From Martelella mediterranea (GTDB taxonomy: Bacteria > Pseudomonadota > Alphaproteobacteria > Rhizobiales > Rhizobiaceae): a stretch of 64,000 nt of DNA. Where the stretch lies: contig NZ_SMAR01000003.1 of assembly GCF_004342225.1 (NCBI RefSeq), positions 1 to 64,000 of the forward strand, read 5' to 3'. The notes under the pieces were generated by a model, which saw nothing but the letters and a program-made list of their open reading frames with translations, was not told the origin of the DNA and did no database searches. Positions 1-64,000 of this stretch are shown in pieces. Every line of letters begins with the position of its first letter. The first letter of the stretch is position 1. A program made the translations under genes and the position numbers.

Positions 1-528
1 TCCGTCTATGGGCAGAAACTGGATGAGACGATGGATAAATGGCCGCTGCTGATCGACCTCGATGGCATGGTCGGGGCGGATCCGTCGAAGTGGAACGCGG
101 TGATGGAGATCCGCACCACGGATGATGATCCGGACGCCTCTGAAGCCGTCTGGACAGACTGGCATGAGGCGGCGACCGGCGATGTGGCGGCGCGGGCCTA
201 TCAGATGCGGCTGCAGCTATCATCGATCGATGAGAACATCACCCCGATTGTCGCGCGGGCTGAACTGACGGTCGATATGCCCGACCGGATATTGAGTGGC
301 AACAATATCGTCGTGCCGGTTGCCGGAAAGCGGATCGGCTTTGATCCGCCTTACTACGGGCTGACCGGTGTTTCGATCTCGGCGCAGGGCCTTCGCTTCG
401 GCGACTTTTACGAAATCGCAAACAAGGATGAGAGCGGCTTTGACATCGTGTTCAAGGATCAGTCCGGCACGCCGGTTGAGCGCTCGTTTGACTATGTGGC
501 CGTTGGCTACGGAAAGGTGCATGCATGA
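1..528 (+). CDS. Phage tail-tip (host-specificity type) protein, C-terminal part
   Basis: The reading frame is open from the first base of the window, so the gene starts upstream and only its last 175 codons are visible. The end of the protein has the beta-rich pattern of the C-terminus of tail-tip or host-specificity proteins of siphophages, closing with a segment (FDYVAVGYGKV) about phage-specific contacts or fibre attachment by analogy. It overlaps the next gene by ATGA, and tail fibre, lysin and holin-like genes follow, which supports the prophage assignment. The family call is inference from context and general sequence character; the exact family cannot be fixed from a fragment. Confidence 0.6.
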   Translation, partial: SVYGQKLDETMDKWPLLIDLDGMVGADPSKWNAVMEIRTTDDDPDASEAVWTDWHEAATGDVAARAYQMRLQLSSIDENITPIVARAELTVDMPDRILSGNNIVVPVAGKRIGFDPPYYGLTGVSISAQGLRFGDFYEIANKDESGFDIVFKDQSGTPVERSFDYVAVGYGKVHA

Positions 529-1451
529 CGCAATATGAGAATGTGACGATTGATCCGACCGTCACCAATGGCTCGCAGCTTGCGGCCAATATCAACAGCT
601 GGCGCAAGGCCGCGCTGACACTGCACAGCGGTGTTGAACGGCCATCCTATGCCAGTGCGGGCACAATGTGGATCAGCACGGCGTCCAGCCCGTGGAAGCT
701 TTGTGTCTATGACGGCACAGATGATGTCGTGATCGGCGAACTCAAACCGGACAGCCATGATTTTGTCAGCGCCGGTGGCACCGAATACACCAATGACCTG
801 ATGGCTTCAGGCGATGCCGCAGAGGCGCGGGACAAGCTGGGGGCTGTCGACAGATCGCAGCTTAGCGGGAAGGTCAGTAAGTCCGGCGACACGGTGACTG
901 GTGAGATAAGGTCGTCCAAGTCCGAAAACTTCCGGATGATGAACGGTGACCGGGGTGTGTTCTGGCATCTGAACTCCGAAGACCTTTATCTGATGATCAC
1001 CAATTCCGGCGATCAGACCGGAGGGTGGAACAACACACGCGCGCTTCGGGTGCGCCTTTCGGACGGCTTTGTTTGGCTGGACCGAGCCAAGTCCAACAGA
1101 AATTTCGAAGTCGGCGGGGCGCGATATGAAACAAACGGCAATATCGTTGGCTCAATCTGGAATAATTGGGGCAGAACCGACGCCTACAGCGCTATCGACA
1201 ACCGCATTGAAGACCGAGGCTACTGGCGCACACAGGACTATACCACTGACAGAGGCGCAGGAACCGTAGGGTCTTATGGATTGTTCCAAATCCGTAGGCA
1301 CCTCAATCCCGGCGACGTGGTTGGAGGGAGCGAGCTACGTTATTCAGACGCAGAAGGAGATGTCGTTCACGGACCGGGAGGATCGTGGAGATGCATGGGT
1401 GTCATCGGAGGCGACGGTATTGCTTCAACAGTGTTCTTGAGGGTGTCATAA
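525..1451 (+). CDS. Phage tail fibre-like protein
   Basis: A 308-residue protein starting in an ATGA overlap with the tail-tip gene. It is rich in Gly, Ser, Asn and Asp, has no membrane segment, and the middle carries the SGDTVTGEIRSS pattern common in phage fibre proteins just before the shaft or receptor-binding part. The C-terminal 150 residues (many W, N, Y and G) would be the receptor-binding tip. The position directly after the tail-tip gene and before the lysis genes is the usual place for a fibre gene. The function is inferred from position and composition; the receptor is unknown. Confidence 0.6.
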   Translation: MTQYENVTIDPTVTNGSQLAANINSWRKAALTLHSGVERPSYASAGTMWISTASSPWKLCVYDGTDDVVIGELKPDSHDFVSAGGTEYTNDLMASGDAAEARDKLGAVDRSQLSGKVSKSGDTVTGEIRSSKSENFRMMNGDRGVFWHLNSEDLYLMITNSGDQTGGWNNTRALRVRLSDGFVWLDRAKSNRNFEVGGARYETNGNIVGSIWNNWGRTDAYSAIDNRIEDRGYWRTQDYTTDRGAGTVGSYGLFQIRRHLNPGDVVGGSELRYSDAEGDVVHGPGGSWRCMGVIGGDGIASTVFLRVS

Positions 1452-1987
1452 TGATGGAATTTCGGAACCCGGTATTCAGCTCAGCCGACAATTCGTCAAT
1501 TGACGCTGAAGTCAATCACCCATCGCTGGGATGGATACCCTTCACCGCGGTCAACGGCGACGAAAGCACGCAAGAAATGTTCGATGCGATGCTGCCGGAC
1601 GCTGCACCATATGTCGCCCCCGCGATCCGCCCTTCTCAGGTGGACGAAGAGCGGGACCGGCGCATTGCCGATGGGATCGTATTTGAAGGCGTTGAGTACC
1701 AGACGCGACCCGGCGATGTCAGCCGCATTAAAAGCTGGGCGGCAGCGGCCCGCTCCACGCTTGAGGCGGGCGCCACCGCAGGGGATTACCGCTGGCACGG
1801 GCAGGACTATGACTTCGCCTGGATTGCGGCGGATAACACGGCCCATAAGATGGACGCCGCGACCGCCGCCGCGTTTGGCGATGCGGTGCTGGCGCATGAA
1901 CAGGCGCATATTCTGGCAGCCCGGCAGATCAAGGATATGAACCCGATCCCTGCCGATTATGAACATGACAACTACTGGCCGGACTGA
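1451..1987 (+). CDS. DUF4376 domain phage protein
   Basis: A 178-residue protein; the ATG at 1451 shares one base with the stop codon of the fibre gene (TAATG) and is preferred over an in-frame start at 1385 inside that gene. The C-terminal half fits the DUF4376 family of tail-associated phage proteins: a basic R-R-x-I-A segment, then F-x-G-x-x-Y-Q-T-R, W-x-A-A-D-N and a closing H-x-x-A-R-Q-I-K-D segment. Such proteins lie next to tail fibre genes and may be fibre-assembly or chaperone-like factors, but no biochemical role is established that I can assert. Membership in the prophage late operon is clear from spacing. Confidence 0.65.
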   Translation: MMEFRNPVFSSADNSSIDAEVNHPSLGWIPFTAVNGDESTQEMFDAMLPDAAPYVAPAIRPSQVDEERDRRIADGIVFEGVEYQTRPGDVSRIKSWAAAARSTLEAGATAGDYRWHGQDYDFAWIAADNTAHKMDAATAAAFGDAVLAHEQAHILAARQIKDMNPIPADYEHDNYWPD

Positions 1988-2020
1988 CCGGTCTTAAATC
2001 TTCTCAAAGGACAATTGAAT

Positions 2021-2971
2021 ATGGAAATCACCACGGTATCCAGCCGGGGGCGTGCTTTCGTGCGCCTGCATGAAGGCAATCCGCTGACCGCCTATCTCGA
2101 TCCAACCGGCACGCCGACCATCGGGACGGGCTTCACCATGCGCTCTCCCTATTGCCGACAGCAATTCGCGAAGCTCGGCATCAAAAAGCTTATCCCCGGC
2201 AAAACGAAAATCACCGCCGAACAATCCGACAGGATCCTGCGCACAGTGATCGATACCGGTTATGGCAAAGAGGTTGTTGCGCATTCGCCGGATGATCGGA
2301 CGCAATATCAGATGGATGCGGCGACCAGCGCGGCGTTTAACCTCGGCGGTCGTGTGATCAGCAAATGGCGCTTTGGCAAGCTCTGGCGGGCAGGGCGGTT
2401 GAAACAGGCAGCCGATTACCTGGCTACGCATTACAACACCTCCAAGGGCCGCAAGCTTCCGGGCCTTGTCCGTCGCCGCAAAGAAGAGGCGTTGCTGTTC
2501 GAAAAGGGCATTTATACCGGCGTTGATACACTCGCATCAGCCCCGGAAGGTGTACCGCGCGCCGAAACGGACGAAAAGCCCGCAACCGGCGATCCGGTTG
2601 TTGCCGATGTTCAGTCCATGCTCAAAAAGCGCGGTTTTGATCCCGGTGCAATCGACGGCTGGTTCGGCAAGAATACCCGAAAAGCCGTGCTGGCTTATCA
2701 GACGACGCACCCCCACCTGAAGAATGACGGCATCATCGGTCCGGCGACGATTGCCCAATTGCGCCGCGACATGGCGGCGCTGAAGGATGCCGCGCAGAAA
2801 TCCGGCCTGTCGGCGGCTGCCTCCGGCGCTGCCGCCTGGACGGCTGGCCTGCCGGTTGGCTGGATTGTTGCCGGTGTCATTGTCTTCGCCGTCCTCTGGT
2901 TCGCATGGCGTTATCGCGATGTGATCGCACGGCGGATCAACACGATCACGGGGCATGAGGTGGAGGTATGA
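2021..2971 (+). CDS. Phage endolysin: GH24 lysozyme, peptidoglycan-binding domain and C-terminal membrane anchor
   Basis: A 316-residue muramidase that would cut the glycan strands of peptidoglycan during phage release. E18, D27 and T33 have exactly the spacing of the T4 lysozyme catalytic triad (E-9-D-6-T), within LHEG, YLDPTG and TIGTG. Residues about 193-250 form a PG_binding_1 domain (repeat ending IIGPATIAQL). Residues about 278-298 are one hydrophobic segment followed by a basic tail, an unusual place for a membrane anchor in an endolysin. ATG at 2021 is chosen because AAAGG lies 10 bases upstream; the TTG at 2015 is too close to it. It overlaps the next gene by ATGA. Confidence 0.85.
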   Translation: MEITTVSSRGRAFVRLHEGNPLTAYLDPTGTPTIGTGFTMRSPYCRQQFAKLGIKKLIPGKTKITAEQSDRILRTVIDTGYGKEVVAHSPDDRTQYQMDAATSAAFNLGGRVISKWRFGKLWRAGRLKQAADYLATHYNTSKGRKLPGLVRRRKEEALLFEKGIYTGVDTLASAPEGVPRAETDEKPATGDPVVADVQSMLKKRGFDPGAIDGWFGKNTRKAVLAYQTTHPHLKNDGIIGPATIAQLRRDMAALKDAAQKSGLSAAASGAAAWTAGLPVGWIVAGVIVFAVLWFAWRYRDVIARRINTITGHEVEV

Positions 2972-3381
2972 TCACCACAATCTTCACATGGCTGGCAAAG
3001 CTTGGCGCGGACGGCATTGTCGAACGCGCCATGACGCTGATCGAAAAGCGGGCCGAACAGGAAACTGACCGGGAGAAGATCAAGGCAGATATGACGGCGG
3101 AGTATTACCGGCAGGTGATCGAGGAAACCCGCATCATGGCGGATTATAACAGGGCCAAACTGTCATTTCCTTGGTTCTGGCTGTTCGCCAGTCTCTTTCT
3201 GTTTCCGCTGGCGCTCTGGTGGGCGGCTGTCATCCTCGACAGCGTCTTTCACTTTCCATGGACGATTGCGGATCTGCCCACGCCTCAGATGCAGGCATGG
3301 GCGGGCAATATGATCCAGTGGGTGTTTTATGTCGGCTCCGGCGTGGCGGGGCTGAAAACCGTTCTGAAGGCAGGGAAATGA
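2968..3381 (+). CDS. Holin-like small membrane protein of the prophage
   Basis: A 137-residue protein with a charged, probably helical N-terminal half (residues 20-65) and two hydrophobic segments (about 71-93 and 113-133). It sits between the endolysin and the DUF1515 gene with ATGA overlaps on both sides, the usual place of holin or spanin-type lysis proteins. No conserved holin motif is recognised, so holin is inference from topology and neighbours. It could instead be a membrane protein of the rhizobial prophage lysis cassette with another role. Confidence 0.55.
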   Translation: MITTIFTWLAKLGADGIVERAMTLIEKRAEQETDREKIKADMTAEYYRQVIEETRIMADYNRAKLSFPWFWLFASLFLFPLALWWAAVILDSVFHFPWTIADLPTPQMQAWAGNMIQWVFYVGSGVAGLKTVLKAGK

Positions 3382-3701
3382 CCGTTGAAATCGCACGTCA
3401 GCTCGGAGAGGTTCAGGGCAAGCTTGATGCCCTGATCCGCAAGGTGGATGACAACCGCACCAGCCATGATGAAATCCATGAACGCCTGAACACGGTCGAA
3501 CACCAGAATGAAAAGCTGATCAGCGAAAACAAGGTGCTTTCCGAACGCCTGACGGAAACTGAAACCTTTGTTGCCGATGTGCAGAAGATCAAGCAGATCG
3601 GGCGCGGATATATTCTCGGCGCGGCCATGGCTGGCACCGGCTTCGGTGTGTGGCTCTCAGATGGAATCTTGCAGTTGATCAGGGCAGTGAAGGGTGGGTG
3701 A
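3378..3701 (+). CDS. DUF1515 family prophage protein
   Basis: A 107-residue protein; the ATG at 3378 overlaps the upstream stop codon (ATGA). Residues 1-65 are heptad-like and rich in E, K, L and N (coiled coil). A short motif QIGRGYILGAAMAGTG then leads into a hydrophobic Gly/Ala-rich C-terminal segment likely to insert in a membrane. This matches DUF1515, a family found mainly in rhizobial prophages and of unknown function; its place in the lysis cassette suggests a spanin-like or holin-regulating role (inference). A truncated second copy lies about 4 kb downstream at 7783. Confidence 0.7.
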   Translation: MTVEIARQLGEVQGKLDALIRKVDDNRTSHDEIHERLNTVEHQNEKLISENKVLSERLTETETFVADVQKIKQIGRGYILGAAMAGTGFGVWLSDGILQLIRAVKGG

Positions 3702-3711
3702 AAAATGAAAG

Positions 3712-3735
3712 TCGCCCTCATGAGAAAGAGGGCGA
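3712..3735. terminator. Hairpin between convergent DUF1515 and DUF2165 genes
   Basis: An 8-bp perfect stem (TCGCCCTC / GAGGGCGA) with an 8-base loop starts 10 bases after the DUF1515 stop. There is no clean T-run after it on either strand, so it is a plausible but weak terminator of the prophage late transcript. Confidence 0.35.
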
Positions 3736-3776
3736 AAGGATTGTGTTCGGTTTTAGAAGGGTCTGTTATCCCCTCA

Positions 3777-4274
3777 CTAAGCGGCATTATCCGTGTCGGG
3801 CACAACAAGATAAATCAGAACTGCAATAATCGTGATGAAAAAGCGGAACGCACTTTCTATGCCGTTCCATTGTTCTGACATCCACATGCCGAACCATTCA
3901 CCGCCAATCGACATGAACCCTACCTGCCATGTCAGAAAACCCAGAGTTAAACCTGCAACCGCCCATTTCTTGCGAGCATTAAACTCTCTCGGCGAACCGC
4001 TAGTGGCTGCAAGCAGCTTGAAGCCGCCAACCCAGCATAGGATCGCGGTGAGCGTCTCCAGTGCAATAATGAAAATGTAGCCTGCATGGTGGAGGGTTTC
4101 AGATTCAATCGCCCGGTACTTGATTGATGAATCCGGAAAGATCGTGTCCATTAAGAAGACATGGTGAACGAAGGCATAGTTTGAACCGTAGTCCGTGATA
4201 TTCCCAAATGCGACGAGCGTGGCAAAAAAGGCAATGGCAAGTACCATCAAGGATTTTGAAAGCCTGATAGTCAT
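3777..4274 (-). CDS. DUF2165 family small integral membrane protein
   Basis: A 165-residue protein with four predicted membrane segments (about 8-28, 72-92, 109-130 and 141-160). It carries the conserved features of DUF2165 predicted integral membrane proteins: N-x-T-D-Y near the first helix, HHVFLMD, and the W-x-S-x-x-W-N-G segment before the last helix. ATG at 4274 begins directly with the first helix; a further upstream ATG would add a basic, non-hydrophobic leader and is less likely. It is convergent with the prophage genes, so it is probably cargo rather than a structural gene. Function is unknown. Confidence 0.7.
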   Translation of the reverse strand: MTIRLSKSLMVLAIAFFATLVAFGNITDYGSNYAFVHHVFLMDTIFPDSSIKYRAIESETLHHAGYIFIIALETLTAILCWVGGFKLLAATSGSPREFNARKKWAVAGLTLGFLTWQVGFMSIGGEWFGMWMSEQWNGIESAFRFFITIIAVLIYLVVPDTDNAA

Positions 4275-4574
4275 GTAGAGTTGGCTCCTGGATGTTCTGT
4301 TTTTTAGTAACTTAGCAGAAAGCGTAGTGCGGATCTTCTGGCAACTTTGACAGTTGTCAGCATGCAAAATTTCTCATCCTTATGATCAAAACGCGAGTAC
4401 GCTTCTGATCGGCTTTTCTGCTGCCCGGCATCGGGCGGCCTGCAGCCCGCCAAGGCTGCAAGCGACGGGTCAGTCGCCAAACATAGTCCCGTCCGGTAAG
4501 CACGAAGAATCCTCACCGCACCCGACCGCCTGCGCAGGCGAAGCGGTGTGTGGCAGATTCGGACATTTCCCACA
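4275..4574. other. 300-bp intergenic stretch between DUF2165 and the methylase
   Basis: It must hold the promoter of the leftward DUF2165 gene and that of the rightward methylase. The right half contains GC-rich imperfect repeats around 4410-4470, but no coding frame has family character and no clear -35/-10 pair stands out. Nothing else is supportable here. Confidence 0.4.
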
Positions 4575-5408
4575 ATGCAAGGAATGATCTCGGTGCGGCC
4601 CGTGTCGCCGCCGGCCGCCTATCTTGGCGGCAAGAAACGTCTCGCCAAGCGCGTTTCCTCCATCATCGAACAGACCCCGCACGACCTTTATGCCGAGCCC
4701 TTTGTCGGCATGGGCGGCGTGTTCTTCCGCCGTTCGCTTGCCGCCCGCTGCGAGGTTATCAACGACTATTCGGGCGATGTGATCACGCTCTTCCGGATCC
4801 TGCAGCGGCACTATCCGCAGTTCATGGAAGTGATGAAATTCCAGCTCACCTCAAGGCGGGAATTCGAGCGGCTCGCCGCGACGGATCCGGCAACGCTCAC
4901 CGACCTCGAGCGCTCCGCCCGCTTTCTCTATCTCCAGCGCCTCGCCTTCGGAGGCAAGATCATGGGCCGCAGTTTCGGCGTCGAACGCCACGGCCCGGCA
5001 CGCTTCGACCTGACCCGGCTGGGCCCTATCCTGGAAGAGGTGCACGAACGTCTTTCCGGCGTCGTCATCGAAAACCTCGACTGGCGCGCCTTCATCGATC
5101 GCTATGACAGGGAAGGGACCTTATTCTACCTCGACCCGCCCTATTTTGGCTGCGAGACCGACTACGGCAGGGAGAGCTTCAAGCGTGCCGACTTCGCCGA
5201 AATGGCGGAGCGACTCGCAGGGATCAAGGGACGGTTCATCCTGTCACTGAACGACCGGCCGGAGGTGCGGGAGATCTTCTCGGGTTTTGAGTTCGCCGAT
5301 GTGAAGCTCGACTACACGATCGGTAGCGGCGAGCAGAAGGCGGTGGGTGAGGTGATCATACTCGATGGCAAGGATGTTCGCCAAGACCGAAACCTTCCCC
5401 TGTTCTAG
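4575..5408 (+). CDS. D12-class DNA adenine N6-methyltransferase (Dam-like)
   Basis: About 277 residues. It transfers a methyl group from S-adenosylmethionine to adenine N6 in DNA. The SAM-binding motifs are YLGGKKRL (about 16-23) and EPFVGMGG (about 41-48), and the catalytic motif is DPPY (about 187-190) in YLDPPYFG, in the order of the Dam/D12 (alpha) class. The start is uncertain: ATG 4575, ATG 4584 and GTG 4548 are in frame and none has a good ribosome-binding site; homologues usually begin near the ISVRPVSPP segment. No restriction endonuclease gene lies beside it, so it is an orphan, phage-type methylase sitting between two DUF1515 copies. Confidence 0.85.
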   Translation: MQGMISVRPVSPPAAYLGGKKRLAKRVSSIIEQTPHDLYAEPFVGMGGVFFRRSLAARCEVINDYSGDVITLFRILQRHYPQFMEVMKFQLTSRREFERLAATDPATLTDLERSARFLYLQRLAFGGKIMGRSFGVERHGPARFDLTRLGPILEEVHERLSGVVIENLDWRAFIDRYDREGTLFYLDPPYFGCETDYGRESFKRADFAEMAERLAGIKGRFILSLNDRPEVREIFSGFEFADVKLDYTIGSGEQKAVGEVIILDGKDVRQDRNLPLF

Positions 5409-5543
5409 ACAAGCAAAATCGGGAGCGGTCAGGCGGTGCGAATGCCTTATGCGCTGCTCCTGACAAGAGTGGCTGGAGATATTCGCTTGTGCAGAAGCTT
5501 ATGTTTCTCCATACTTTTCTTAATTACATGGCAGGTTTCGAAA

Positions 5544-7732
5544 ATGCGCAGCAAGACAGTTTCTCTCAAATACTCGGGTTTCCTTCTCAAGCGCGCCCTG
5601 CCAATATTGGTGTTGACCGGCTGCATCGGCCTTGGCGTCTTGGGGCTCCTGATCTGGGCGGGTCAGGAGGCCGATCGCGTGTCGTACAATCGACAGGCCA
5701 GTCTGGCTCAACTCGTTGTTTCTCAACAGCGTTCCAAGGTCGCCCACAATCAGGAAAGTGTGACTGTATGGGACGATGCCGTCGAACAGGTGCGCGCGCG
5801 TGACAGCGAATGGATGGATAATAATCTTGGAGCCTGGATGCATGAGTACTTCGGACTCGATCAGGCCTATGTTCTCGATCCCTCGAATCAAGCAGTTTAC
5901 GCGTTTGCAGATGGCGGACAGCGGGCTCCGGATGCGTTTAGCGTAGTCGAGGACGAAGCTCTGCCTTTGGTTCTTGCTCTTCGCGACAAGCTTCGGGTCG
6001 GCGACGACAGCCAGGTCAGCGATATCGTGCTCACGCCCGGCGTATCTGATTTGGCCGTCATCCAGGGGCGTCCCGCTGTCGTCAGCGTCAAGCCAATCGT
6101 TTCCGATACCGGTGACATTCAACAGACACCCGGTGAGGAAAGCGTTCACGTGGCTGTGCGCTTCCTTGACGGAAGCCTGATCGAAGAGCTGAAGACCGAC
6201 TATCTTTTTGAAGACCTGCATTTTTCATGGTCGGCGAGCGATGCGCCGCATTATTCCAGCCTGCCGTTCTATGCGGCTGATGGAACCGTTTTGGGATACA
6301 TGGTGTGGCATCCCCATCACCCGGGTGAAACGATGCTATCAAAGCTTATCCCGGTTTTGTCCGCCTTTATTGTATTGGCACTTTGCGCAATTGCGTTCTC
6401 TCTGTTCCTTTATCACAACCGTTCAAAAGAGCTGCAGGCGAGCAAGGAGCAGATCCGGTACATGGCGCTCCACGATCCGTTGACCGAACTTCCCAACAGA
6501 AACTATTTCAACGAGTACGTCGATGTCGAGTTGACCAAGGAGGGGCGAGCGCCCTTCTGTTCCTCGATCTGGATCGGTTCAAGCAGGTGAACGATACGCT
6601 AGGCCACCCTTCAGGTGACGCTTTGATTCGCGAATTCGGTCAACGTTTGAAGGCTATCGTGCGTCAGGGCGATGTCGTTGCGCGCGTCGGCGGGGACGAA
6701 TTTACCGTGATGCTCAGGGGAAAGGTCAGCGTGGGGGAAGTCGATGGTATCTGCCAGCGCATAGTCGATTCTGCCCGCCGTCCCTTTGTGTTCGGCGGCC
6801 AGGAAGTTTTTGTCGGCGTGAGCGTTGGAGTGGCGCTGGCGCCGCGCGATGGCAATGACCGTGTCAGCCTGCTTCGGAGGGCCGATGTTGCCCTGTACTT
6901 TTCGAAGAACTCCGGCCGCAGCCGGTATACCTTCTTTTCCGAGAGTATGGACCAGTTGCTCAGCAGGCGCCAGGAGATGGAAGGGGATATGCGTGCGGCC
7001 CTGAAGGCCGGCAATGAATTTCAGGTTCACTATCAACCCATTATTGACGCTCGCGACCATAGGGTCAAAGGGTACGAGGCGCTTCTGCGCTGGGAACATC
7101 CCAAATTCGGCTCGATCTCTCCCGAATTGTTCATTCCCATAGCGGAAGAAACCGGGCTGATCGAGGCTGTCGGCGCGTTTGTCTTGCGGGAGGCCTGCAC
7201 CGCCGCAGCTGAATGGTCCGGGAAGTCCGTTGCCGTCAATGTGTCCGGCATCGAACTCCGCGACGAAGGCTACGCCGCAAAAGTCAAAAATATACTGTTG
7301 TCCACCGGACTGTCGCCGCAGGCTCTCGAACTGGAGGTGACTGAAACAGCCGCGACCGACGAGGCCTCTGCCGTCGTCGCGAATCTCGACGCCCTGCGTG
7401 CAATAGGCGTGCAGATCGCTATTGATGATTTCGGGACTGGCTTCTCGTCGCTTGGCCGGCTGCGAACCCTGAATGTCGATCGCATCAAGATCGACAGAAG
7501 CTTCGTACGGGGGTTCGGCGAGAAAGCCGGCGATGAGGCTATAATCCGGGCCATTGTTGAACTGGCCCACGCGAGTGGCCTCAAGACGACCGCGGAAGGC
7601 GTGGAAACGTCATTTCAGGACGCCGGTCTGATCAGGATTGGCTGTGACAGCCTTCAGGGCTTCCTGTACTCGAAGCCTGTTCCTCTTCGCGACATTGAAC
7701 TCACTCGCTCTACCGACAGCTCGCCCGGCTGA
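5544..7732 (+). pseudogene. Membrane CHASE4-like/GGDEF/EAL protein interrupted by a frameshift
   Basis: Frame 1 (from ATG 5544) gives a transmembrane helix (about 13-35), a periplasmic sensor of CHASE4 type, a second helix (about 250-275) and the start of a GGDEF domain (LHDPLTELPNRN), then runs into a stop at 6590. The rest continues in another frame from about 6550: LLFLDLDRFK, the intact cyclase motif RVGGDEF, and an intact EAL phosphodiesterase domain (YEALLRW, IDDFGTGFSS, AEGVET). The shift lies between about 6530 and 6560; total length is one base short of a multiple of three, which fits one deleted base. All motifs are intact, so this is a recent mutation, an assembly error, or less likely a programmed shift. 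Product if whole: about 729 residues, acting on cyclic di-GMP at the inner membrane. Confidence 0.85.
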
Positions 7733-7782
7733 GTGCAAGATCGGCGCGTGGACGTTTCCGGTGACAGCTTTGGTGATCATTC

Positions 7783-7950
7783 ATGGTCGAACACCAGAAC
7801 GAACGTCTGCTCGAGCAGAACACGGCCCTGTCACAGCGTCGCGGCGAAACCGAGCAGTTCGTCGCCGAATACCAGAAGATCACGCGGATCGGCCGGGGCT
7901 ATATCCTCGGCGTCGCTATGGGCGGCACCGGGTTCGGCGCGCGGCTCTCC
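7783..7950 (+). pseudogene. DUF1515 remnant, truncated at both ends
   Basis: Fifty-six codons clearly homologous to residues about 36-90 of the DUF1515 protein at 3378: both share VEHQNE, ET-x-FVA, QKI-x-x-IGRGYILG and GTGFG followed by LS. The first third is missing, with a stop codon in frame just upstream, and similarity ends abruptly after LS where the other copy continues with its membrane tail. It is therefore the scar of a second prophage late region or of a duplication, and it marks the right side of the 3.7-7.8 kb cargo. Confidence 0.8.
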
Positions 7951-8172
7951 TCTCCTTCATCACGACCTTATGTCCCGAAACCGGCAACGGCTCAGAGGCC
8001 ACGGATGACAGGTCGGTCATCGAACGGCGCTCACCAGCTCCATTCTTTAGTACCAATAGCTGAATCACCGGCAATTATTCATCGCTCAACCACACCCCGT
8101 TTTTCATAGCCAAAGCCAAGACTTTGAATCAGAAAAACTACCACTTTTCAAAGGGCTGAGTGGATTTTGCTC
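7951..8172. other. Non-coding stretch between DUF1515 remnant and copA
   Basis: About 220 bases with no gene-like frame. It contains an inverted repeat of CTTTGAA/TTCAAAG at about 8131-8155 that could help end copA transcription, but there is no strong T-run. It probably holds a junction between prophage debris and the copper block. Confidence 0.4.
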
Positions 8173-10668
8173 CTAGAGCTTCGTCGCCCGAAGTCGCAGC
8201 GCATTGCCGATGACGGAGACCGAGGAGAGGCTCATTGCGGCAGCGGCAATGATCGGCGAAAGCAGGATGCCGAAGAACGGGTACAGAATACCGGCAGCCA
8301 GCGGCACCCCGGCGGAATTGTAGACGAAGGCGAAGAACAGGTTCTGACGGATATTGGCCATGGTCGCCTCGGCCAGGTGGCGGGCGCGGACAATGCCGGT
8401 TAGGTCTCCCTTAACCAAGGTGATGCCTGCGCTTTCTACCGCGACATCGGCGCCCGTTCCCATGGCGATGCCGACATCGGCCGCGGCAAGAGCCGGTGCA
8501 TCATTGACGCCGTCGCCGGCCATGGCGACCGACAGGCCTTCGCCACGCAACCGTTCGATCAGGTCATGCTTGTCCTCGGGGCTGACGCCGGCATGAACCT
8601 CGTCGATGCCGAGCGACGAGGCCACGGCATCGGCCGTCGCCTTCGCGTCGCCCGTCGCCATGACGATGCGCATGCCGGCGTCGTGCAGCGCGCGGATCGC
8701 ATCCGGCGTGGTTTCCTTGACCCGGTCGGCAACCGCAACCACACCGGCAGCCTGTCCTTCCACGGCAAGGTACATGGCGGTCTTGCCCTCGCCCTGAAGG
8801 GCTTTCACCCGCTCTTTCAGGCCGCTGATGTCGACCTTTTCTGCCTCCATCAGCGCGGCATTGCCGAGCGCGGCGCGTTTGCCGTCCACCGTTCCCGTCA
8901 CTCCCTGTCCGGTAACCGCATCGAAATCGCTGCTTTCCATCTCAGGCGCTTCTGCCTCGCGCGCGCCCGTCACGATCGCTTCGGCCAGCGGGTGTTCCGA
9001 GCCGCGCTCCAGGGCTGCCGCAATCGAAAGCAGGTCGGCGCGATCAAAACCTTCGGCCGGTTCGGCATCGGCGAGCGCCGGCTTGCCCTCCGTCAGCGTG
9101 CCGGTCTTGTCGACGACGAGAACGTCCACCTTGGAAAAGCGCTCCAGCGCCTCGGCGTCGCGGATCAGCACGCCGGCATGCGCGCCGCGCCCGGTGGAAA
9201 CCATGATCGACATCGGCGTGGCAAGACCCAGCGCGCAGGGGCAAGCGATGATCAGCACCGAGACAGCCGCGACAAAGGCATAGGAGAGCGCCGGCGACGG
9301 TCCGAATATGACCCAGGCCAGAAAAGCAATCACGGCGACGGAGACCACGGCAGGCACGAACCACGCCGCCACCCGGTCCGCCATCGCCTGGATCGGCGCG
9401 CGCGAGCGCTGGGCCTTCGACACCATGTCGACGATGCGCGACAACGTGGTTTCGGCCCCGACGCTTTCCGCCCGCATCAGGAAGCTGCCGGTCTTGTTGA
9501 GCGTGCCGCCGGTGACCGGCTCGCCCTCGGTCTTTTCGACCGGGACCGGCTCGCCGGTGATCATGCTTTCATCGACTGATGAGTGGCCTTCGGTGACCAC
9601 GCCGTCAACCGGCACGCTTTCGCCGGGGCGCACGCGCAGCACGTCGCCGGCCTTCAGCGTGTCAACGGGCACATCCTCCTCACCCTCATCGGTCACCTTG
9701 CGCGCGGTCTTCGGCGCAAGATCGAGAAGCGCCCGGATCGCATCGCCCGTGCGTTCGCGTGCGGCCAGTTCCATCACCTGGCCGATCAGCACAAGGACGA
9801 GGATCACGGCAGCCGCCTCGAAATAGACGGGCGCCATGCCCGCACTGTCGCGCATGGAAGCCGGAAACAGGCCGGGCGCGACCAGCGACACGACCGAGAA
9901 GACGAAGGCCGCCCCCGTGCCGAGCGCTATCAGGGTCCACATATTCGGACTCTTGTTGACGATCGAGGACCAGCCGCGCTTGAAGAAAGGCCGGCAGACG
10001 AAAACGACGGGCGTGGCCAGCGCGAATTGCAGCCAGCCGAACACTGCATGCCCGAACCAGTCCTCTAACGGCAGGCCGAGATGACTGCCCATTTCCAGCA
10101 CGAAGACGGCGAGCGCCAGAGGCGCGGTGATCATCAGGCGGCGTTTGAAATCGACATATTCGGGGTTCGGGCCCATATCGGCCGAGGGCGTCATCGGCTC
10201 GAGCGCCATGCCGCATTTCGGGCAATCGCCGGGATGATCCTGCACGATTTCCGGATGCATCGGGCAGGTATAAAGCGTTCCCTCCGGCTGGGGCTCCGGT
10301 TCCGGTCGGCCACTGGCGTATTGATCGGGTTCTGCCTCGAATTTCGACTGGCAGCCGGAAGAACAGAAATAGAAACGCTCGCCTTCGTGCTTGAGCATAA
10401 GCTGGGCGCTGGCGCGATCGACCGACATGCCGCAGACCGGGTCCTCCGCCGTCAGATAGGCTTCCGGCTCCTGCAGGAAACGGTCTCGGCAACCTTCGGA
10501 GCAGAAGTGGAAAAGCCGGTGATTATGTTCGGCCGTCGGTTTTCCGGCCTCCGGATCGACCGACATGCCGCAGACGGGATCGCGTAACGGCCTCTTTTCC
10601 GACACCGCTGCGCCATGGCTGCCGCCGCTTCCGGCATCGTGGGAATGCCCGTCATGGGAATGTTGCAT
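8173..10668 (-). CDS. copA: Copper-exporting P1B-1 ATPase with two YHS domains and a heavy-metal-binding domain
   Basis: An 831-residue inner-membrane pump that exports Cu(I) using ATP. After a His-rich start come two YHS domains (about 28-72 and 75-117, each with DPVCGMSVD), a heavy-metal-binding domain (about 132-160, YTCPMHPEI...CPKCGM), then the ATPase core: TGE 371-373, the CPC metal site 476-478, D520 in DKTGT as phosphorylation site, HP 559-560 and GDGVNDAP about 718-725. The late YN (about 783) and MSLSS (about 812) motifs fit Cu(I) specificity. The usual N-terminal HMA domains are replaced by YHS domains. AGGAGA lies 8 bases before the ATG. A CueR-type operator precedes it. Composition is more GC-rich than the core genes, consistent with transfer. 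Confidence 0.93.
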
Positions 10669-10698
10669 CTGAGCTCTCCTGTCGGTTCCGTTTCCGCC

Positions 10699-10730
10699 AA
10701 CATGGCCCTTCCAGTCACTGGAAGGTCAAG
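10699..10730 (-). promoter_or_regulatory. CueR-type MerR operator and promoter of copA
   Basis: A near-perfect dyad CCTTCCAGT-C-ACTGGAAGG (10707-10725) lies 39 bases upstream of the copA start. On the minus strand it reads TTGACC (-35, 10729-10724), then a 19-base spacer carrying the dyad, then CATGTT (-10, 10704-10699). A long 19-20 base spacer with the dyad between -35 and -10 is the hallmark of CueR-activated promoters such as E. coli copA. No merR-family gene is in this window, so the regulator must be elsewhere. Confidence 0.85.
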
Positions 10731-10898
10731 AGCGCCCGGATTACCCGGCTACAGATAGCGCAGGCAGGCGATCAGGAAACCGGGCAGCCCAGCCTTTTCG
10801 GATCACAGAGAAAGGAGGATGATCCTGATCAATTCCGACCGCCGTGAAATATGCCAGATTGGCCTTCCATCGTAGGTCCCACTCGATTCGAAGAGACC

Positions 10899-11219
10899 AT
10901 GTTCAGCCGGCTTCGCACACTTGCCATTGCTTTCGTCTTCCTGCTCGGGCTCCTTGCCGGCGCGGGCACGGCCGTCAGCTTTGAGCCCGCCGACATGGCG
11001 TCCTGCAACGAACAGTCGGTCTCCGCGACGGATGCCTGCGGCAAGGCGATGATCCACACGTCATGCCTCTATCACGGGACCTGCGGCCTGTTCCTGTCGC
11101 CCGATCCCGCGCGCATCCATTCCCGGACGGCGCCTTCGGCACGGAATATCCCGCTGACCGCGCCTCTTGCCGGTCAGCCTTCGGCCCCCGAAACGCCGCC
11201 ACCCATCTCCGCACTCTAG
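10899..11219 (+). CDS. Small exported four-cysteine protein of unknown function
   Basis: A 106-residue protein. Residues 1-25 form a signal peptide (R-L-R, then a hydrophobic core ending GAGTA). The mature part has four Cys (36, 47, 56 and 62), His 53 and His 59, then a Pro-rich tail. ATG 10899 is preferred because GAAGAGA precedes it and the signal peptide begins there. It is divergent from copA and heads a run of small exported proteins. The Cys/His content and neighbours suggest a periplasmic metal-related role, which is inference; I recognise no family with confidence. Confidence 0.6.
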   Translation: MFSRLRTLAIAFVFLLGLLAGAGTAVSFEPADMASCNEQSVSATDACGKAMIHTSCLYHGTCGLFLSPDPARIHSRTAPSARNIPLTAPLAGQPSAPETPPPISAL

Positions 11220-11294
11220 AGCCTTCACGCCCGGCACATGCTTGTCGGATTCGTGATGATCCCGGCAGCCCGCAGGCACCGGGAAACGGTCCTT

Positions 11295-11324
11295 CATTCT
11301 GTAAATCATATAAATTTCAGAATG
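11295..11324. promoter_or_regulatory. Inverted repeat upstream of the EF-hand gene
   Basis: CATTCTG and CAGAATG flank a 16-base AT-rich spacer, 44 bases before the EF-hand gene. The symmetry and AT-rich centre are what a dimeric repressor site would look like. No matching regulator is in the window. Confidence 0.45.
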
Positions 11325-11367
11325 TTGGGAGCCATATCTAAGATAGTGCTCTAAACGGAGATTTCCC

Positions 11368-11712
11368 ATGAGCAAGATAATTTACGCCGCCGCGTTCACG
11401 CTTACCCTCGGCGCGAGCCTCGCCTACGCCAACCCGGCCCACCACACCGGAACCGATCAGGTCCCTGATGTCGGCAGCATGATGCAATCCGGCATGATGG
11501 ACGGGTCGATGATGGGCGGCATGATGAATTCCGACATGATGGTGATCATGCTTGACGCCGATGGCGACGGCAGCCTTTCGCTCGCCGAGTTCCAGGGCAT
11601 GCATGAACGCATGTTCGGCTACCTCGACACCAATGGCGACGGCACGCTCGATGCCGGAGAAATGGAAGCCCATCACGCCGATGCCATGCCGCATGGCGGC
11701 GCGGCCGAGTAA
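11368..11712 (+). CDS. Exported Met-rich protein with two EF-hands
   Basis: A 114-residue protein with a signal peptide (residues 1-21, cleavage after AYA). Residues 38-61 contain eleven Met, mostly in MM pairs, a composition typical of Cu(I)-binding segments. Two canonical EF-hand loops follow: 63-74 (DADGDGSLSLAE) and 87-98 (DTNGDGTLDAGE), each with the expected D/N at positions 1, 3 and 5 and E at 12. His-rich ends (HH 25-26, HH 102-103) add to the metal-binding look. Being beside copA, it may be a periplasmic copper/calcium-binding protein; this is inference. A possible ribosome-binding site is ACGGAGA. Confidence 0.75.
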   Translation: MSKIIYAAAFTLTLGASLAYANPAHHTGTDQVPDVGSMMQSGMMDGSMMGGMMNSDMMVIMLDADGDGSLSLAEFQGMHERMFGYLDTNGDGTLDAGEMEAHHADAMPHGGAAE

Positions 11713-11723
11713 GGAGAAAACAG

Positions 11724-12146
11724 ATGAAAAAGACATTCAGCGCCTCGGCAATCGCGGCTCTCGGCCTCGCCGCAGCCCTCCTCGCCGCACCGGCCGCATA
11801 CAGTGCCGAACAACCGGCAATCCCCGCAGGCGAAACGATCTCCACATGGGTGGAAAACGGCGAAAACGGCCGCTATCTTCTCCAGCTTCTGGAGGGTGGC
11901 GTGCCTGCCGGCGAGACCGAGATCACCGGCACGATCCTCTCCGATACGGATTGCGCGCCGGATGCCGACGGCATCAATCATTGCAAGAACGAGATCCGGC
12001 TTGAGGACGGCAGCGTGCTCAAGGGCGTGAACAATCACCGCATGAGCGTCAACCGTTGCCTGAAACCGGGCGAAACCGTCAAGGTCTCGCAGCTTGCGGA
12101 TGGCTGGGCGGTCGTCCTGATCGAGGACGCGACCGAGAGCCGCTGA
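11724..12146 (+). CDS. Exported protein of unknown function in the copper block
   Basis: A 140-residue protein with a clear signal peptide (residues 1-28, ending in AYSA). The mature part is about 110 residues, with Cys in DTDCAPDADG, NHC and NRC, an NNHRMS segment and a beta-rich feel. It starts 11 bases after the EF-hand gene with AAGGAGA as ribosome-binding site, so the two are co-transcribed. No family is recognised. A role in the envelope response to metal is inferred only from neighbours. Confidence 0.6.
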   Translation: MKKTFSASAIAALGLAAALLAAPAAYSAEQPAIPAGETISTWVENGENGRYLLQLLEGGVPAGETEITGTILSDTDCAPDADGINHCKNEIRLEDGSVLKGVNNHRMSVNRCLKPGETVKVSQLADGWAVVLIEDATESR

Positions 12147-12165
12147 CAGCGGCCCCGACAGGAGT

Positions 12166-12186
12166 GGCCGCGTTTTCGGCGCGGCC
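12166..12186. terminator. GC-rich hairpin after the copper block
   Basis: A perfect 7-bp stem GGCCGCG / CGCGGCC with a TTTTCGG loop begins 19 bases after the last exported-protein gene. It lacks a long T-run, so termination is likely but not certain. Confidence 0.45.
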
Positions 12187-12271
12187 TCTTGCATTGGCCT
12201 GCCCTTGGGTCGAGCCTCAATCGTCGTTCTGTGCATTCCAACTGCCGAGATAGGGCGCGATGATGTTGCTG

Positions 12272-12315
12272 CTTTTCGTATGGACGGAACGAAAAGAGAA
12301 TATTGCGTCGTTCCG
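12272..12315 (+). promoter_or_regulatory. Two overlapping, mutually exclusive inverted repeats upstream of serC
   Basis: Stem A: CTTTTCGT (12272-12279) with ACGAAAAG (12289-12296). Stem B: CGGAACGA (12285-12292) with TCGTTCCG (12308-12315). They share bases 12289-12292 so both cannot form in one RNA. They lie about 185-225 bases before serC. The DNA could equally be an operator for a dimeric protein. The rest of the 12187-12440 gap shows nothing further. Confidence 0.4.
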
Positions 12316-12446
12316 CTGTGTCAGATTTGTGTCAATCAAACCCAAATGTTCTTTTTATGTTCATGTCTCTCCCTGCATGAACCTGCAGGCCGTCATCACC
12401 AAGTCATCTTTTCCCTTGCCTATTTTCAAAGCCTCCCGTATATCCG

Positions 12447-12498
12447 GCGGCGGGACACCTCTCCCCAACGAGAGGCTACTATCTGAAAGGGTAGAGAT
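12447..12498 (+). promoter_or_regulatory. serC leader RNA motif (alphaproteobacterial serC type)
   Basis: Directly before the serC ATG lie a hairpin CCTCTC (12458-12463) / GAGAGG (12470-12475) with a six-base loop, and then CTAC (12476-12479) pairing with GTAG (12491-12494) around the GAAAGG ribosome-binding region. Position, size and the two-hairpin layout fit the serC motif described in alphaproteobacteria, which is thought to control serC translation. The ligand is not known to me. The call is by position and structure, not a covariance search. Confidence 0.65.
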
Positions 12499-13668
12499 AT
12501 GACAGATATGCAGAAACCGGACACCCGTCCGGCTAATCCCCGCTTTTCTTCCGGCCCCTGTGCAAAGCGTCCGGGATGGACGCCTGAAGCGCTCAAAGAT
12601 GCAGCGCTTGGCCGCTCTCATCGTGCTAAAATCGGAAAGACCAAGCTTAAAGACGCGATCGAACTGACGCGTGAGGTTCTTGGTGTGCCCGCTGACTACC
12701 GCATCGGTATCGTTCCGGCGTCCGACACAGGTGCCGTTGAAATGGCCATGTGGTCGCTGCTCGGCGAACGTGGCGTCGATATGCTTGCATGGGAAAGCTT
12801 TGGTTCCGGCTGGGTCACGGATGTGATCAAGCAGCTGAAACTCGAAAATGCCCGCAAGCTTGAAGCGCCTTACGGCCAGCTGCCTGACCTTTCGCAGGTC
12901 AATTTCGACAACGACGTTGTCTTTACGTGGAATGGCACGACCTCTGGTGTGCGTGTTCCCAATGCTGATTTTATCCCCGCTGATCGCGCTGGTCTGACGA
13001 TCTGCGATGCAACCTCTGCCGTTTTTGCGCAGAAGGTTGATTTCGAGAAACTCGATGTCGTCACGTTCTCCTGGCAGAAGGTGCTTGGCGGCGAAGGCGG
13101 TCATGGTATTCTGATCCTGTCGCCACGTGCTGTTGAGCGGCTGGAAACCTATACCCCTGCATGGCCGTTGCCAAAGATCTTCCGCATGACCAAAGGCGGA
13201 AAGCTGATCGAAGGTATCTTTGAGGGCGCGACGATCAATACGCCTTCCATGCTCTGTGTTGAAGACTATCTGGATGCTCTGAACTGGGCCAGATCGATCG
13301 GCGGCCTCGATGCGCTGGTTGCGCGTGCCGATGCCAATGCCAAGGTCATCTTCGATTTCGTCGAGGCGAATGATTGGATCGAAAATCTGGCTGAAGCGCC
13401 GGAAACGCGCTCCAATACCTCTGTCTGCCTGAAAATCCTTGATCCTGAAATCGTCAAGCTGGATGATGCAGCACAGGCGGCCTTCGCCAAGGCCATCGTT
13501 TCCGTGCTGGACAAAGAAGGCGTTGCATTCGATATCGGTGCCTATCGTGATGCACCGTCCGGCCTCCGTATCTGGGCTGGTTCCACGGTCGAAACGGCTG
13601 ATCTTGAAGCTCTGATGGGCTGGCTCAACTGGGCCTATCAGACCGAGAAGGCGAAGCTGGCTGCCTAA
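12499..13668 (+). CDS. serC: Phosphoserine aminotransferase
   Basis: A 389-residue class V aminotransferase that makes phosphoserine from 3-phosphohydroxypyruvate and glutamate, the second step of serine synthesis; it can also act in pyridoxal phosphate synthesis. The PLP lysine is K194 in [12 protein letters not shown], and D170 in ICDATSA is the expected cofactor contact. Length and N-terminal [13 protein letters not shown] match the long alphaproteobacterial form. It is preceded by the serC leader and followed after 89 bases by serA, which catalyses the previous step. Confidence 0.95.
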
Positions 13669-13757
13669 GGCCAGGCTGAATTGAAAAGGCGCGCGCCGGA
13701 TAAGCGGCGCGGCCTGAAATTCCGATTAAACACGATATTTCTTCAAGGAGGCCTCTC

Positions 13758-15353
13758 ATGGCACCTCGCGTACTCGTATCCGACGCGCTGTCGGAAGCTG
13801 CTGTCCAGATTTTCAAAGATCGCGGCGTAGAAGTCGATTTTCAGCCTGACCTTGGCAAAGACAAGGAAAAGCTTCTGGAAGTCATTGGCCAGTATGATGG
13901 TCTGGCAATCCGCTCAGCCACCAAGGCGACTGAAAAGATCATCGAAGCCGCAACCAATCTCAAGGTGATCGGTCGCGCCGGTATCGGCGTTGACAATGTT
14001 GATATTCCTGCTGCCTCGCGCCGCGGCATCATCGTCATGAACACCCCATTTGGCAATTCGATCACGACAGCTGAACACGCCATTTCCCTGATGCTTGCTG
14101 TTGCCCGCCAGATCCCGGCAGCCGATGTTTCGACACAGGCCGGTAAATGGGAAAAGAAAAAATTCATGGGTGTCGAAATCACCGGCAAGACGCTGGGTGT
14201 GATCGGTGCTGGCAATATTGGTTCGATTGTCTGCAATCGTGCCCTCGGCCTTAAGATGAACGTCATCGCTTACGACCCCTTCCTCTCGCATGAACGCGCT
14301 GAAAAGATCGGGGTTACCAAGGTCGAACTTGATGAGCTTCTGGCGAAGGCTGATTTTATCACGCTTCATGTCCCGATGACCGACAAGACCCGCGGTATCC
14401 TGAATGCCGAGGCGCTGGCAAAGACCAAGAAGGGCGTTCGTATCATCAACTGCGCTCGTGGTGGTCTCGTTGATGAAGCAGCACTTGCCGAGGCAATCAA
14501 GTCCGGTCAGGTCGCAGGCGCTGGCTTCGACGTGTTTGAAACCGAACCGGCAACCGAAAGCCCGCTCTTTGGCCTTCCAAATGTCGTCTGCACGCCGCAT
14601 CTGGGAGCTTCAACGACGGAAGCCCAGGAAAATGTTGCTCTTCAGGTGGCCGATCAGATGTCGGACTACTTGCTGAAGGGGGCTGTCACCAACGCGTTGA
14701 ACATGCCGTCGATCTCTGCCGATGAGGCGCCGCGCCTCAAACCGGTCGTCAAGCTGGCTGAGGTTCTCGGTGAATTTGCCGGTCAGGTTACGGAAAACGC
14801 GATCAAGGAAGTCGAAGTGCTTTATGACGGCGTTTTTGCTGAAATGAACACGACGGCCCTGACAAGCGCGCTTCTGGCTGGTCTGCTGCGTCCGCTGGTC
14901 GCCGATGTGAACATGGTGTCTGCGCCGATCATGGTGAAGGACAAGGGCATCATCCTGCAGGAAACCAAGCGCGACAAATCCGGCGTTTATGATGGTTACA
15001 TCAAGCTGACTGTCACCACCGAAAAGCAGACGCGTTCGGTTGCCGGTACGGTGTTCTCGGATGGCAAGCCGCGCTTCATCCAGATCAAGGGCATCAACAT
15101 GGACGCCGATGTCGGCCGCAACATGATCTACATCTCCAATACCGACGTGCCCGGCATGATCGGTTTCATGGGGACCACGCTCGGTAAGGCAGGTGTCAAC
15201 ATCGCCAACTTCCAGCTGGGTCGTGACAATGAAGGCGGCGATGCGATTGCCCTGCTTTATGTCGATGATCAGCCACAGCAGGCGGTTCTCGATGACCTTC
15301 TGGCCAATGATGCAATCAAGCAGGCCAAGCCGCTGAAGTTCAACGTCGAATAA
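13758..15353 (+). CDS. serA: D-3-phosphoglycerate dehydrogenase
   Basis: A 531-residue cytoplasmic enzyme oxidising 3-phosphoglycerate with NAD, the first step of serine synthesis. The NAD-binding GAGNIG lies at 150-155; the catalytic Arg is in NCARGGLVDE, and the His in TPHLGAST. The C-terminus carries an intervening domain and an ACT domain (about 455-531, NTDVPGMIGFMGTTLG), the long type-1 form in which serine feedback is usual. A strong AAGGAGG lies 8 bases before the ATG. It forms a unit with serC; a GC-rich hairpin (13690-13708) sits between them. Confidence 0.96.
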   Translation: MAPRVLVSDALSEAAVQIFKDRGVEVDFQPDLGKDKEKLLEVIGQYDGLAIRSATKATEKIIEAATNLKVIGRAGIGVDNVDIPAASRRGIIVMNTPFGNSITTAEHAISLMLAVARQIPAADVSTQAGKWEKKKFMGVEITGKTLGVIGAGNIGSIVCNRALGLKMNVIAYDPFLSHERAEKIGVTKVELDELLAKADFITLHVPMTDKTRGILNAEALAKTKKGVRIINCARGGLVDEAALAEAIKSGQVAGAGFDVFETEPATESPLFGLPNVVCTPHLGASTTEAQENVALQVADQMSDYLLKGAVTNALNMPSISADEAPRLKPVVKLAEVLGEFAGQVTENAIKEVEVLYDGVFAEMNTTALTSALLAGLLRPLVADVNMVSAPIMVKDKGIILQETKRDKSGVYDGYIKLTVTTEKQTRSVAGTVFSDGKPRFIQIKGINMDADVGRNMIYISNTDVPGMIGFMGTTLGKAGVNIANFQLGRDNEGGDAIALLYVDDQPQQAVLDDLLANDAIKQAKPLKFNVE

Positions 15354-15381
15354 GCTTTTCTCTTAAGACTTGGGTGTAACT

Positions 15382-15419
15382 GGCCCGGTTTCCAGAAAAT
15401 GGAGCCGGGTCTTTTTTTT
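15382..15419 (+). terminator. Rho-independent terminator of serC-serA
   Basis: A CCCGG...CCGGG stem, extended by further pairs including G-T, with a loop around CAGAAAAT, followed by a run of eight T. It lies 29 bases after serA. Confidence 0.85.
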
Positions 15420-15588
15420 GTCTTGAGTTCAGGTGCATGTTGCTTGTCTTGCCAGAAATGGCGAAAGGCTCTATATCAGCGTCAAAATGGCTGTTTCCGG
15501 CAGGCGTCATGAAAATGCCGCCTGCTTTTGTCATTTCGCTCTCAGAAAACGAGATTCACATCCAACCTTGAACTGGACTGGCGGATCA

Positions 15589-16782
15589 ATGAATACATTG
15601 GATATCGACAAGAAGCCGGAGGATACGCGCGTTGTCGTCGCGATGTCCGGCGGTGTAGACAGCTCGGTCGTTGCCGGGCTTTTGAAGCGGGAGGGCTATG
15701 ATGTCCTCGGCATTACCCTGCAACTTTATGATCATGGCGCGGCGGTGCATCGCGCTGGCTCGTGCTGTGCGGGACAGGACATCGATGATGCACGTCGCGT
15801 CTCGGAGCTTTTAGGCATTCCCCATTACGTTCTGGATTACGAGAAACGGTTCAGGGAAACGGTCATCAACCCGTTTGCCGAGAGTTATATCGCCGGTGAA
15901 ACGCCGATCCCATGCGTGGCCTGTAACCAGACAGTGAAGTTTGCCGATCTGTTGACGACGGCAAAAGAGCTGGGTGCTGATGCACTGGCGACCGGGCATT
16001 ACATCCGTTCACGTCATAATCCGACACCGGAAAATCCCGGGCGTCGTGCCCTCTATCGTCCTGTGGATGCCGAGCGAGATCAGAGCTATTTCCTGTTTGC
16101 GACGACGCAGGAGCAGATTGATTTTCTACGCTTTCCCCTGGGCGGTCTGCCGAAGGCCGAAACGCGCAAACTGGCGGAAGAAATGGGCCTTGTGGTTGCC
16201 GATAAACCGGACAGCCAGGACATATGCTTTGTGCCTCATGGAAAATACTCCGATGTGATCGCCAAACTGAAGCCGGATGCCAATCTGAGCGGCGATATCG
16301 TACATATCGATGGCCGTGTGCTCGGTCAGCATGAGGGCATTGTCCGCTACACCATCGGTCAGCGGAAGGGGCTGGGTGTTGCGACTGGCGAGCCGCTTTA
16401 TGTCGTTTATCTGGATGCCCGAAGCAAACGGGTGATCGTCGGTCCGCGCGAAGCGCTGGAAACGCGGCGGATCTACCTGCGTGATGTGAACTGGCTGGGC
16501 GATAAAGCGCTCGTTGATGAAGCCCGTGACGGCTTTGACTGCTTTGCAAAGGTTCGCTCGACACGCCCCCCGCTTCCAGTCACGTTGCATTGTGACGATG
16601 ACGGCGTTTACGTCGATCTGCTGGAAGGCGAGGCGGGCATTGCCAGCGGGCAGGCCTGTGTTCTTTATGATGCGCCCGGCAACGATGCCCGTGTGTTTGG
16701 CGGCGGATTTATTGATCGTTCCGAACGCTCACCTGAAGCGGAAAACGCACTCAAGAACCTGCTGACGGGACTGGCTGCGTGA
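15589..16782 (+). CDS. mnmA: tRNA-specific 2-thiouridylase
   Basis: A 397-residue enzyme that adds sulfur to U34 of Glu, Gln and Lys tRNAs. The ATP-binding P-loop SGGVDSS is at 20-26; the catalytic cysteine pair lies in IPCVACN and in SQDICF. The C-terminal beta-barrel includes [13 protein letters not shown] 15589 follows GGCGGA and begins the usual short leader; a longer frame back to 15433 has no homologous content. It stands alone after the serA terminator. The preceding 15420-15588 stretch shows no other feature. Confidence 0.94.
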
Positions 16783-16785
16783 TAT

Positions 16786-17133
16786 TCAGGTCGTGATCGG
16801 TTTTTCAGCCGACAGGAACAGCTTCAGGGACTCGCGATAGCCGAGTTCAAGGAGCTGCTCTACATAGTTGACAATCTGGTCGGCCCATCCATATCCCATG
16901 CGATGGGCCACCCAGACAACAAGAGCGGCTATAATCAGTGCATATACGAAGCTTCTGAGCACCATAAGAATAACAGCAAGAAGCACAAAGGCCGCAATGC
17001 CGTAAAAGATCGATGGTGCAAGCGCAACACCATCGCTGTGGGCGAGATAACCCATGTAAGCCGCGAAGATGATGCAAACTGCGGCGCTGACGCGATCACG
17101 GATCATTCTGTGCGTTCCTGAAAAGCTGCTCAT
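16786..17133 (-). CDS. Small membrane protein of unknown function
   Basis: A 115-residue protein with three hydrophobic segments (about 15-32, 39-60 and 62-80) and a charged C-terminal tail (VNYVEQLLELGYRESLK). Its stop is 4 bases from the mnmA stop on the other strand (convergent). No family is recognised. Clear membrane topology and a good ATG support it as a real gene. Confidence 0.55.
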   Translation of the reverse strand: MSSFSGTHRMIRDRVSAAVCIIFAAYMGYLAHSDGVALAPSIFYGIAAFVLLAVILMVLRSFVYALIIAALVVWVAHRMGYGWADQIVNYVEQLLELGYRESLKLFLSAEKPITT

Positions 17134-17160
17134 GTCGGTTTCCTTTGCACCAGCAACGTA

Positions 17161-18216
17161 TCAGACCGGCGCGGTGTTCCAGCCAAGCCTACCGGGGTCG
17201 CGTTCAAACACAATATCCATGATATACCGGGTTATCACGATATTGTTTGTTTTCGCATGGGCTAGACGGTGACCGGCTTCTCCGATTTTCCTTCGAAGCT
17301 CGTCATCGTGATATAACTCAAGCATCTTCTCCGCCAGCTCTTCGCGATTGCTGTATTCCATAACCCCATCTTCATAGAGATCAGAAAGCCTGCTCGTGGC
17401 GGGAGAGAGGGCTGTTATGCCATTGCCCAGCAACTGTGCGATGCGGTCCGAGCTGTAGAGATAGGCCATATCCTGCGGTCTTGTATCATCATGAGGCAGG
17501 TTGGGAGAAACGGCAGCTTCACACATGCGCTCAAGGTAGCCGGTGCTCACCAGCCACTCACTTTTGAACGCACGGCCGCCGGTGGAAAAACGATAGTCTT
17601 CGGGCAGGCGCTCAATGAGTGCAGTCAACTGCTCGTCGCGCCTGTTGATGCCTGTGCCCAGAAACTGACCGTCATATTTGAGGGTTTCACGGGCACGCAT
17701 GAAGATGCGCTGGGTTTCGATCGCAGGATCGACGGAATTCGGCATGAAATGCAGCTTTCCTGTCTGACCAAAGACCGCGTTCAACTGGGGCCGGTCTGCA
17801 GTGGTGATAAAGCCAGCATCCATATAATCGAGCCGGATTTTGAATGCCGCCATGGTTTTGTCACGGAAAAGCGCATCGACGCAGAAAGCTGCCATCCGCA
17901 CACCCGGGACAGTTTTGCGCAAGGCCTGATAGGTTTCGCCGTCAATCAGGTCGCAATGCCCGAATAGGATCAGATGCGGCTGATAGTGCCGCGCTGTGGC
18001 AATCAGCTGCTTCTGCATTTTGTTGCGACCGAATTTCTGCGATCTGAAGATCGTTGCTTCGCGCGCATGGTCCCGATCGGAAAATGTCAGAACGTGGTGC
18101 CCATTCCTGATGAAGCCGTTCGCAAGTTTGAATGCGTTGTTGTAATAGCGCGCAAAGAGGCTTTTGCGCTCCTGATAGCTGACGAGCAGTATGCGACGAG
18201 GCTCAAAGGTTTGCAT
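17161..18216 (-). CDS. CgeB-like glycosyltransferase
   Basis: A 351-residue protein with the layout of CgeB/YkvP-type glycosyltransferases: an N-terminal Rossmann half (RRILLVSYQERK, then HLILFGHCD) and a C-terminal half ending in the typical acceptor/donor segment of DMAYLYSSDRIAQLLGNG and a helix with E-x-L-x-E-K-M-L-E-L. The start ATG at 18216 has GAGATCAG upstream; the frame extends further to 18327 but without homologous content. It would act on an unknown surface glycan or protein. It is an insertion in the otherwise conserved housekeeping order and is followed by the small membrane gene. Confidence 0.7.
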   Translation of the reverse strand: MQTFEPRRILLVSYQERKSLFARYYNNAFKLANGFIRNGHHVLTFSDRDHAREATIFRSQKFGRNKMQKQLIATARHYQPHLILFGHCDLIDGETYQALRKTVPGVRMAAFCVDALFRDKTMAAFKIRLDYMDAGFITTADRPQLNAVFGQTGKLHFMPNSVDPAIETQRIFMRARETLKYDGQFLGTGINRRDEQLTALIERLPEDYRFSTGGRAFKSEWLVSTGYLERMCEAAVSPNLPHDDTRPQDMAYLYSSDRIAQLLGNGITALSPATSRLSDLYEDGVMEYSNREELAEKMLELYHDDELRRKIGEAGHRLAHAKTNNIVITRYIMDIVFERDPGRLGWNTAPV

Positions 18217-18323
18217 CGGATTCTGATCTCTTTCATGCTTCAAAGCCGTAAAGCCGCTATTCTGGTGGTGTCTGAAGCAGTTGTTCCGTGATTTAGCAGA
18301 AAACCGGAGCGCGCATAAGCGCT

Positions 18324-19487
18324 TCACGAAAGCTCTGTGACAATCCTATTCAGCAAAAGCATGCCTTCAGGCGTTGCGCGAAGGCGATGGTTGCCGACCC
18401 GCTCGATCAGGCCCAGTTGCATCAAAAATGCCTCCCGTTCGGTATCGACGGGTTTGCCGGAATAGGATGACCAGCGGGCAAGATCGACGCCCTCTTTCAC
18501 GCGCAGCCCCATGAGAAGCAGTTCGTCTGCCTGTTCTTCGCTAGTCAGTTCGGACAGCTCGACCAAGCCGTGCCCGTGAGCTTCAACGTTTTCAAGCCAG
18601 GTCTCCGGGTGACGTTCAGTCGCGGTGGCGATCTTCCTGCCATCGGTTGCCAATCGCCCATGGGCACCCGGGCCAATGCCCGCATAATCGCCATAGCGCC
18701 AGTAGGTCAGGTTGTGCCTGCTTTCAGCGCCGGGTCGGGCGTGGTTCGAAACCTCATAGGCAGGCAGACCCCGCGCAGCTGTCACATCCTGCGTCATTTC
18801 ATAAAGCCGTGCCGCCTGATCATCATCGGGAACACTGAGTTTTCCGGCTTTGTGCAGCGCGTAAAATGGCGTGCCTTCTTCAATTGTCAGCTGGTAAAGC
18901 GACAGATGGTCGGCAGCCAGATCGATGGCCTGATTCAGTTCTGTCTTCCATTCCTCTTCCGTCTGGCCCGGTCGGGCATAGATGAGGTCAAACGACATGC
19001 GCGGAAAGATATCGCGCGCCAGCCGGATGGCGCCCAGCGCCTGCTCGACATTGTGAAGGCGCCCGAGAAACTTCAGCTGCCGGTCATCAAGCGACTGAAC
19101 ACCCATGGAAACGCGGTTGACGCCGGCGGCACGATAGCCGCGGAAGCGCTCTGCCTCGACACTGGATGGGTTGGCCTCAAGCGTCACCTCGATGCCGCCC
19201 GGCACGTGCCAGGCATTGGCGACAGCCTCCAGAATTTCACCAAGCGTTTCCGGTTGCATCAGCGATGGCGTGCCGCCGCCGATGAAAATGCTGGTCACTT
19301 CGCGCGGGCCGGAAAGCGCCCGCATATGTGCGATCTCGCATGCAAACGCCCTTGCAAAACGTTGCTGGTCAACAGCCTGATGCCTTACATGGCTGTTGAA
19401 ATCACAATAGGGGCATTTGGCTGCGCAAAACGGCCAGTGCAGATAGACGCCGAACCCTGGTTCGCCGTCATCGCCATTCAGATGCAC
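18324..19487 (-). CDS. hemW: Radical SAM heme chaperone HemW
   Basis: A 387-residue homologue of oxygen-independent coproporphyrinogen oxidase; HemW proteins bind heme and a 4Fe-4S cluster and lack oxidase activity. The cluster ligands are the CxxxCxxC of CAAKCPYCDF near residue 25; IFIGGGTPS and ANPSS are SAM-site motifs. The GTG at 19487 is the first standard start. The frame stays open upstream to a CTG at 19511 that overlaps the rdgB stop codon, where many relatives begin with an M-T-T-x-L-type leader; that start would be non-standard. It lies in an operon with rdgB. Confidence 0.93.
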   Translation of the reverse strand: MHLNGDDGEPGFGVYLHWPFCAAKCPYCDFNSHVRHQAVDQQRFARAFACEIAHMRALSGPREVTSIFIGGGTPSLMQPETLGEILEAVANAWHVPGGIEVTLEANPSSVEAERFRGYRAAGVNRVSMGVQSLDDRQLKFLGRLHNVEQALGAIRLARDIFPRMSFDLIYARPGQTEEEWKTELNQAIDLAADHLSLYQLTIEEGTPFYALHKAGKLSVPDDDQAARLYEMTQDVTAARGLPAYEVSNHARPGAESRHNLTYWRYGDYAGIGPGAHGRLATDGRKIATATERHPETWLENVEAHGHGLVELSELTSEEQADELLLMGLRVKEGVDLARWSSYSGKPVDTEREAFLMQLGLIERVGNHRLRATPEGMLLLNRIVTELS

Positions 19488-19507
19488 ATGTTCATTCGGA
19501 AGTGTGG

Positions 19508-20152
19508 TCAGTTTGACAGCCCCGTTTCAACGAACAACCGGAAAGCGCGGGCGCGATGGGACAGCGCACCGCCATCATTCTGGCCGCCTTTGGCTTTTTC
19601 ATCCGCATTCATTTCGCCGAAGGTGCGGTCATGTCCGCAAGGCTGGAAAACCGGGTCGTAGCCATGGCCCTTGTCGCCGCGCGGTGGCCAGATCAAGGTG
19701 CCTTCCACTTCGCCGCGAAACGTTTCGGTGTGACCGTCCGGCCATGCAAGGCACAGCACGCAGACGAAGCGGGCCGTGCGCTGTTCAGGTGCTGTTGCGC
19801 CTTTTTCGGCAAGGGCATTCTCGACCTTTTCCATAGCCATGGCAAAGTCGCGGCTGCCATCGGACGTTTCTGCCCAGTCAGCGGTATAGACACCCGGCTG
19901 GCCGTCAAGCGCATCGACACAAATGCCAGAGTCATCAGCGAGCGATGGCAGGCCCGACTTCTCTGCCGATGCCAGTGCCTTGATGGCCGCGTTTTCCTCA
20001 AATGTCGTTCCAGTTTCATCCGGTACGTCGAAGCTCAGCTCAGCGGCGGACTTGGCCGAAAAGCCCAACGGTCCGATGAGTTCGGCAATCTCGGCGATTT
20101 TGCCAGCGTTGTGACTTGCAACAACAATTGTTTTGGTATCGAGCTTGCGCAT
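19508..20152 (-). CDS. rdgB: Non-canonical purine NTP pyrophosphatase
   Basis: A 214-residue Ham1/RdgB enzyme that hydrolyses dITP, ITP and XTP to keep them out of DNA and RNA. The N-terminal [11 protein letters not shown] nucleotide-binding segment, the FEENAAIKA helix, the catalytic [13 protein letters not shown] and the C-terminal [11 protein letters not shown] motif are all present. The neighbours rph and hemW are the usual alphaproteobacterial set. Length is normal. Confidence 0.95.
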
Positions 20153-20167
20153 TATTAAATCCTGAAT

Positions 20168-20581
20168 TCAAAGACCCCAAAGCTTAGGCTCAGCACATTC
20201 GAGGCTGTTGCCTGCCGGATCGCGAAAATAGATGGATCGGGCCCCGTTCGGCCAGAGAAAGTCACTTTCGATGGAAACACCCTCGGCAACCAGTCGCTCG
20301 ATGACTGTGTGGAACCGATCGCTGTCCAGCCGGAAGCAGGCGTGACCCTGGCCTTTGGCGCCATGGGCGGGAACGGGCAGGGCGCCCTCGGGTGCAGGAT
20401 GTATGGTTTCATTCGGATTGAAAATCAGAAGAACGGACGCGCCGACACGAAAGAAAATATGCCTGTTATCCGCCCGCGTGATTTTTTCGAACCCGAGCAC
20501 GTCGGCATAAAAAGCCTCGGCTGCATCAAGGTCTTCAGCATAGAGCGCTGTTTCCAGTATGCCTGTGATCGGGTTCGTCAC
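20168..20581 (-). CDS. VOC family (glyoxalase/bleomycin resistance) protein
   Basis: A 137-residue single VOC unit with two beta-alpha-beta-beta-beta halves: the first starts ETALYAEDLDAAEAFY, the second GHACFRLDSD and ends IYFRDPAGNSLE, where the last E and an upstream H are typical metal ligands. Substrate cannot be told; VOC enzymes include dioxygenases, isomerases and thiol transferases. It is inserted between rph and rdgB in the same direction, with 15 bases on each side, so it is co-transcribed. Confidence 0.85.
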   Translation of the reverse strand: MTNPITGILETALYAEDLDAAEAFYADVLGFEKITRADNRHIFFRVGASVLLIFNPNETIHPAPEGALPVPAHGAKGQGHACFRLDSDRFHTVIERLVAEGVSIESDFLWPNGARSIYFRDPAGNSLECAEPKLWGL

Positions 20582-20596
20582 GTTGTTCAGATCCTG

Positions 20597-21316
20597 TTAT
20601 CCGGTAATGGTACTTTTCTGCATCTCCACGAGATCACCAATACCGTTACGGGCCAGGTCCATGAGCGTCAGAAATTCATCCTGGCTGAACGGTTTGCCCT
20701 CAGCCGTGCCCTGAATTTCGACGATTCCGCCGGTCCCGGTCATCACGAAATTGGCGTCGGTCTCTGCGGAGGAGTCTTCCAGATAATCAAGGTCGATTAC
20801 TGGCTGATCGGCAAAGATTCCGCAGGAAATGGCGGCGACATGATCCTTCAAAACCTTGTCCGTTTTGACCATGGAGCGTGCCTCCATCCACTTCAGGCAG
20901 TCATGCAATGCAATCCAGGCACCGGTAATAGAAGCCGTGCGCGTTCCGCCATCGGCCTGAATGACGTCACAGTCGACACTGATCTGACGTTCGCCAAGGG
21001 CTTCGAGATCCACAACGGCGCGTAAGGAACGGCCGATAAGGCGCTGGATTTCCTGCGTGCGACCGCTCTGCTTGCCGGAAGAAGCCTCACGGCGCATGCG
21101 CTCGCCGGTTGCGCGTGGCAGCATGCCGTACTCAGCCGTAACCCAGCCTTTGCCAGCATTGCGCAGCCACGGTGGCACGCGTTCTTCAAGGCTGGCAGTG
21201 CAAAGCACATGCGTGTCGCCGAACTTGACGAGACACGAGCCTTCAGCATGTTTGGAGAAGCCGCGCTCGAACGAGACGTTGCGCATCTGATTGAGTTGTC
21301 TGCCCGATGGCCGCAT
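20597..21316 (-). CDS. rph: Ribonuclease PH
   Basis: A 239-residue phosphorolytic 3' exoribonuclease that trims tRNA 3' ends. The N-terminus [12 protein letters not shown] is the family signature, and [21 protein letters not shown] holds the phosphate and catalytic region. ATG 21316 begins at this signature; a frame back to 21376 is not conserved. It is divergent from hrcA, the usual arrangement in this order. Confidence 0.95.
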
Positions 21317-21411
21317 ACCCTGATCCTTCCATTGTTTTTCAATCGCGGTTCTAAGGAAGCTGCACCGGTTTTGCAAAGAAAAACAGGGCAGCCATCAACT
21401 GAAAACAGAAA

Positions 21412-21439
21412 TTGCGAAGCAGGCAGTCGTAACTATATA
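21412..21439 (+). promoter_or_regulatory. Possible vegetative promoter of hrcA
   Basis: TTGCGA (21412-21417), a 16-base spacer and TATATA (21434-21439) lie 35 bases before hrcA. No CIRCE inverted repeat was seen in the rph-hrcA gap. Confidence 0.4.
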
Positions 21440-21474
21440 AAGGTGAGATAACGGGTATGAAGCATTGATGGGCC

Positions 21475-22563
21475 ATGAATTCAGATCTTAGCCAGGCAGA
21501 AGACAAATCGGGCATGACGCTCGATGATCGTTCCCGTGAAGTGTTTCGCAGGATCGTTGAAAGCTATCTCGAAAGAGGTGAGCCACTTGGTTCGCGTAAT
21601 CTTTCGAGACTTCTGCCGATGTCTCTTTCCCCGGCTTCCGTTCGCAATGTGATGAGCGATCTGGAGGAGCTTGGGCTGATCTATGCGCCGCATATTTCGG
21701 CCGGACGATTGCCGACTGAAACCGGGCTGCGCTTTTTCGTCGATGCCTATATGCAGGTTGGCGATCTGGCGGAGAGCGAACGTTCGGAAATCGAACGCCA
21801 GATGAGCGGTGCGCAGCGCGGGCAGCCAATGGATACACTCCTTGGTGAGGCCAGCCAGATGCTTTCGGGCATTTCGCGCGGGGCCGGGCTGGTGATGACC
21901 TCGAAAAGCGATGCGATCCTCAAACATGTCGAGTTTATCCGGCTGGAGCCGACAAAGGCGCTGGCCGTCCTCGTTGGGGAGCATAACGAGGTTGAAAACC
22001 GGATTATCGATCTGCCCGCCGGGACGACATCGTCACAGTTGACGGCGGCTGCAAACTTTCTCAATGCGCATCTCAATGGCCAGACATTGCCAGAGCTTAA
22101 ATCGGTTCTGACGCAGTTGAAGGATGACGTTCGGCGTGAGCTCGATCAGTTGTCACAGGACCTTGTTGGCCGGGGCCTGGCTGTCTGGTCCGGTAGTTCG
22201 GATGAAGGCAGCCCCGGGCGGCTTATTGTGCGTGGCCGAGCGAACTTGCTCGAGGGCGTTGAGGATGCAGCGGATATCGACCGGCTGAGAATGCTGTTTG
22301 ATGATCTGGAGCGCAAAGACAGTCTGATTGAGATGATCAGTCTGGCCGAGACCGGCTCCGGCGTTCGCATCTTCATTGGTTCCGAGAACAAGCTCTTTTC
22401 ATTGTCCGGGTCTTCTCTGGTTGTCGCCCCTTACCGTGACAGCGATAATCAGGTCGTGGGGGCAGTCGGCGTGATCGGCCCGACCCGGCTTAACTATTCA
22501 CGGGTTGTGCCGATGGTTGATTATACGGCGCATCTTCTGTCGAAACTGTCCAGAGGCTCGTGA
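21475..22563 (+). CDS. hrcA: Heat-inducible transcription repressor HrcA
   Basis: A 362-residue dimeric repressor that binds CIRCE elements, classically before groESL. The N-terminal winged helix spans about 15-85 (REVFRRIVESYLERGEP, then ASVRNVMSDLEELG) and is followed by the GAF-like dimerisation domain. The C-terminal GVIGPTRLNYSRVV motif is diagnostic. It is followed by grpE, the common order. Start ATG 21475 has no strong ribosome-binding site, but the N-terminus matches family length. Confidence 0.94.
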   Translation: MNSDLSQAEDKSGMTLDDRSREVFRRIVESYLERGEPLGSRNLSRLLPMSLSPASVRNVMSDLEELGLIYAPHISAGRLPTETGLRFFVDAYMQVGDLAESERSEIERQMSGAQRGQPMDTLLGEASQMLSGISRGAGLVMTSKSDAILKHVEFIRLEPTKALAVLVGEHNEVENRIIDLPAGTTSSQLTAAANFLNAHLNGQTLPELKSVLTQLKDDVRRELDQLSQDLVGRGLAVWSGSSDEGSPGRLIVRGRANLLEGVEDAADIDRLRMLFDDLERKDSLIEMISLAETGSGVRIFIGSENKLFSLSGSSLVVAPYRDSDNQVVGAVGVIGPTRLNYSRVVPMVDYTAHLLSKLSRGS

Positions 22564-22587
22564 AAGCGCTCCGTATACGTGTCGGGG

Positions 22588-22618
22588 GCCTTGATTTTTC
22601 AGGGCTGAACCTCGATAT
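22588..22618 (+). promoter_or_regulatory. Possible RpoH (sigma-32) promoter of grpE
   Basis: CCTTGAT at -35, 19 bases after CTTG, then CGATAT (22613-22618), one mismatch from the CCATNT -10 of rhizobial RpoH promoters, 45 bases before grpE. A heat-shock promoter here would let grpE be expressed apart from hrcA. Confidence 0.45.
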
Positions 22619-22662
22619 CGGGGCACGAGATTTCATGAACACAAGTAACCTGCGGAGACGTC

Positions 22663-23304
22663 ATGACCGACGAAACCAAGAAAAACGCCGCTGAAGAAGA
22701 AAACAACGAAACGGTAATCGACCTTGACGCAGCCAAGGCCGATGCTGCTGAGGCGGAAATGACTTCTGAGGAGGCACCGGAAGTCGAACCTGATCCGATC
22801 GATGTTCTGCGTGAGGAAAATGAGAAGCAGCGCGATCAGATGATGCGACTGGCCGCAGAAATGGAAAATCTGCGTCGCCGGACGGCACGTGATGTTAAGG
22901 ATGCCAAGGCTTACTCCGTGACAGCATTTGCACGCGATATGCTGGGCGTTGCCGACAATCTGCGTCGCGCACTGGACGCTATTCCGGAAGACAAGCGCAG
23001 CGGAGAAATTGCCGGTTTTGTCGAAGGCGTCGAAATGACGGAACGTTCGATGATCTCGGCGCTGGAACGCCACGGTGTGAAAGAAATCAAAGCCGAAGGC
23101 GAGAAGTTCGATCCGAATTTCCACCAGGCGATGTTTGAAGTGCCGAACGCCGAAATTCCGTCCAACACGGTGGTTCAGGTTGTTCAGGCTGGTTACGTCA
23201 TCAGTGATCGCGTTCTGCGGCCGGCCATGGTTGGTGTTTCAAAGGGCGGTCCGAAGGCCGAAGCCCCTGCGTCTGATAATGCCGGTGAAGGCAAGTCTGA
23301 ATAA
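22663..23304 (+). CDS. grpE: Nucleotide exchange factor GrpE
   Basis: A 213-residue co-chaperone that releases ADP from DnaK. It has an acidic N-terminus (1-45), a long coiled coil (about 45-100, with LRRRTARDV) and the C-terminal beta domain carrying [18 protein letters not shown] and [24 protein letters not shown] 22663 has GCGGAGA upstream. A strong terminator follows. Confidence 0.95.
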
Positions 23305-23326
23305 GACCGACATTTGCAACCAATAT

Positions 23327-23364
23327 AAAAAGCCGCGCGATGTCTTACATTGCGCGGCTTTTTT
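23327..23364. terminator. Bidirectional terminator between grpE and ptsN
   Basis: AAAAGCCGCGC and GCGCGGCTTTT form a strong stem around a 13-base loop, with T-runs on both strands. It serves the rightward grpE transcript and the leftward ptsN transcript. Confidence 0.9.
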
Positions 23365-23386
23365 GTGTGACTGAAAGTCTTAATTT

Positions 23387-23851
23387 TCAGGCAGCGCTTG
23401 AGTTGGCGTCGCCCGTGAGAATGGAAAAGATTGCGCTCGCATTCTCCGAGGCACGAAGCCGCGTTGTCAGCTCTGTATCCCTCAAAAGCCGCGCGACCTT
23501 TGAAAGTGCTTTCAAATGGTCTGCTCCAGCACCTTCCGGCGCGAGCAGCAGAAAGGCCAGGTCAACGGGCTGATCATCAAGCGAATCAAAATTGACCGGT
23601 TGAGGCAGGCGTGCAAACACGCCGTGGATTTGCTCCAGCCCGGCCAGTTTGCCGTGCGGAATCGCAATGCCGTTTCCAACGCCGGTCGAGCCGAGGCGCT
23701 CGCGCTGCAGAATCACCTCGAAAATTTCGCGTTCGGGAAGACCGGTGACAGTCTCCGCGCGGGCAGATAACTCCTGCAGCAACTGCTTTTTGGAGCTCAC
23801 CTTGAGGGCGGGCATAATCGCCTCCTGTTTGAGCAGGTCTTCAAGGGCCAT
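23387..23851 (-). CDS. ptsN: PTS IIA-like nitrogen-regulatory protein
   Basis: A 154-residue EIIA-Ntr protein of the nitrogen phosphotransfer system, which links nitrogen and potassium state to regulation. The phosphorylated His lies in GIAIPHGKL; LLAPEGAG and HLKALSKVARLL are further family marks. It is last in the leftward rpoN-hpf-ptsN unit, as in many proteobacteria, 69 bases after hpf, and ends at the bidirectional terminator. Confidence 0.93.
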   Translation of the reverse strand: MALEDLLKQEAIMPALKVSSKKQLLQELSARAETVTGLPEREIFEVILQRERLGSTGVGNGIAIPHGKLAGLEQIHGVFARLPQPVNFDSLDDQPVDLAFLLLAPEGAGADHLKALSKVARLLRDTELTTRLRASENASAIFSILTGDANSSAA

Positions 23852-23920
23852 TTTGGGAGGTGTCCTGGGTTGGTTCAGAAGATAGGCGGGCGACGTGATG
23901 TCGCCCGCTGGCTTGTTTCG

Positions 23921-24493
23921 TTAACCGGTGATGCTTGCTGTATCAATCCAGCCGACATTTCCGTCGGGGCGGCGATAGACGATATTCAGCGTCTTATTGT
24001 CGGGATTGCGGAAAAGCATGAGCGGTTTGTCCGTCATGTCGAGCGCCATGACGGCTGTTGCGACGGCCATCGTGCGGACTTCGGTTTTGCTCTCAGCGAC
24101 GATGGCTGGCGCATAGTCTTCAGGGATTTCATCATCAGCTTCCGGTGGCGGGTCCATAACCGTATAGGCGACCTCGGCAAAGGCATCCGGTCCGTTGTGA
24201 TGACGATCCTTGAGTTTGCGCTTGTAACGGCGAAGACGTTTGGCAATGCGCTCGAAGGCTCCATCAAATGCGGCCTGCGGATCCTGCGCTTTGCCGGTGG
24301 CGTGAAGCACGGCGCCGCTGTCGAGGTGAACCTTGCAGTCTGCGGAAAAACCGCTGCCTGCTTTCTCCACGGTTACCTGACTGGAATAGCCACCATCGAA
24401 ATATTTGGTGACCGCCTCCTCGATCTGGTCTTCGATCTTCGAGCGAAAAGCTTCGCCGACTTCCATCTGTTTGCCAGAAACGCGAACACTCAT
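23921..24493 (-). CDS. hpf: Long-form ribosome hibernation promoting factor
   Basis: A 190-residue protein that dimerises 70S ribosomes into 100S particles in stationary phase. The N-terminal domain (about 1-100: SVRVSGKQMEVGEAF, then a basic face with RLRRYKRKLKDR) binds the decoding site; a linker and the C-terminal dimerisation domain (about 130-188, PLMLFRNPDNKTLNIVYRR) make it the long form. It lies between rpoN and ptsN. Confidence 0.93.
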   Translation of the reverse strand: MSVRVSGKQMEVGEAFRSKIEDQIEEAVTKYFDGGYSSQVTVEKAGSGFSADCKVHLDSGAVLHATGKAQDPQAAFDGAFERIAKRLRRYKRKLKDRHHNGPDAFAEVAYTVMDPPPEADDEIPEDYAPAIVAESKTEVRTMAVATAVMALDMTDKPLMLFRNPDNKTLNIVYRRPDGNVGWIDTASITG

Positions 24494-24814
24494 GGTTTTT
24501 CCCTTCTTCTGGTGTTTGCGAACATCAGTTTACGCCAAGCCACTGCCTCCTCCAAGGTCTTCAGCGATGGTTTGGCGTCAGGCCGATGCTACTTGCAGAC
24601 GGATCATCCGTCACCTTATTCATTTGGACATTTTTTTTCCGGAGTACAGTCGCGATAGCCTTAAAATTTCTGCACATTCGCATCATGCCCGTCTCGAAGG
24701 GCGTTTTTCGGGTGCCACCCACTTGCTGCCGCGGCGGGCTTCTACTCCGCATTAACCTGCAAGTCAATGAAGCGGCCGGTAAAGTGAATGCCTGTTTTTA
24801 AGGCAGGCGCGACC
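24494..24814. other. 321-bp gap between rpoN and hpf
   Basis: It should contain the hpf promoter. A short inverted repeat GCCTG/CAGGC around a TTTTTAAGG loop (about 24788-24806) just after the rpoN stop may attenuate read-through. No coding frame, sigma-54 site or strong sigma-70 pair stands out. An A-run faces hpf at about 24632-24640 on the minus strand. Confidence 0.4.
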
Positions 24815-26347
24815 TTATGCCTCTGCCGCGCGTGCCATTGCGCGCTTTTCGCGACGGCGCTGAACGGAGGAGGGGATGCCCATAGCTTCGCGGTACTTGG
24901 CGACTGTGCGGCGTGCAAGCGCGATGCCGTCCTGCCTCAGGGCGGAAACGATATCGTCATCTGAAAGAACGGATTCCGGCGTTTCCGCGGTAATCAACTG
25001 ACGGATACGATGGCGGACAGATTCGGCGGAATGGGTGCCGCCATCTGCGTTCGATGTTGCGATTGACACAGAGAAAAAATATTTCAGCTCAAAAAGACCG
25101 CGTGGCGTGAGCATGAACTTGTTTGAAGTTACGCGGCTCACTGTCGACTCATGCATATCGATTGCTTCGGCGACGGTTTTCAGTGTCAGAGGTCGCAGGT
25201 GGTCAACACCGTGTTTCAGAAAAGCATCCTGCTGACGAACAATCTCTGTCGCGACTTTGAGGATCGTTCGCGCACGCTGATCAAGGCTTCTGGTCAGCCA
25301 ATTCGCATTTTGAAGGCAGGTATTCATAAATGTCCTGTCTGCTTCAGAAACGCCTTTATTGGCTTTCACCTGAGAAAGGTATGAGCGGTTGACAAGGACC
25401 CGCGGAAGCGTATCAGCGTTCAGTTCGACCTGCCAGACTCCTTGTTTTCCGGCGCTGACAATCACATCCGGCAGCACCGCTTCCGGTGGCTGATAGCCGA
25501 ACGTGCTTCCCGGCTTGGGGTTAAGCGTGCGCAGCTCCCGGAGCATGTCGATAAGGTCGTTTTCATCGACGCCACACAGCTTTTTCAGTTTGGCAAAGTC
25601 CCGTCGGGCTGCAAGATCAAGGTGGTCAATCAATGCCGCCATGGCGGGATCCAGACGGTCTTTCTGGTGCAGCTGCTCACGCAGACACTCATTGAGTGTC
25701 CGGGCAAAAATTCCGGGTGGGTCGAGTTTTTTCAGTTGCTCCAGTAGTGTCGCAATGCGTTCAGCCGCAACGCCGATCCGACCTGCGATTTCTTCATTGT
25801 CTCCGCGGAAATAACCTGCTTCATCAAGATGATCGACCAGATAGGTTGCGATGGCGCGGTCGGACGCATCACGAATTAATAACGCGATCTGCTCATTGAG
25901 GTGATCCCTCAGGCAGAGTTGCCCGGCGACAAACTCATCGAGATCGACATGATCCTCACCTCTTGCGCCCCCCGGCATGGATTTCCACTGATCCAGTAAT
26001 TCGGGCGCATCCGGACGCTCATTCGCAGCATTTTCATTGAAAGCGTCGTTGTAGTTGCTGTCGAGCTGTTCGCTGAGCGCAGGCTGTCCGGCATCGTCGC
26101 TGAACCAGTCAGCGCCTGTTTCTGTTGCTGTTTCATCAGTGCTGAACGGCTCCGGTGTGACCTCTTCTTCCAGCGAACGTCCCTCGCTGCTTTCGATTTC
26201 CAGCAGCGGGTTCTTTTCAACTTCGGATGCGATGAACTGCATCAGCTCCATGTATGGCATCTGCAGCAGCTGAATGGATTGCATCAGCTGCGGCGTCATC
26301 ACAAGAGATTGATTCTGTCGCAGAAAAAGGCTGGCACTCAGAGCCAT
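24815..26347 (-). CDS. rpoN: RNA polymerase sigma-54 factor
   Basis: A 510-residue sigma factor for nitrogen and other enhancer-dependent genes. Region I (1-50) is the Gln/Leu-rich activator-contact part (NQSLVMTPQLMQSIQLLQ). An acidic region II (about 55-130) follows, then the core-binding domain and the DNA-binding domain with the RpoN box ARRTVAKYRE at about 478-487. It follows lptB in the conserved lptCAB-rpoN-hpf-ptsN order. An exact sigma-54 promoter lies 88 bases upstream but points away (see 26435). Confidence 0.96.
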   Translation of the reverse strand: MALSASLFLRQNQSLVMTPQLMQSIQLLQMPYMELMQFIASEVEKNPLLEIESSEGRSLEEEVTPEPFSTDETATETGADWFSDDAGQPALSEQLDSNYNDAFNENAANERPDAPELLDQWKSMPGGARGEDHVDLDEFVAGQLCLRDHLNEQIALLIRDASDRAIATYLVDHLDEAGYFRGDNEEIAGRIGVAAERIATLLEQLKKLDPPGIFARTLNECLREQLHQKDRLDPAMAALIDHLDLAARRDFAKLKKLCGVDENDLIDMLRELRTLNPKPGSTFGYQPPEAVLPDVIVSAGKQGVWQVELNADTLPRVLVNRSYLSQVKANKGVSEADRTFMNTCLQNANWLTRSLDQRARTILKVATEIVRQQDAFLKHGVDHLRPLTLKTVAEAIDMHESTVSRVTSNKFMLTPRGLFELKYFFSVSIATSNADGGTHSAESVRHRIRQLITAETPESVLSDDDIVSALRQDGIALARRTVAKYREAMGIPSSVQRRREKRAMARAAEA

Positions 26348-26434
26348 GGCAGACGCAAAACTCCATCACCGCAGCGCGTATCCGGAGACCGGCTGACGAA
26401 ACTTCATATGATTGTCATTTTCGAACTATGAAGA

Positions 26435-26450
26435 TGGCACGGGAATTGCT
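26435..26450 (+). promoter_or_regulatory. Exact -24/-12 sigma-54 promoter, antisense to lptB
   Basis: TGGCAC (26435-26440), five bases, TTGCT (26446-26450): all consensus positions match and GG to GC spacing is exactly 10 bases. The direction is rightward, away from rpoN and into the antisense strand of lptB; transcription would begin near 26461. A tiny Trp-rich frame (26481-26552, 23 codons) lies just downstream but has no ribosome-binding site. The site could also serve to block or autoregulate rpoN by binding. Confidence 0.6.
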
Positions 26451-26524
26451 TTCCGATCAAGCCGGAAATTTGCCTGCAGCATGGAAAGATATGCGCCGGG
26501 TTGGTATTGTTGGTGCGATTGGTC

Positions 26525-27343
26525 TCAGAGGCTGAAATTATCACCGAGGTAAAGGCGGCGAACATCGCTGTTGGCTACAATTTCGTCGGCCTTGCCGTGG
26601 GTCAGAACCTCACCGGAGTGGATAATATAGGCACGATCAATGAGCCCCAGCGTTTCGCGCACGTTATGGTCGGTGATCAGGACGCCGATACCGCGTCGGG
26701 TCAGGTGGCGGATCAGATTCTGAATATCGGTCACGGAGATCGGGTCAACACCTGCAAAGGGTTCATCGAGCAGCATGAAAGCCGGGTCCGTGGCCAGTGC
26801 ACGCGCAATCTCAAGGCGCCGGCGCTCACCACCGGACAGGGCGACTGCTGGAGATTTTCGGAGTTTGGTGATGCCAAACTCTTCCATCAGCCGTTCAAGC
26901 TTTTCCTCGCGCTCAGCCTTTTTCAGTTCGGTCAGTTCAAGAACCGCACGAATATTGTTCTCAACGCTCAGACCGCGGAAGATCGATGCTTCCTGCGGCA
27001 GATACCCGACGCCAAGACGGGCGCGGCGATACATCGGCAATCCGGTCACGTCATTGCCATCAAGAACGATATTGCCCTCGTCAATCGGTACAAGGCCCGT
27101 GATCATGTAAAAGCACGTTGTTTTTCCGGCACCATTTGGGCCGAGGAGACCGACAGCCTCGCCACGACGAACAACCAGCGATACGCCATTGACGACGCGA
27201 CGCTGACGGTAGGACTTCGTCAGTCCCTGAGCGATCAGTGTACCAACATAGCGGTCGGAACCATTTGTCGCAGCGCCGGCGCCTCCGCCGTCGGAGCGGC
27301 GTCTGGGGCTGCGGGAGCGCTGTCCGGTATGCGGGCTTTTCAA
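26525..27343 (-). CDS. lptB: LPS transport ATPase LptB
   Basis: A 272-residue cytoplasmic ATPase of the LptBFGC complex that extracts LPS from the inner membrane. Walker A GPNGAGKTT, signature LSGGERRR and Walker B MLLDEPFAGVD are intact. The TTG at 27343 is proposed because GGAG lies 10 bases before it and it starts 25 bases after lptA ends. The alternative ATG at 27427 would overlap lptA by 59 bases and add a low-complexity leader. An S/R/G-rich stretch before the ABC core is common in this order. Confidence 0.93.
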   Translation of the reverse strand: MKSPHTGQRSRSPRRRSDGGGAGAATNGSDRYVGTLIAQGLTKSYRQRRVVNGVSLVVRRGEAVGLLGPNGAGKTTCFYMITGLVPIDEGNIVLDGNDVTGLPMYRRARLGVGYLPQEASIFRGLSVENNIRAVLELTELKKAEREEKLERLMEEFGITKLRKSPAVALSGGERRRLEIARALATDPAFMLLDEPFAGVDPISVTDIQNLIRHLTRRGIGVLITDHNVRETLGLIDRAYIIHSGEVLTHGKADEIVANSDVRRLYLGDNFSL

Positions 27344-27368
27344 ATTCTCATCTCCGAAGGTGTCAGCG

Positions 27369-27944
27369 TCAGTTGCCCGGGCGGGATTTCGGGTCGAGCT
27401 GGATCTGGACACGACCACCGCAAGCATCCAGATTGGCTTCGCTTGTAACCATATTCACGGTCAGCTTGCAGCCGGTGAAGACATTGGCGCCTTCTTTGAG
27501 GACGACGCGATCACCGGTCAGCACAAAATGCTGCGTTGTCATGTCAAAATAGCCTTTGTCGGCCGTTGCTGACTGAGCCTTCGATTGAAGCTGAACATTG
27601 TTGTACAGGTCAATGCGGTCAATATCACCCTGGCCTGATGTCAGGCCGGTTGAGCCACCTTTATAGCGCACGACCATCCTGCTGGACTTGACTGTATTCT
27701 CGCCCTGGACTGCGACCACATCTCCAGTGAATGTGATGAGCTTCTGAGAGTCATCCACTTCCATCTTTTCGGCATTAATATTGATTGGCTGGTTGTCGGC
27801 AATCTGGAAACCACTCATTGTGGTTGTCTGTGCAAGACTTACTCCTGAACTCGCCAGCGCGGCAATGCAAAACGCCGCAGCGGCAGCGCGCGCGACATGG
27901 GAGGCGTGTTGAGAGCGTGTGTTCAAAAACATAGGGGTCCTCAT
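27369..27944 (-). CDS. lptA: Periplasmic LPS transport protein LptA
   Basis: A 191-residue OstA-type protein forming the periplasmic LPS bridge. The signal peptide (about 1-38) ends in SLAQ. The mature part carries beta-jellyroll repeats with INAEKMEVDDSQKLITFTGDV and the second repeat LYNNVQL. It overlaps lptC by ATGA and precedes lptB. Confidence 0.92.
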   Translation of the reverse strand: MRTPMFLNTRSQHASHVARAAAAAFCIAALASSGVSLAQTTTMSGFQIADNQPININAEKMEVDDSQKLITFTGDVVAVQGENTVKSSRMVVRYKGGSTGLTSGQGDIDRIDLYNNVQLQSKAQSATADKGYFDMTTQHFVLTGDRVVLKEGANVFTGCKLTVNMVTSEANLDACGGRVQIQLDPKSRPGN

Positions 27945-28621
27945 TGTCCGCTCGGGCTCAGCGTTGACGGCGAAAGCGTCACGTGAACGCCGCCGCCAAA
28001 AATAATCTTTTGTCCGTTATCGGTGATATTCACTTCGTCGGCAACCACTGATGCCTGATCGGATTCGGCTGTAAACGGCCCTTTGCTCTCCAGTGTGCCA
28101 TTTTTTACATCAATAAATGCAGAATTGAAGTGAGCAGTCAGGCCATTCGACATTTCCAGAGTGAAAGGCTCGTCGATTTTCAACTGATCGTTGGTGCGGT
28201 TGTAGAACGCGCTGGCAGCCCTTACCAGGGCGACGACATCATTTTCCATCGGCACTTTTGCGATAACATCTTCAAGCGTGATCTCGCTGCTGCTCGGATC
28301 ATCAGCAGGCAAAAGTGCACGCGCAGCCTTCAGCGAGTAAGGTGTACCATCACTGTTGCGGCCAGACATGCCGGGGTTTGTCATCACAAGCTTGCCATTC
28401 TCAATCGTCGCGGCATCCAGAGAGATGTTGTCGGGAACGGCAGATCGGATGATCGTGGTTGCGATCAGGGCCAGCGTAATCAGCAGTGCCGCAATCGGCA
28501 AAAGGATTTTAAGGCGTTTGACGTTACGGGAATGCTTCGCGGCCTTTTTGAAGCGCTGAGTCTGTTCATGGAGTATCCGCTCCCTGAACTGTTCATCAGT
28601 GGTCGTGGGTGAAGCGTTCAT
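27941..28621 (-). CDS. lptC: LPS export system protein LptC
   Basis: A 226-residue bitopic inner-membrane protein linking LptBFG to LptA. One hydrophobic segment lies at about 43-65 (LKILLPIAALLITLALIAT) and the rest is periplasmic, with MTNPGMSGRNSDGTPY and a beta-jellyroll ending in GGGVHVTLSP. It is first in the lptC-lptA-lptB-rpoN run; its promoter must lie in the 28622-28814 gap, which it shares with divergent sppA. Confidence 0.9.
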   Translation of the reverse strand: MNASPTTTDEQFRERILHEQTQRFKKAAKHSRNVKRLKILLPIAALLITLALIATTIIRSAVPDNISLDAATIENGKLVMTNPGMSGRNSDGTPYSLKAARALLPADDPSSSEITLEDVIAKVPMENDVVALVRAASAFYNRTNDQLKIDEPFTLEMSNGLTAHFNSAFIDVKNGTLESKGPFTAESDQASVVADEVNITDNGQKIIFGGGVHVTLSPSTLSPSGQ

Positions 28622-28814
28622 CGTGCGTCGTGATTCCGGGACGTGAGGTTGTTCAACAAATGCTGATATTCAGATTATTGAAGTAGTATGTTTCCCCTGT
28701 CACAACAAGGATGTAATGGTAAAATCACCGTAAACGAATTGACAGGCGGAGATATGACTGGCCAATCTTCGTGGATTCGATTTTTGAGGTGAACCCTCAA
28801 CACCTGGAGCATTT

Positions 28815-29762
28815 ATGCAGACATCCGATATCATCGAGCGCAGGCGTTTGCGGCGGCGTGTAACATGGTGGCGTGCGATTGCTGTCATTGTCGCCGTTCT
28901 GCTTTGTGTTTCCATTTACCGTCTGATCTTTGGGCCATCTCAGATGCCGCTTTCGCGTCCGCATATTGCTGAGATTACAATCAGCGGCATTGTCGCCGAT
29001 GATCCCGGTCGTATTGAGACCATTCGTGAAATCGGTGAAGATCCCAATGTGAAAGCGCTGATTGTCTCTCTTTCAACCGGTGGCGGCACGACCTATGGCG
29101 GTGAGCTGTTTTACAAAACCTTGCGCGATGTGGCGCAGAAGAAGCCGGTTGTCAGTGAAATCCGAACCCAGGCGGCATCTGCCGGCTATATGATTGCCCT
29201 TGCGGGCGACCGGATTTTTGCCGGCGATACGTCGATTACCGGTTCAATCGGCGTGCTCTTTATGTATCCTCAGGTCAAAGACCTGCTCGATAAAATCGGC
29301 GTATCGATGGATGCGATAAAATCCGCTCCGCTGAAAGCCGAACCTTCACCTTTTAATGATGCCAGCGCTGAAGCTCAGGCGATGGTTCGAGCCATGGTCA
29401 TGGACAGCTACGACTGGTTCGTTGATCTGGTGGCTGAGCGTCGGGGGCTTTCGCGTGATAAGGTTCTGACGCTGGCCGATGGGCGTATCCTGACCGGCAG
29501 GCAGGCTCTTGAAGCCGGGCTGGTTGATGCGATCGGAGGCCGGAACGCTATTCGTGACTATCTGGCCGAACAGGGCGTATCCGAAACTCTTGAAATCCGA
29601 TCATGGGATAGCATAAACAGAAACGGTTTCGGGTTTGATTTAATGGATATCAGTTCGAAACTGGCGGAAGCAATCGGATTGGGAAGTTTTCTCACCGAGA
29701 ATGCATTTCGTGACCTGGGTGTTGTTGACGGACTGATTTCTGTTCGGCAAGATAAATGGTGA
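28815..29762 (+). CDS. sppA: Signal peptide peptidase SppA
   Basis: A 315-residue membrane-anchored serine peptidase of the S49 family that degrades cleaved signal peptides. One hydrophobic anchor lies at about 18-38. The catalytic Ser lies in ASAGYMIALAGD and the general-base Lys in SAPLKAEPSPF; GSIGVLF is another family mark. It is the single-domain short form. The divergent neighbour is lptC; ihfB follows 28 bases downstream. Confidence 0.93.
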   Translation: MQTSDIIERRRLRRRVTWWRAIAVIVAVLLCVSIYRLIFGPSQMPLSRPHIAEITISGIVADDPGRIETIREIGEDPNVKALIVSLSTGGGTTYGGELFYKTLRDVAQKKPVVSEIRTQAASAGYMIALAGDRIFAGDTSITGSIGVLFMYPQVKDLLDKIGVSMDAIKSAPLKAEPSPFNDASAEAQAMVRAMVMDSYDWFVDLVAERRGLSRDKVLTLADGRILTGRQALEAGLVDAIGGRNAIRDYLAEQGVSETLEIRSWDSINRNGFGFDLMDISSKLAEAIGLGSFLTENAFRDLGVVDGLISVRQDKW

Positions 29763-29790
29763 TTAAAATCAGATATTTGAGGGGAATGGC

Positions 29791-30084
29791 GTGATCAAGT
29801 CCGAACTGGTGCAGATTATAGCTGCCCGCAACCCGCACCTTTATCACCGGGATGTCGAGAATATTGTGAACGCAATCCTCGATGAGGTTGCCGATGCCCT
29901 TGCTGCCGGAAACCGTGTCGAGTTGCGTGGATTTGGGGCATTCTCGGTTAAAAACCGTCCGTCACGTTCCGGCCGTAACCCGCGCACAGGGGATACGGTT
30001 TTCGTGGAAGAGAAGTGGGTTCCTTTTTTCAAAACCGGGAAGGAGCTTCGCGAGCGCCTCAATCCCGACCAGAAGGATGACTAA
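29791..30084 (+). CDS. ihfB: Integration host factor beta subunit
   Basis: A 97-residue DNA-bending protein of the HU/IHF family; with IhfA it bends DNA at sites such as sigma-54 promoters. It carries [14 protein letters not shown] and the arm GRNPRTGD, then the C-terminal [11 protein letters not shown] helix. The GTG start has GAGGGGAATG upstream. It stands after sppA as in other rhizobia. Confidence 0.93.
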
Positions 30085-30138
30085 CCCTTCAGAAATGTCG
30101 GATTATCCCGATATCATATGTGTTGACCGGGGCGGGCT

Positions 30139-30486
30139 ATGTTTAAAAAGCTGATTACTCTCATCATTCTTGTGCCGGTGGGCGTTGTGCTGGTCCTGCT
30201 ATCGGTTGCCAACCGCAAGCCGGTTACGATGGCGCTTAATCCGTTTGATGCAACAGATCGCGTTCTGGCGGTATCAGCGCCGTTCTTTGTCTATATCTTC
30301 GTCGCTTTTATCCTTGGCCTTTTATTCGGTTCGTTCTTTACCTGGCTTTCTCAGCGAAAGCACCGCAAGTCGGCCCGCAGTAACAAGCGTGAGGCGGATG
30401 TCTGGCGCCAGGAAGCCGATAAGCAAAAAAGCCGTGCAGAGCAGATTGCCGGATCACAGCCGCTCGAACAGCTTCCGCCAAGCTGA
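30139..30486 (+). CDS. LapA-domain (DUF1049) inner-membrane protein
   Basis: A 115-residue protein with two membrane segments (about 5-25 and 47-70) separated by the NRKPVTMALNPFD pattern of the LapA/DUF1049 family, and a basic, coiled tail (WRQEADKQKSRAEQ). In E. coli, LapA and LapB tune LPS synthesis; here only the LapA-type half is seen. Its location after ihfB matches other proteobacteria. Confidence 0.8.
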   Translation: MFKKLITLIILVPVGVVLVLLSVANRKPVTMALNPFDATDRVLAVSAPFFVYIFVAFILGLLFGSFFTWLSQRKHRKSARSNKREADVWRQEADKQKSRAEQIAGSQPLEQLPPS

Positions 30487-30624
30487 GATCCAGTCAGAGA
30501 TTGCGGACTTTTAATCCCAAGCGCGCTTCGGGCCAAAACTACCTCGCAGTATCAGCGAGGCTTCCGAATTGCGTGATTGGGTGTTAAGGCGGCTTCTCCT
30601 GAAAAAAAATGTGAAACCGCCTGA

Positions 30625-31755
30625 ATGATGTCTTCGAAACCACAAAAAAGACGCGGTAAACCGGCTGAAAAGGGTCAGCAACGCCGTAAACAGCGTAAGT
30701 CTGATGCCGGTGGTCAAACCATAAAGCATCCGTCTTCGCAGCGCGGCGCGCGTCAAGACGTTGCTCCAAATGCCGAAAAGCGCAACCGACAGGCCGAGCC
30801 GCAGTGGATCGCGATGAAAGAGGGCGCCCGTCCGGCTGAGCGTCTTCCACGCATACTGGAATCCGTCTCTGCCGACGGTTTTCATCTGATCGACAGCGGT
30901 CATGGGCTGAAGCTTGAACAATATGGAAACTATCGCATTGTCCGGCCCGAAGCGCAGGCACTCTGGCCGCCGCTTCTCGACGATAAGGTCTGGCAGAGCG
31001 CTGACGCGGTCTTCACCGGTGATACTGACGAAGATGGCATGGGACGTTGGCGTTTTCCCCATGCCGCCCTTGGCGAAACCTGGCCGCTGGCGATCATGGG
31101 AATCGATTTTCTGGGGCGGTTTACCTCATTTCGTCATGTCGGCGTCTTTCCTGAACAAATTGCGCACTGGCAGTGGATGCGTGAGGTTCTTGAAGCCAAT
31201 GAGCAAAAGAAGCGTGGAGAGCCACTCAAAGTTCTGAACCTGTTCGGTTATACCGGCGTCGCCTCTCTTGTCGCTGCAGCAGCAGGGGCCGCAGTTACCC
31301 ATGTCGATGCCTCCAAAAAGGCGATTGGCTGGGCGCGGGAAAATCAGGCGCTTTCCGGCCTTGGTGACAAACCAGTCCGCTGGATTTGCGAAGACGCGAT
31401 GAAGTTCATTGAGCGCGAAGAACGGCGCGGGAACCACTACGATATTATCCTGACCGATCCGCCCAAATTTGGTCGCGGACCGAATGGGGAAGTCTGGCAC
31501 CTTTTTGAGCACCTGCCGCGGATGCTCGATCTCTGCAGGTCCATTCTCAAGCCGGATGCACTCGGTCTGGTTCTGACAGCTTATTCGATTCGGGCCAGCT
31601 TCTATTCGGTTCACGAACTGATGATGGAAACCATGCGCGGTTTTGGCGGTGCTGTTGAGTCTGGTGAGCTGGTTATTCGTGAAGGCGGTGAAGACGGCAA
31701 GACGCCGGGCCGAGCGCTTTCGACTTCTCTTTACGCGCGTTGGGTGCCGGCATGA
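30625..31755 (+). CDS. Class I SAM-dependent rRNA methyltransferase (RlmI/RlmK-like)
   Basis: A 376-residue protein. Residues 1-65 are strongly basic and likely bind RNA. The catalytic half has the SAM motif LNLFGYTGVASL (about 208-219), the acidic VDASKKAIGWA and the DPPKFGRGP motif, close to RlmI-type 23S rRNA cytosine methyltransferases, though the PUA domain is replaced by the basic leader. The target base is not deducible. It overlaps the next RNA methyltransferase gene by ATGA. Confidence 0.85.
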   Translation: MMSSKPQKRRGKPAEKGQQRRKQRKSDAGGQTIKHPSSQRGARQDVAPNAEKRNRQAEPQWIAMKEGARPAERLPRILESVSADGFHLIDSGHGLKLEQYGNYRIVRPEAQALWPPLLDDKVWQSADAVFTGDTDEDGMGRWRFPHAALGETWPLAIMGIDFLGRFTSFRHVGVFPEQIAHWQWMREVLEANEQKKRGEPLKVLNLFGYTGVASLVAAAAGAAVTHVDASKKAIGWARENQALSGLGDKPVRWICEDAMKFIEREERRGNHYDIILTDPPKFGRGPNGEVWHLFEHLPRMLDLCRSILKPDALGLVLTAYSIRASFYSVHELMMETMRGFGGAVESGELVIREGGEDGKTPGRALSTSLYARWVPA

Positions 31756-32621
31756 GCGACGATTGGAATTTTCAACGCAGACCGCGTGTTGGATCGGTGA
31801 AAGAGGTTACGAGCCTCTCAAATCCGATCATCAAGGATATTCGCGCGCTTTCGCAGAAGAAGCACCGTGAGGAAAGTGGGACATTTCTGGCCGAAGGACT
31901 GAAGCTGGTCATTGATGCGCTTGAGCTTGGCTGGTCAATTCGCACGCTGATCTATGCCAAAGCGGCCAGAGGCAAGCCACCTCTAGAAAAAGCCGCAGCG
32001 AAAACCATTTCATCCGGTGGGCTGGTCCTTGAGGTTTCCGAGAAAGTGCTTTCGGCGATCACACGGCGCGATAATCCGCAGATGGTGGTCGGGGTTTTTG
32101 AAAGTCACTATCGACCGCTGAAAGAGATCACCCCTCAGAAGAATGAGACATACATTGCGCTCGACCGGGTACGCGACCCCGGCAATCTCGGCACGGTCAT
32201 TCGCACGGCAGATGCGGCCGGGGCTTCCGGTGTCATCCTCGTTGGCGATACAACAGACCCGTTTTCGATAGAGACTGTGCGTGCCACGATGGGATCTGTA
32301 TTCGCTCTGCCGGTTTCCAGAGCAACACCGGAAGCGTTTTTGAACTGGGCGAAATCGAGCAATGTGGATGTGGTCGCAACGCATCTGGCAGGGTCTGTTG
32401 ATTATCGCACGATTGACTACACCAGGAAGCCTGTCGTGTTGCTGATGGGCAATGAGCAGCAAGGTCTTCCGCCGCAACTGGCCGAAGGGGCAGGGCAGCT
32501 GGCCCGTATTCCTCAGCAGGGTCTGGCTGATTCACTTAACCTTGCCGTTGCCACCGCGGTGATGCTGTTTGAAGCCCGGCGTCATCTCCTGAGCCTTGAG
32601 GCGCCGGGGAAATCGTCATGA
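31752..32621 (+). CDS. TrmH/SpoU family RNA 2'-O-methyltransferase
   Basis: A 289-residue enzyme of the SPOUT (trefoil knot) class. The N-terminal substrate-binding domain (SNPIIKDIRALSQKKHREE) is followed by motif 1 (LDRVRDPGNLGTVIRTADA), motif 2 (LLMGNEQQGLP) and motif 3 (IPQQGLADSLNLAVATAV). It overlaps the upstream methyltransferase and the downstream lspA by ATGA, so the three are translationally coupled. Target could be 23S rRNA or tRNA. Confidence 0.88.
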   Translation: MSDDWNFQRRPRVGSVKEVTSLSNPIIKDIRALSQKKHREESGTFLAEGLKLVIDALELGWSIRTLIYAKAARGKPPLEKAAAKTISSGGLVLEVSEKVLSAITRRDNPQMVVGVFESHYRPLKEITPQKNETYIALDRVRDPGNLGTVIRTADAAGASGVILVGDTTDPFSIETVRATMGSVFALPVSRATPEAFLNWAKSSNVDVVATHLAGSVDYRTIDYTRKPVVLLMGNEQQGLPPQLAEGAGQLARIPQQGLADSLNLAVATAVMLFEARRHLLSLEAPGKSS

Positions 32622-33121
32622 AGTCGCCGCTGTCCAGGCTAATGCCTGCGTTCCTTTTCGTCTTGTTTGCGCTTATGGTGGACGCGATCATCAAGTTTGT
32701 GGTTGAGCGCTCCATGGCGCTCTACCAGAACATCGATATTCTGCCCTTCCTGGCGCTGTTTAAGACTTATAATCCGGGAATAGCATTCTCGATGTTCTCC
32801 GATACAAATGGCTGGCTTCTGGTTGGTCTCAGGCTGTGTATCGTTCTGGTGGTGCTTTATCTCTGGAGAAAGACCGATTCGCGGCATTTCTGGGCGCAAC
32901 TTGGCTTCGCACTGGTGGTTGCAGGCGCTCTCGGCAATATTCTCGATCACTTTTTATACGGTCATGTGGTTGACTACGTTCGCTTCCATATCGGCGAATG
33001 GACTTTTCCGATCTTCAACCTGGCGGACAGTTATATCACTGTCGGCGCTGTGCTGATCTTCATTCAGGAGTTTATTCTGAATGGCTTGAGCAGCGACGAA
33101 AAGACCTCCGAAGACCGGTGA
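32618..33121 (+). CDS. lspA: Lipoprotein signal peptidase II
   Basis: A 167-residue four-helix membrane aspartic peptidase that removes the signal peptide of lipidated prolipoproteins. The catalytic Asp residues lie in NILDHFLYGHVVDYV and FNLADSYI; the family NPGIAFSM box is present. It works between Lgt and Lnt; lnt lies at 51155 in this window. It overlaps the TrmH gene by ATGA. Confidence 0.95.
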   Translation: MKSPLSRLMPAFLFVLFALMVDAIIKFVVERSMALYQNIDILPFLALFKTYNPGIAFSMFSDTNGWLLVGLRLCIVLVVLYLWRKTDSRHFWAQLGFALVVAGALGNILDHFLYGHVVDYVRFHIGEWTFPIFNLADSYITVGAVLIFIQEFILNGLSSDEKTSEDR

Positions 33122-33344
33122 AACTGATACCTTTTGCTTCCGGCCCTTATGGTTGCAAATGAGTTTGACTTCAAAACGGGCAAAGACTTCAATCGTTTGA
33201 GCCAAAAGAAACTGGACCTTGCTTTCAGCTTGTATTAAGCTTTTGTCAGCAGTCGGCATGGTTGTCGAACGATCAGCGGCGTATGGTGAAACGGCGGGTT
33301 TAGGCCCTCTTCACCGATTTCAAACCGAAAATAGCGGGATGCGA

Positions 33345-33362
33345 CTGTCACGAGCCTGTCGC
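33345..33362 (+). promoter_or_regulatory. Pho box (PhoB site) and -10 of olsB
   Basis: Direct repeats CTGTCAC (33345-33351) and CTGTCGC (33356-33362) separated by four bases give the 11-base period of a PhoB box (consensus CTGTCAT-N4-CTGTCAT). TTTAAT (33372-33377), 9 bases later, is a suitable -10. Transcription would begin near 33384. The rest of the 33122-33344 gap shows nothing clear. Confidence 0.7.
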
Positions 33363-33408
33363 ACACAAATGTTTAATGGCATCCAAGTTGAACGATCCGG
33401 ATCATGCT

Positions 33409-34290
33409 ATGACGATGGATGTGCTTGATTATCTTCAATCGGGAGACCGTGCCGGTGGCGCGGCGATTACCCCTGAAGACATCGCACGGGACGGTATTCT
33501 AGGCCGTATCGGAACTCTTGAAACGAGGATCGCGCGTTCTCAAAGCGAGATTGAAGCCGCTCAGTCGGTGCGCTATCGCGTCTTCGTTGAAGAAATGCAG
33601 GCGCAGCTTCCGGCGGAAGCGATGCGCTGCCGGCGTGATTTCGACAAGTGGGATGATATCTGTGATCATCTTCTGGTGCTTGATCGCAAGATAGAAGGCG
33701 ATACCGAGGACCAGATCGTTGCGACCTACAGGCTTTTACGGCACGAAGTGGCGCTTGCTCATGGCGGATTTTACTCCGATTCTGAATACCGAACCGATCA
33801 GCTGGTTGCCCGGCATCCGGATCTGAGGTTCATGGAGCTTGGGCGCTCCTGTGTTCTGCCGGAATACCGCAGCAAACGCACGGTAGAACTTTTGTGGCAG
33901 GGTAACTGGGCCTATGCGTTGAAGCATCATATCGGAGCGATGTTCGGTTGCGCCTCTTTCCATGGCGCGATTCCTGAGGCGCACGCTATGGCGTTGTCGT
34001 TTCTCTATCACAATGCGCGTGCAACCGGTGAATGGGCCGTGGAAGCGCTTCCCGGGATCAAGGTCGACATGAACATGATGGCAGCCGAGGAAGTCAGCGG
34101 CCGGAAAGCACTGACGGCACTGCCGCCCCTTATCAAGGGATATCTTCGTCTGGGCGCGATGGTTGGAGAGGGCGCTGTTGTCGACCATGCCTTCAACACG
34201 ACCGATGTTCTCGTTATTTTGCCGATTGCAGCCATTTCAGATCGTTATCTGAATTATTACGGCGCGGATGCTGGACGTTTTGCCAGCTGA
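33409..34290 (+). CDS. olsB: L-ornithine N-alpha-acyltransferase (ornithine lipid synthesis)
   Basis: A 293-residue GNAT-type acyltransferase that joins a 3-hydroxyacyl chain to ornithine, first step in phosphorus-free ornithine lipids. The GNAT core carries RYRVFVEEM near its start, MELGRSCVLPEYRSKR (CoA/ACP-binding) and a C-terminal LPPLIKGYLRLGA segment typical of OlsB. An upstream ATG at 33376 is rejected because it overlaps the -10 of the Pho promoter; ATG 33409 lies after the predicted RNA start. No olsA homologue is adjacent; the nearest acyltransferase is plsC at 45849. It is probably induced in phosphate starvation. Confidence 0.85.
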   Translation: MTMDVLDYLQSGDRAGGAAITPEDIARDGILGRIGTLETRIARSQSEIEAAQSVRYRVFVEEMQAQLPAEAMRCRRDFDKWDDICDHLLVLDRKIEGDTEDQIVATYRLLRHEVALAHGGFYSDSEYRTDQLVARHPDLRFMELGRSCVLPEYRSKRTVELLWQGNWAYALKHHIGAMFGCASFHGAIPEAHAMALSFLYHNARATGEWAVEALPGIKVDMNMMAAEEVSGRKALTALPPLIKGYLRLGAMVGEGAVVDHAFNTTDVLVILPIAAISDRYLNYYGADAGRFAS

Positions 34291-34436
34291 TATCCGGCTC
34301 TTTCAGTGACAGCGTTTTCAGAAAATTTCGCGGTGTTTTGCCCAGATTTATGATCGGTCGCTCTTTCGGCATATTTGGTTTCGTGACACATGAATAGGAA
34401 ACCATTCCGACATTTTTGAGCAGCAGACGGGCACAC

Positions 34437-37166
34437 GTGTCAGACGATAATCGCATCAAGACCGAAGAACTGATTTCCGAGGAAAGCAAAGCGGCGGCCA
34501 CGCCGATGATGGAGCAGTATATCGAGATCAAGGCTGCAAACCCTGATCTGATGCTGTTTTATCGTATGGGCGATTTTTACGAGCTTTTTTTCGATGACGC
34601 CGTGGATGCCGCCAGGGCGCTTTCCATCACACTGACCAAGCGCGGCCAGCATCTGGGGCGTGATATCCCGATGTGCGGTGTGCCGGTTCATGCTGCCGAC
34701 GACTATTTGCAAAAGCTTATCGGGCTGGGCTTTCGTGTTGCTGTGTGCGAGCAAACGGAGGATCCGGCTGAGGCGAAAAAACGCGGTGCCAAGTCGGTCG
34801 TGCGGCGGGATGTGACGCGCCTTGTCACAGCAGGAACCCTGACAGAGGAAAAACTTCTTGCCCCGGGGGAGAGCAATTTTCTGATGGCGCTTTCTCGCGT
34901 GCGGGGTGAAGGTGACAATGCCTTCGGCCTTGCATGGATCGATATTTCAACCGGCATTTTCCGGCTGAGTGCGACCAGTGAAGACCGCTTGGCTGCAGAT
35001 ATCATGCGTGTTGAGCCACGTGAGCTGATCGTCGCGGATACCTTGTTCAGCGATGAGAAATTACGGCCGGTTTTCGATTTGCTCGGACGGGCCGTTTCGC
35101 CGCAGCCTGCCGTTCTGTTCGATAGTGCAACAGCCAGGGACCGGCTTGCCCGTTTCTTCTCTGTCGCGACGCTTGATGGCTTCGGGCAGTTTTCCCGTGC
35201 GGAGATGTCTGCAGCCGCTGCAGCCGTTGCCTATGTCGAGAAAACGCAGATCAATGAGCGTCCGCCACTGGGTATACCTGAACAGGACGGCGGTGCGCGG
35301 ACTATGTTCATCGATCCGGCCACCCGCGCAAACCTTGAACTGACCCGGACAATGTCTGGAGGGCGCGATGGTTCGCTGCTCAAAGCTGTCGATCGCACCG
35401 TCACCAGTGGCGGAGCCCGGCTGCTCGGAGAGCGGCTCATGTCTCCGCTCACTGCACCAGATAAGATTGCCCAGCGGCTGGATTCGGTTGCTTTCTTTTT
35501 AGGCGAAGCTGCACTTTGTGAGGATCTGCGCTCGCGTCTGAAACAGGTGCCTGATATGCCGCGTGCGCTTTCGCGCCTGGCTTTGGATCGTGGAGGCCCT
35601 CGGGATCTGGGTGCTATTTGTCAGGGGCTTTCTGTCGCGCGCGAGGTTGCCGGAGCATTGTCGGTGGCCGAGGTGCCGGAAGAAATTGCCAATGCGCTTG
35701 CAAAACTGACTGCATTGCCGCAGACGCTGGAGACACAGCTTTCTTCAACGCTTGCCGAAGAGCTGCCGCTTTTGAAACGCGACGGCGGCTTTGTCCGTGA
35801 AGGTGCTGATCGCGCGCTGGATGAAGCCAGAAGCCTGCGGGATACCTCAAGGCGTGTGATTGCCGGCCTACAGGCGCAATATGCCGAAGAGACCGGCGTT
35901 AGAGGTCTGAAAATAAAGCACAATAATGTGCTTGGCTACTTCATTGAGGTCACAAGCCTGAATGCCAGGGCTCTGACCGAAGGTGATGACGCGAAGGGCA
36001 AGTTCATCCATCGCCAGACGATGGCAAATGCCATGCGGTTTACCACATCTGAGCTGGCGGATCTGGAAAGCCGGATTGCCAATGCAGCCGGTGAGGCACT
36101 GGCGATTGAGCTTGAGACTTTCGAAAAGCTTCGCGATGCCGTCGTCTCTGAGGCCGAGGCCATCAAGGCCGGGGCGCTGGCGCTGGCGGTGCTTGATGTT
36201 TCTGCAGGGTTCGCTGTTCTGGCGGAGGCGGAGGCCTACTGCCGCCCGGTCGTCGACGAGACAACGGCCTTTGGAATTGTCGGGGGGCGTCACCCGGTGG
36301 TTGAACAGGCGCTTCGGCAGCAGTCTGGCGGACCCTTCGTTGCTAATGATTGCGATCTGTCTCCCACCGAGGGCGACAAGGGGTCTCTGTGGCTTCTAAC
36401 GGGTCCGAATATGGGCGGTAAATCAACCTTCCTCAGGCAGAATGCGCTGATTGCAATTCTGGCTCAGACAGGCGCATTTGTACCGGCAGAAAGCGCGCAT
36501 ATCGGTGTTGTTGACAGGCTTTTTTCCCGCGTTGGTGCCTCCGATGATCTGGCGCGTGGCCGCTCAACTTTCATGGTAGAGATGGTTGAAACCGCTGCGA
36601 TCCTCAATCAGGCCGGTCCGCGCTCGCTCGTGATTCTGGATGAGATCGGTCGTGGAACAGCAACTTTTGACGGGCTTTCAATCGCATGGGCTGCTGTCGA
36701 GCATCTGCATAACAGCAATGGTTGCCGCGGACTTTTTGCGACACACTTTCATGAGCTCACGATACTCTCCGAGAAACTGCCGCGCCTTGTAAACGCCACG
36801 ATGCGCGTCAAGGAGTGGAAGGGGGAGGTGGTGTTCCTGCATGAGGTCGGCCCCGGCGCAGCGGATCGGTCATACGGGATACAGGTCGCACGGCTGGCGG
36901 GTCTGCCGTCATCGGTGGTGAAACGCGCGAAGAATGTGCTGGCGCGGCTTGAAGATGCTGATCGCAAGAACCCAGCTGCCAGCCTGATCGACGATCTGCC
37001 ACTGTTTCAGGTCTCCATGCGCACGCCTGAGCCGGAACCGCAAGCCTCTGCAGTTGAGCAGATGCTTGAAGGGATGAAACCGGATGATATGACCCCGCGT
37101 GAAGCGCTTGATGCGTTATACGCTCTGAAGAAGCAATTGCGCGCTGATGTTTCCATTGAAGACTGA
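34437..37166 (+). CDS. mutS: DNA mismatch repair protein MutS
   Basis: A 909-residue ATPase that recognises mispairs and recruits MutL. The mismatch-binding Phe and Glu lie in RMGDFYELF; the ATPase has Walker [12 protein letters not shown], Walker [11 protein letters not shown] and a helix-turn-helix near [14 protein letters not shown] 34437 is proposed as start; an in-frame TTG at 34416 would add seven residues. It is followed by glnD as in other rhizobia. Confidence 0.95.
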
Positions 37167-37215
37167 TTTGTTCTAAGAACATCCCGGCGCCATCAATTGA
37201 AGCCGGTAAAAAGGC

Positions 37216-40122
37216 ATGACAATGCAGACTTCCAGAACCGAACGCGACAGCAAGGTTGCTGCGCAGGGCAAGAAACCGATAAGTGGAGCGGGCGATACCG
37301 ATGCTTTCGCGATGCCGGACGTTCTGAACACTTCTGCGCTGAAAGCAGAGCTTAAAGCGCTGGCGAAGAAGAATATCAAGCAGCCGGAGCGTTTTCGGCC
37401 GATGCTTCTGGCGCGATTGAAAGAGCTGAACAATCAGGGGCGTGAACGTGCCTATGCGCTTTTGAAGGAAGACGGCAGCGGGCTTGAGTGTGCCCGACAT
37501 ATCAGCTGGCTGCAGGATCAGATACTGATCGCGCTCAACAGCATGGTGACTGGTGTTCTCTTCCCAGAAACCAAGGGCGAGTTCTCTGTCACAGCCGTTG
37601 GAGGATATGGCCGTGGCACGCTGGCGCCCGGTTCGGATATTGATCTTCTGTTTCTGATCAATGGTGCGGATCGGAAGGAAACCCTCGAAGCGGTTGAATA
37701 TATTCTCTACATGCTCTGGGATATGGGGCTGAAGGTCGGTCACGCAACCCGCAGTGTTTCGGAATGCATCAAATTGTCGAAAAGCGACATGACCATCCGC
37801 ACCTCAATTCTGGAGATGCGGTATATCGCCGGCAAGAAATCCCTTGTTACCACTCTTCAGAAGCGGTTCGACAAGGAAGTGGTTGCAAACAGCGGACCTG
37901 AATTCATTGCCGCCAAGCTGGCTGAGCGCGATGAGCGGCATCGAAAGTCTTTCGATACGCGTTATCTCGTCGTACCGAATGTCAAGGAAGGCAAGGGCGG
38001 ACTGCGTGATCTCAATACGCTGTTCTGGATCGGCAAATATTTCTATCAGGTGCGTGAACCGCAACAGCTTGTGTCGCTGGGGGTGTTGTCACGACAGGAA
38101 CTGAAGCTCTTCAACCGTGCGGAAGATTTTCTCTGGACGGTGCGTTGTCATATGCACTTTCTGACCGGCAAAGCCGAAGAGCGGCTTTCGTTCGATATCC
38201 AGCGTGATATTGCGGCGGCCCTTGGTTATCAGGATCGCCCCGGCCTTTCTGCTGTCGAGCGTTTCATGAAGCACTATTTCCTGGTCGCCAAGGATGTGGG
38301 GGATCTGACCCGGATATTCTGTGCTGATCTGGAAGAGCAGCAGGCCAAGGCCGTTCCGGTCATCGGCCGTGTTCTGACCCGGTTTACAAAGCGTAAGCGC
38401 AAGATTGCCGGAACTGTCGAGTTTCTCGATGATGCCGGGCGAATAGCGCTTGCCGAGCCTGGCGTCTTTAAAAACGATCCTGTCGCGATTATCCGCTTCT
38501 TCTATATCGCCCAGCTGAATGATCTGGAGTTTCACCCCGACGCCCTGAAAGTGCTGACGCGCTCTTTGTCGTTGATCAACGCAGCGCTGAGAGAAAACGA
38601 AGAGGCCAACCGGCTGTTTCTGTCGATCCTGACCTCGCGCAATGATCCCTCGCTTTATTTGCGCAGAATGAACGAGGCTGGCGTTCTGGGCCGTTTCCTG
38701 CCTGAGTTCGGGCGGATCGTGGCAATGATGCAGTTCAACATGTATCACCACTTCACCGTTGATGAGCACCTGATCCGCTCGGTGGGTGTTCTCTCTGAAA
38801 TTGACAACAGCCATGGCGAATCCGAAGTGCATCCGCTGGCCGCTGGTCTGATCGGTAATGTCGAAGATCGCACCGTGCTTTACGTTGCCGTGCTTCTGCA
38901 TGATGTGGCGAAAGGTCGGAAAGAGGATCATTCGATCGGCGGTGCGCGCATGGCCCGCAAGCTTTGTCCACGGCTCGGGCTGAGCCCGAAGCAGACCGAA
39001 CAGGTGGCATGGCTGATCGAAAAGCATCTGCTGATGTCAATGACGTCGCAGACCCGCGATCTGACGGACCGGAAGACCGTTCTTGATTTCGCCGATCAGG
39101 TGCAGTCACTGGACCGCCTGAATATGCTTTTGATCCTCACCGTTTGTGATATCCGCGCCGTTGGTCCGGATGTCTGGAACGGCTGGAAGGGGCAACTTCT
39201 GCGAACTCTCTATTACGAAACTGAAATTCTGCTTTCCGGTGGCTTTTCTGCGGTCTCCAGAAAAGCCCGGACGGAACGTGCTGTGGACGATCTTTCTGCC
39301 GCGCTGGAGGGTTGGAGCGATGCTGACCGGGCGCATTATTCCGGTCTTCAGTATCAGAACTATCTCCTGTCAGTGCCGCTGGAAGACCAGATTCGTCATG
39401 CAGAATTCATTCGTGAAGCTGATACTGGTCACAAGCTGTTTTCGACCATGGTGCGGACACATGCATTTCACGATATTACCGAGATCACGCTTCTGGCACC
39501 GGACCACCCAAGACTTCTTTCCATTATTGCCGGTGCCTGCGCAGCAACAGGGGCCAACATTGCCGATGCGCAGATTTTCACGACCACCGATGGCCGCGCG
39601 CTCGATACCATCCTGCTGAACCGGGCCTTTGATGAAGATGATGACGAGTATCGGCGTTCCGCCAATATCGGGCGTCTGATCGAAGATGTTCTTTCTGGCA
39701 AAAAGCGCCTCCCGGATGTGATCGCGACCAAGCAGCATGAGCGCCGAAAGGCCGAACCCTTTTTCGTCACGACGCATGTCTCGGTTTCGAACAAGCTTTC
39801 AAACGTCTTCACGGTCATAGAGATTGAGTGCCTCGACAGAACCGGGCTTCTGGCCGATGTGACGCAGACGCTGGCAGAGCTTTCGCTCGATATTCGCAGC
39901 GCACGGATTACGACCTTCGGCGAGAAGGTTATCGACAGTTTCTATGTAACCGATCTGGTTGGCGCCAAAATCACCAATGAGAACAGACAGGCTGCAATTG
40001 TGCAGCGGTTGCGCGCCGTGCTGGAAGAAAATGGTGACGCCTACAGAGAGGGTATGCCGCCGGGCATTCTTCTGCCGGCTGATGCTGCACCCGGTTCCGT
40101 CAAGGGCGGGCAGAAGTCATGA
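37216..40122 (+). CDS. glnD: Bifunctional PII uridylyltransferase/uridylyl-removing enzyme
   Basis: A 968-residue glutamine sensor that uridylylates PII proteins when nitrogen is low and reverses this when it is high. The nucleotidyltransferase domain shows [20 protein letters not shown]; the HD domain for removal shows [10 protein letters not shown]; two C-terminal ACT domains start near [16 protein letters not shown] and [14 protein letters not shown]. With rpoN and ptsN, it gives this window three nitrogen-control genes. ATGA overlap with murJ. Confidence 0.96.
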
Positions 40123-41693
40123 GCCTGGCTGGCAAGTTCGCCACGGTTGGCGGAGCTACATTTGCAAGCCGTGTTCTGGGATTTGCACGAGAAACGATGA
40201 TGGCAGCAGCTCTCGGCACGGGGCCGATGGCTGACGTTTTCTACGCAGCATTCCGCTTTCCTAATCTTTTTCGCAGGTTGTTCGCAGAAGGCGCCTTCAA
40301 TGCGGCCTTCGTTCCGCTTTTCTCAAAAGAAATAGAGCAAAGCGGAGTGGAGGGGGCCAAGCGCTTTTCTGAGGAAGTGTTTGGCGTTCTGTTTTCTGTT
40401 CTTTTCATCATGACCGTGGCAATGGAGCTGGCTATGCCACTTCTTGTCCGCTTCATCATCGCGCCGGGTTTTGCAGATGATGCAGAGAAGTTTGACATGA
40501 CCGTGCGCCTTGCCTCGGTCATGTTTCCTTATCTGATCTGCATGTCTTTAATGGCAATGATGAGCGGCATGCTGAATTCGCTTCATCGCTATTTTGCAGC
40601 GGCAATAGCCCCGGTATTCCTGAATGTCGTGCTGATCGCTGTTCTGGGAGCAGGCGTTTATCTGCAGGCCGATCCGGTTCTTATGGCGAATTATCTGGCA
40701 TGGGGCGTGCTTACGGCTGGGCTGGTTCAGCTGGCCGTCGTCTATTTCGATGTCCGGCGCGCAGGCATGCGGTTCCGCTGGCGCATGCCGAAGATCACGC
40801 CAAAAATCCGGCGCCTTGTCGCGCTTGCCGTTCCTGCTGCCGTGACGGGTGGTGTCATCCAGATCAATCAGATTATTGGGCAGGCCGTGGCCTCTGGCAA
40901 GGAAGGGGCGATTTCGGCGCTTCAATATGCTGACAGGCTTTATCAGCTGCCCCTGGGCGTGGTCGGCGTTGCAGGCGGCGTCGTTTTGTTGCCTGAGCTG
41001 TCGCGGGCTCTCAAAGCCGGGGATACAGGAGAAGCCTCAAGAGTGCAGAACCGCACCATCGAGTTTGTGCTGTTTCTGACGGTTCCCGCTGCCTTCGGGC
41101 TTATGGCAATCTCTCCGGAAATCACCCGTGTTCTCTATGAGCGCGGTGCTTTTGGCCCTCAGACAACAGCGCTCGTTGCTGCGATCATGACTGTCTATGC
41201 GTTCGGGCTTCCGGCCTTCGCGCTCACAAAGGCGCTTCAGCCTGCATTTTATGCGCGCGAAAACACGAAGTTGCCGATGCGCTTCACGCTGATTGCCGTT
41301 GTCATCAATTCGGCCCTGGCGATTTCTCTGTTTCCCATTCTGGCCGAACGCGGCATTGCCCTTGCCGAGGTTGTCTCGGGGTGGACCAACGTCATTTTGC
41401 TGGCAACGACCCTCATCCTAAGCGGTCATTTGCGTTTCGATAAGCTGTTGATGCGGCGTGGTCCGTTAATCATTGTCAGCGCCGCGGTCATGGCGCTTGC
41501 CGTTCGGTATGCGGCAGGCAGCATGTCCGGGTGGTTCACGCCAGCTTCTCCCTTTCTGCACCAGCTTGGCGGACTTGTCCTTCTTCTTCTGCTTGCTGCG
41601 TTGGTTTATTTCGGCCTCGTTATTGCGACCGGGGGTGTCAATAAAGCCCTTCTGGCACGGATGTTGAAACGCAGTGGTTCCGGAAAATCCTGA
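40119..41693 (+). CDS. murJ: Lipid II flippase MurJ
   Basis: A 524-residue MOP-superfamily membrane protein with about fourteen hydrophobic segments, which flips lipid II across the inner membrane for peptidoglycan synthesis. The N-terminal [37 protein letters not shown] and middle [12 protein letters not shown] are family signatures with charged residues in the central cavity. It starts inside the glnD stop (ATGA). Confidence 0.95.
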
Positions 41694-41812
41694 TCGATTG
41701 TTCCTCAGCGATAGGCGTTTGACCTTGCAGGCGCTCAGGTGCATAAGCGCTTCGGATAATTTTGATAGAACATCATAAGCCGGGCCTTCCACCCGTCCGA
41801 GAAAGAAACGAT

Positions 41813-42874
41813 ATGAGTGAATTCAAGCCGCTTATTTTTTCCGGTGTGCAGCCCACCGGCAATCTGCATCTTGGCAATTACCTTGGCGCGCTGCGCAAGT
41901 TTGTGGCGATGCAGGACAAAATGGACTGCATCTACTGCGTTGTCGATCTGCACTCGATCACGGCGCAGCTGGTTCACAGTGATCTGAAATCGCAGACACG
42001 TCAGATTACCGCTGCTTATCTCGCCTCTGGCATCGATCCGGTAAAGCATATCGTTTTCAATCAGTCTGCCGTTCCGCAGCATTCGGAGCTGGCCTGGATC
42101 TTCAACTGCGTTGCGCGCATCGGCTGGATGAACCGCATGACGCAGTTTAAAGATAAGGCTGGCAAGGATCGCGAGAATGCCTCGCTCGGCCTGCTGGCCT
42201 ACCCATCATTGATGGCCGCCGACATTCTCGTTTATCGCGCCACGCATGTTCCCGTTGGCGAGGACCAGAAGCAGCATCTTGAGCTTACGCGCGATATCGC
42301 CATGAAGTTCAATCTGGACTTCGGCGATGCCATCCGTCGAGGTGGTCAGGGTGTTGATATCACGGTTGGGGAGCAGCCGGTTCACGCCTATTTCCCGATG
42401 GTTGAGCCTATGATTGAGGGCCCTGCACCCCGTGTCATGAGCCTCAAGGACGGCTCCAAGAAGATGTCAAAGTCCGATCCCTCTGATCTTTCGCGGATTA
42501 ATCTCACCGATGATACAGAGGCGGTTGTGCGTAAAATCCGCAAGGCCAAGACGGATCCTGATGCGTTGCCGAGTGAAGTCAAGGGCCTTGAGGGCAGGGC
42601 AGAGGCCGATAATCTCGTCGGTATTTATGCGGCTCTTTCAGACAAGACAAAAGCAGAGGTTCTTCAGGAGTTTGGTGGTCAGCAGTTTTCGGTGTTCAAA
42701 CCGGCACTGGCTGAACTGGCCGTTACTGTGCTTGCGCCGATCAACGCTGAGATGCGCCGCCTGATTGATGATCCGGCACATATTGACGCTGTGCTGAAGG
42801 ATGGTTCGGAGCGTGCCGGAGCGATTGCCGAAAAAACCATGAATGGCGTTCGCGACATCATCGGACTTCTCTAA
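41813..42874 (+). CDS. trpS: Tryptophanyl-tRNA synthetase
   Basis: A 353-residue class I enzyme charging tRNA-Trp. The HIGH-type motif is in [14 protein letters not shown] and the KMSKS loop in [15 protein letters not shown] 41813 begins the usual [13 protein letters not shown] leader; a frame back to 41762 is not conserved. It follows murJ by 119 bases. Confidence 0.96.
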
Positions 42875-42986
42875 GCGCTTGCCTGCCTGTGGTACCTCCG
42901 TGTTATGCTAACGCTCTGAAGCTTCAGAGGGCGGGTCTTGTGCCCGCCATTCGGTTTCAGGTTCTTTTAACGGGGTGTTTTTGAAT

Positions 42987-43478
42987 ATGGTTTCCAAGCG
43001 ACTCTCCGGAGAAGCCGGACATCGGCGGAAGTTCATGGCTGTCGTCGATGGCACGCCTGAATGCGAACGTGCGGTGCGCTACTCGGCCCGTCGGGCAAAA
43101 AACACAAATGGCGGTTTGGTGCTTCTCTACGTTATTCCCGAGCATGACGCCCAGCAGTGGATCGGTGTTCAGGAGTTTATCCGCGCAGAAGCACGCGAAG
43201 AAGCGGAAACCGTTGCGACACGTGCAGCGGAAAGCGCGCGCGAAACTGTCGGCATCGAGGCAGAGATCGTGATCCGTGAAGGTGATCGCTCCGAAGTGAT
43301 CAACGCGATTGTCGAGGAAGATCGTGATATTGCCATACTGGTGCTTGCGGCGGGGCCTGCCAAGGAAGGGCCTGGTCCTTTGGTTTCGCTTCTGGCTGGC
43401 CGCGGCAAATCATTCACAATTCCGGTGACTGTTCTGCCGGATGGTCTTGATGATACCGATATCGACGCCTTGTGTTAA
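42987..43478 (+). CDS. Universal stress protein (UspA family)
   Basis: A 163-residue Usp domain protein. It begins with the beta strand FMAVVDGTPECERAVRYSARRA and has VLLYVIPEHD; the usual ATP-binding GxGxxG-S/T near the end is replaced by AGPAKEGPGPLVSLLAG, so ATP binding is uncertain. ATG 42987 has GGGGTG upstream; a GTG at 42975 is also in frame. An imperfect GC-rich hairpin lies between trpS and this gene (about 42928-42950). Confidence 0.82.
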   Translation: MVSKRLSGEAGHRRKFMAVVDGTPECERAVRYSARRAKNTNGGLVLLYVIPEHDAQQWIGVQEFIRAEAREEAETVATRAAESARETVGIEAEIVIREGDRSEVINAIVEEDRDIAILVLAAGPAKEGPGPLVSLLAGRGKSFTIPVTVLPDGLDDTDIDALC

Positions 43479-43556
43479 TATGATTCCCCTTGTCATCTTT
43501 GATGCGAGCGACGATATAAAGACCAAGTCCGATACCAATATGATGTGGAGATGAGT

Positions 43557-44120
43557 ATGTTCATCCAGACAGAGACGACCCCCAATCCGGCCACGCTGAA
43601 GTTTCTTCCGGGCAAGGTTGTCATGGAAACGGGAAACGCCGATTTCCGCTCCGCCGATGATGCAATGGTATCTCCGCTGGCCACACGGCTGTTCGCGGTG
43701 CCTGGCGTTGAGGCTGTGTTTTTCGGCTATGATTTTGTTGCCGTTACCAAGAACGATGCCGAGTGGCAGCATCTCAAGCCTGCGATCCTCGGTGCGATCA
43801 TGGAGCACTTCATGTCTGGTGCGCCTGTGATGGCGACCGCAGCACCTGAACTGGATACCGATTCCGGGGAAGAGTTTTTCGATACTGGCGACGAAACCAT
43901 CGTGGCCACGATCAAGGAACTGCTTGAAACACGTGTACGTCCGGCTGTTGCTCAGGACGGCGGGGACATTACGTTCCGCGGCTATCGTGAAGGAACAGTG
44001 TTTCTGAATATGAAGGGCGCATGCTCCGGCTGCCCGTCTTCGACCGCGACGCTCAAGCACGGTGTTCAGAATCTTCTGCATCACTTCGTGCCGGAAGTGG
44101 AACACGTCGAGGCCGTCTGA
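43557..44120 (+). CDS. Nfu/NifU-like iron-sulfur carrier protein
   Basis: A 187-residue protein with an N-terminal Nfu_N domain (TTPNPATLKFLPG) and a C-terminal NifU-like domain with the CxxC cluster-binding motif in GACSGCPSSTATL. It passes 4Fe-4S clusters to target enzymes such as MiaB and HemW, both encoded here. Of three in-frame starts (43545, 43551, 43557) the last is used because GGAG lies 9 bases before it and homologues begin MFIQTE. Confidence 0.92.
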   Translation: MFIQTETTPNPATLKFLPGKVVMETGNADFRSADDAMVSPLATRLFAVPGVEAVFFGYDFVAVTKNDAEWQHLKPAILGAIMEHFMSGAPVMATAAPELDTDSGEEFFDTGDETIVATIKELLETRVRPAVAQDGGDITFRGYREGTVFLNMKGACSGCPSSTATLKHGVQNLLHHFVPEVEHVEAV

Positions 44121-44146
44121 CGGACGGGATCAGTCAGGGTGCGTTA

Positions 44147-44800
44147 ATGATTATACTGGCACTGGATACGGCAGCTGCGGATTGTGCGGCCTGTTTGCTT
44201 GATACTGAAACCGACCGGGTTCTGGCGCGTGTCAGTGAAACAATTGGCAAGGGACATGCCGAGCGGCTTATGGCGGTTCTGGATGCGTGTCTTTCTGAAG
44301 CTGATATGAAACTGACGCAGGTGCATCGCATTGCCGTAAATATCGGGCCGGGATCATTTACCGGAATAAGGGTTGGTGTGTCGACCGCGCGTGCGCTGGC
44401 TGTGGCTTGCGGCTGTCAGTGTGTCGGGGTTTCGTCTCTTGGTGCTTTGGCTGCTCAGCATTCTCCCAGGCTGAAAGGTTGTGTTGCGCTGGCTACAATC
44501 GATGCCCGCCGCGGCGAAGCCTACATTCAAGCCTTCGATGCTGAGGGTGAGCCTCTGTCCGAGCCTTCGGCCGTGCGGTATGATGAGCTTGAGCGTTTGG
44601 CTATGGAAAGACAGGCTGTTGCCGTTGGTTCCGGTGCTGTCGCCGCAGGTATTGCTGCGCCCAGGATGGAGGACAATGTCGCCATTGAAACCATTGCGCG
44701 TCTGGGAGCTGTGGCCAAGGCTGAGACATCTGTTGCGCCGTTATACCTCAGGGCACCTGATGCAAAACCGCAGGCTGGCTTCACGCTTGCCAGAGCTTGA
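44147..44800 (+). CDS. tsaB: tRNA threonylcarbamoyladenosine synthesis protein TsaB
   Basis: A 217-residue ASKHA-fold protein; with TsaD and TsaE it makes t6A37 in ANN-decoding tRNAs. The LALDTAAADCAACLLD start, the family HAERLM segment and GPGSFTGIRVGVSTARALA are diagnostic. ATG 44147 begins exactly at the first strand. It is followed by rimI, the widespread order. Confidence 0.93.
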   Translation: MIILALDTAAADCAACLLDTETDRVLARVSETIGKGHAERLMAVLDACLSEADMKLTQVHRIAVNIGPGSFTGIRVGVSTARALAVACGCQCVGVSSLGALAAQHSPRLKGCVALATIDARRGEAYIQAFDAEGEPLSEPSAVRYDELERLAMERQAVAVGSGAVAAGIAAPRMEDNVAIETIARLGAVAKAETSVAPLYLRAPDAKPQAGFTLARA

Positions 44801-44835
44801 GAAAAGCTAAAGCATAAGAACAAGAATGAGCGCCG

Positions 44836-45330
44836 ATGCAGGTTCCTTTTTTATGGCGTAATCCAGAGTTTGAATTTTTTCCCATGGACGATGAGCATCT
44901 TGGCCTTGCCGCTGAGGTGCACCGGAAGTGTTTTTCTCACGCCTGGAGTGCAGGTGAACTTCACAAGCTGAACGATCAGAAAACAGTTTTCGGCTTTATA
45001 ATGCGGCAGACAAACAGGCTTGTGCGTCCACCAGCCTCCGGTTTTGTACTTAGTCGTGTGGCCTTTGACGAGGCAGAAATTCTGACGATCTGCGTGGACC
45101 CGCAGTTTCAGCGCAACGGCATTGGCTGGCGGCTGATGACAGCCACGCTCACAGAAGCAAAAGCACAGGGCGCAGCCCATATGCTTCTGGAGGTCGATGC
45201 TGAAAACCAGCCCGCAATCGGACTTTATCGTAAACTTGGTTTCAGTGAGGTCGGGCGCCGAAAAGCCTACTACACTTATGATGACGGTACGAGGTCCACG
45301 GCGCTTGTCATGCGCCGTGATCTCGGCTAG
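44836..45330 (+). CDS. rimI: Ribosomal-protein alanine N-acetyltransferase
   Basis: A 164-residue GNAT enzyme that acetylates the N-terminal Ala of ribosomal protein S18 in model bacteria. The CoA loop is in VDPQFQRNGIGWRLM (Q/RxxGxG/A) and the active-site region in EVDAENQPAIGLYRKLGF. The gene sits between tsaB and the fur-type regulator, as in most rhizobia. Confidence 0.9.
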   Translation: MQVPFLWRNPEFEFFPMDDEHLGLAAEVHRKCFSHAWSAGELHKLNDQKTVFGFIMRQTNRLVRPPASGFVLSRVAFDEAEILTICVDPQFQRNGIGWRLMTATLTEAKAQGAAHMLLEVDAENQPAIGLYRKLGFSEVGRRKAYYTYDDGTRSTALVMRRDLG

Positions 45331-45388
45331 TCCGATCTTCAGCAAGGGAATCTGGGAAGTGCCGGCACAGCCGGTTTGCGGTGTTGCG

Positions 45389-45823
45389 ATGAAAGACCTA
45401 TCGAAAACTCTGGAAGAACTTTGCGCCGAGCGCGGTATGCGTATGACAGAGCAGCGCAAGGTTGTGGCGCGTGTGCTGCAGGATGCCGAAGATCATCCAG
45501 ACGTTGAAGAGCTTTATCAGCGTGCCGCCGAGGTCGATGGGCGAATTTCGATTTCCACCGTTTATCGTACCGTCAAGCTCTTCGAGGATGCCGGGATTAT
45601 TGCGCGGCATGATTTCCGGGATGGCCGCTCGCGGTATGAGACTGTTCCCGAAGAGCATCACGACCATCTGATCGACTTGAAAAGCGGCGAAGTGATCGAG
45701 TTTCAGTCACCTGAGATCGAAGCACTTCAGGAGCGGATCGCGCGTGAGTACGGCCTCAAGCTGGTCGACCACCGACTTGAGCTCTACGGTGTCCCACTGC
45801 GCAAAAAGGACGAGCGTGGATGA
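45389..45823 (+). CDS. fur: Fur family regulator (Mur-type in rhizobia)
   Basis: A 144-residue dimeric metalloregulator. The winged helix is at about 1-80 (GMRMTEQRKVVARVL, then STVYRTVKLFEDAGI), followed by the metal-sensing HHDHLIDLKSGEVIEF. The C-terminal CxxC structural zinc site of E. coli Fur is missing and there is only one Cys. In Rhizobiaceae the gene at this locus, between rimI and plsC, acts mainly as a manganese regulator (Mur), which is the more likely role here. Confidence 0.88.
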   Translation: MKDLSKTLEELCAERGMRMTEQRKVVARVLQDAEDHPDVEELYQRAAEVDGRISISTVYRTVKLFEDAGIIARHDFRDGRSRYETVPEEHHDHLIDLKSGEVIEFQSPEIEALQERIAREYGLKLVDHRLELYGVPLRKKDERG

Positions 45824-45848
45824 GCGAGACTTTCGGCGGCCGGGCTGC

Positions 45849-46649
45849 ATGATCTATCTGCGTTATGCCTTCGTGGCGATTGTCCTGCTGATTACAACCC
45901 TCATTCTGGCGCCATTGCAGATGCTCTGTCTGTGGCGCAGGTGGACGCTTGCCCGCAAGTTGCCGCGCTACTGGCATATCGTTGCCTGTTTCGTGCTTGG
46001 TATCCGGGTTCATATGCGTGGCCGGATAGAGCCGCGCCGTCCCCTGATGCTGTCTGCTAATCATACATCCTGGCTGGATATCATCGTTCTTGGACGCGTC
46101 GCTGATGTGGCCTTTATCGCCAAGTCCGAGGTGAAGTCGTGGCCGGTGTTCGGGCTGTTTGCCCGGTTGCAGAATTCAGTCTTTATTGAGCGCGGTGACA
46201 GGCGCGGTACGGGAAAGCAGATTGGAACGATTGCTGCGCGTTTGACCGGCGGAGAGATCATCATTCTGTTTCCCGAAGGCACGACCTCTGACGGAAATCG
46301 CCTCTGGCCTTTGAAGTATTCACTGTTCGGTGCGGCATCGAGTGCTGTTTCGGAAGTGCCGGAGGGCAAGGTTTATGTTCAGCCGGTTGCCGTTGCCTAT
46401 ACCGGGATCCAGGGAATGCCTATGGGCCGGTTTCAGCGGCCGATTGTGGCCTGGCCCGGTGATGTGGAAATGCTGCCCTCGCTTGCAGCCGTGATCAGGG
46501 CTCGTGCCCTTGATGTTGATGTTTGCTTCGGCGAAAGTGTTGTCTTTGATGCCACGACGAAGCGCAAGGTGGCGGCAATTGAAATCGAAGACCGGATGCG
46601 CCGCCTTCTGGCTGAGCGACTGCGCGGACGCCCGGGACTGCCGGACTGA
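45849..46649 (+). CDS. plsC: 1-acyl-sn-glycerol-3-phosphate acyltransferase
   Basis: A 266-residue membrane-bound enzyme making phosphatidic acid. The catalytic HX4D is NHTSWLD, the substrate motif is FPEGTTSDG, and one or two hydrophobic N-terminal segments (about 4-25) anchor it. The GTG at 45816 with AAGGA before it would overlap the fur stop and is an alternative start; ATG 45849 fits homologue length. It follows fur. Confidence 0.9.
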   Translation: MIYLRYAFVAIVLLITTLILAPLQMLCLWRRWTLARKLPRYWHIVACFVLGIRVHMRGRIEPRRPLMLSANHTSWLDIIVLGRVADVAFIAKSEVKSWPVFGLFARLQNSVFIERGDRRGTGKQIGTIAARLTGGEIIILFPEGTTSDGNRLWPLKYSLFGAASSAVSEVPEGKVYVQPVAVAYTGIQGMPMGRFQRPIVAWPGDVEMLPSLAAVIRARALDVDVCFGESVVFDATTKRKVAAIEIEDRMRRLLAERLRGRPGLPD

Positions 46650-46697
46650 CGATTTTTTTGATTTTCTCCGGTTCAAATCCGCGTTAAAAGGCGCGCC

Positions 46698-48086
46698 ATG
46701 ACAGAACAGACAATATCGACACAGCAGGATGCGGCGACAGCCGCCAGCAATCAGCGCAAGGTCTTTATCAAGACCTATGGCTGCCAGATGAATGTCTACG
46801 ATTCCGAGCGTATGGGGGAGGCGCTGGCGGCTGATGGTTATCAGCAGACCGAGGAAATTGAAGACGCTGATCTTATCCTGCTAAACACTTGCCATATTCG
46901 CGAAAAAGCTGCGGAGAAGGTTTATTCCGCTCTTGGCCGCTATCGTGAGCTGAAGGCCAGGCGGCTGAAGCAGGGCCGGGAAACCCTGATTGGTGTTGCC
47001 GGTTGTGTTGCGCAGGCTGAAGGTGAGGAAATTCTGCGTCGTGCGCCTGATGTCAGTGTCGTTATCGGGCCGCAGACCTATCACCGTCTGCCAGAGGCGC
47101 TGCAAAAAGCCAAAGCCGGACAGCGTATCGTTGATACCGAATATGCGGTGGAAGACAAGTTTGACTATCTGCCCAAGAAAGAACGCTCTGCGCAGCCGAA
47201 AAATGTAACTGCGTTTCTGACTGTGCAGGAAGGTTGCGATAAGTTCTGTACGTTCTGCGTTGTGCCTTATACACGCGGTGCTGAGGTCTCGCGCTCCCGC
47301 CAGCAGATTGTTGATGAGGCCCGGCGTCTTGCTGAAAACGGAGTGCGTGAGATCACGCTTCTCGGCCAGAATGTAAACGCCTGGCATGGCAGCGGCCCTG
47401 ATGGGGCAGACTGGGGGCTGGGCGAGCTTCTGTTCGATCTGGCAGACGTAGACGGCATTGAGCGGTTGCGCTACACAACCAGCCACCCGCGGGATATGGA
47501 TGAGCGCCTGATGGAGGCCCATCGTGACCTGCCCAAGCTGATGCCATATCTGCATCTGCCGGTTCAGGCAGGCTCTGATCGTATCCTTAAAGCGATGAAC
47601 CGTCGCCATACGGCTGAAGAATATCTGGCGCTGATCGAGCGTATTCGTCAAGCGCGGCCGGATATTGCCTTGTCCGGGGACTTTATTGTCGGCTTTCCAG
47701 GTGAAACAGAAGACGATTTTCAGGCTACGCTCGATCTGGTGGAAAAGGTCCGCTACGCGCAGGCCTTTTCTTTCAAGTACTCTCCGCGTCCCGGCACACC
47801 CGGTGCTGACATGAAGAATCATGTACCCGAAGATGAGAAGGCCGACAGGCTCCAACGGCTTCAGGCCATGCTGACACAGCACCAGCTTGAGTTTGCACAA
47901 TCGCGTATCGGCATGGAAATGGATGTTCTGCTGGAAAAGCCGGGACGCCAGGCCGGACAGTTGATTGGTCGTTCACCATGGCTTCAGGCCGTTGTTCTGG
48001 ATGGGGCTGGAGCGGCTATTGGCGAGATGGTTCGCGTCAGGATCGTCGATGCAACCGCCAACAGCCTTGCTGCCCAGCGGATCTGA
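46698..48086 (+). CDS. miaB: tRNA-2-methylthio-N6-dimethylallyladenosine synthase
   Basis: A 462-residue radical SAM methylthiotransferase acting on i6A37 of tRNA. The N-terminal domain holds three cluster Cys ([23 protein letters not shown]), the radical SAM domain the CxxxCxxC in [12 protein letters not shown], and the end a TRAM domain. It is followed by phoH and ybeY, the common order. Confidence 0.95.
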
Positions 48087-48218
48087 ATATCTGTGACGGT
48101 GCCGTGAAATCGCCTTGTGAGTAAGACAATTTGCTTCACAAAGACAAATTTCGCGTTTAGCCTTCTGTTTATGAAGAGCGCCTTGCCAGAGAAGACTCAG
48201 TTTTGGGATCTCGGATTT

Positions 48219-48291
48219 CCTGTCTTTGACAGGGCAGTTTCACACGCATCTTTGTCAATCACAGTGCGGTTCAATCCGGATAAAACCGGAT
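48219..48291 (+). promoter_or_regulatory. Two short perfect hairpins in the phoH leader
   Basis: CCTGTC-TTT-GACAGG (48219-48233) and ATCCGG-ATAAAA-CCGGAT (48274-48291) lie in the 241-base miaB-phoH gap, 37 bases before the phoH start. They could be operators or leader stems. Nothing else is supported in this gap. Confidence 0.35.
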
Positions 48292-48327
48292 CACCGTGCC
48301 GTTTCGCTGATCAGGGAGCTTGACCGC

Positions 48328-49389
48328 TTGAACGCTACAGAACTGGTTGCAGAGCACGTTACGCAGAAGGATTCTAACCCAGAGGCCAGCCATTTCGTGC
48401 TCACTTTCGAGAATAATCGCTATGCCAGCGAATTATTCGGTCAGTTTGATGAGCATCTGAAATTGCTGGAAAAACAGCTTGGCATCAATGCAGCGCCACG
48501 AGGAAACTCCGTGGCTCTGAGCGGCGCATCTGTCGCCACCAATCAGGCCCGGCGGGCCCTCGATTATCTTTATGCGCAGCTTCAGAAAGGCGCGAGTGTG
48601 GAAAAATCCGATGTTGAAGGGGCAATTCGTATGGCGCAGGCCGCCGACGATCAACTGACCCTTCCGACAATGGAACGCAAGGCACGCCTTTCCATGTCGC
48701 AGATTTCGACGCGCAAGAAGTCGATTGCTGCCCGCACGCCAATGCAGGACGCTTATATCCGTGCCATGGAGCGCAATGAACTTGTGTTTGGTGTCGGTCC
48801 TGCGGGTACCGGAAAGACCTATCTGGCCGTCGCCTATGCAGCACAGCTTCTGGAGCGCGGAGCGATTGAGAAAATTATCCTTTCGCGCCCCGCAGTGGAG
48901 GCTGGTGAAAGGCTTGGTTTCCTTCCGGGGGATATGAAAGAAAAGGTCGATCCCTATCTCAGACCGCTTTACGATGCGCTTTATGATATGATCCCCGGTG
49001 AGCGCGTAGAACGGGCGATGACGGCTGGTGTGATCGAGATCGCGCCGCTGGCTTTCATGCGTGGCCGGACCCTGACGAATGCCGCTGTCATTCTGGATGA
49101 AGCGCAGAACACGACTTCTATGCAGATGAAAATGTTTCTGACGCGTCTTGGTGAAAATTCCCGTATTATTGTCACCGGCGATCCCAGTCAGGTGGATCTG
49201 CCGCGCGGTATGCGCTCGGGCCTGATTGAGGCCCTAGACGTTTTGAACAATGTCGAGGGCGTTTCAACCATTCGTTTTTCAGACAAGGATGTGGTCCGTC
49301 ATCCGCTGGTTGCCCGCATCGTGGCAGCGTATGAGGGCGGAGACAGGACACCACACCAAAAGTCTGATGACGATAACGGTGACGCCTGA
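48328..49389 (+). CDS. ybeZ: PhoH-like ATPase (YbeZ type)
   Basis: A 353-residue P-loop ATPase, probably a helicase-like partner of YbeY in ribosome and RNA metabolism. Walker A is VGPAGTGKT, Walker B VILDEAQN, with [19 protein letters not shown] between them. The TTG at 48328 is chosen since GGGAGC precedes it by about 10 bases and homologues begin with an N-A-x-E-L leader; the frame is open further upstream without homology. Just before ybeY. Confidence 0.9.
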
Positions 49390-49390
49390 A

Positions 49391-49897
49391 ATGGCATCGT
49401 TTGATTTTCAGCTGGTCTGCGAAAGCGGGAACTGGCCGGACGAAGATGTGCTTGAAAATCTCGTCAAAGAGGTGATTTCGGCAGCGGCCTTGCTTCTGGA
49501 ACAAGAAGAACAGCAGCCTTTTCCCGATGGCGAGGTTGAACTGTCGCTCGTCTTCACCGATGATAACGATGTGCGCGGGATCAATGCGGAATGGCGTGGC
49601 ATGGACAAGCCGACAAATGTCTTGTCTTTTCCCGCCTTTCCTGTTGCCCCCGGTGAGATGCCCGGACCGATGCTGGGCGATATCGTTTTAGCTTTCGAGA
49701 CGGTCGAACGGGAGGCTGGCGAACTGGACAAGAGCTTTAACGAGCATCTGACGCATCTTCTGACCCATGGTTTTTTGCATCTTTTGGGTTATGATCACAT
49801 CGAAAAACAGGAAGCGGAGCTTATGGAGGGTCTTGAGACTCGCATTTTGGCCGCACTTAACCTATCTGATCCGTATCAGGGTACGGACCCGGTTTAA
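49391..49897 (+). CDS. ybeY: Endoribonuclease YbeY (16S rRNA maturation)
   Basis: A 168-residue zinc-dependent RNase in 16S rRNA 3' processing and ribosome quality control. The zinc motif H-x3-H-x5-H is in [11 protein letters not shown]; the conserved Arg is in [20 protein letters not shown] 49391 starts just after the phoH stop with GGTGA before it; an in-frame ATG at 49367 overlaps phoH and is an alternative. In rhizobia, YbeY also affects small-RNA regulation. Confidence 0.92.
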
Positions 49898-49910
49898 CGC
49901 TTAAGGAACG

Positions 49911-51149
49911 ATGAACCATCAACAGACCGCACCGCTGCGGGAAAGCGGACAGGATTCGTCAAACGGATCTGAACTCGAGGAACCAAACAGTCCGGTTTCG
50001 GACACGGACTCGAGAAAACCCACAGGCTCACCTCTCAAAGGTCTCCTCATGCGCTTTCGGCGCAGTGGACATGGCACGTCGCGTTTGCGCGAAGATCTGG
50101 CTGATGCGCTTTCTGAAACTGGAGGCGACAGCGACTTTTCGCCTGAAGAGCGCGCCATGCTCAACAATATATTGCGCTTTCGGGAAGTGCGGGTCGAGGA
50201 TGTCATGGTTCCGCGCGCCGACATTGACGCGGTCGATCAAAGCATTTCCGTTGGCGAATTGTTGCTGATCTTTGAGAATTGCGGCCATTCGCGCATGCCG
50301 GTTTATTGCGAGACGCTGGATGACCCGCGCGGTATGGTCCATATACGCGATCTCCTTTCCTATATTTCCAAACAGGCGCGTGGCAAACGGCGTCGTCGGG
50401 CAACTGCGACCAACCGAAATGGTCATAACGCCTCGGTGAAGCCACAAAGCCACAAAGAAACAAACGCTCAGAACGTTCTGGACCTGACCCGCGTCAGTCT
50501 CGATAAATCAGTTGCGGATGCCGGTATCATCCGTCCTGTCCTCTTCGTGCCACCTTCAATGCTGGCCTCGGATCTGCTGCAGCGTATGCAGGCCGGCCGT
50601 ACACAGATGGCACTGGTTATCGACGAGTATGGAGGCACGGACGGACTCGTCTCCCACGAAGATATCGTGGAGATGGTGATCGGTGAGATCGATGATGAGC
50701 ATGATTCAGAAGAAGCGATGTTCACCAAGGTTTCCGAGGACGTGTTCTTAGCGGACGCGCGTGTTGAGCTTGAGGATATTGCAGAGGCCATCGGCCCGGA
50801 TTTCGAAGTTGGTGAGCACACGGAAGACGTGGACACGCTTGGCGGACTGATCTTCTCGGAGATTGGTCGTATTCCCGCACGTGGCGAGGTGATTCAGGCG
50901 CTTCCGGGCTTCGAGGTTCATATTCTCGATGCCGACCCACGCAGAATTCGCCGTGTCCGGGTGCTGCGCAAACGCAGTCCGGCCCGCAGGCGACACGCGG
51001 CCCGTGCTGGCGTGGCCGAAGCCATCGCTCCGGAAGATATGCTGGATGCCGGTCACGCCCCAGAGGTTCTGGAAGAAATCAGGCCTGCAGATGATAGCGC
51101 AGAGACTGTGGAAGAAACGCCGTTCAAGGCCGTAAGGCACGGCGGTTAG
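49911..51149 (+). CDS. CorC/HlyC-type CBS domain protein (YbeX)
   Basis: A 412-residue soluble protein: a basic N-terminal part (1-85), a CBS pair starting at VEDVMVPRADIDAVD (about 98) with a basic insertion about 165-185, and a CorC_HlyC domain (about 275-355, VFLADARVELEDIAEAIG). There is no DUF21 membrane domain, so it resembles CorC/YbeX, linked to Mg/Co efflux and ribosome quality. The C-terminal 60-residue tail is extra. AAGGA precedes the ATG; lnt follows after 5 bases. Confidence 0.88.
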   Translation: MNHQQTAPLRESGQDSSNGSELEEPNSPVSDTDSRKPTGSPLKGLLMRFRRSGHGTSRLREDLADALSETGGDSDFSPEERAMLNNILRFREVRVEDVMVPRADIDAVDQSISVGELLLIFENCGHSRMPVYCETLDDPRGMVHIRDLLSYISKQARGKRRRRATATNRNGHNASVKPQSHKETNAQNVLDLTRVSLDKSVADAGIIRPVLFVPPSMLASDLLQRMQAGRTQMALVIDEYGGTDGLVSHEDIVEMVIGEIDDEHDSEEAMFTKVSEDVFLADARVELEDIAEAIGPDFEVGEHTEDVDTLGGLIFSEIGRIPARGEVIQALPGFEVHILDADPRRIRRVRVLRKRSPARRRHAARAGVAEAIAPEDMLDAGHAPEVLEEIRPADDSAETVEETPFKAVRHGG

Positions 51150-51154
51150 GGCGG

Positions 51155-52654
51155 GTGGTTACGCAGGCAGCTGCCGGATTGCAACGTCTTAAGGACGTGC
51201 TCCAGTCGCTTGAAGGGCCTCGGCGTTTTCTGGTCTTGTTTCTCCTGGGTGCACTGGCCAGTTTTGCATTGGCGCCGTTTGGTCTGGTGCCTATCATGTT
51301 CGCGGTCTTTCCCTGCCTCGTTTTGATGCTTGATGCGAACCTCAGCGCCGCACCGCTCCGGGCGCGTCTGCGCAGAGGTTTTGTCACGGGCTGGTGGTTT
51401 GGTTTCGGCTATTTCGTCGCTGGCCTCTGGTGGCTTGGCGTTGCCGTTTTGAAGGATGCCGCGCATTTTGCCTGGGCCTTGCCCTTTGCCGTCTTCGGTC
51501 TTCAGTCTGTGCTGGCCGTTTTTTATGGCTCTGCCACGGCAGCTGCGGCACTCGTTCCGCGCAGCGGATTTCTTCGGATCGCAGCTCTTTCTGTGGCTTT
51601 TGCTCTTGCGGAGTGGCTGCGCGGCCATGTGGCCAGCGGCTTTCCCTGGAATGCACTCGCTTATACGGCTGTTCCGATCCCTCTTTTTATGCAGATCGTA
51701 CGTCTGACCGGAATTTACATCCTGAGCGGTTTTGCTGTGTTTGTTTTCGCCGCTCCCGCTCTGGCGTTCTCCGGGAAGCGGGAGAAGTATCTCGGCTTTG
51801 CGCTGGCCCTGATTCTTGTTTGCTTCGATATCGGATATGGCCTGCATTCACTTTCGCGTGAACGGGAGCCGGAGGGACGCTCGGTTATCTTTCGACTGGT
51901 TCAGCCAACTTTTGATGATCAGCTTTGGCGCACGCCTGACGGGCGTTCATCTGTTTTTTCAACCCTTGTCGCTCTGTCTTCCGAGCCAGCTGAAGTCCCC
52001 GGTGAAGCGCCGGATGTCATCGTGTGGCCCGAAAGCATACTGCCTTTTCTGCTGGAAGAGCGTCCGGATGCAAGAACCGTCATCGGGGAAATGCTGAAAC
52101 CCGGGCAGGTGCTTGTTTTTGGCGCGGCAAGGTTCGCCGCCCGAACACCGGATGGCTGGCCCAAATTTTATAACGCTGTTTACGCTCTGAATGACCAGGG
52201 AGAAACAATCTCCATTGCCGGCAAAACCCATCTTGTCCCATTCGGTGAGTACCTGCCTTTCGAGAGCTCCTTGCGTTCGTTGGGGCTTGATACGCTTTCT
52301 TCGCTTGCAGGCAGCTACATTCCCGCGCCGAACCGTCAGATGTTGTTGCTCCCTGGTGGTCTCAGACTCTTTCCGCTGGTTTGTTACGAAGCGATTTTTC
52401 CGCGTTTGATAAGAGGACAGGCGTCGGATGCAGATGTTCTGATCAACCTGACTTATGACACCTGGTTTGGAAAAACGCCGGGGCCTTATCAACATTTCGC
52501 ACAGGCACGGCTTCGTGCCGTCGAGGCTGGGAAGCCTATGATTCGTGTCGGTGAGAATGGCGTTAGCGCCATGATTTCAGCGTCCGGGCACATTCTTGAG
52601 CGGCTGCCTTTCGATGAGCGTGGCCTCAGGGATGTGAAATTGACACTCCGATAA
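51155..52654 (+). CDS. lnt: Apolipoprotein N-acyltransferase
   Basis: A 499-residue inner-membrane enzyme that adds the third acyl chain to lipoproteins, the step after LspA. Eight or so hydrophobic segments fill residues 1-235; the nitrilase-like periplasmic domain has the catalytic triad Glu in WPESILPF, Lys in KTHLVPFGEYLPF and Cys in VCYEAIFP. It starts with GTG 5 bases after the CorC gene. Confidence 0.94.
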   Translation: MVTQAAAGLQRLKDVLQSLEGPRRFLVLFLLGALASFALAPFGLVPIMFAVFPCLVLMLDANLSAAPLRARLRRGFVTGWWFGFGYFVAGLWWLGVAVLKDAAHFAWALPFAVFGLQSVLAVFYGSATAAAALVPRSGFLRIAALSVAFALAEWLRGHVASGFPWNALAYTAVPIPLFMQIVRLTGIYILSGFAVFVFAAPALAFSGKREKYLGFALALILVCFDIGYGLHSLSREREPEGRSVIFRLVQPTFDDQLWRTPDGRSSVFSTLVALSSEPAEVPGEAPDVIVWPESILPFLLEERPDARTVIGEMLKPGQVLVFGAARFAARTPDGWPKFYNAVYALNDQGETISIAGKTHLVPFGEYLPFESSLRSLGLDTLSSLAGSYIPAPNRQMLLLPGGLRLFPLVCYEAIFPRLIRGQASDADVLINLTYDTWFGKTPGPYQHFAQARLRAVEAGKPMIRVGENGVSAMISASGHILERLPFDERGLRDVKLTLR

Positions 52655-52683
52655 GGTGTGGCTTGATTATAATTTCGCAAAAT

Positions 52684-52824
52684 ACTACCTTTGGTAGTCA
52701 AAATGTCTTCTGTTTTAGTTTCTCCGTACTCACGCTAAGGTTTCGCAATTCACGCTGAATTGACCGGAAAACCATAAAATTGCATAGTGAGATGCTTCCA
52801 CACGCAACTAGGGCTTTTTGTTGC
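52684..52824 (+). promoter_or_regulatory. Cluster of repeats in the praR promoter region
   Basis: Three repeat types stand before praR: ACTACC-TTT-GGTAGT (52684-52698); two direct TCACGCT(A/G)A copies 20 bases apart (52730 and 52750); and GCAAC-N11-GTTGC (52804-52824). The latter resembles the CAAC/GTTG dyads reported for PraR-type regulators and may be an autoregulatory site (inference). Confidence 0.4.
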
Positions 52825-52899
52825 CCAAATCTTGTGGTTGTATTATGGGAGGTGAGCTATGGCTCGGGTCACTCGCCAAGTTCGAACTAAGGAAGAAAA

Positions 52900-53313
52900 A
52901 TGACAGAAAACAAAAAGAAGCCGAACCCGATCGACGTTCACGTCGGGAGTCGGATCAGATTGCGCCGTACGATGCTGGGAATGAGTCAGGAAAAGCTTGG
53001 TGAAAGCCTTGGAATCACCTTCCAGCAAATTCAGAAATACGAGAAGGGTACCAACCGCGTTGGCGCCAGCCGCCTTCAGAATATTTCGACCATTCTGAAT
53101 GTACCGGTTTCATTCTTCTTTGAAGATGCGCCGGGTGAGCACGGAACCAGCGCTTCGGGCATGGCAGAAGCCTCCAGCTCCAGCTATGTGGTTGACTTTC
53201 TTTCGTCGTCAGAGGGGCTTCAGCTCAACAGGGCTTTTGTGAAGATCAATGACCCGAAGGTGCGTCGCAAACTGGTGGATCTCGTGAAAACTCTGGCGGC
53301 TGAAGCAGAGTAA
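52900..53313 (+). CDS. praR: XRE family regulator, PraR/PhrR type
   Basis: A 137-residue regulator with one helix-turn-helix at about 15-75 (GSRIRLRRTMLGMSQEKLGE, FQQIQKYEKGTNRVGASRL) and a short C-terminal regulatory part. Length, the EKGTNRVGASRL helix and position between lnt and metK are those of rhizobial PraR (PhrR), a repressor tied to biofilm and quorum-sensing genes. AAGGAAG precedes the ATG. The promoter region is rich in repeats, compatible with autoregulation. Confidence 0.85.
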   Translation: MTENKKKPNPIDVHVGSRIRLRRTMLGMSQEKLGESLGITFQQIQKYEKGTNRVGASRLQNISTILNVPVSFFFEDAPGEHGTSASGMAEASSSSYVVDFLSSSEGLQLNRAFVKINDPKVRRKLVDLVKTLAAEAE

Positions 53314-53346
53314 GATACGGACTGAACAGGGTGGTTCGTATGTTAC

Positions 53347-53468
53347 TCACCGCCACTGCGGCGGTGAAACTGCTATTCGCTCATGATAGATGGTCGGTTC
53401 GCACTGGCTCTGGTGTTGTGAGCCATGCCAACGATGCAGAAGGCACACCTGCCTTCTGCTACCTTTTT
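53347..53468 (+). ncRNA. Candidate structured small RNA or metK leader between praR and metK
   Basis: About 120 bases hold a strong first hairpin TCACCGCC/GGCGGTGA (53347-53367), a longer imperfect stem closed by GCTCA (about 53379-53383) and TGAGC (about 53418-53423), and an ideal terminator. No coding frame crosses it. It might be a free sRNA, the praR 3' end, or an attenuator for metK. It lacks the conserved core of SAM-II. Confidence 0.45.
53436..53468 (+). terminator. Rho-independent terminator upstream of metK
   Basis: A perfect 9-bp stem GCAGAAGGC/GCCTTCTGC with a six-base loop, followed by TACCTTTTT. Confidence 0.85.
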
Positions 53469-53596
53469 ATCCGGAAACTTTATGCTTGAGCTGATACGCA
53501 AAGCTCACATAAACGTATATTTATATTGTTGTGCGCTTGTCATTTGTGGGCGAAATGTCTAACAAATTCGGGCAAGTTTCTATGTGGGGAATCCCG

Positions 53597-54835
53597 ATGC
53601 GCACCAATTATCTCTTTACAAGTGAATCTGTTTCCGAAGGTCATCCAGACAAAGTCTGTGACCGGATTTCTGACGAGATTGTCGATCTGGTTTATCGTGA
53701 GGCGGTGAAAACCGGGGTTGACCCCTGGAAGGTCAGGATTGCTTGCGAGACTCTGGCAACGACAAACCGTGTCGTCATTGCCGGGGAAGTGCGTTTGCCG
53801 CCAAGCCTGATGAAGCTTGATAAGAACGGCAATGAGATTGTTAATCCTTCCCGTTTCAAATCGGCAGCGCGTCGTGCGATCCGAAATATCGGATATGAAC
53901 AGGACGGGTTCCACTGGAAGACTGTACGCATCGATGTTTTGCTGCATGCGCAGTCGGCCCATATCGCGCAAGGTGTTGATAGCGCATCCGACAGGCAGGG
54001 GGACGAAGGGGCAGGCGATCAGGGAATTATGTTTGGTTTCGCCTGCCGTGAGACGCCGGAGCTGATGCCCGCCCCGATCTACTACGCCCACCGTATTCTC
54101 CAGACACTGGCCGATGCCCGCAAAGCCGGGGAAGGCGATGTCGCTCTGCTGGGGCCTGACGCCAAGAGCCAGGTGACTGTACGTTATGAAAACGGCAAGC
54201 CCGCCGAGGCGGTTTCGATCGTTCTTTCCACCCAGCACTTTGATGAAAGCTGGGATTCGGCCAAGGTCCGCAGCGTTGTCGAGCCTTATATTCGTGAAGC
54301 TCTTGGTGAGTTGCCGATTTCCGACAGTTGCGATTGGTACATTAATCCGACCGGCAAGTTTGTAATCGGCGGTCCCGATGGTGACGCCGGTCTGACGGGC
54401 CGTAAAATCATTGTTGATACCTATGGCGGTGCAGCACCGCACGGCGGCGGTGCATTCTCTGGCAAAGACACGACAAAGGTGGACCGTTCTGCCGCATATG
54501 CTGCCCGTTACCTGGCCAAAAACGTCGTTGCCGCAAACCTGGCCGAAAAATGCACGATACAGCTTTCGTACGCGATCGGTGTTTCGCAGCCGCTATCCGT
54601 CTATGTCGATTTCCATGGCACAGGTAAGGTCAAGGAAGAAGAGGTTGAGCTTGCGATCCGCGAAACCATGGATCTTTCGCCCTCAGGTATCCGCCGTCAC
54701 CTGAACCTGAATAAGCCAATTTATGCCAAAACAGCAGCTTATGGTCATTTTGGTCGTAAAGCCGGGCGTGATGGTTCGTTCTCGTGGGAACGTCTGGATC
54801 TCGTGCGTCCGTTAAAGCAGGCCCTTAAAGGCTGA
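53597..54835 (+). CDS. metK: S-adenosylmethionine synthetase
   Basis: A 412-residue enzyme making SAM from methionine and ATP. The N-terminal [14 protein letters not shown] holds the ATP-binding His; DQGIMFGFA and [16 protein letters not shown] are the P-loop and catalytic Lys motifs. ATG 53597 follows GGGGAAT and starts with the rhizobial [11 protein letters not shown] leader. SAM feeds the many methyltransferases here (TrmB, TrmH, MiaB). Length fits the alphaproteobacterial form. Confidence 0.96.
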
Positions 54836-54864
54836 CGGCATTTGCCGGTTGTGCGGAGATATCA

Positions 54865-55569
54865 ATGAACAGTACCGGTGACAGTAATAACCCGGCGGGC
54901 AAAGCATTCTTTGGCCGCCGAAAGGGCAAACCCCTGCGTGCGCGACAGGCCCGGAATCTGGATGAGCTGCTGCCGCAGCTTACGCTCGACCCGGCCACAC
55001 CATCGCCTGCGAACCTTTCTCAGCTGTTCGACAGCCCGGTAACGCGGTTCCGTATGGAGATCGGCTTCGGCGGTGGTGAACATTTAATCCACCGTGTGCA
55101 GGAAAATCCCGATACAGGCTTCATCGGCGTCGAACCGTTCATAAATTCAATGGCCAAACTTTTAGGTCAGATTGAGGGGCAGGGGATCGGCAATATTCGC
55201 CTTTACGACGATGACGCAGCTGAAATTCTTGACTGGCTGCCTGGCGCCTCACTCGATCATATTGATCTTCTCTACCCAGACCCGTGGCCAAAGCGGAAGC
55301 ACTGGAAGCGTCGTTTCGTCTCACAGAAAAATCTGGAGCGGTTTCATCGCGTTCTCAAGCCAGGCGCATTGTTCTGCTTTGCTTCCGATATCGAAACCTA
55401 TGTCAACTGGACATTGCTGCATTGCCGCCGGCATGGTGGATTTTGTTGGACCGCGCGTTCAGCCGACGATTGGCGCACACCATATGACAACTGGCCGGGC
55501 ACACGCTACGAAGCCAAGGCCAAGCGCGAAGGCCGCCAGACGGCCTATCTGACATTCAGGAAAATCTGA
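54865..55569 (+). CDS. trmB: tRNA (guanine-46-N7)-methyltransferase
   Basis: A 234-residue SAM-dependent enzyme. It has the SAM motif [17 protein letters not shown], and the family [16 protein letters not shown] 50-residue basic N-terminal part ([14 protein letters not shown]) is typical of the alphaproteobacterial form. It starts 29 bases after metK, as in other rhizobia, probably in one transcript. Confidence 0.95.
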
Positions 55570-55660
55570 TGCGGCTGCTACGGACCGGGTGGAAAGGTCG
55601 CCGCTCGGCGACCATAGGCATGAAACCGGCTGTCAAAGCCATCGGTTGCTTCATTGTCTG

Positions 55661-55921
55661 TCAGTGAAGCGTGGCGGTTTTGATATCGTCTTCCATCGCC
55701 TTGAAGAAGATGCTCGTCCGGTTTTCGGTCAGCAGAATAAGAGAACCATCGGCGTCGAAAAGCGCCCACAGACTGTCGGCCTTTGAATGCAGGTTTGCCG
55801 CATCGGGAAACTGACGGATTGCCTCTTCCAGCGCCAACTCGCGGAAATAGCCGATATGTCCGGCGCCGAGGCTGGCAAGGTGAATGGTATCGTTGCAAAT
55901 TTCTGCGCGCAGCGGTTCCAT
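55661..55921 (-). CDS. DUF1150 family protein
   Basis: An 86-residue protein matching the rhizobial DUF1150 family (LGAGHIGYFRE near residue 18, LWALFDADGSLILLTENR in the middle). Function is unknown. It lies 83 bases after the Hsp20 gene in the same direction, the standard arrangement in this order, which suggests a heat-shock role beside the small chaperone (inference). Confidence 0.8.
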   Translation of the reverse strand: MEPLRAEICNDTIHLASLGAGHIGYFRELALEEAIRQFPDAANLHSKADSLWALFDADGSLILLTENRTSIFFKAMEDDIKTATLH

Positions 55922-56004
55922 GAATGCGGAGGCCTTTCAAGCGGTCTTGGTTTGAAGTCTGGTCCTGTAACCGGTTTGAACCCGGCAAGACCAAGCTGAC
56001 CCAC

Positions 56005-56409
56005 CTACTTTGAAACCGAAATGTTAATTTTTCGTACCTCTTTAGGCGTCCGTGAAAGATCTATGTTCAAAAGACCGCGCTCAAGATAGGCACGTTTGAC
56101 ATCCATGCGGTCTGCCAGCTGGAACTGGCGTTTGAACTGCCGTCCTGCGATGCCGCGATAAAGAAACTCGCCACTCTGTCTTTCTTCCTGAAGTCCGGAG
56201 ACCAGCAGCAGGTTGTTTTCAACATAAAGCTCCAGTTCGCTTTCATCAAAACCAGCCACTGCCAGCGTGATTCGCAAAAAGATGCCTTCCGGTTCATCGG
56301 GAAACCAGGCGATGTCGAATGGTGGATACCCAGCACTGCCTTTGACAACGGTCTCGGCAGCGGCAGATTGCAGGATCAGGGGGTCGAGGCGCAGGTCTAT
56401 TCGCGGCAT
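56005..56409 (-). CDS. Small heat shock protein, Hsp20/IbpA type
   Basis: A 134-residue alpha-crystallin-domain chaperone that holds unfolding proteins. The domain spans about 25-125 with PPFDIAWFPDEP, LAVAGFDESELEL and the IAGRQFKRQFQLAD segment; the end carries IDLSR-x-x and a short C-terminal tail with INISV. ATG 56409 is preceded by AGGAGCGG; an upstream in-frame ATG at 56463 overlaps the promoter below. Confidence 0.92.
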   Translation of the reverse strand: MPRIDLRLDPLILQSAAAETVVKGSAGYPPFDIAWFPDEPEGIFLRITLAVAGFDESELELYVENNLLLVSGLQEERQSGEFLYRGIAGRQFKRQFQLADRMDVKRAYLERGLLNIDLSRTPKEVRKINISVSK

Positions 56410-56435
56410 TTCTCCGCTCCTTTCATGTGCTTCCG

Positions 56436-56466
56436 ATATGGAAGGCTTTGGTGCTGATGGCAAGAG
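56436..56466 (-). promoter_or_regulatory. RpoH (sigma-32) promoter of hsp20
   Basis: On the minus strand CTCTTG (56466-56461) and CCATAT (56441-56436) have the exact spacing of rhizobial heat-shock promoters (CNCTTGAA-N17-CCATNT). The start of RNA would fall about 20 bases before the hsp20 ribosome-binding site and ATG, and rules out the longer hsp20 frame. Confidence 0.75.
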
Positions 56467-56578
56467 CGTGAAAAGTACTTACTTGCTTGACAAGTCCCTG
56501 CGGACTACGCACAGCTTGGCCGCGTAATCAATGCATGTCGCGCTCAATAAAGTGCGTTCTACTGAATGAGGGGAAGCT

Positions 56579-57523
56579 ATGGCTGCCGCACGAAAAATCA
56601 TAATCGACACTGATCCCGGCCAGGACGATGCAGCCGCAATTTTGCTGGCGCTTGCAAGTCCGGATGAAATTGATGTTCTGGGGATCACAGCCGTCGCCGG
56701 GAATGTGCCGCTTGAGATGACAAAGCGGAACGCCAGGATCGTCTGCGAGTTGGCTGGCCGCACCGATATGCGCGTTTTTGCGGGCTGCGACAAGCCATTG
56801 CAGCGCCCGCTTGTCACTGCGGAGCATGTGCATGGCAAAACCGGATTGGACGGTCCGGATCTGCCTGAACCGACGATGCCACTACAGGAAAAGCATGCGG
56901 TGGACTTTCTGGTTGAAACGCTGCGTGCTCATCCTGAAAAAACGGTCACGCTGTGCACGCTTGGTCCACTGACCAATGTGGCAATGGCTTTTGAAAAGGC
57001 GCCGGATATCATCGAGCGGGTGCAGGAAATCGTCATGATGGGGGGCGGCTATTTCGAAGGCGGAAACATTACACCATCTGCCGAATTCAACATTTACGTC
57101 GACCCCGAAGCCGCAAAGCTGGTGTTTGGTTCAGGCATTCCGATCGTCATGATGCCGCTGGATGTGACGCATCAGCTCCTTTGCCTCAAAGATCGGGTCG
57201 ACCGGATTGATGGGCTTGGTAATCCAGCAGCAAAAGCGATGGCAGAGATGCTGCGCTTTTATGAGCGTTTTGATGTTGAGAAATATGGCTCCGATGGCGG
57301 GCCTCTGCATGACCCTGCCGTAACAGCTTACCTTCTTAAGCCTGAGCTTTTCTCAGGCCGTGAATGCAATGTCGAGATTGAAGTGAATTCTGAGCTGACA
57401 CTGGGCGAAACTGTGATCGACTGGTGGCGGGTCACGGACCGCAAGCCCAATGCACTTGTCATCGGAAAAGCCGATGCTCAGGGTTTCTTCGATCTTCTGA
57501 CAGAGCGGCTTGGCCGGTTTTAA
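56579..57523 (+). CDS. Inosine/uridine-preferring nucleoside hydrolase
   Basis: A 314-residue enzyme that splits nucleosides into base and ribose. The calcium-binding DTDPGQDDAAA lies at 10-20; the family LGPLTNVAMA, MMGGGYFEGGN and the later DVTHQ are present, with a late Asp in HDPA coordinating calcium. It is convergent with rbsK, whose product phosphorylates the ribose released: a small nucleoside salvage pair. Confidence 0.92.
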   Translation: MAAARKIIIDTDPGQDDAAAILLALASPDEIDVLGITAVAGNVPLEMTKRNARIVCELAGRTDMRVFAGCDKPLQRPLVTAEHVHGKTGLDGPDLPEPTMPLQEKHAVDFLVETLRAHPEKTVTLCTLGPLTNVAMAFEKAPDIIERVQEIVMMGGGYFEGGNITPSAEFNIYVDPEAAKLVFGSGIPIVMMPLDVTHQLLCLKDRVDRIDGLGNPAAKAMAEMLRFYERFDVEKYGSDGGPLHDPAVTAYLLKPELFSGRECNVEIEVNSELTLGETVIDWWRVTDRKPNALVIGKADAQGFFDLLTERLGRF

Positions 57524-57637
57524 CGCTACAAACCCAGCTACGGCAAAGCGGCAGATATCAGCGGACGTTAGAGCGCCGTGCATCCATTCGGATGCACAAA
57601 GCACGATGCTGTAATCTCTGGAAGCCGCCATTGCTTG

Positions 57638-57666
57638 AAAAAGCCCGGAGCGAAATCCGGGCTTTT
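57638..57666. terminator. Bidirectional terminator between nucleoside hydrolase and rbsK
   Basis: AAAAGCCCGGA and TCCGGGCTTTT form a strong stem around a short loop with T-runs on both strands, between two convergent genes. Confidence 0.9.
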
Positions 57667-57684
57667 GTCTTGTATCAGGTAATG

Positions 57685-58596
57685 TCAGGGCTCCGGCGAA
57701 AGCCGCGCCGCAACCTCTTCTGAAAGCGGAATGGAAGGCTGTGCTCCGGCTTTCAGGCAGGCAAGTGCTCCCGCCGCAGCAGCCCTATGCGCCGCTTTCT
57801 CGAAATCGAGGCCCTGATCGAGACCGGCCGCGAAGTAGCCGCAAAAGGTGTCGCCAGCGCCAACTGTATCGACCGGATCAATCTTAAGGCTGTCAATTCG
57901 GTAAAACGTGCCTTCATGCATCGCAACAGCGCCTTCGCCGCCAAGCGTGATCACAACAGTCTGCCCGGTTTCATCATGATAAGTCTTGAGCATGGCTATG
58001 CGGCCTTCGCTGCCAAGCTCATCAGCACCGACCAGTCGTTCGAATTCCGTCTCGTTTGCGATGACGATATCGGCCATACGGCCCAGTTCGGCCGCTTCAT
58101 GGGTCAAAGGCGCTGTATTCAGGACAGATGTGACGCCCTTTTCATCTGCGGCCACTAGTGCAGCTTTGATTGCGGGGGCCGGGATTTCCAGCTGCAGGAC
58201 AAGAAAATCACCTTTGTTCATGTTGCCGACAGCTTGTCTAGCATCGTCTTCCGATACCTCACCGTTGGCCGCAGCGTTGATCACGATGACATTTTCTCCC
58301 TGCCCGTCGACAAGGATCATCGCTGTGCCCGTCGGACCATCTGTTTGTTTCAGCGCTGAAAGGTCGACACCGGCTTCTTTCATCAGGGCTGTAGCGGGAA
58401 CGGCAAATTCGTCATTTCCGACAGCGCCGGCCATCCGAACGGCAGTGCCAGCACGCTGTGCCGCCAGTGCCTGATTGGCGCCCTTACCGCCTGGTGCGGT
58501 GGCAAAAGAATTTCCTGCAACCGTTTCACCGGGCTTCGGAAGTCTTTCTGTTGTGGCTATGAGGTCCATATTGATGGAGCCGAAAACCGTGATCAT
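57685..58596 (-). CDS. rbsK: Ribokinase
   Basis: A 303-residue PfkB-family kinase that makes ribose-5-phosphate. It has FGSINMDL at the start, the substrate-binding GGKGANQALAA and the catalytic DTVGAGDTFCGYF. No ribose transport genes are adjacent; the opposite nucleoside hydrolase is the likely ribose source. Confidence 0.93.
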   Translation of the reverse strand: MITVFGSINMDLIATTERLPKPGETVAGNSFATAPGGKGANQALAAQRAGTAVRMAGAVGNDEFAVPATALMKEAGVDLSALKQTDGPTGTAMILVDGQGENVIVINAAANGEVSEDDARQAVGNMNKGDFLVLQLEIPAPAIKAALVAADEKGVTSVLNTAPLTHEAAELGRMADIVIANETEFERLVGADELGSEGRIAMLKTYHDETGQTVVITLGGEGAVAMHEGTFYRIDSLKIDPVDTVGAGDTFCGYFAAGLDQGLDFEKAAHRAAAAGALACLKAGAQPSIPLSEEVAARLSPEP

Positions 58597-58686
58597 GGCG
58601 CTTTCTCCCGCGGCTGAACTCTTCGAGGCCTGTTCTCATAAAAGCCTGTTGGACCCTGTTTTATGAGGCCTTCCGGCCAAAAACAA

Positions 58687-59898
58687 TCAATCCTCATCCA
58701 CGATCCGCAGTTTCATGCGTCCGAAGCTATCGCTGTCCTTGTCATGAGCCCCTGTTTCGCTCCCGGCCTCTGTGGGCCTTTGCCCGGATAAGGCTGTATC
58801 CGTGCCTTTGGTCTCAAACTCCAGTGCCGAAATGCGTTCGCCGCGGCGGGCAAGCTTGCCGGTTGAAATGCGAATCTGCTCCACATCCTGACGGGCCTGT
58901 GAGAAATGACTCTGCAGTTTTTCGACCCGGTCGTTCAGACGTGTCAGATCGCCCATCAGGTTTGCGACCTCGCCCTGAATCAGATGGGCCTGCTCACGCA
59001 TCCGCTGATCTTTCATGACAGCCTGCACAACCTGTATAGACAACAGCAACAAGGTTGGAGATACGATCACGACCCGCGCCGTATGGGCTTTCTGGACCGT
59101 TGCCTCGTAGTGCTCATGAATATCAGCGAAGATCGATTCTGAAGGGACAAACAAAAAAGCGGTATCCTGCGTTTCGCCGGGTAGCAGGTATTTCTTCGAA
59201 ATGTCCCGGATGTGGGTTTCGAGATCACGCCGGAAGCGTTGCGCAGCTGCCCGCTGGGCCTCTTCTGTTTCGGCATCCCGCATGGCATTCCATGCCTCCA
59301 GAGGAAACTTGGCATCGATCACCAGTGGCGGTGCATCATTCGGCATGTCAATCAGGCAATCAGGCCGGGTGTTGTTGGAAAGCGTGCCCTGAAACCGGAA
59401 TGAGCCGGAGGGCAGCGCATCTGCAATGATCGTTTCCATTCGCCCCTGACCGAAAGCACCGCGTGTCTGTTTATTGGAAAGAATGGCCTGAAGACCAACA
59501 ACGTCTTTCGCCAGCGACTGAATATTGTTTTGTGCCGCATCAATTACAGCGAGTCGTTCCTGCAGACGTCTGAGGTTCTCGTGCGTTGACCGGTTTTGCT
59601 GGTGAAGCGTTGTCCCGATCCTCTGCGAAAGTCCGTCGATTCGCGATCCTAAAGCCGCATTGAGCTCAGCCTGTCTGCTGCCGAACAGTTCGGACATCGT
59701 TGCCATGCGCCCCTGCATCTCGTTTTGGGCTCTGACCAGCGTTTCCAGCTGGCGTTGCAAAGCACGTTCGCGCCTGTTGCTGGCTTGCCTGACAAGCATG
59801 ACCAGGCCTAGAACGAAAACGCAGGCCAGAAGGAACAACACACCAATTGTCAGAGGCCCGGCTGTGCGAAGAGCGGCTTCTAAAGTTTCCAAAATCAT
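58687..59898 (-). CDS. rmuC: DNA recombination protein RmuC
   Basis: A 403-residue RmuC-domain protein. A single membrane segment (about 15-38) is followed by a coiled coil (about 40-125) and a nuclease-like domain of the PD-(D/E)XK type (about 135-320: LPSGSFRFQGTL, PLVIDAKFPLEAW), then a helical and acidic tail. RmuC limits inversion at short inverted repeats in E. coli; the molecular role is not established. Its gene stands divergent from def as in related genomes. Confidence 0.92.
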   Translation of the reverse strand: MILETLEAALRTAGPLTIGVLFLLACVFVLGLVMLVRQASNRRERALQRQLETLVRAQNEMQGRMATMSELFGSRQAELNAALGSRIDGLSQRIGTTLHQQNRSTHENLRRLQERLAVIDAAQNNIQSLAKDVVGLQAILSNKQTRGAFGQGRMETIIADALPSGSFRFQGTLSNNTRPDCLIDMPNDAPPLVIDAKFPLEAWNAMRDAETEEAQRAAAQRFRRDLETHIRDISKKYLLPGETQDTAFLFVPSESIFADIHEHYEATVQKAHTARVVIVSPTLLLLSIQVVQAVMKDQRMREQAHLIQGEVANLMGDLTRLNDRVEKLQSHFSQARQDVEQIRISTGKLARRGERISALEFETKGTDTALSGQRPTEAGSETGAHDKDSDSFGRMKLRIVDED

Positions 59899-60058
59899 CC
59901 AGCCTTTATTGAGGTTTTGACAAGTGTAGCATTTATGTCTGGAATTTCCAGATCAAAACGTGAACAAAAAATGCGACTGGCAAATTACTGCACGTCTGAT
60001 GCTGTTCCTGAGTGATGAAACCATTTCCTCTTTTGTGAACTTGCGCTAAGGGAACCCC

Positions 60059-60574
60059 ATGACAATAAAGCCTATGATTATTCTGCCGGACCCGGTGTTG
60101 CGCAAAGTGTCTGAACCCATCGAGCGTATCGATGATGACCTGAAGAAGCTCGCCGGTGATATGCTGGAAACCATGTATGAAGCGCCGGGAATTGGCCTCG
60201 CTGCCATTCAGGTCGGCGTGCCGCGTCGTCTGCTTGTGCTGGATGTCAGCAAGGATGAGGACGACAAAGACCCCAAAGTCGTGATCAATCCGACGATCCT
60301 GTCGTCGTCGGATGACCGTTCGGTGTATGAAGAGGGATGTCTTTCGATTCCTGAATTCTACGCCGACGTCGAGCGTCCGGCAGAGGTCACCGTGCGCTAT
60401 ACTGATCTTGATGGCAAAGAGCAGGAAGTGACGGCCGATGGTCTGTTCGCGACCTGCCTCCAGCATGAGATTGATCATCTCGATGGAGTGCTTTTCATTG
60501 ATTACCTGTCACGCCTGAAACGGGACCGGGTCATCAAGAAATTCACCAAGGCTTCCAAGCAGAATAAGCTCTGA
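60059..60574 (+). CDS. def: Peptide deformylase
   Basis: A 171-residue metal enzyme that removes the formyl group of new proteins. All three motifs are intact: [10 protein letters not shown] (about 46-55), EGCLSIP, and QHEIDHLDG with the catalytic Glu and two metal His. It is first of def-fmt-truA. Start ATG 60059 has AAGGGAA upstream. Confidence 0.96.
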
Positions 60575-60652
60575 ATTTCAGGGCTTCGACAAGCCAGGCT
60601 CCGGCCTGTCTGGGCTATTCAGGCATTGAGGCGAACACGGAAGAGGTGCAGC

Positions 60653-61591
60653 ATGGCGTTAAAAATCATCTTTATGGGAACGCCGGATTTTTCTGTCCCG
60701 ACGCTGAGGGCGCTTGCCGATGCCGGTCACGACATCGTGCGTGTCTACACCCAGCCGCCGCGTGCGGCGGGAAGGCGGGGGTTGAGCGCGGTGAAGACAC
60801 CTGTGCATCAGGCCGCAGAACTGCTCGGGCTTGAGGTTCGCACACCGCTGAACTTCAAAGATGAAGCGGAGCGCGCAGATTTCAGGGCGCTTGATGCAGA
60901 TGTGGCGATTGTTGTGGCCTACGGTCTGTTGCTTCCCGAGGCGATCCTTGACGGCACGCGGTTCGGCGCATTCAACGGGCATGCCTCGCTTCTTCCGCGC
61001 TGGCGCGGTGCAGCACCCATTCAGCGGGCAATCATGGCGGGCGACAAAGAGACCGGGATGATGGTAATGCGCATGGAAAAGGGGCTGGATACCGGCCCTG
61101 TTGCCATGACTGAAGCTGTCGAGATCGGTGCCAATATGACTGCCGGGGAGCTGCATGACCGTTTGATGCAGACAGGTGCACGCCTGATGGTGCGGGCGAT
61201 GGATAAGCTGGAAGCCGGTGATTTGCCTTTGACGCCGCAACCGGAAGAGGGCGCCGTTTATGCCCGTAAAATCGACAAGGCCGAAACCCGGATTGATTTT
61301 TCTGCGCCAGCCAGGTCTGTACACGATCATATTCGCGGGCTGTCGCCGTTTCCGGGGGCATGGATGGAGGTACCGCGCGGCCAGAAAGCAGATCGTGTGA
61401 AGGTGCTTGCCAGTACTGTTGCTGAGGGCTCCGGGCCAGCAGGAACTGTGCTGGACCAGTCTGGTCTTGTCATCGCCTGTGGTTCCGGCGCGGTGCGTCT
61501 GACACGGCTTCAAAAGGCCGGTGGCAAGCCTCTTGATGCTGCAGATTTTCTGCGCGGCACCTCGCTGGAAGCGGGGACGGTGCTCGCCTGA
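60653..61591 (+). CDS. fmt: Methionyl-tRNA formyltransferase
   Basis: A 312-residue enzyme that formylates Met-tRNAi using 10-formyl-THF. The [14 protein letters not shown] start, the catalytic [20 protein letters not shown] and the LSPFPGAW C-terminal segment are diagnostic. Start ATG 60653 is chosen over a frame back to 60626. Its stop overlaps the truA ATG by one base (TGATG). Confidence 0.96.
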
Positions 61592-62343
61592 TGCCGCGTT
61601 ATCGCATGACAGTGGAATATGACGGAACCAGTTATGTCGGCTGGCAGCGTCAGGATAACGGCGCATCCGTTCAGGGCAGCCTTGAGGAGGCCGTGCATGG
61701 CCTCACGCAGGAAAGCGTAACCATTCGCGGCGCAGGGCGGACGGATTCCGGCGTGCACGCACTGGGGCAGGTAACCCATCTGGATTTGATGCGGAACTGG
61801 AGCGAATTTCAGTTGCTCAATGCCATCAATGCGCATCTCAGAATGGCCGGGCACGGCATTGCCGTGGTGGACGTGAAACAGGTCAGTGACGATTTCGATG
61901 CTCGGTTTTCTGCGATCAAAAGGCATTATCTTTACAGGATCATCAACCGTCGCGGCCATCTTGCGCTAGAGAAAAAACGTGCCTGGTGGGTTCCAAAGCC
62001 CCTGAATCATGAGCGCATGCATGAGGCGGCGCAGCGGTTGATCGGGCATCATGATTTCACGACATTCCGCTCTGTACATTGTCAGGCCAACTCGCCGATG
62101 CGTACACTGGACCGGCTGGATGTGAGCCGCAATGGCGATGTTATTGAGATCAGGGCTTCGGCACAAAGCTTTCTGCACAACCAGATCCGTTCTTTTGCCG
62201 GAACGCTGAAGCTTGCCGGCGAAGGCAAAGTCTCAGCCGACGACGTTGAGGGCATGCTTGAAGCGCGCGATCGCAAAGCCTGCGGGCCGGTTGCGCCGCC
62301 CGACGGGCTGTTCTTTCTTCAGGTCGATTACCCCGGCGACTGA
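61591..62343 (+). CDS. truA: tRNA pseudouridine(38-40) synthase
   Basis: A 250-residue enzyme; the catalytic Asp is D52 in [15 protein letters not shown]. The C-terminal [14 protein letters not shown] motif is also present. It is coupled to fmt. Confidence 0.95.
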
Positions 62344-62392
62344 CGCTATCACCCTGACGATTTGTATATTCTCAGATGATGCGCAATCAGAT

Positions 62393-62455
62393 TTTGCGGT
62401 TGTCTGCACAGCCATAATTCTATATTTCTATAAATCTGGATATATTGAATTATGA
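62393..62455 (+). promoter_or_regulatory. AT-rich promoter/operator of arsC-arsH
   Basis: TTGCGG or TTGTCT as -35 is followed by TATATT/TATAAA-like -10 elements. Around it are AT-rich repeats (CTATATTTCTATAAAT, GGATATATTGAATTAT) that look like ArsR-family operators. No arsR lies in the window. Confidence 0.4.
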
Positions 62456-62463
62456 GGGCCGAT

Positions 62464-62880
62464 ATGCCGGTAACAATCTATCACAACCCGAATTGCGGAA
62501 CGTCGCGGAACGTTCTTGCGATCATCCGTCAATCCGGCGAAGAGCCGGAAGTGATCGAGTATCTGAAAAACCCGCCATCGCGTCAAAGACTGGTTGACCT
62601 GATCAGCCGTATGGGGATCGGCGTGCGCGACCTTTTGCGGCAAAAGGGAACGCCTTACGCTGAGCTGGGCCTGGATGATCCGGCCTTTTCTGATGAGCAG
62701 TTGATTGACGCGATGATGGAGCATCCGATTCTCATCAATCGACCAATTGTCGTAACTGAAAAGGGCGTAAAGCTCTGCCGTCCATCTGAAACCGTGTTGG
62801 AAATCCTGGCAAACGCTGACATCGGAGTCTTTTCCAAAGAAGATGGCGAGGTGGTCATTCCAAAGCAGACAGGTGGCTGA
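62464..62880 (+). CDS. arsC: Glutaredoxin-linked arsenate reductase
   Basis: A 138-residue ArsC/Spx-family enzyme that reduces arsenate to arsenite. The active Cys is C11 in NPNCGTSRN, with the three arginine sites in the middle (conserved R-Q-R-L and LINRPIVV). ATG 62464 is chosen because GAGGG lies 5-9 bases upstream. The arsH gene follows after 2 bases. Export genes (acr3/arsB) are not here. Confidence 0.92.
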
Positions 62881-62882
62881 AT

Positions 62883-63611
62883 ATGCAGGAAGAGCACCCC
62901 GAAAATGATATGCCTGCGCTGGATACAGCATCTTTTCAGCCCATTGATCAGCAGCGCCTTTTTGCGGGTGACACATCCGATCATCCGCCGCGTGTTCTGA
63001 TGCTTTATGGCTCTTTGCGCGATCGCTCCTATTCGCGACTGCTGACCGAGGAGGCCGCACGCATATTGCAGGCCTATGGAGCAGAGGTGCGGATCTTTAA
63101 CCCAGAAGGCCTGCCCGTTGTCGGTGGAGCTGACGAAAGTCACCCGAAAGTGCAGGAATTGAGAGAACTTTCATTCTGGTCGGAAGCGCAGGTTTGGTGT
63201 TCTCCTGAGCGTCACGGCGCCATGAGTTCAGTTTTCAAGATGCAGATTGACTGGCTGCCGCTTTCACTCGGCGGTATGCGTCCGACGCAGGGACGGGTTC
63301 TGGCTTTGATGCAGGTTTGCGGCGGCTCGCAGAGCTTCAACACCGTCAACCAGATGCGGATCCTCGGGCGATGGATGCGCATGGTGACCATTCCGAACCA
63401 GTCATCGGTTCCGAAAGCCTTTAACGAATTTGAAGACAATGGCCGGATGAAACCTTCGCCGTTTTACAATCGCATGGTCGACGTGATGGAAGAGCTGATG
63501 AAGTTCACACTACTGCTCCGCGGCCGAAGCGGCTATATGACGGAACGGTATTCCGAGCGTGTCGAGAGTGCGGAAGCGCTTTCAAAGCGGGTCAATCAGA
63601 AAGCGCTCTGA
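62883..63611 (+). CDS. arsH: ArsH FMN-dependent oxidoreductase
   Basis: A 242-residue NADPH:FMN oxidoreductase that oxidises trivalent methyl- or aryl-arsenicals. The flavin phosphate loop is [12 protein letters not shown], then [10 protein letters not shown] and the C-terminal [14 protein letters not shown] are diagnostic. It is coupled to arsC. Confidence 0.93.
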
Positions 63612-63618
63612 CGTTTTT

Positions 63619-64000
63619 CTAGCTTGGATCGAAAGACTGGCCATCGACGCAAGTAATGTCTGCTGCATTGGGCTGACGTGTCAACATTGCGTAACTCGCG
63701 CGTTCGGTCTTGCTATCGCAGACCGGACGCTGGATCGCTGCATAGCCTTTATCTTCAAGGCAGCGGTTGATCACGCGGCTGCGAAGGTTTCGGTTCGTAT
63801 CGTAAGACTGGCTGGTGATCGGCGTGGTATAGCCACCGACCTCTGTACAATAGGTTTGATTTCCATCTGTATCACAGTCGACATATCCCGGCATGCTGTA
63901 GCCGCCGGACACTTCTGTCACCATGTTTTGCGGAACTTCTTTCAAGGCCTTGATGACGCACTGATCATAGGCTTCCTGCCGCTGGGAGCGTGTGCTGCCT
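63619..64000 (-). CDS. Cysteine-containing hypothetical protein, N-terminal end outside the window
   Basis: The leftward frame runs from the right edge of the window to 63619, giving 126 codons of the C-terminal part. It has six Cys spread evenly (in YDQC, YVDC, TYC, NRC, PVC and ITC), NRCLEDKGY and few hydrophobic stretches, suggesting an exported or lipidated protein with disulfides. The family is not recognised. It is convergent with arsH, 7 bases away. Confidence 0.55.
   Translation of the reverse strand, partial: GSTRSQRQEAYDQCVIKALKEVPQNMVTEVSGGYSMPGYVDCDTDGNQTYCTEVGGYTTPITSQSYDTNRNLRSRVINRCLEDKGYAAIQRPVCDSKTERASYAMLTRQPNAADITCVDGQSFDPS

Follow-up and report, generated by a model that had tools for sequence, protein, structure and literature searches.

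The comparison of the DNA upstream of rpoN, the gene of sigma-54, across the genomes of a genus, a family and an order (these terms denote groupings of the genome set used) has revealed a conserved sigma-54 recognition element that is antisense to rpoN and lies across the -35 and -10 hexamers from which rpoN is presumably transcribed. In the window, i.e. the whole 64,000-nucleotide stretch of DNA that was analysed, this element is the -24/-12 box TGGCACGGGAATTGCT (positions 26435-26450, plus strand), an exact consensus match that is kept in relatives; on the strength of the sequence comparison, we think it likely that the box is an operator-like site for the negative autoregulation of rpoN by promoter occlusion. 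Abundant sigma-54 RNA polymerase, or sigma-54 alone, would settle on the -24/-12 element in a closed complex that does not transcribe; since the element is located on the opposite strand across the presumed sigma-70 -35/-10 of rpoN, the sigma-70 polymerase would be excluded, and the transcription of rpoN would drop.

The box reads TGGCAC-N5-TTGCT, with GG-N10-GC spacing, and satisfies the pattern TGGCAC-N5-TTGCW. It is situated between rpoN (24815-26347, minus strand; Pfam domains Sigma54_AID, Sigma54_CBD and Sigma54_DBD) and the gene of an lptB-like ABC ATPase (26525-27427, minus strand; Pfam ABC_tran), whose start has been placed at the first ATG and whose frame is possibly too long; it points away from rpoN, toward the 3' end of lptB. 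The match to the consensus and its spacing, as well as the position and the orientation of the box between these two minus-strand genes, had been given in a preliminary description of this DNA and are confirmed here. The name lptB is taken from context, because the gene that follows (27369-27944) has an LptA-type domain (Pfam LptD_N); the genes on the other side of rpoN encode an S30AE (Hpf-like) and an EIIA (PtsN-like) domain.

The box is the sole exact match in the window, where 0.10 matches are expected and at least one match occurs in 10 of 100 shuffles; within the window alone, the case against a chance match is thus moderate. A scan that allows one mismatch adds just the site at 41653-41668, for a total of two sites against 2.96 by chance, i.e. 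below chance, while the whole genome has seven exact matches against two for the pattern read backwards. Two of the other exact matches in the genome (L002 and L007) are followed by long stop-to-stop frames, which begin 91 and 38 bases, respectively, after the first base of the site; by eye, these frames resemble those of a substrate-binding protein and of a permease, which would be plausible as ordinary sigma-54 targets. The Trp-rich frame of 23 codons that the preliminary description had noted downstream of the box does exist (26481-26552, plus strand), and we have rejected it as a gene: the listed frames of the other 12 genus members, at most four for each, include none that is comparable, and in two members a 14-codon frame shares just its last residues with it.

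The loci of the family have been collected from a search in which 132 of 151 genomes matched at the cut-off and 19 did not; once G000 and G001, which are counted with the genus, are set aside, 130 are left, and 123 of them have been examined; locus L199 (G055) ended at the end of its contig, and in G014, G049, G051, G065, G081 and G089 the match fell short of the N-terminus of RpoN. The addition of G264 and G295 from the search at the level of the order brings the other family loci to 125 and, with the 13 of the genus, the family to 138.

It is the retention of the antisense site in the genus and the family, beyond what is seen in reversed-sequence controls, that argues against a chance match. 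In the genus, an antisense sigma-54 site with intact GG and GC is present in 13 of 13 genomes, the window included, as an exact match in seven and with one mismatch in six, and its far edge lies 74-155 bases ahead of the start of rpoN. An antisense site with at most two mismatches and intact GG and GC is present in 110 of the other 125 family loci; one locus has a sense site instead, and the remaining 14 are without a site. When the same sequences are reversed, five of the 125 loci yield a site in either orientation. Taken together, 123 of the 138 family loci have an antisense site at this threshold, whereas 20 first-order Markov simulations gave 3.8 such loci on average and 9 at most. In two of the 14 siteless loci, the weight matrix picks up a weaker antisense site, with which the totals become 125 antisense, one sense and 12 without a site; the RpoN proteins of these 12 (L229-L232, L234-L237, L239 and L241-L243) are 46-51% identical to that of the window. 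Conservation of the box in close relatives had been proposed as a check in the preliminary description, and the comparison has passed it, the box being kept while its flanks have drifted.

This drift is seen when the flanks are anchored on the box without gaps: their median pairwise identity is 0.30; the 11 consensus positions reach 0.91, a value that is partly due to selection. The information content over the 123 sites is concentrated between about -4 and +19 and amounts to at most 0.54 bits elsewhere, with the peak at position -15, near another register of the -35-like hexamer. Two positions that played no part in the selection are also biased: on the sigma-54 strand, the base that precedes TGG is C or T in 94% of the sites and the next base out is A in 74%, a preference which we take to agree with the extended sigma-54 consensus. 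In most of the family sites, TGGCCC stands in place of the TGGCAC of the window. At locus L095, an imperfect inverted sequence, CTAGAGCGGTTC...GAACTGCTCTAG, is located directly upstream of the box, which is still kept.

The conserved site has a fixed geometry with respect to a -35-like hexamer on the strand of rpoN. In the window, the presumed -35 of rpoN is CTTGAT (26456-26461, minus strand), at a register of about -10 from the box; the presumed -10 is CATCTT (26431-26436, minus strand), the best-scoring hexamer at a spacing of 16-19 bases, with an 18-base spacer. This -10 is weak and tentative, since a strict scan for sigma-70 promoters in 26300-26700 found none, with 0.4 expected in shuffles. 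Along rpoN, the motif TTGA[CT] is found at three registers relative to the box, at about -20 in 41 loci, about -10 in 12 and about -6 in 61, i.e. in 114 of 123 loci; it is these fixed registers beside the box that place the box across the presumed -35/-10. The longer CTTGA[CT] adjoins the box in 103 of the 123 loci, occurs there on the opposite strand in none, and is present in 13 of 861 control windows.

Within the genus, the register is about -10 in 11 of 13 genomes and about -20 in two (L099 and L100), and the box is in place in all of them; the presumed -35 thus differs by approximately one helical turn between members, with the sigma-54 site present throughout. In the loci of register -20, the presumed -10 is AATTTT in 34 of 41 and lies within the sigma-54 spacer, which has at least four T in 37 of these 41 loci, against one of the 61 in register -6. 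Given a normal spacing, the -10 falls inside the box or just beyond it, and the -10 hexamers of the family are weak matches. We presume from this arrangement that the -35-like hexamer belongs to the sigma-70 promoter of rpoN.

The rpoN gene of R. etli is said to be negatively autoregulated, an observation attributed to Michiels in 1998. The rpoN gene of R. leguminosarum has been reported to be negatively autoregulated (PMC3538637), and it is because of this report, together with the fact that the box tracks the presumed promoter of rpoN, that we favour autoregulation; the last suggestion of the preliminary description, that sigma-54 may regulate its own gene by bound holoenzyme, is therefore well supported by the comparison. 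An activator is required for the sigma-54 holoenzyme to start transcription (PMC3616915). In E. coli, sigma-70 promoters are repressed where they overlap sites of the sigma-54 polymerase, with competition for binding in vitro, and all of the motifs that are tied to local repression have C at -12 (PMC4551910); repression where a sigma-54 site overlaps another promoter is also stated, with reference to earlier work, in a report whose passages on intragenic sigma-54 sites give no roadblock effect (PMC4591121). The autoregulation of rpoN has also been inferred from predicted sites in several classes (PMC12316311). Counting against our reading, 12 of the 138 family loci lack a recognisable site on either strand and one has a sense site, and sense sites are frequent elsewhere in the order, where activation may be imagined as easily as repression.

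Several known systems share features with the proposed one. The autoregulation of rpoN in R. leguminosarum VF39SM concerns the same gene, with the expected sign, in rhizobia; it is reported for that strain itself, whereas the present case is known from sequence (PMC3538637). In classes I and II of sigma-54 repression in E. coli, the site overlaps a -35/-10, as it would at the presumed promoter of rpoN, and C is likewise kept at -12, but here the target would be the gene of sigma-54 itself, and the site, conserved across most of the family, occupies the opposite strand (PMC4551910). The prediction that places rpoN among the genes transcribed by sigma-54 in several classes, alpha-Proteobacteria included, likewise arrives at autoregulation from sequence, but its passages on rpoN concern transcription from sigma-54 promoters and mention neither antisense sites nor occlusion (PMC12316311). 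At glmY and glmZ, the overlap of sigma-54 and sigma-70 promoters makes two holoenzymes rivals for the same DNA, although both promoters there drive the same gene (PMC3844500). In Yersinia pseudotuberculosis, antisense sites are bound by RpoN, and mutated intergenic sites have had positive and negative effects, but the passages in question deal with other genes and describe no site at rpoN (PMC7657599). The literature searched holds no description of an antisense sigma-54 site at rpoN; the older and most relevant rpoN papers lie outside this search. To the negative autoregulation of rpoN that has already been reported, the present comparison most likely adds a defined stretch of conserved DNA through which it acts, along with a straightforward mechanism. 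Nitrogen use is under the control of sigma-54, as is nitrogen fixation in rhizobia; the box would be a long-conserved natural example of the sigma-54 polymerase as a repressor, a role that has been proposed to be pervasive (PMC4551910).

In sequence, the box is a complete -24/-12 promoter, and it could combine occlusion with a second function, as a sensor besides a brake: rpoN would be silenced by the parked polymerase until an enhancer-binding protein fired the box, which would lift the block and yield a short antisense RNA. The demand for sigma-54 transcription would in this way itself relieve the repression of sigma-54. Activators can work from solution, and a local enhancer is then not required. 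We regard this extended form as unlikely, for the presumed antisense start region has no conservation over the 123 sites, and the search for enhancers over short upstream stretches (64-240 bases, median 123) is nearly negative: palindromes of the NtrC type occur in none of the 123 loci (none in a relaxed form either, with one in the control), and motifs of the NifA type occur in four of the 123, against none in the reversed control. Because of these four loci, activation of the box is conceivable, and the box may give rise to a weak or conditional antisense RNA.

The lead reading of the preliminary description takes the box for a working sigma-54 promoter and has its antisense RNA run through lptB, and perhaps lptA; LPS transport would then be tuned by base pairing or collision. 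This reading is more improbable still. The exact consensus does face lptB, the NifA-type motifs would allow for activation, and lptB is located upstream of rpoN in 13 of 13 genomes of the genus and in 115 of the 125 other family loci, within the 700 or 1500 bases examined. Yet 10 family loci have no lptB in the 700 bases upstream, and eight of them keep the box; when 6 kb upstream of these eight were examined, seven had no lptB, a match of 32% identity in L291 having been discounted as a paralogue, and one had lptB approximately 1.3 kb away. Conversely, 13 loci have lptB and no antisense box with at most two mismatches; among these are two with a weaker antisense site and one with a sense site. 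The box follows rpoN independently of lptB, and it is mainly on account of the boxed loci without lptB that we have set antisense control of lptB aside and consider that the box serves rpoN.

Other observations on this region also stand against an RNA directed at lptB, beginning with the start region and the missing NtrC-type palindromes described above. The identity at third codon positions, with few sites in each bin, has no clear rise toward the 3' end of lptB, where the last three bins are at 0.66, 0.66 and 0.56 against 0.50-0.66 earlier; the values for codons 1-60 of rpoN, 0.52 and 0.48, are at the low end of the range of that gene and give no sign of a hidden constraint. Nothing terminator-like has been found in 26300-26700, and 26200-28700 has no match in Rfam.

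Least probable of all is that the conserved island is just the sigma-70 promoter of rpoN, or the site of another protein, and resembles a sigma-54 site by coincidence; the island is intertwined with the -35-like hexamer, and the binding of sigma-54 is a prediction, but GG-N10-GC is kept across three registers of the -35, two of them inside the genus, the positions outside the selected ones fit sigma-54, and the element reappears in flipped orientation in Devosia.

Promoter occlusion by a sigma-54 site on the opposite strand is proposed for the rpoN gene of the window and its counterparts; second copies of the gene have a different arrangement. In the stretches before rpoN2 (L295-L300), where the N-terminus was recognised by motif in two of six and the start estimated from the match in the rest, a sense sigma-54 site is present in six of six, with matrix scores of 10.6-16.7 in a comparison that had no reversed control; the best antisense score is 3.7. 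The antisense box is present before rpoN1 in the same six genomes. The sense site before rpoN2 fits the report of an rpoN2 that lies within an operon activated by NifA (PMC3538637).

Outside the family, the orientation of the site is mixed. From the 183 genomes that matched at the level of the order, 56 loci of other families have been examined, i.e. those that already had loci and approximately one for each family. By the best site of each locus, 34 of the 56 are above the highest reversed control, 25 of them antisense and nine sense; in the totals of the scan, 25 antisense sites and 10 sense ones exceed this control. The upstream DNA of L058, one of the 80 named loci, was too short for a matrix scan; in the 79 that were scanned, the best site is above the highest control in 15, seven antisense, which include L008, L009 and L043 (Pseudaminobacter, Phyllobacteriaceae and Rhizobiaceae, respectively), and eight sense. 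Among the named loci scanned, no locus of Sphingomonas is above the highest control by matrix.

In Devosia, a sense site with at most two mismatches is present in eight of eight loci (L013, L018, L019, L025, L027, L028, L038 and L045), of which four outscore the highest control in the matrix scan. The Devosia box, as judged by eye, is located at or near a possible sigma-70 -35; occlusion would fit either orientation, and activation is equally possible there. Several of these loci share a stretch that resembles GAGTCATGGT downstream of the sense site.
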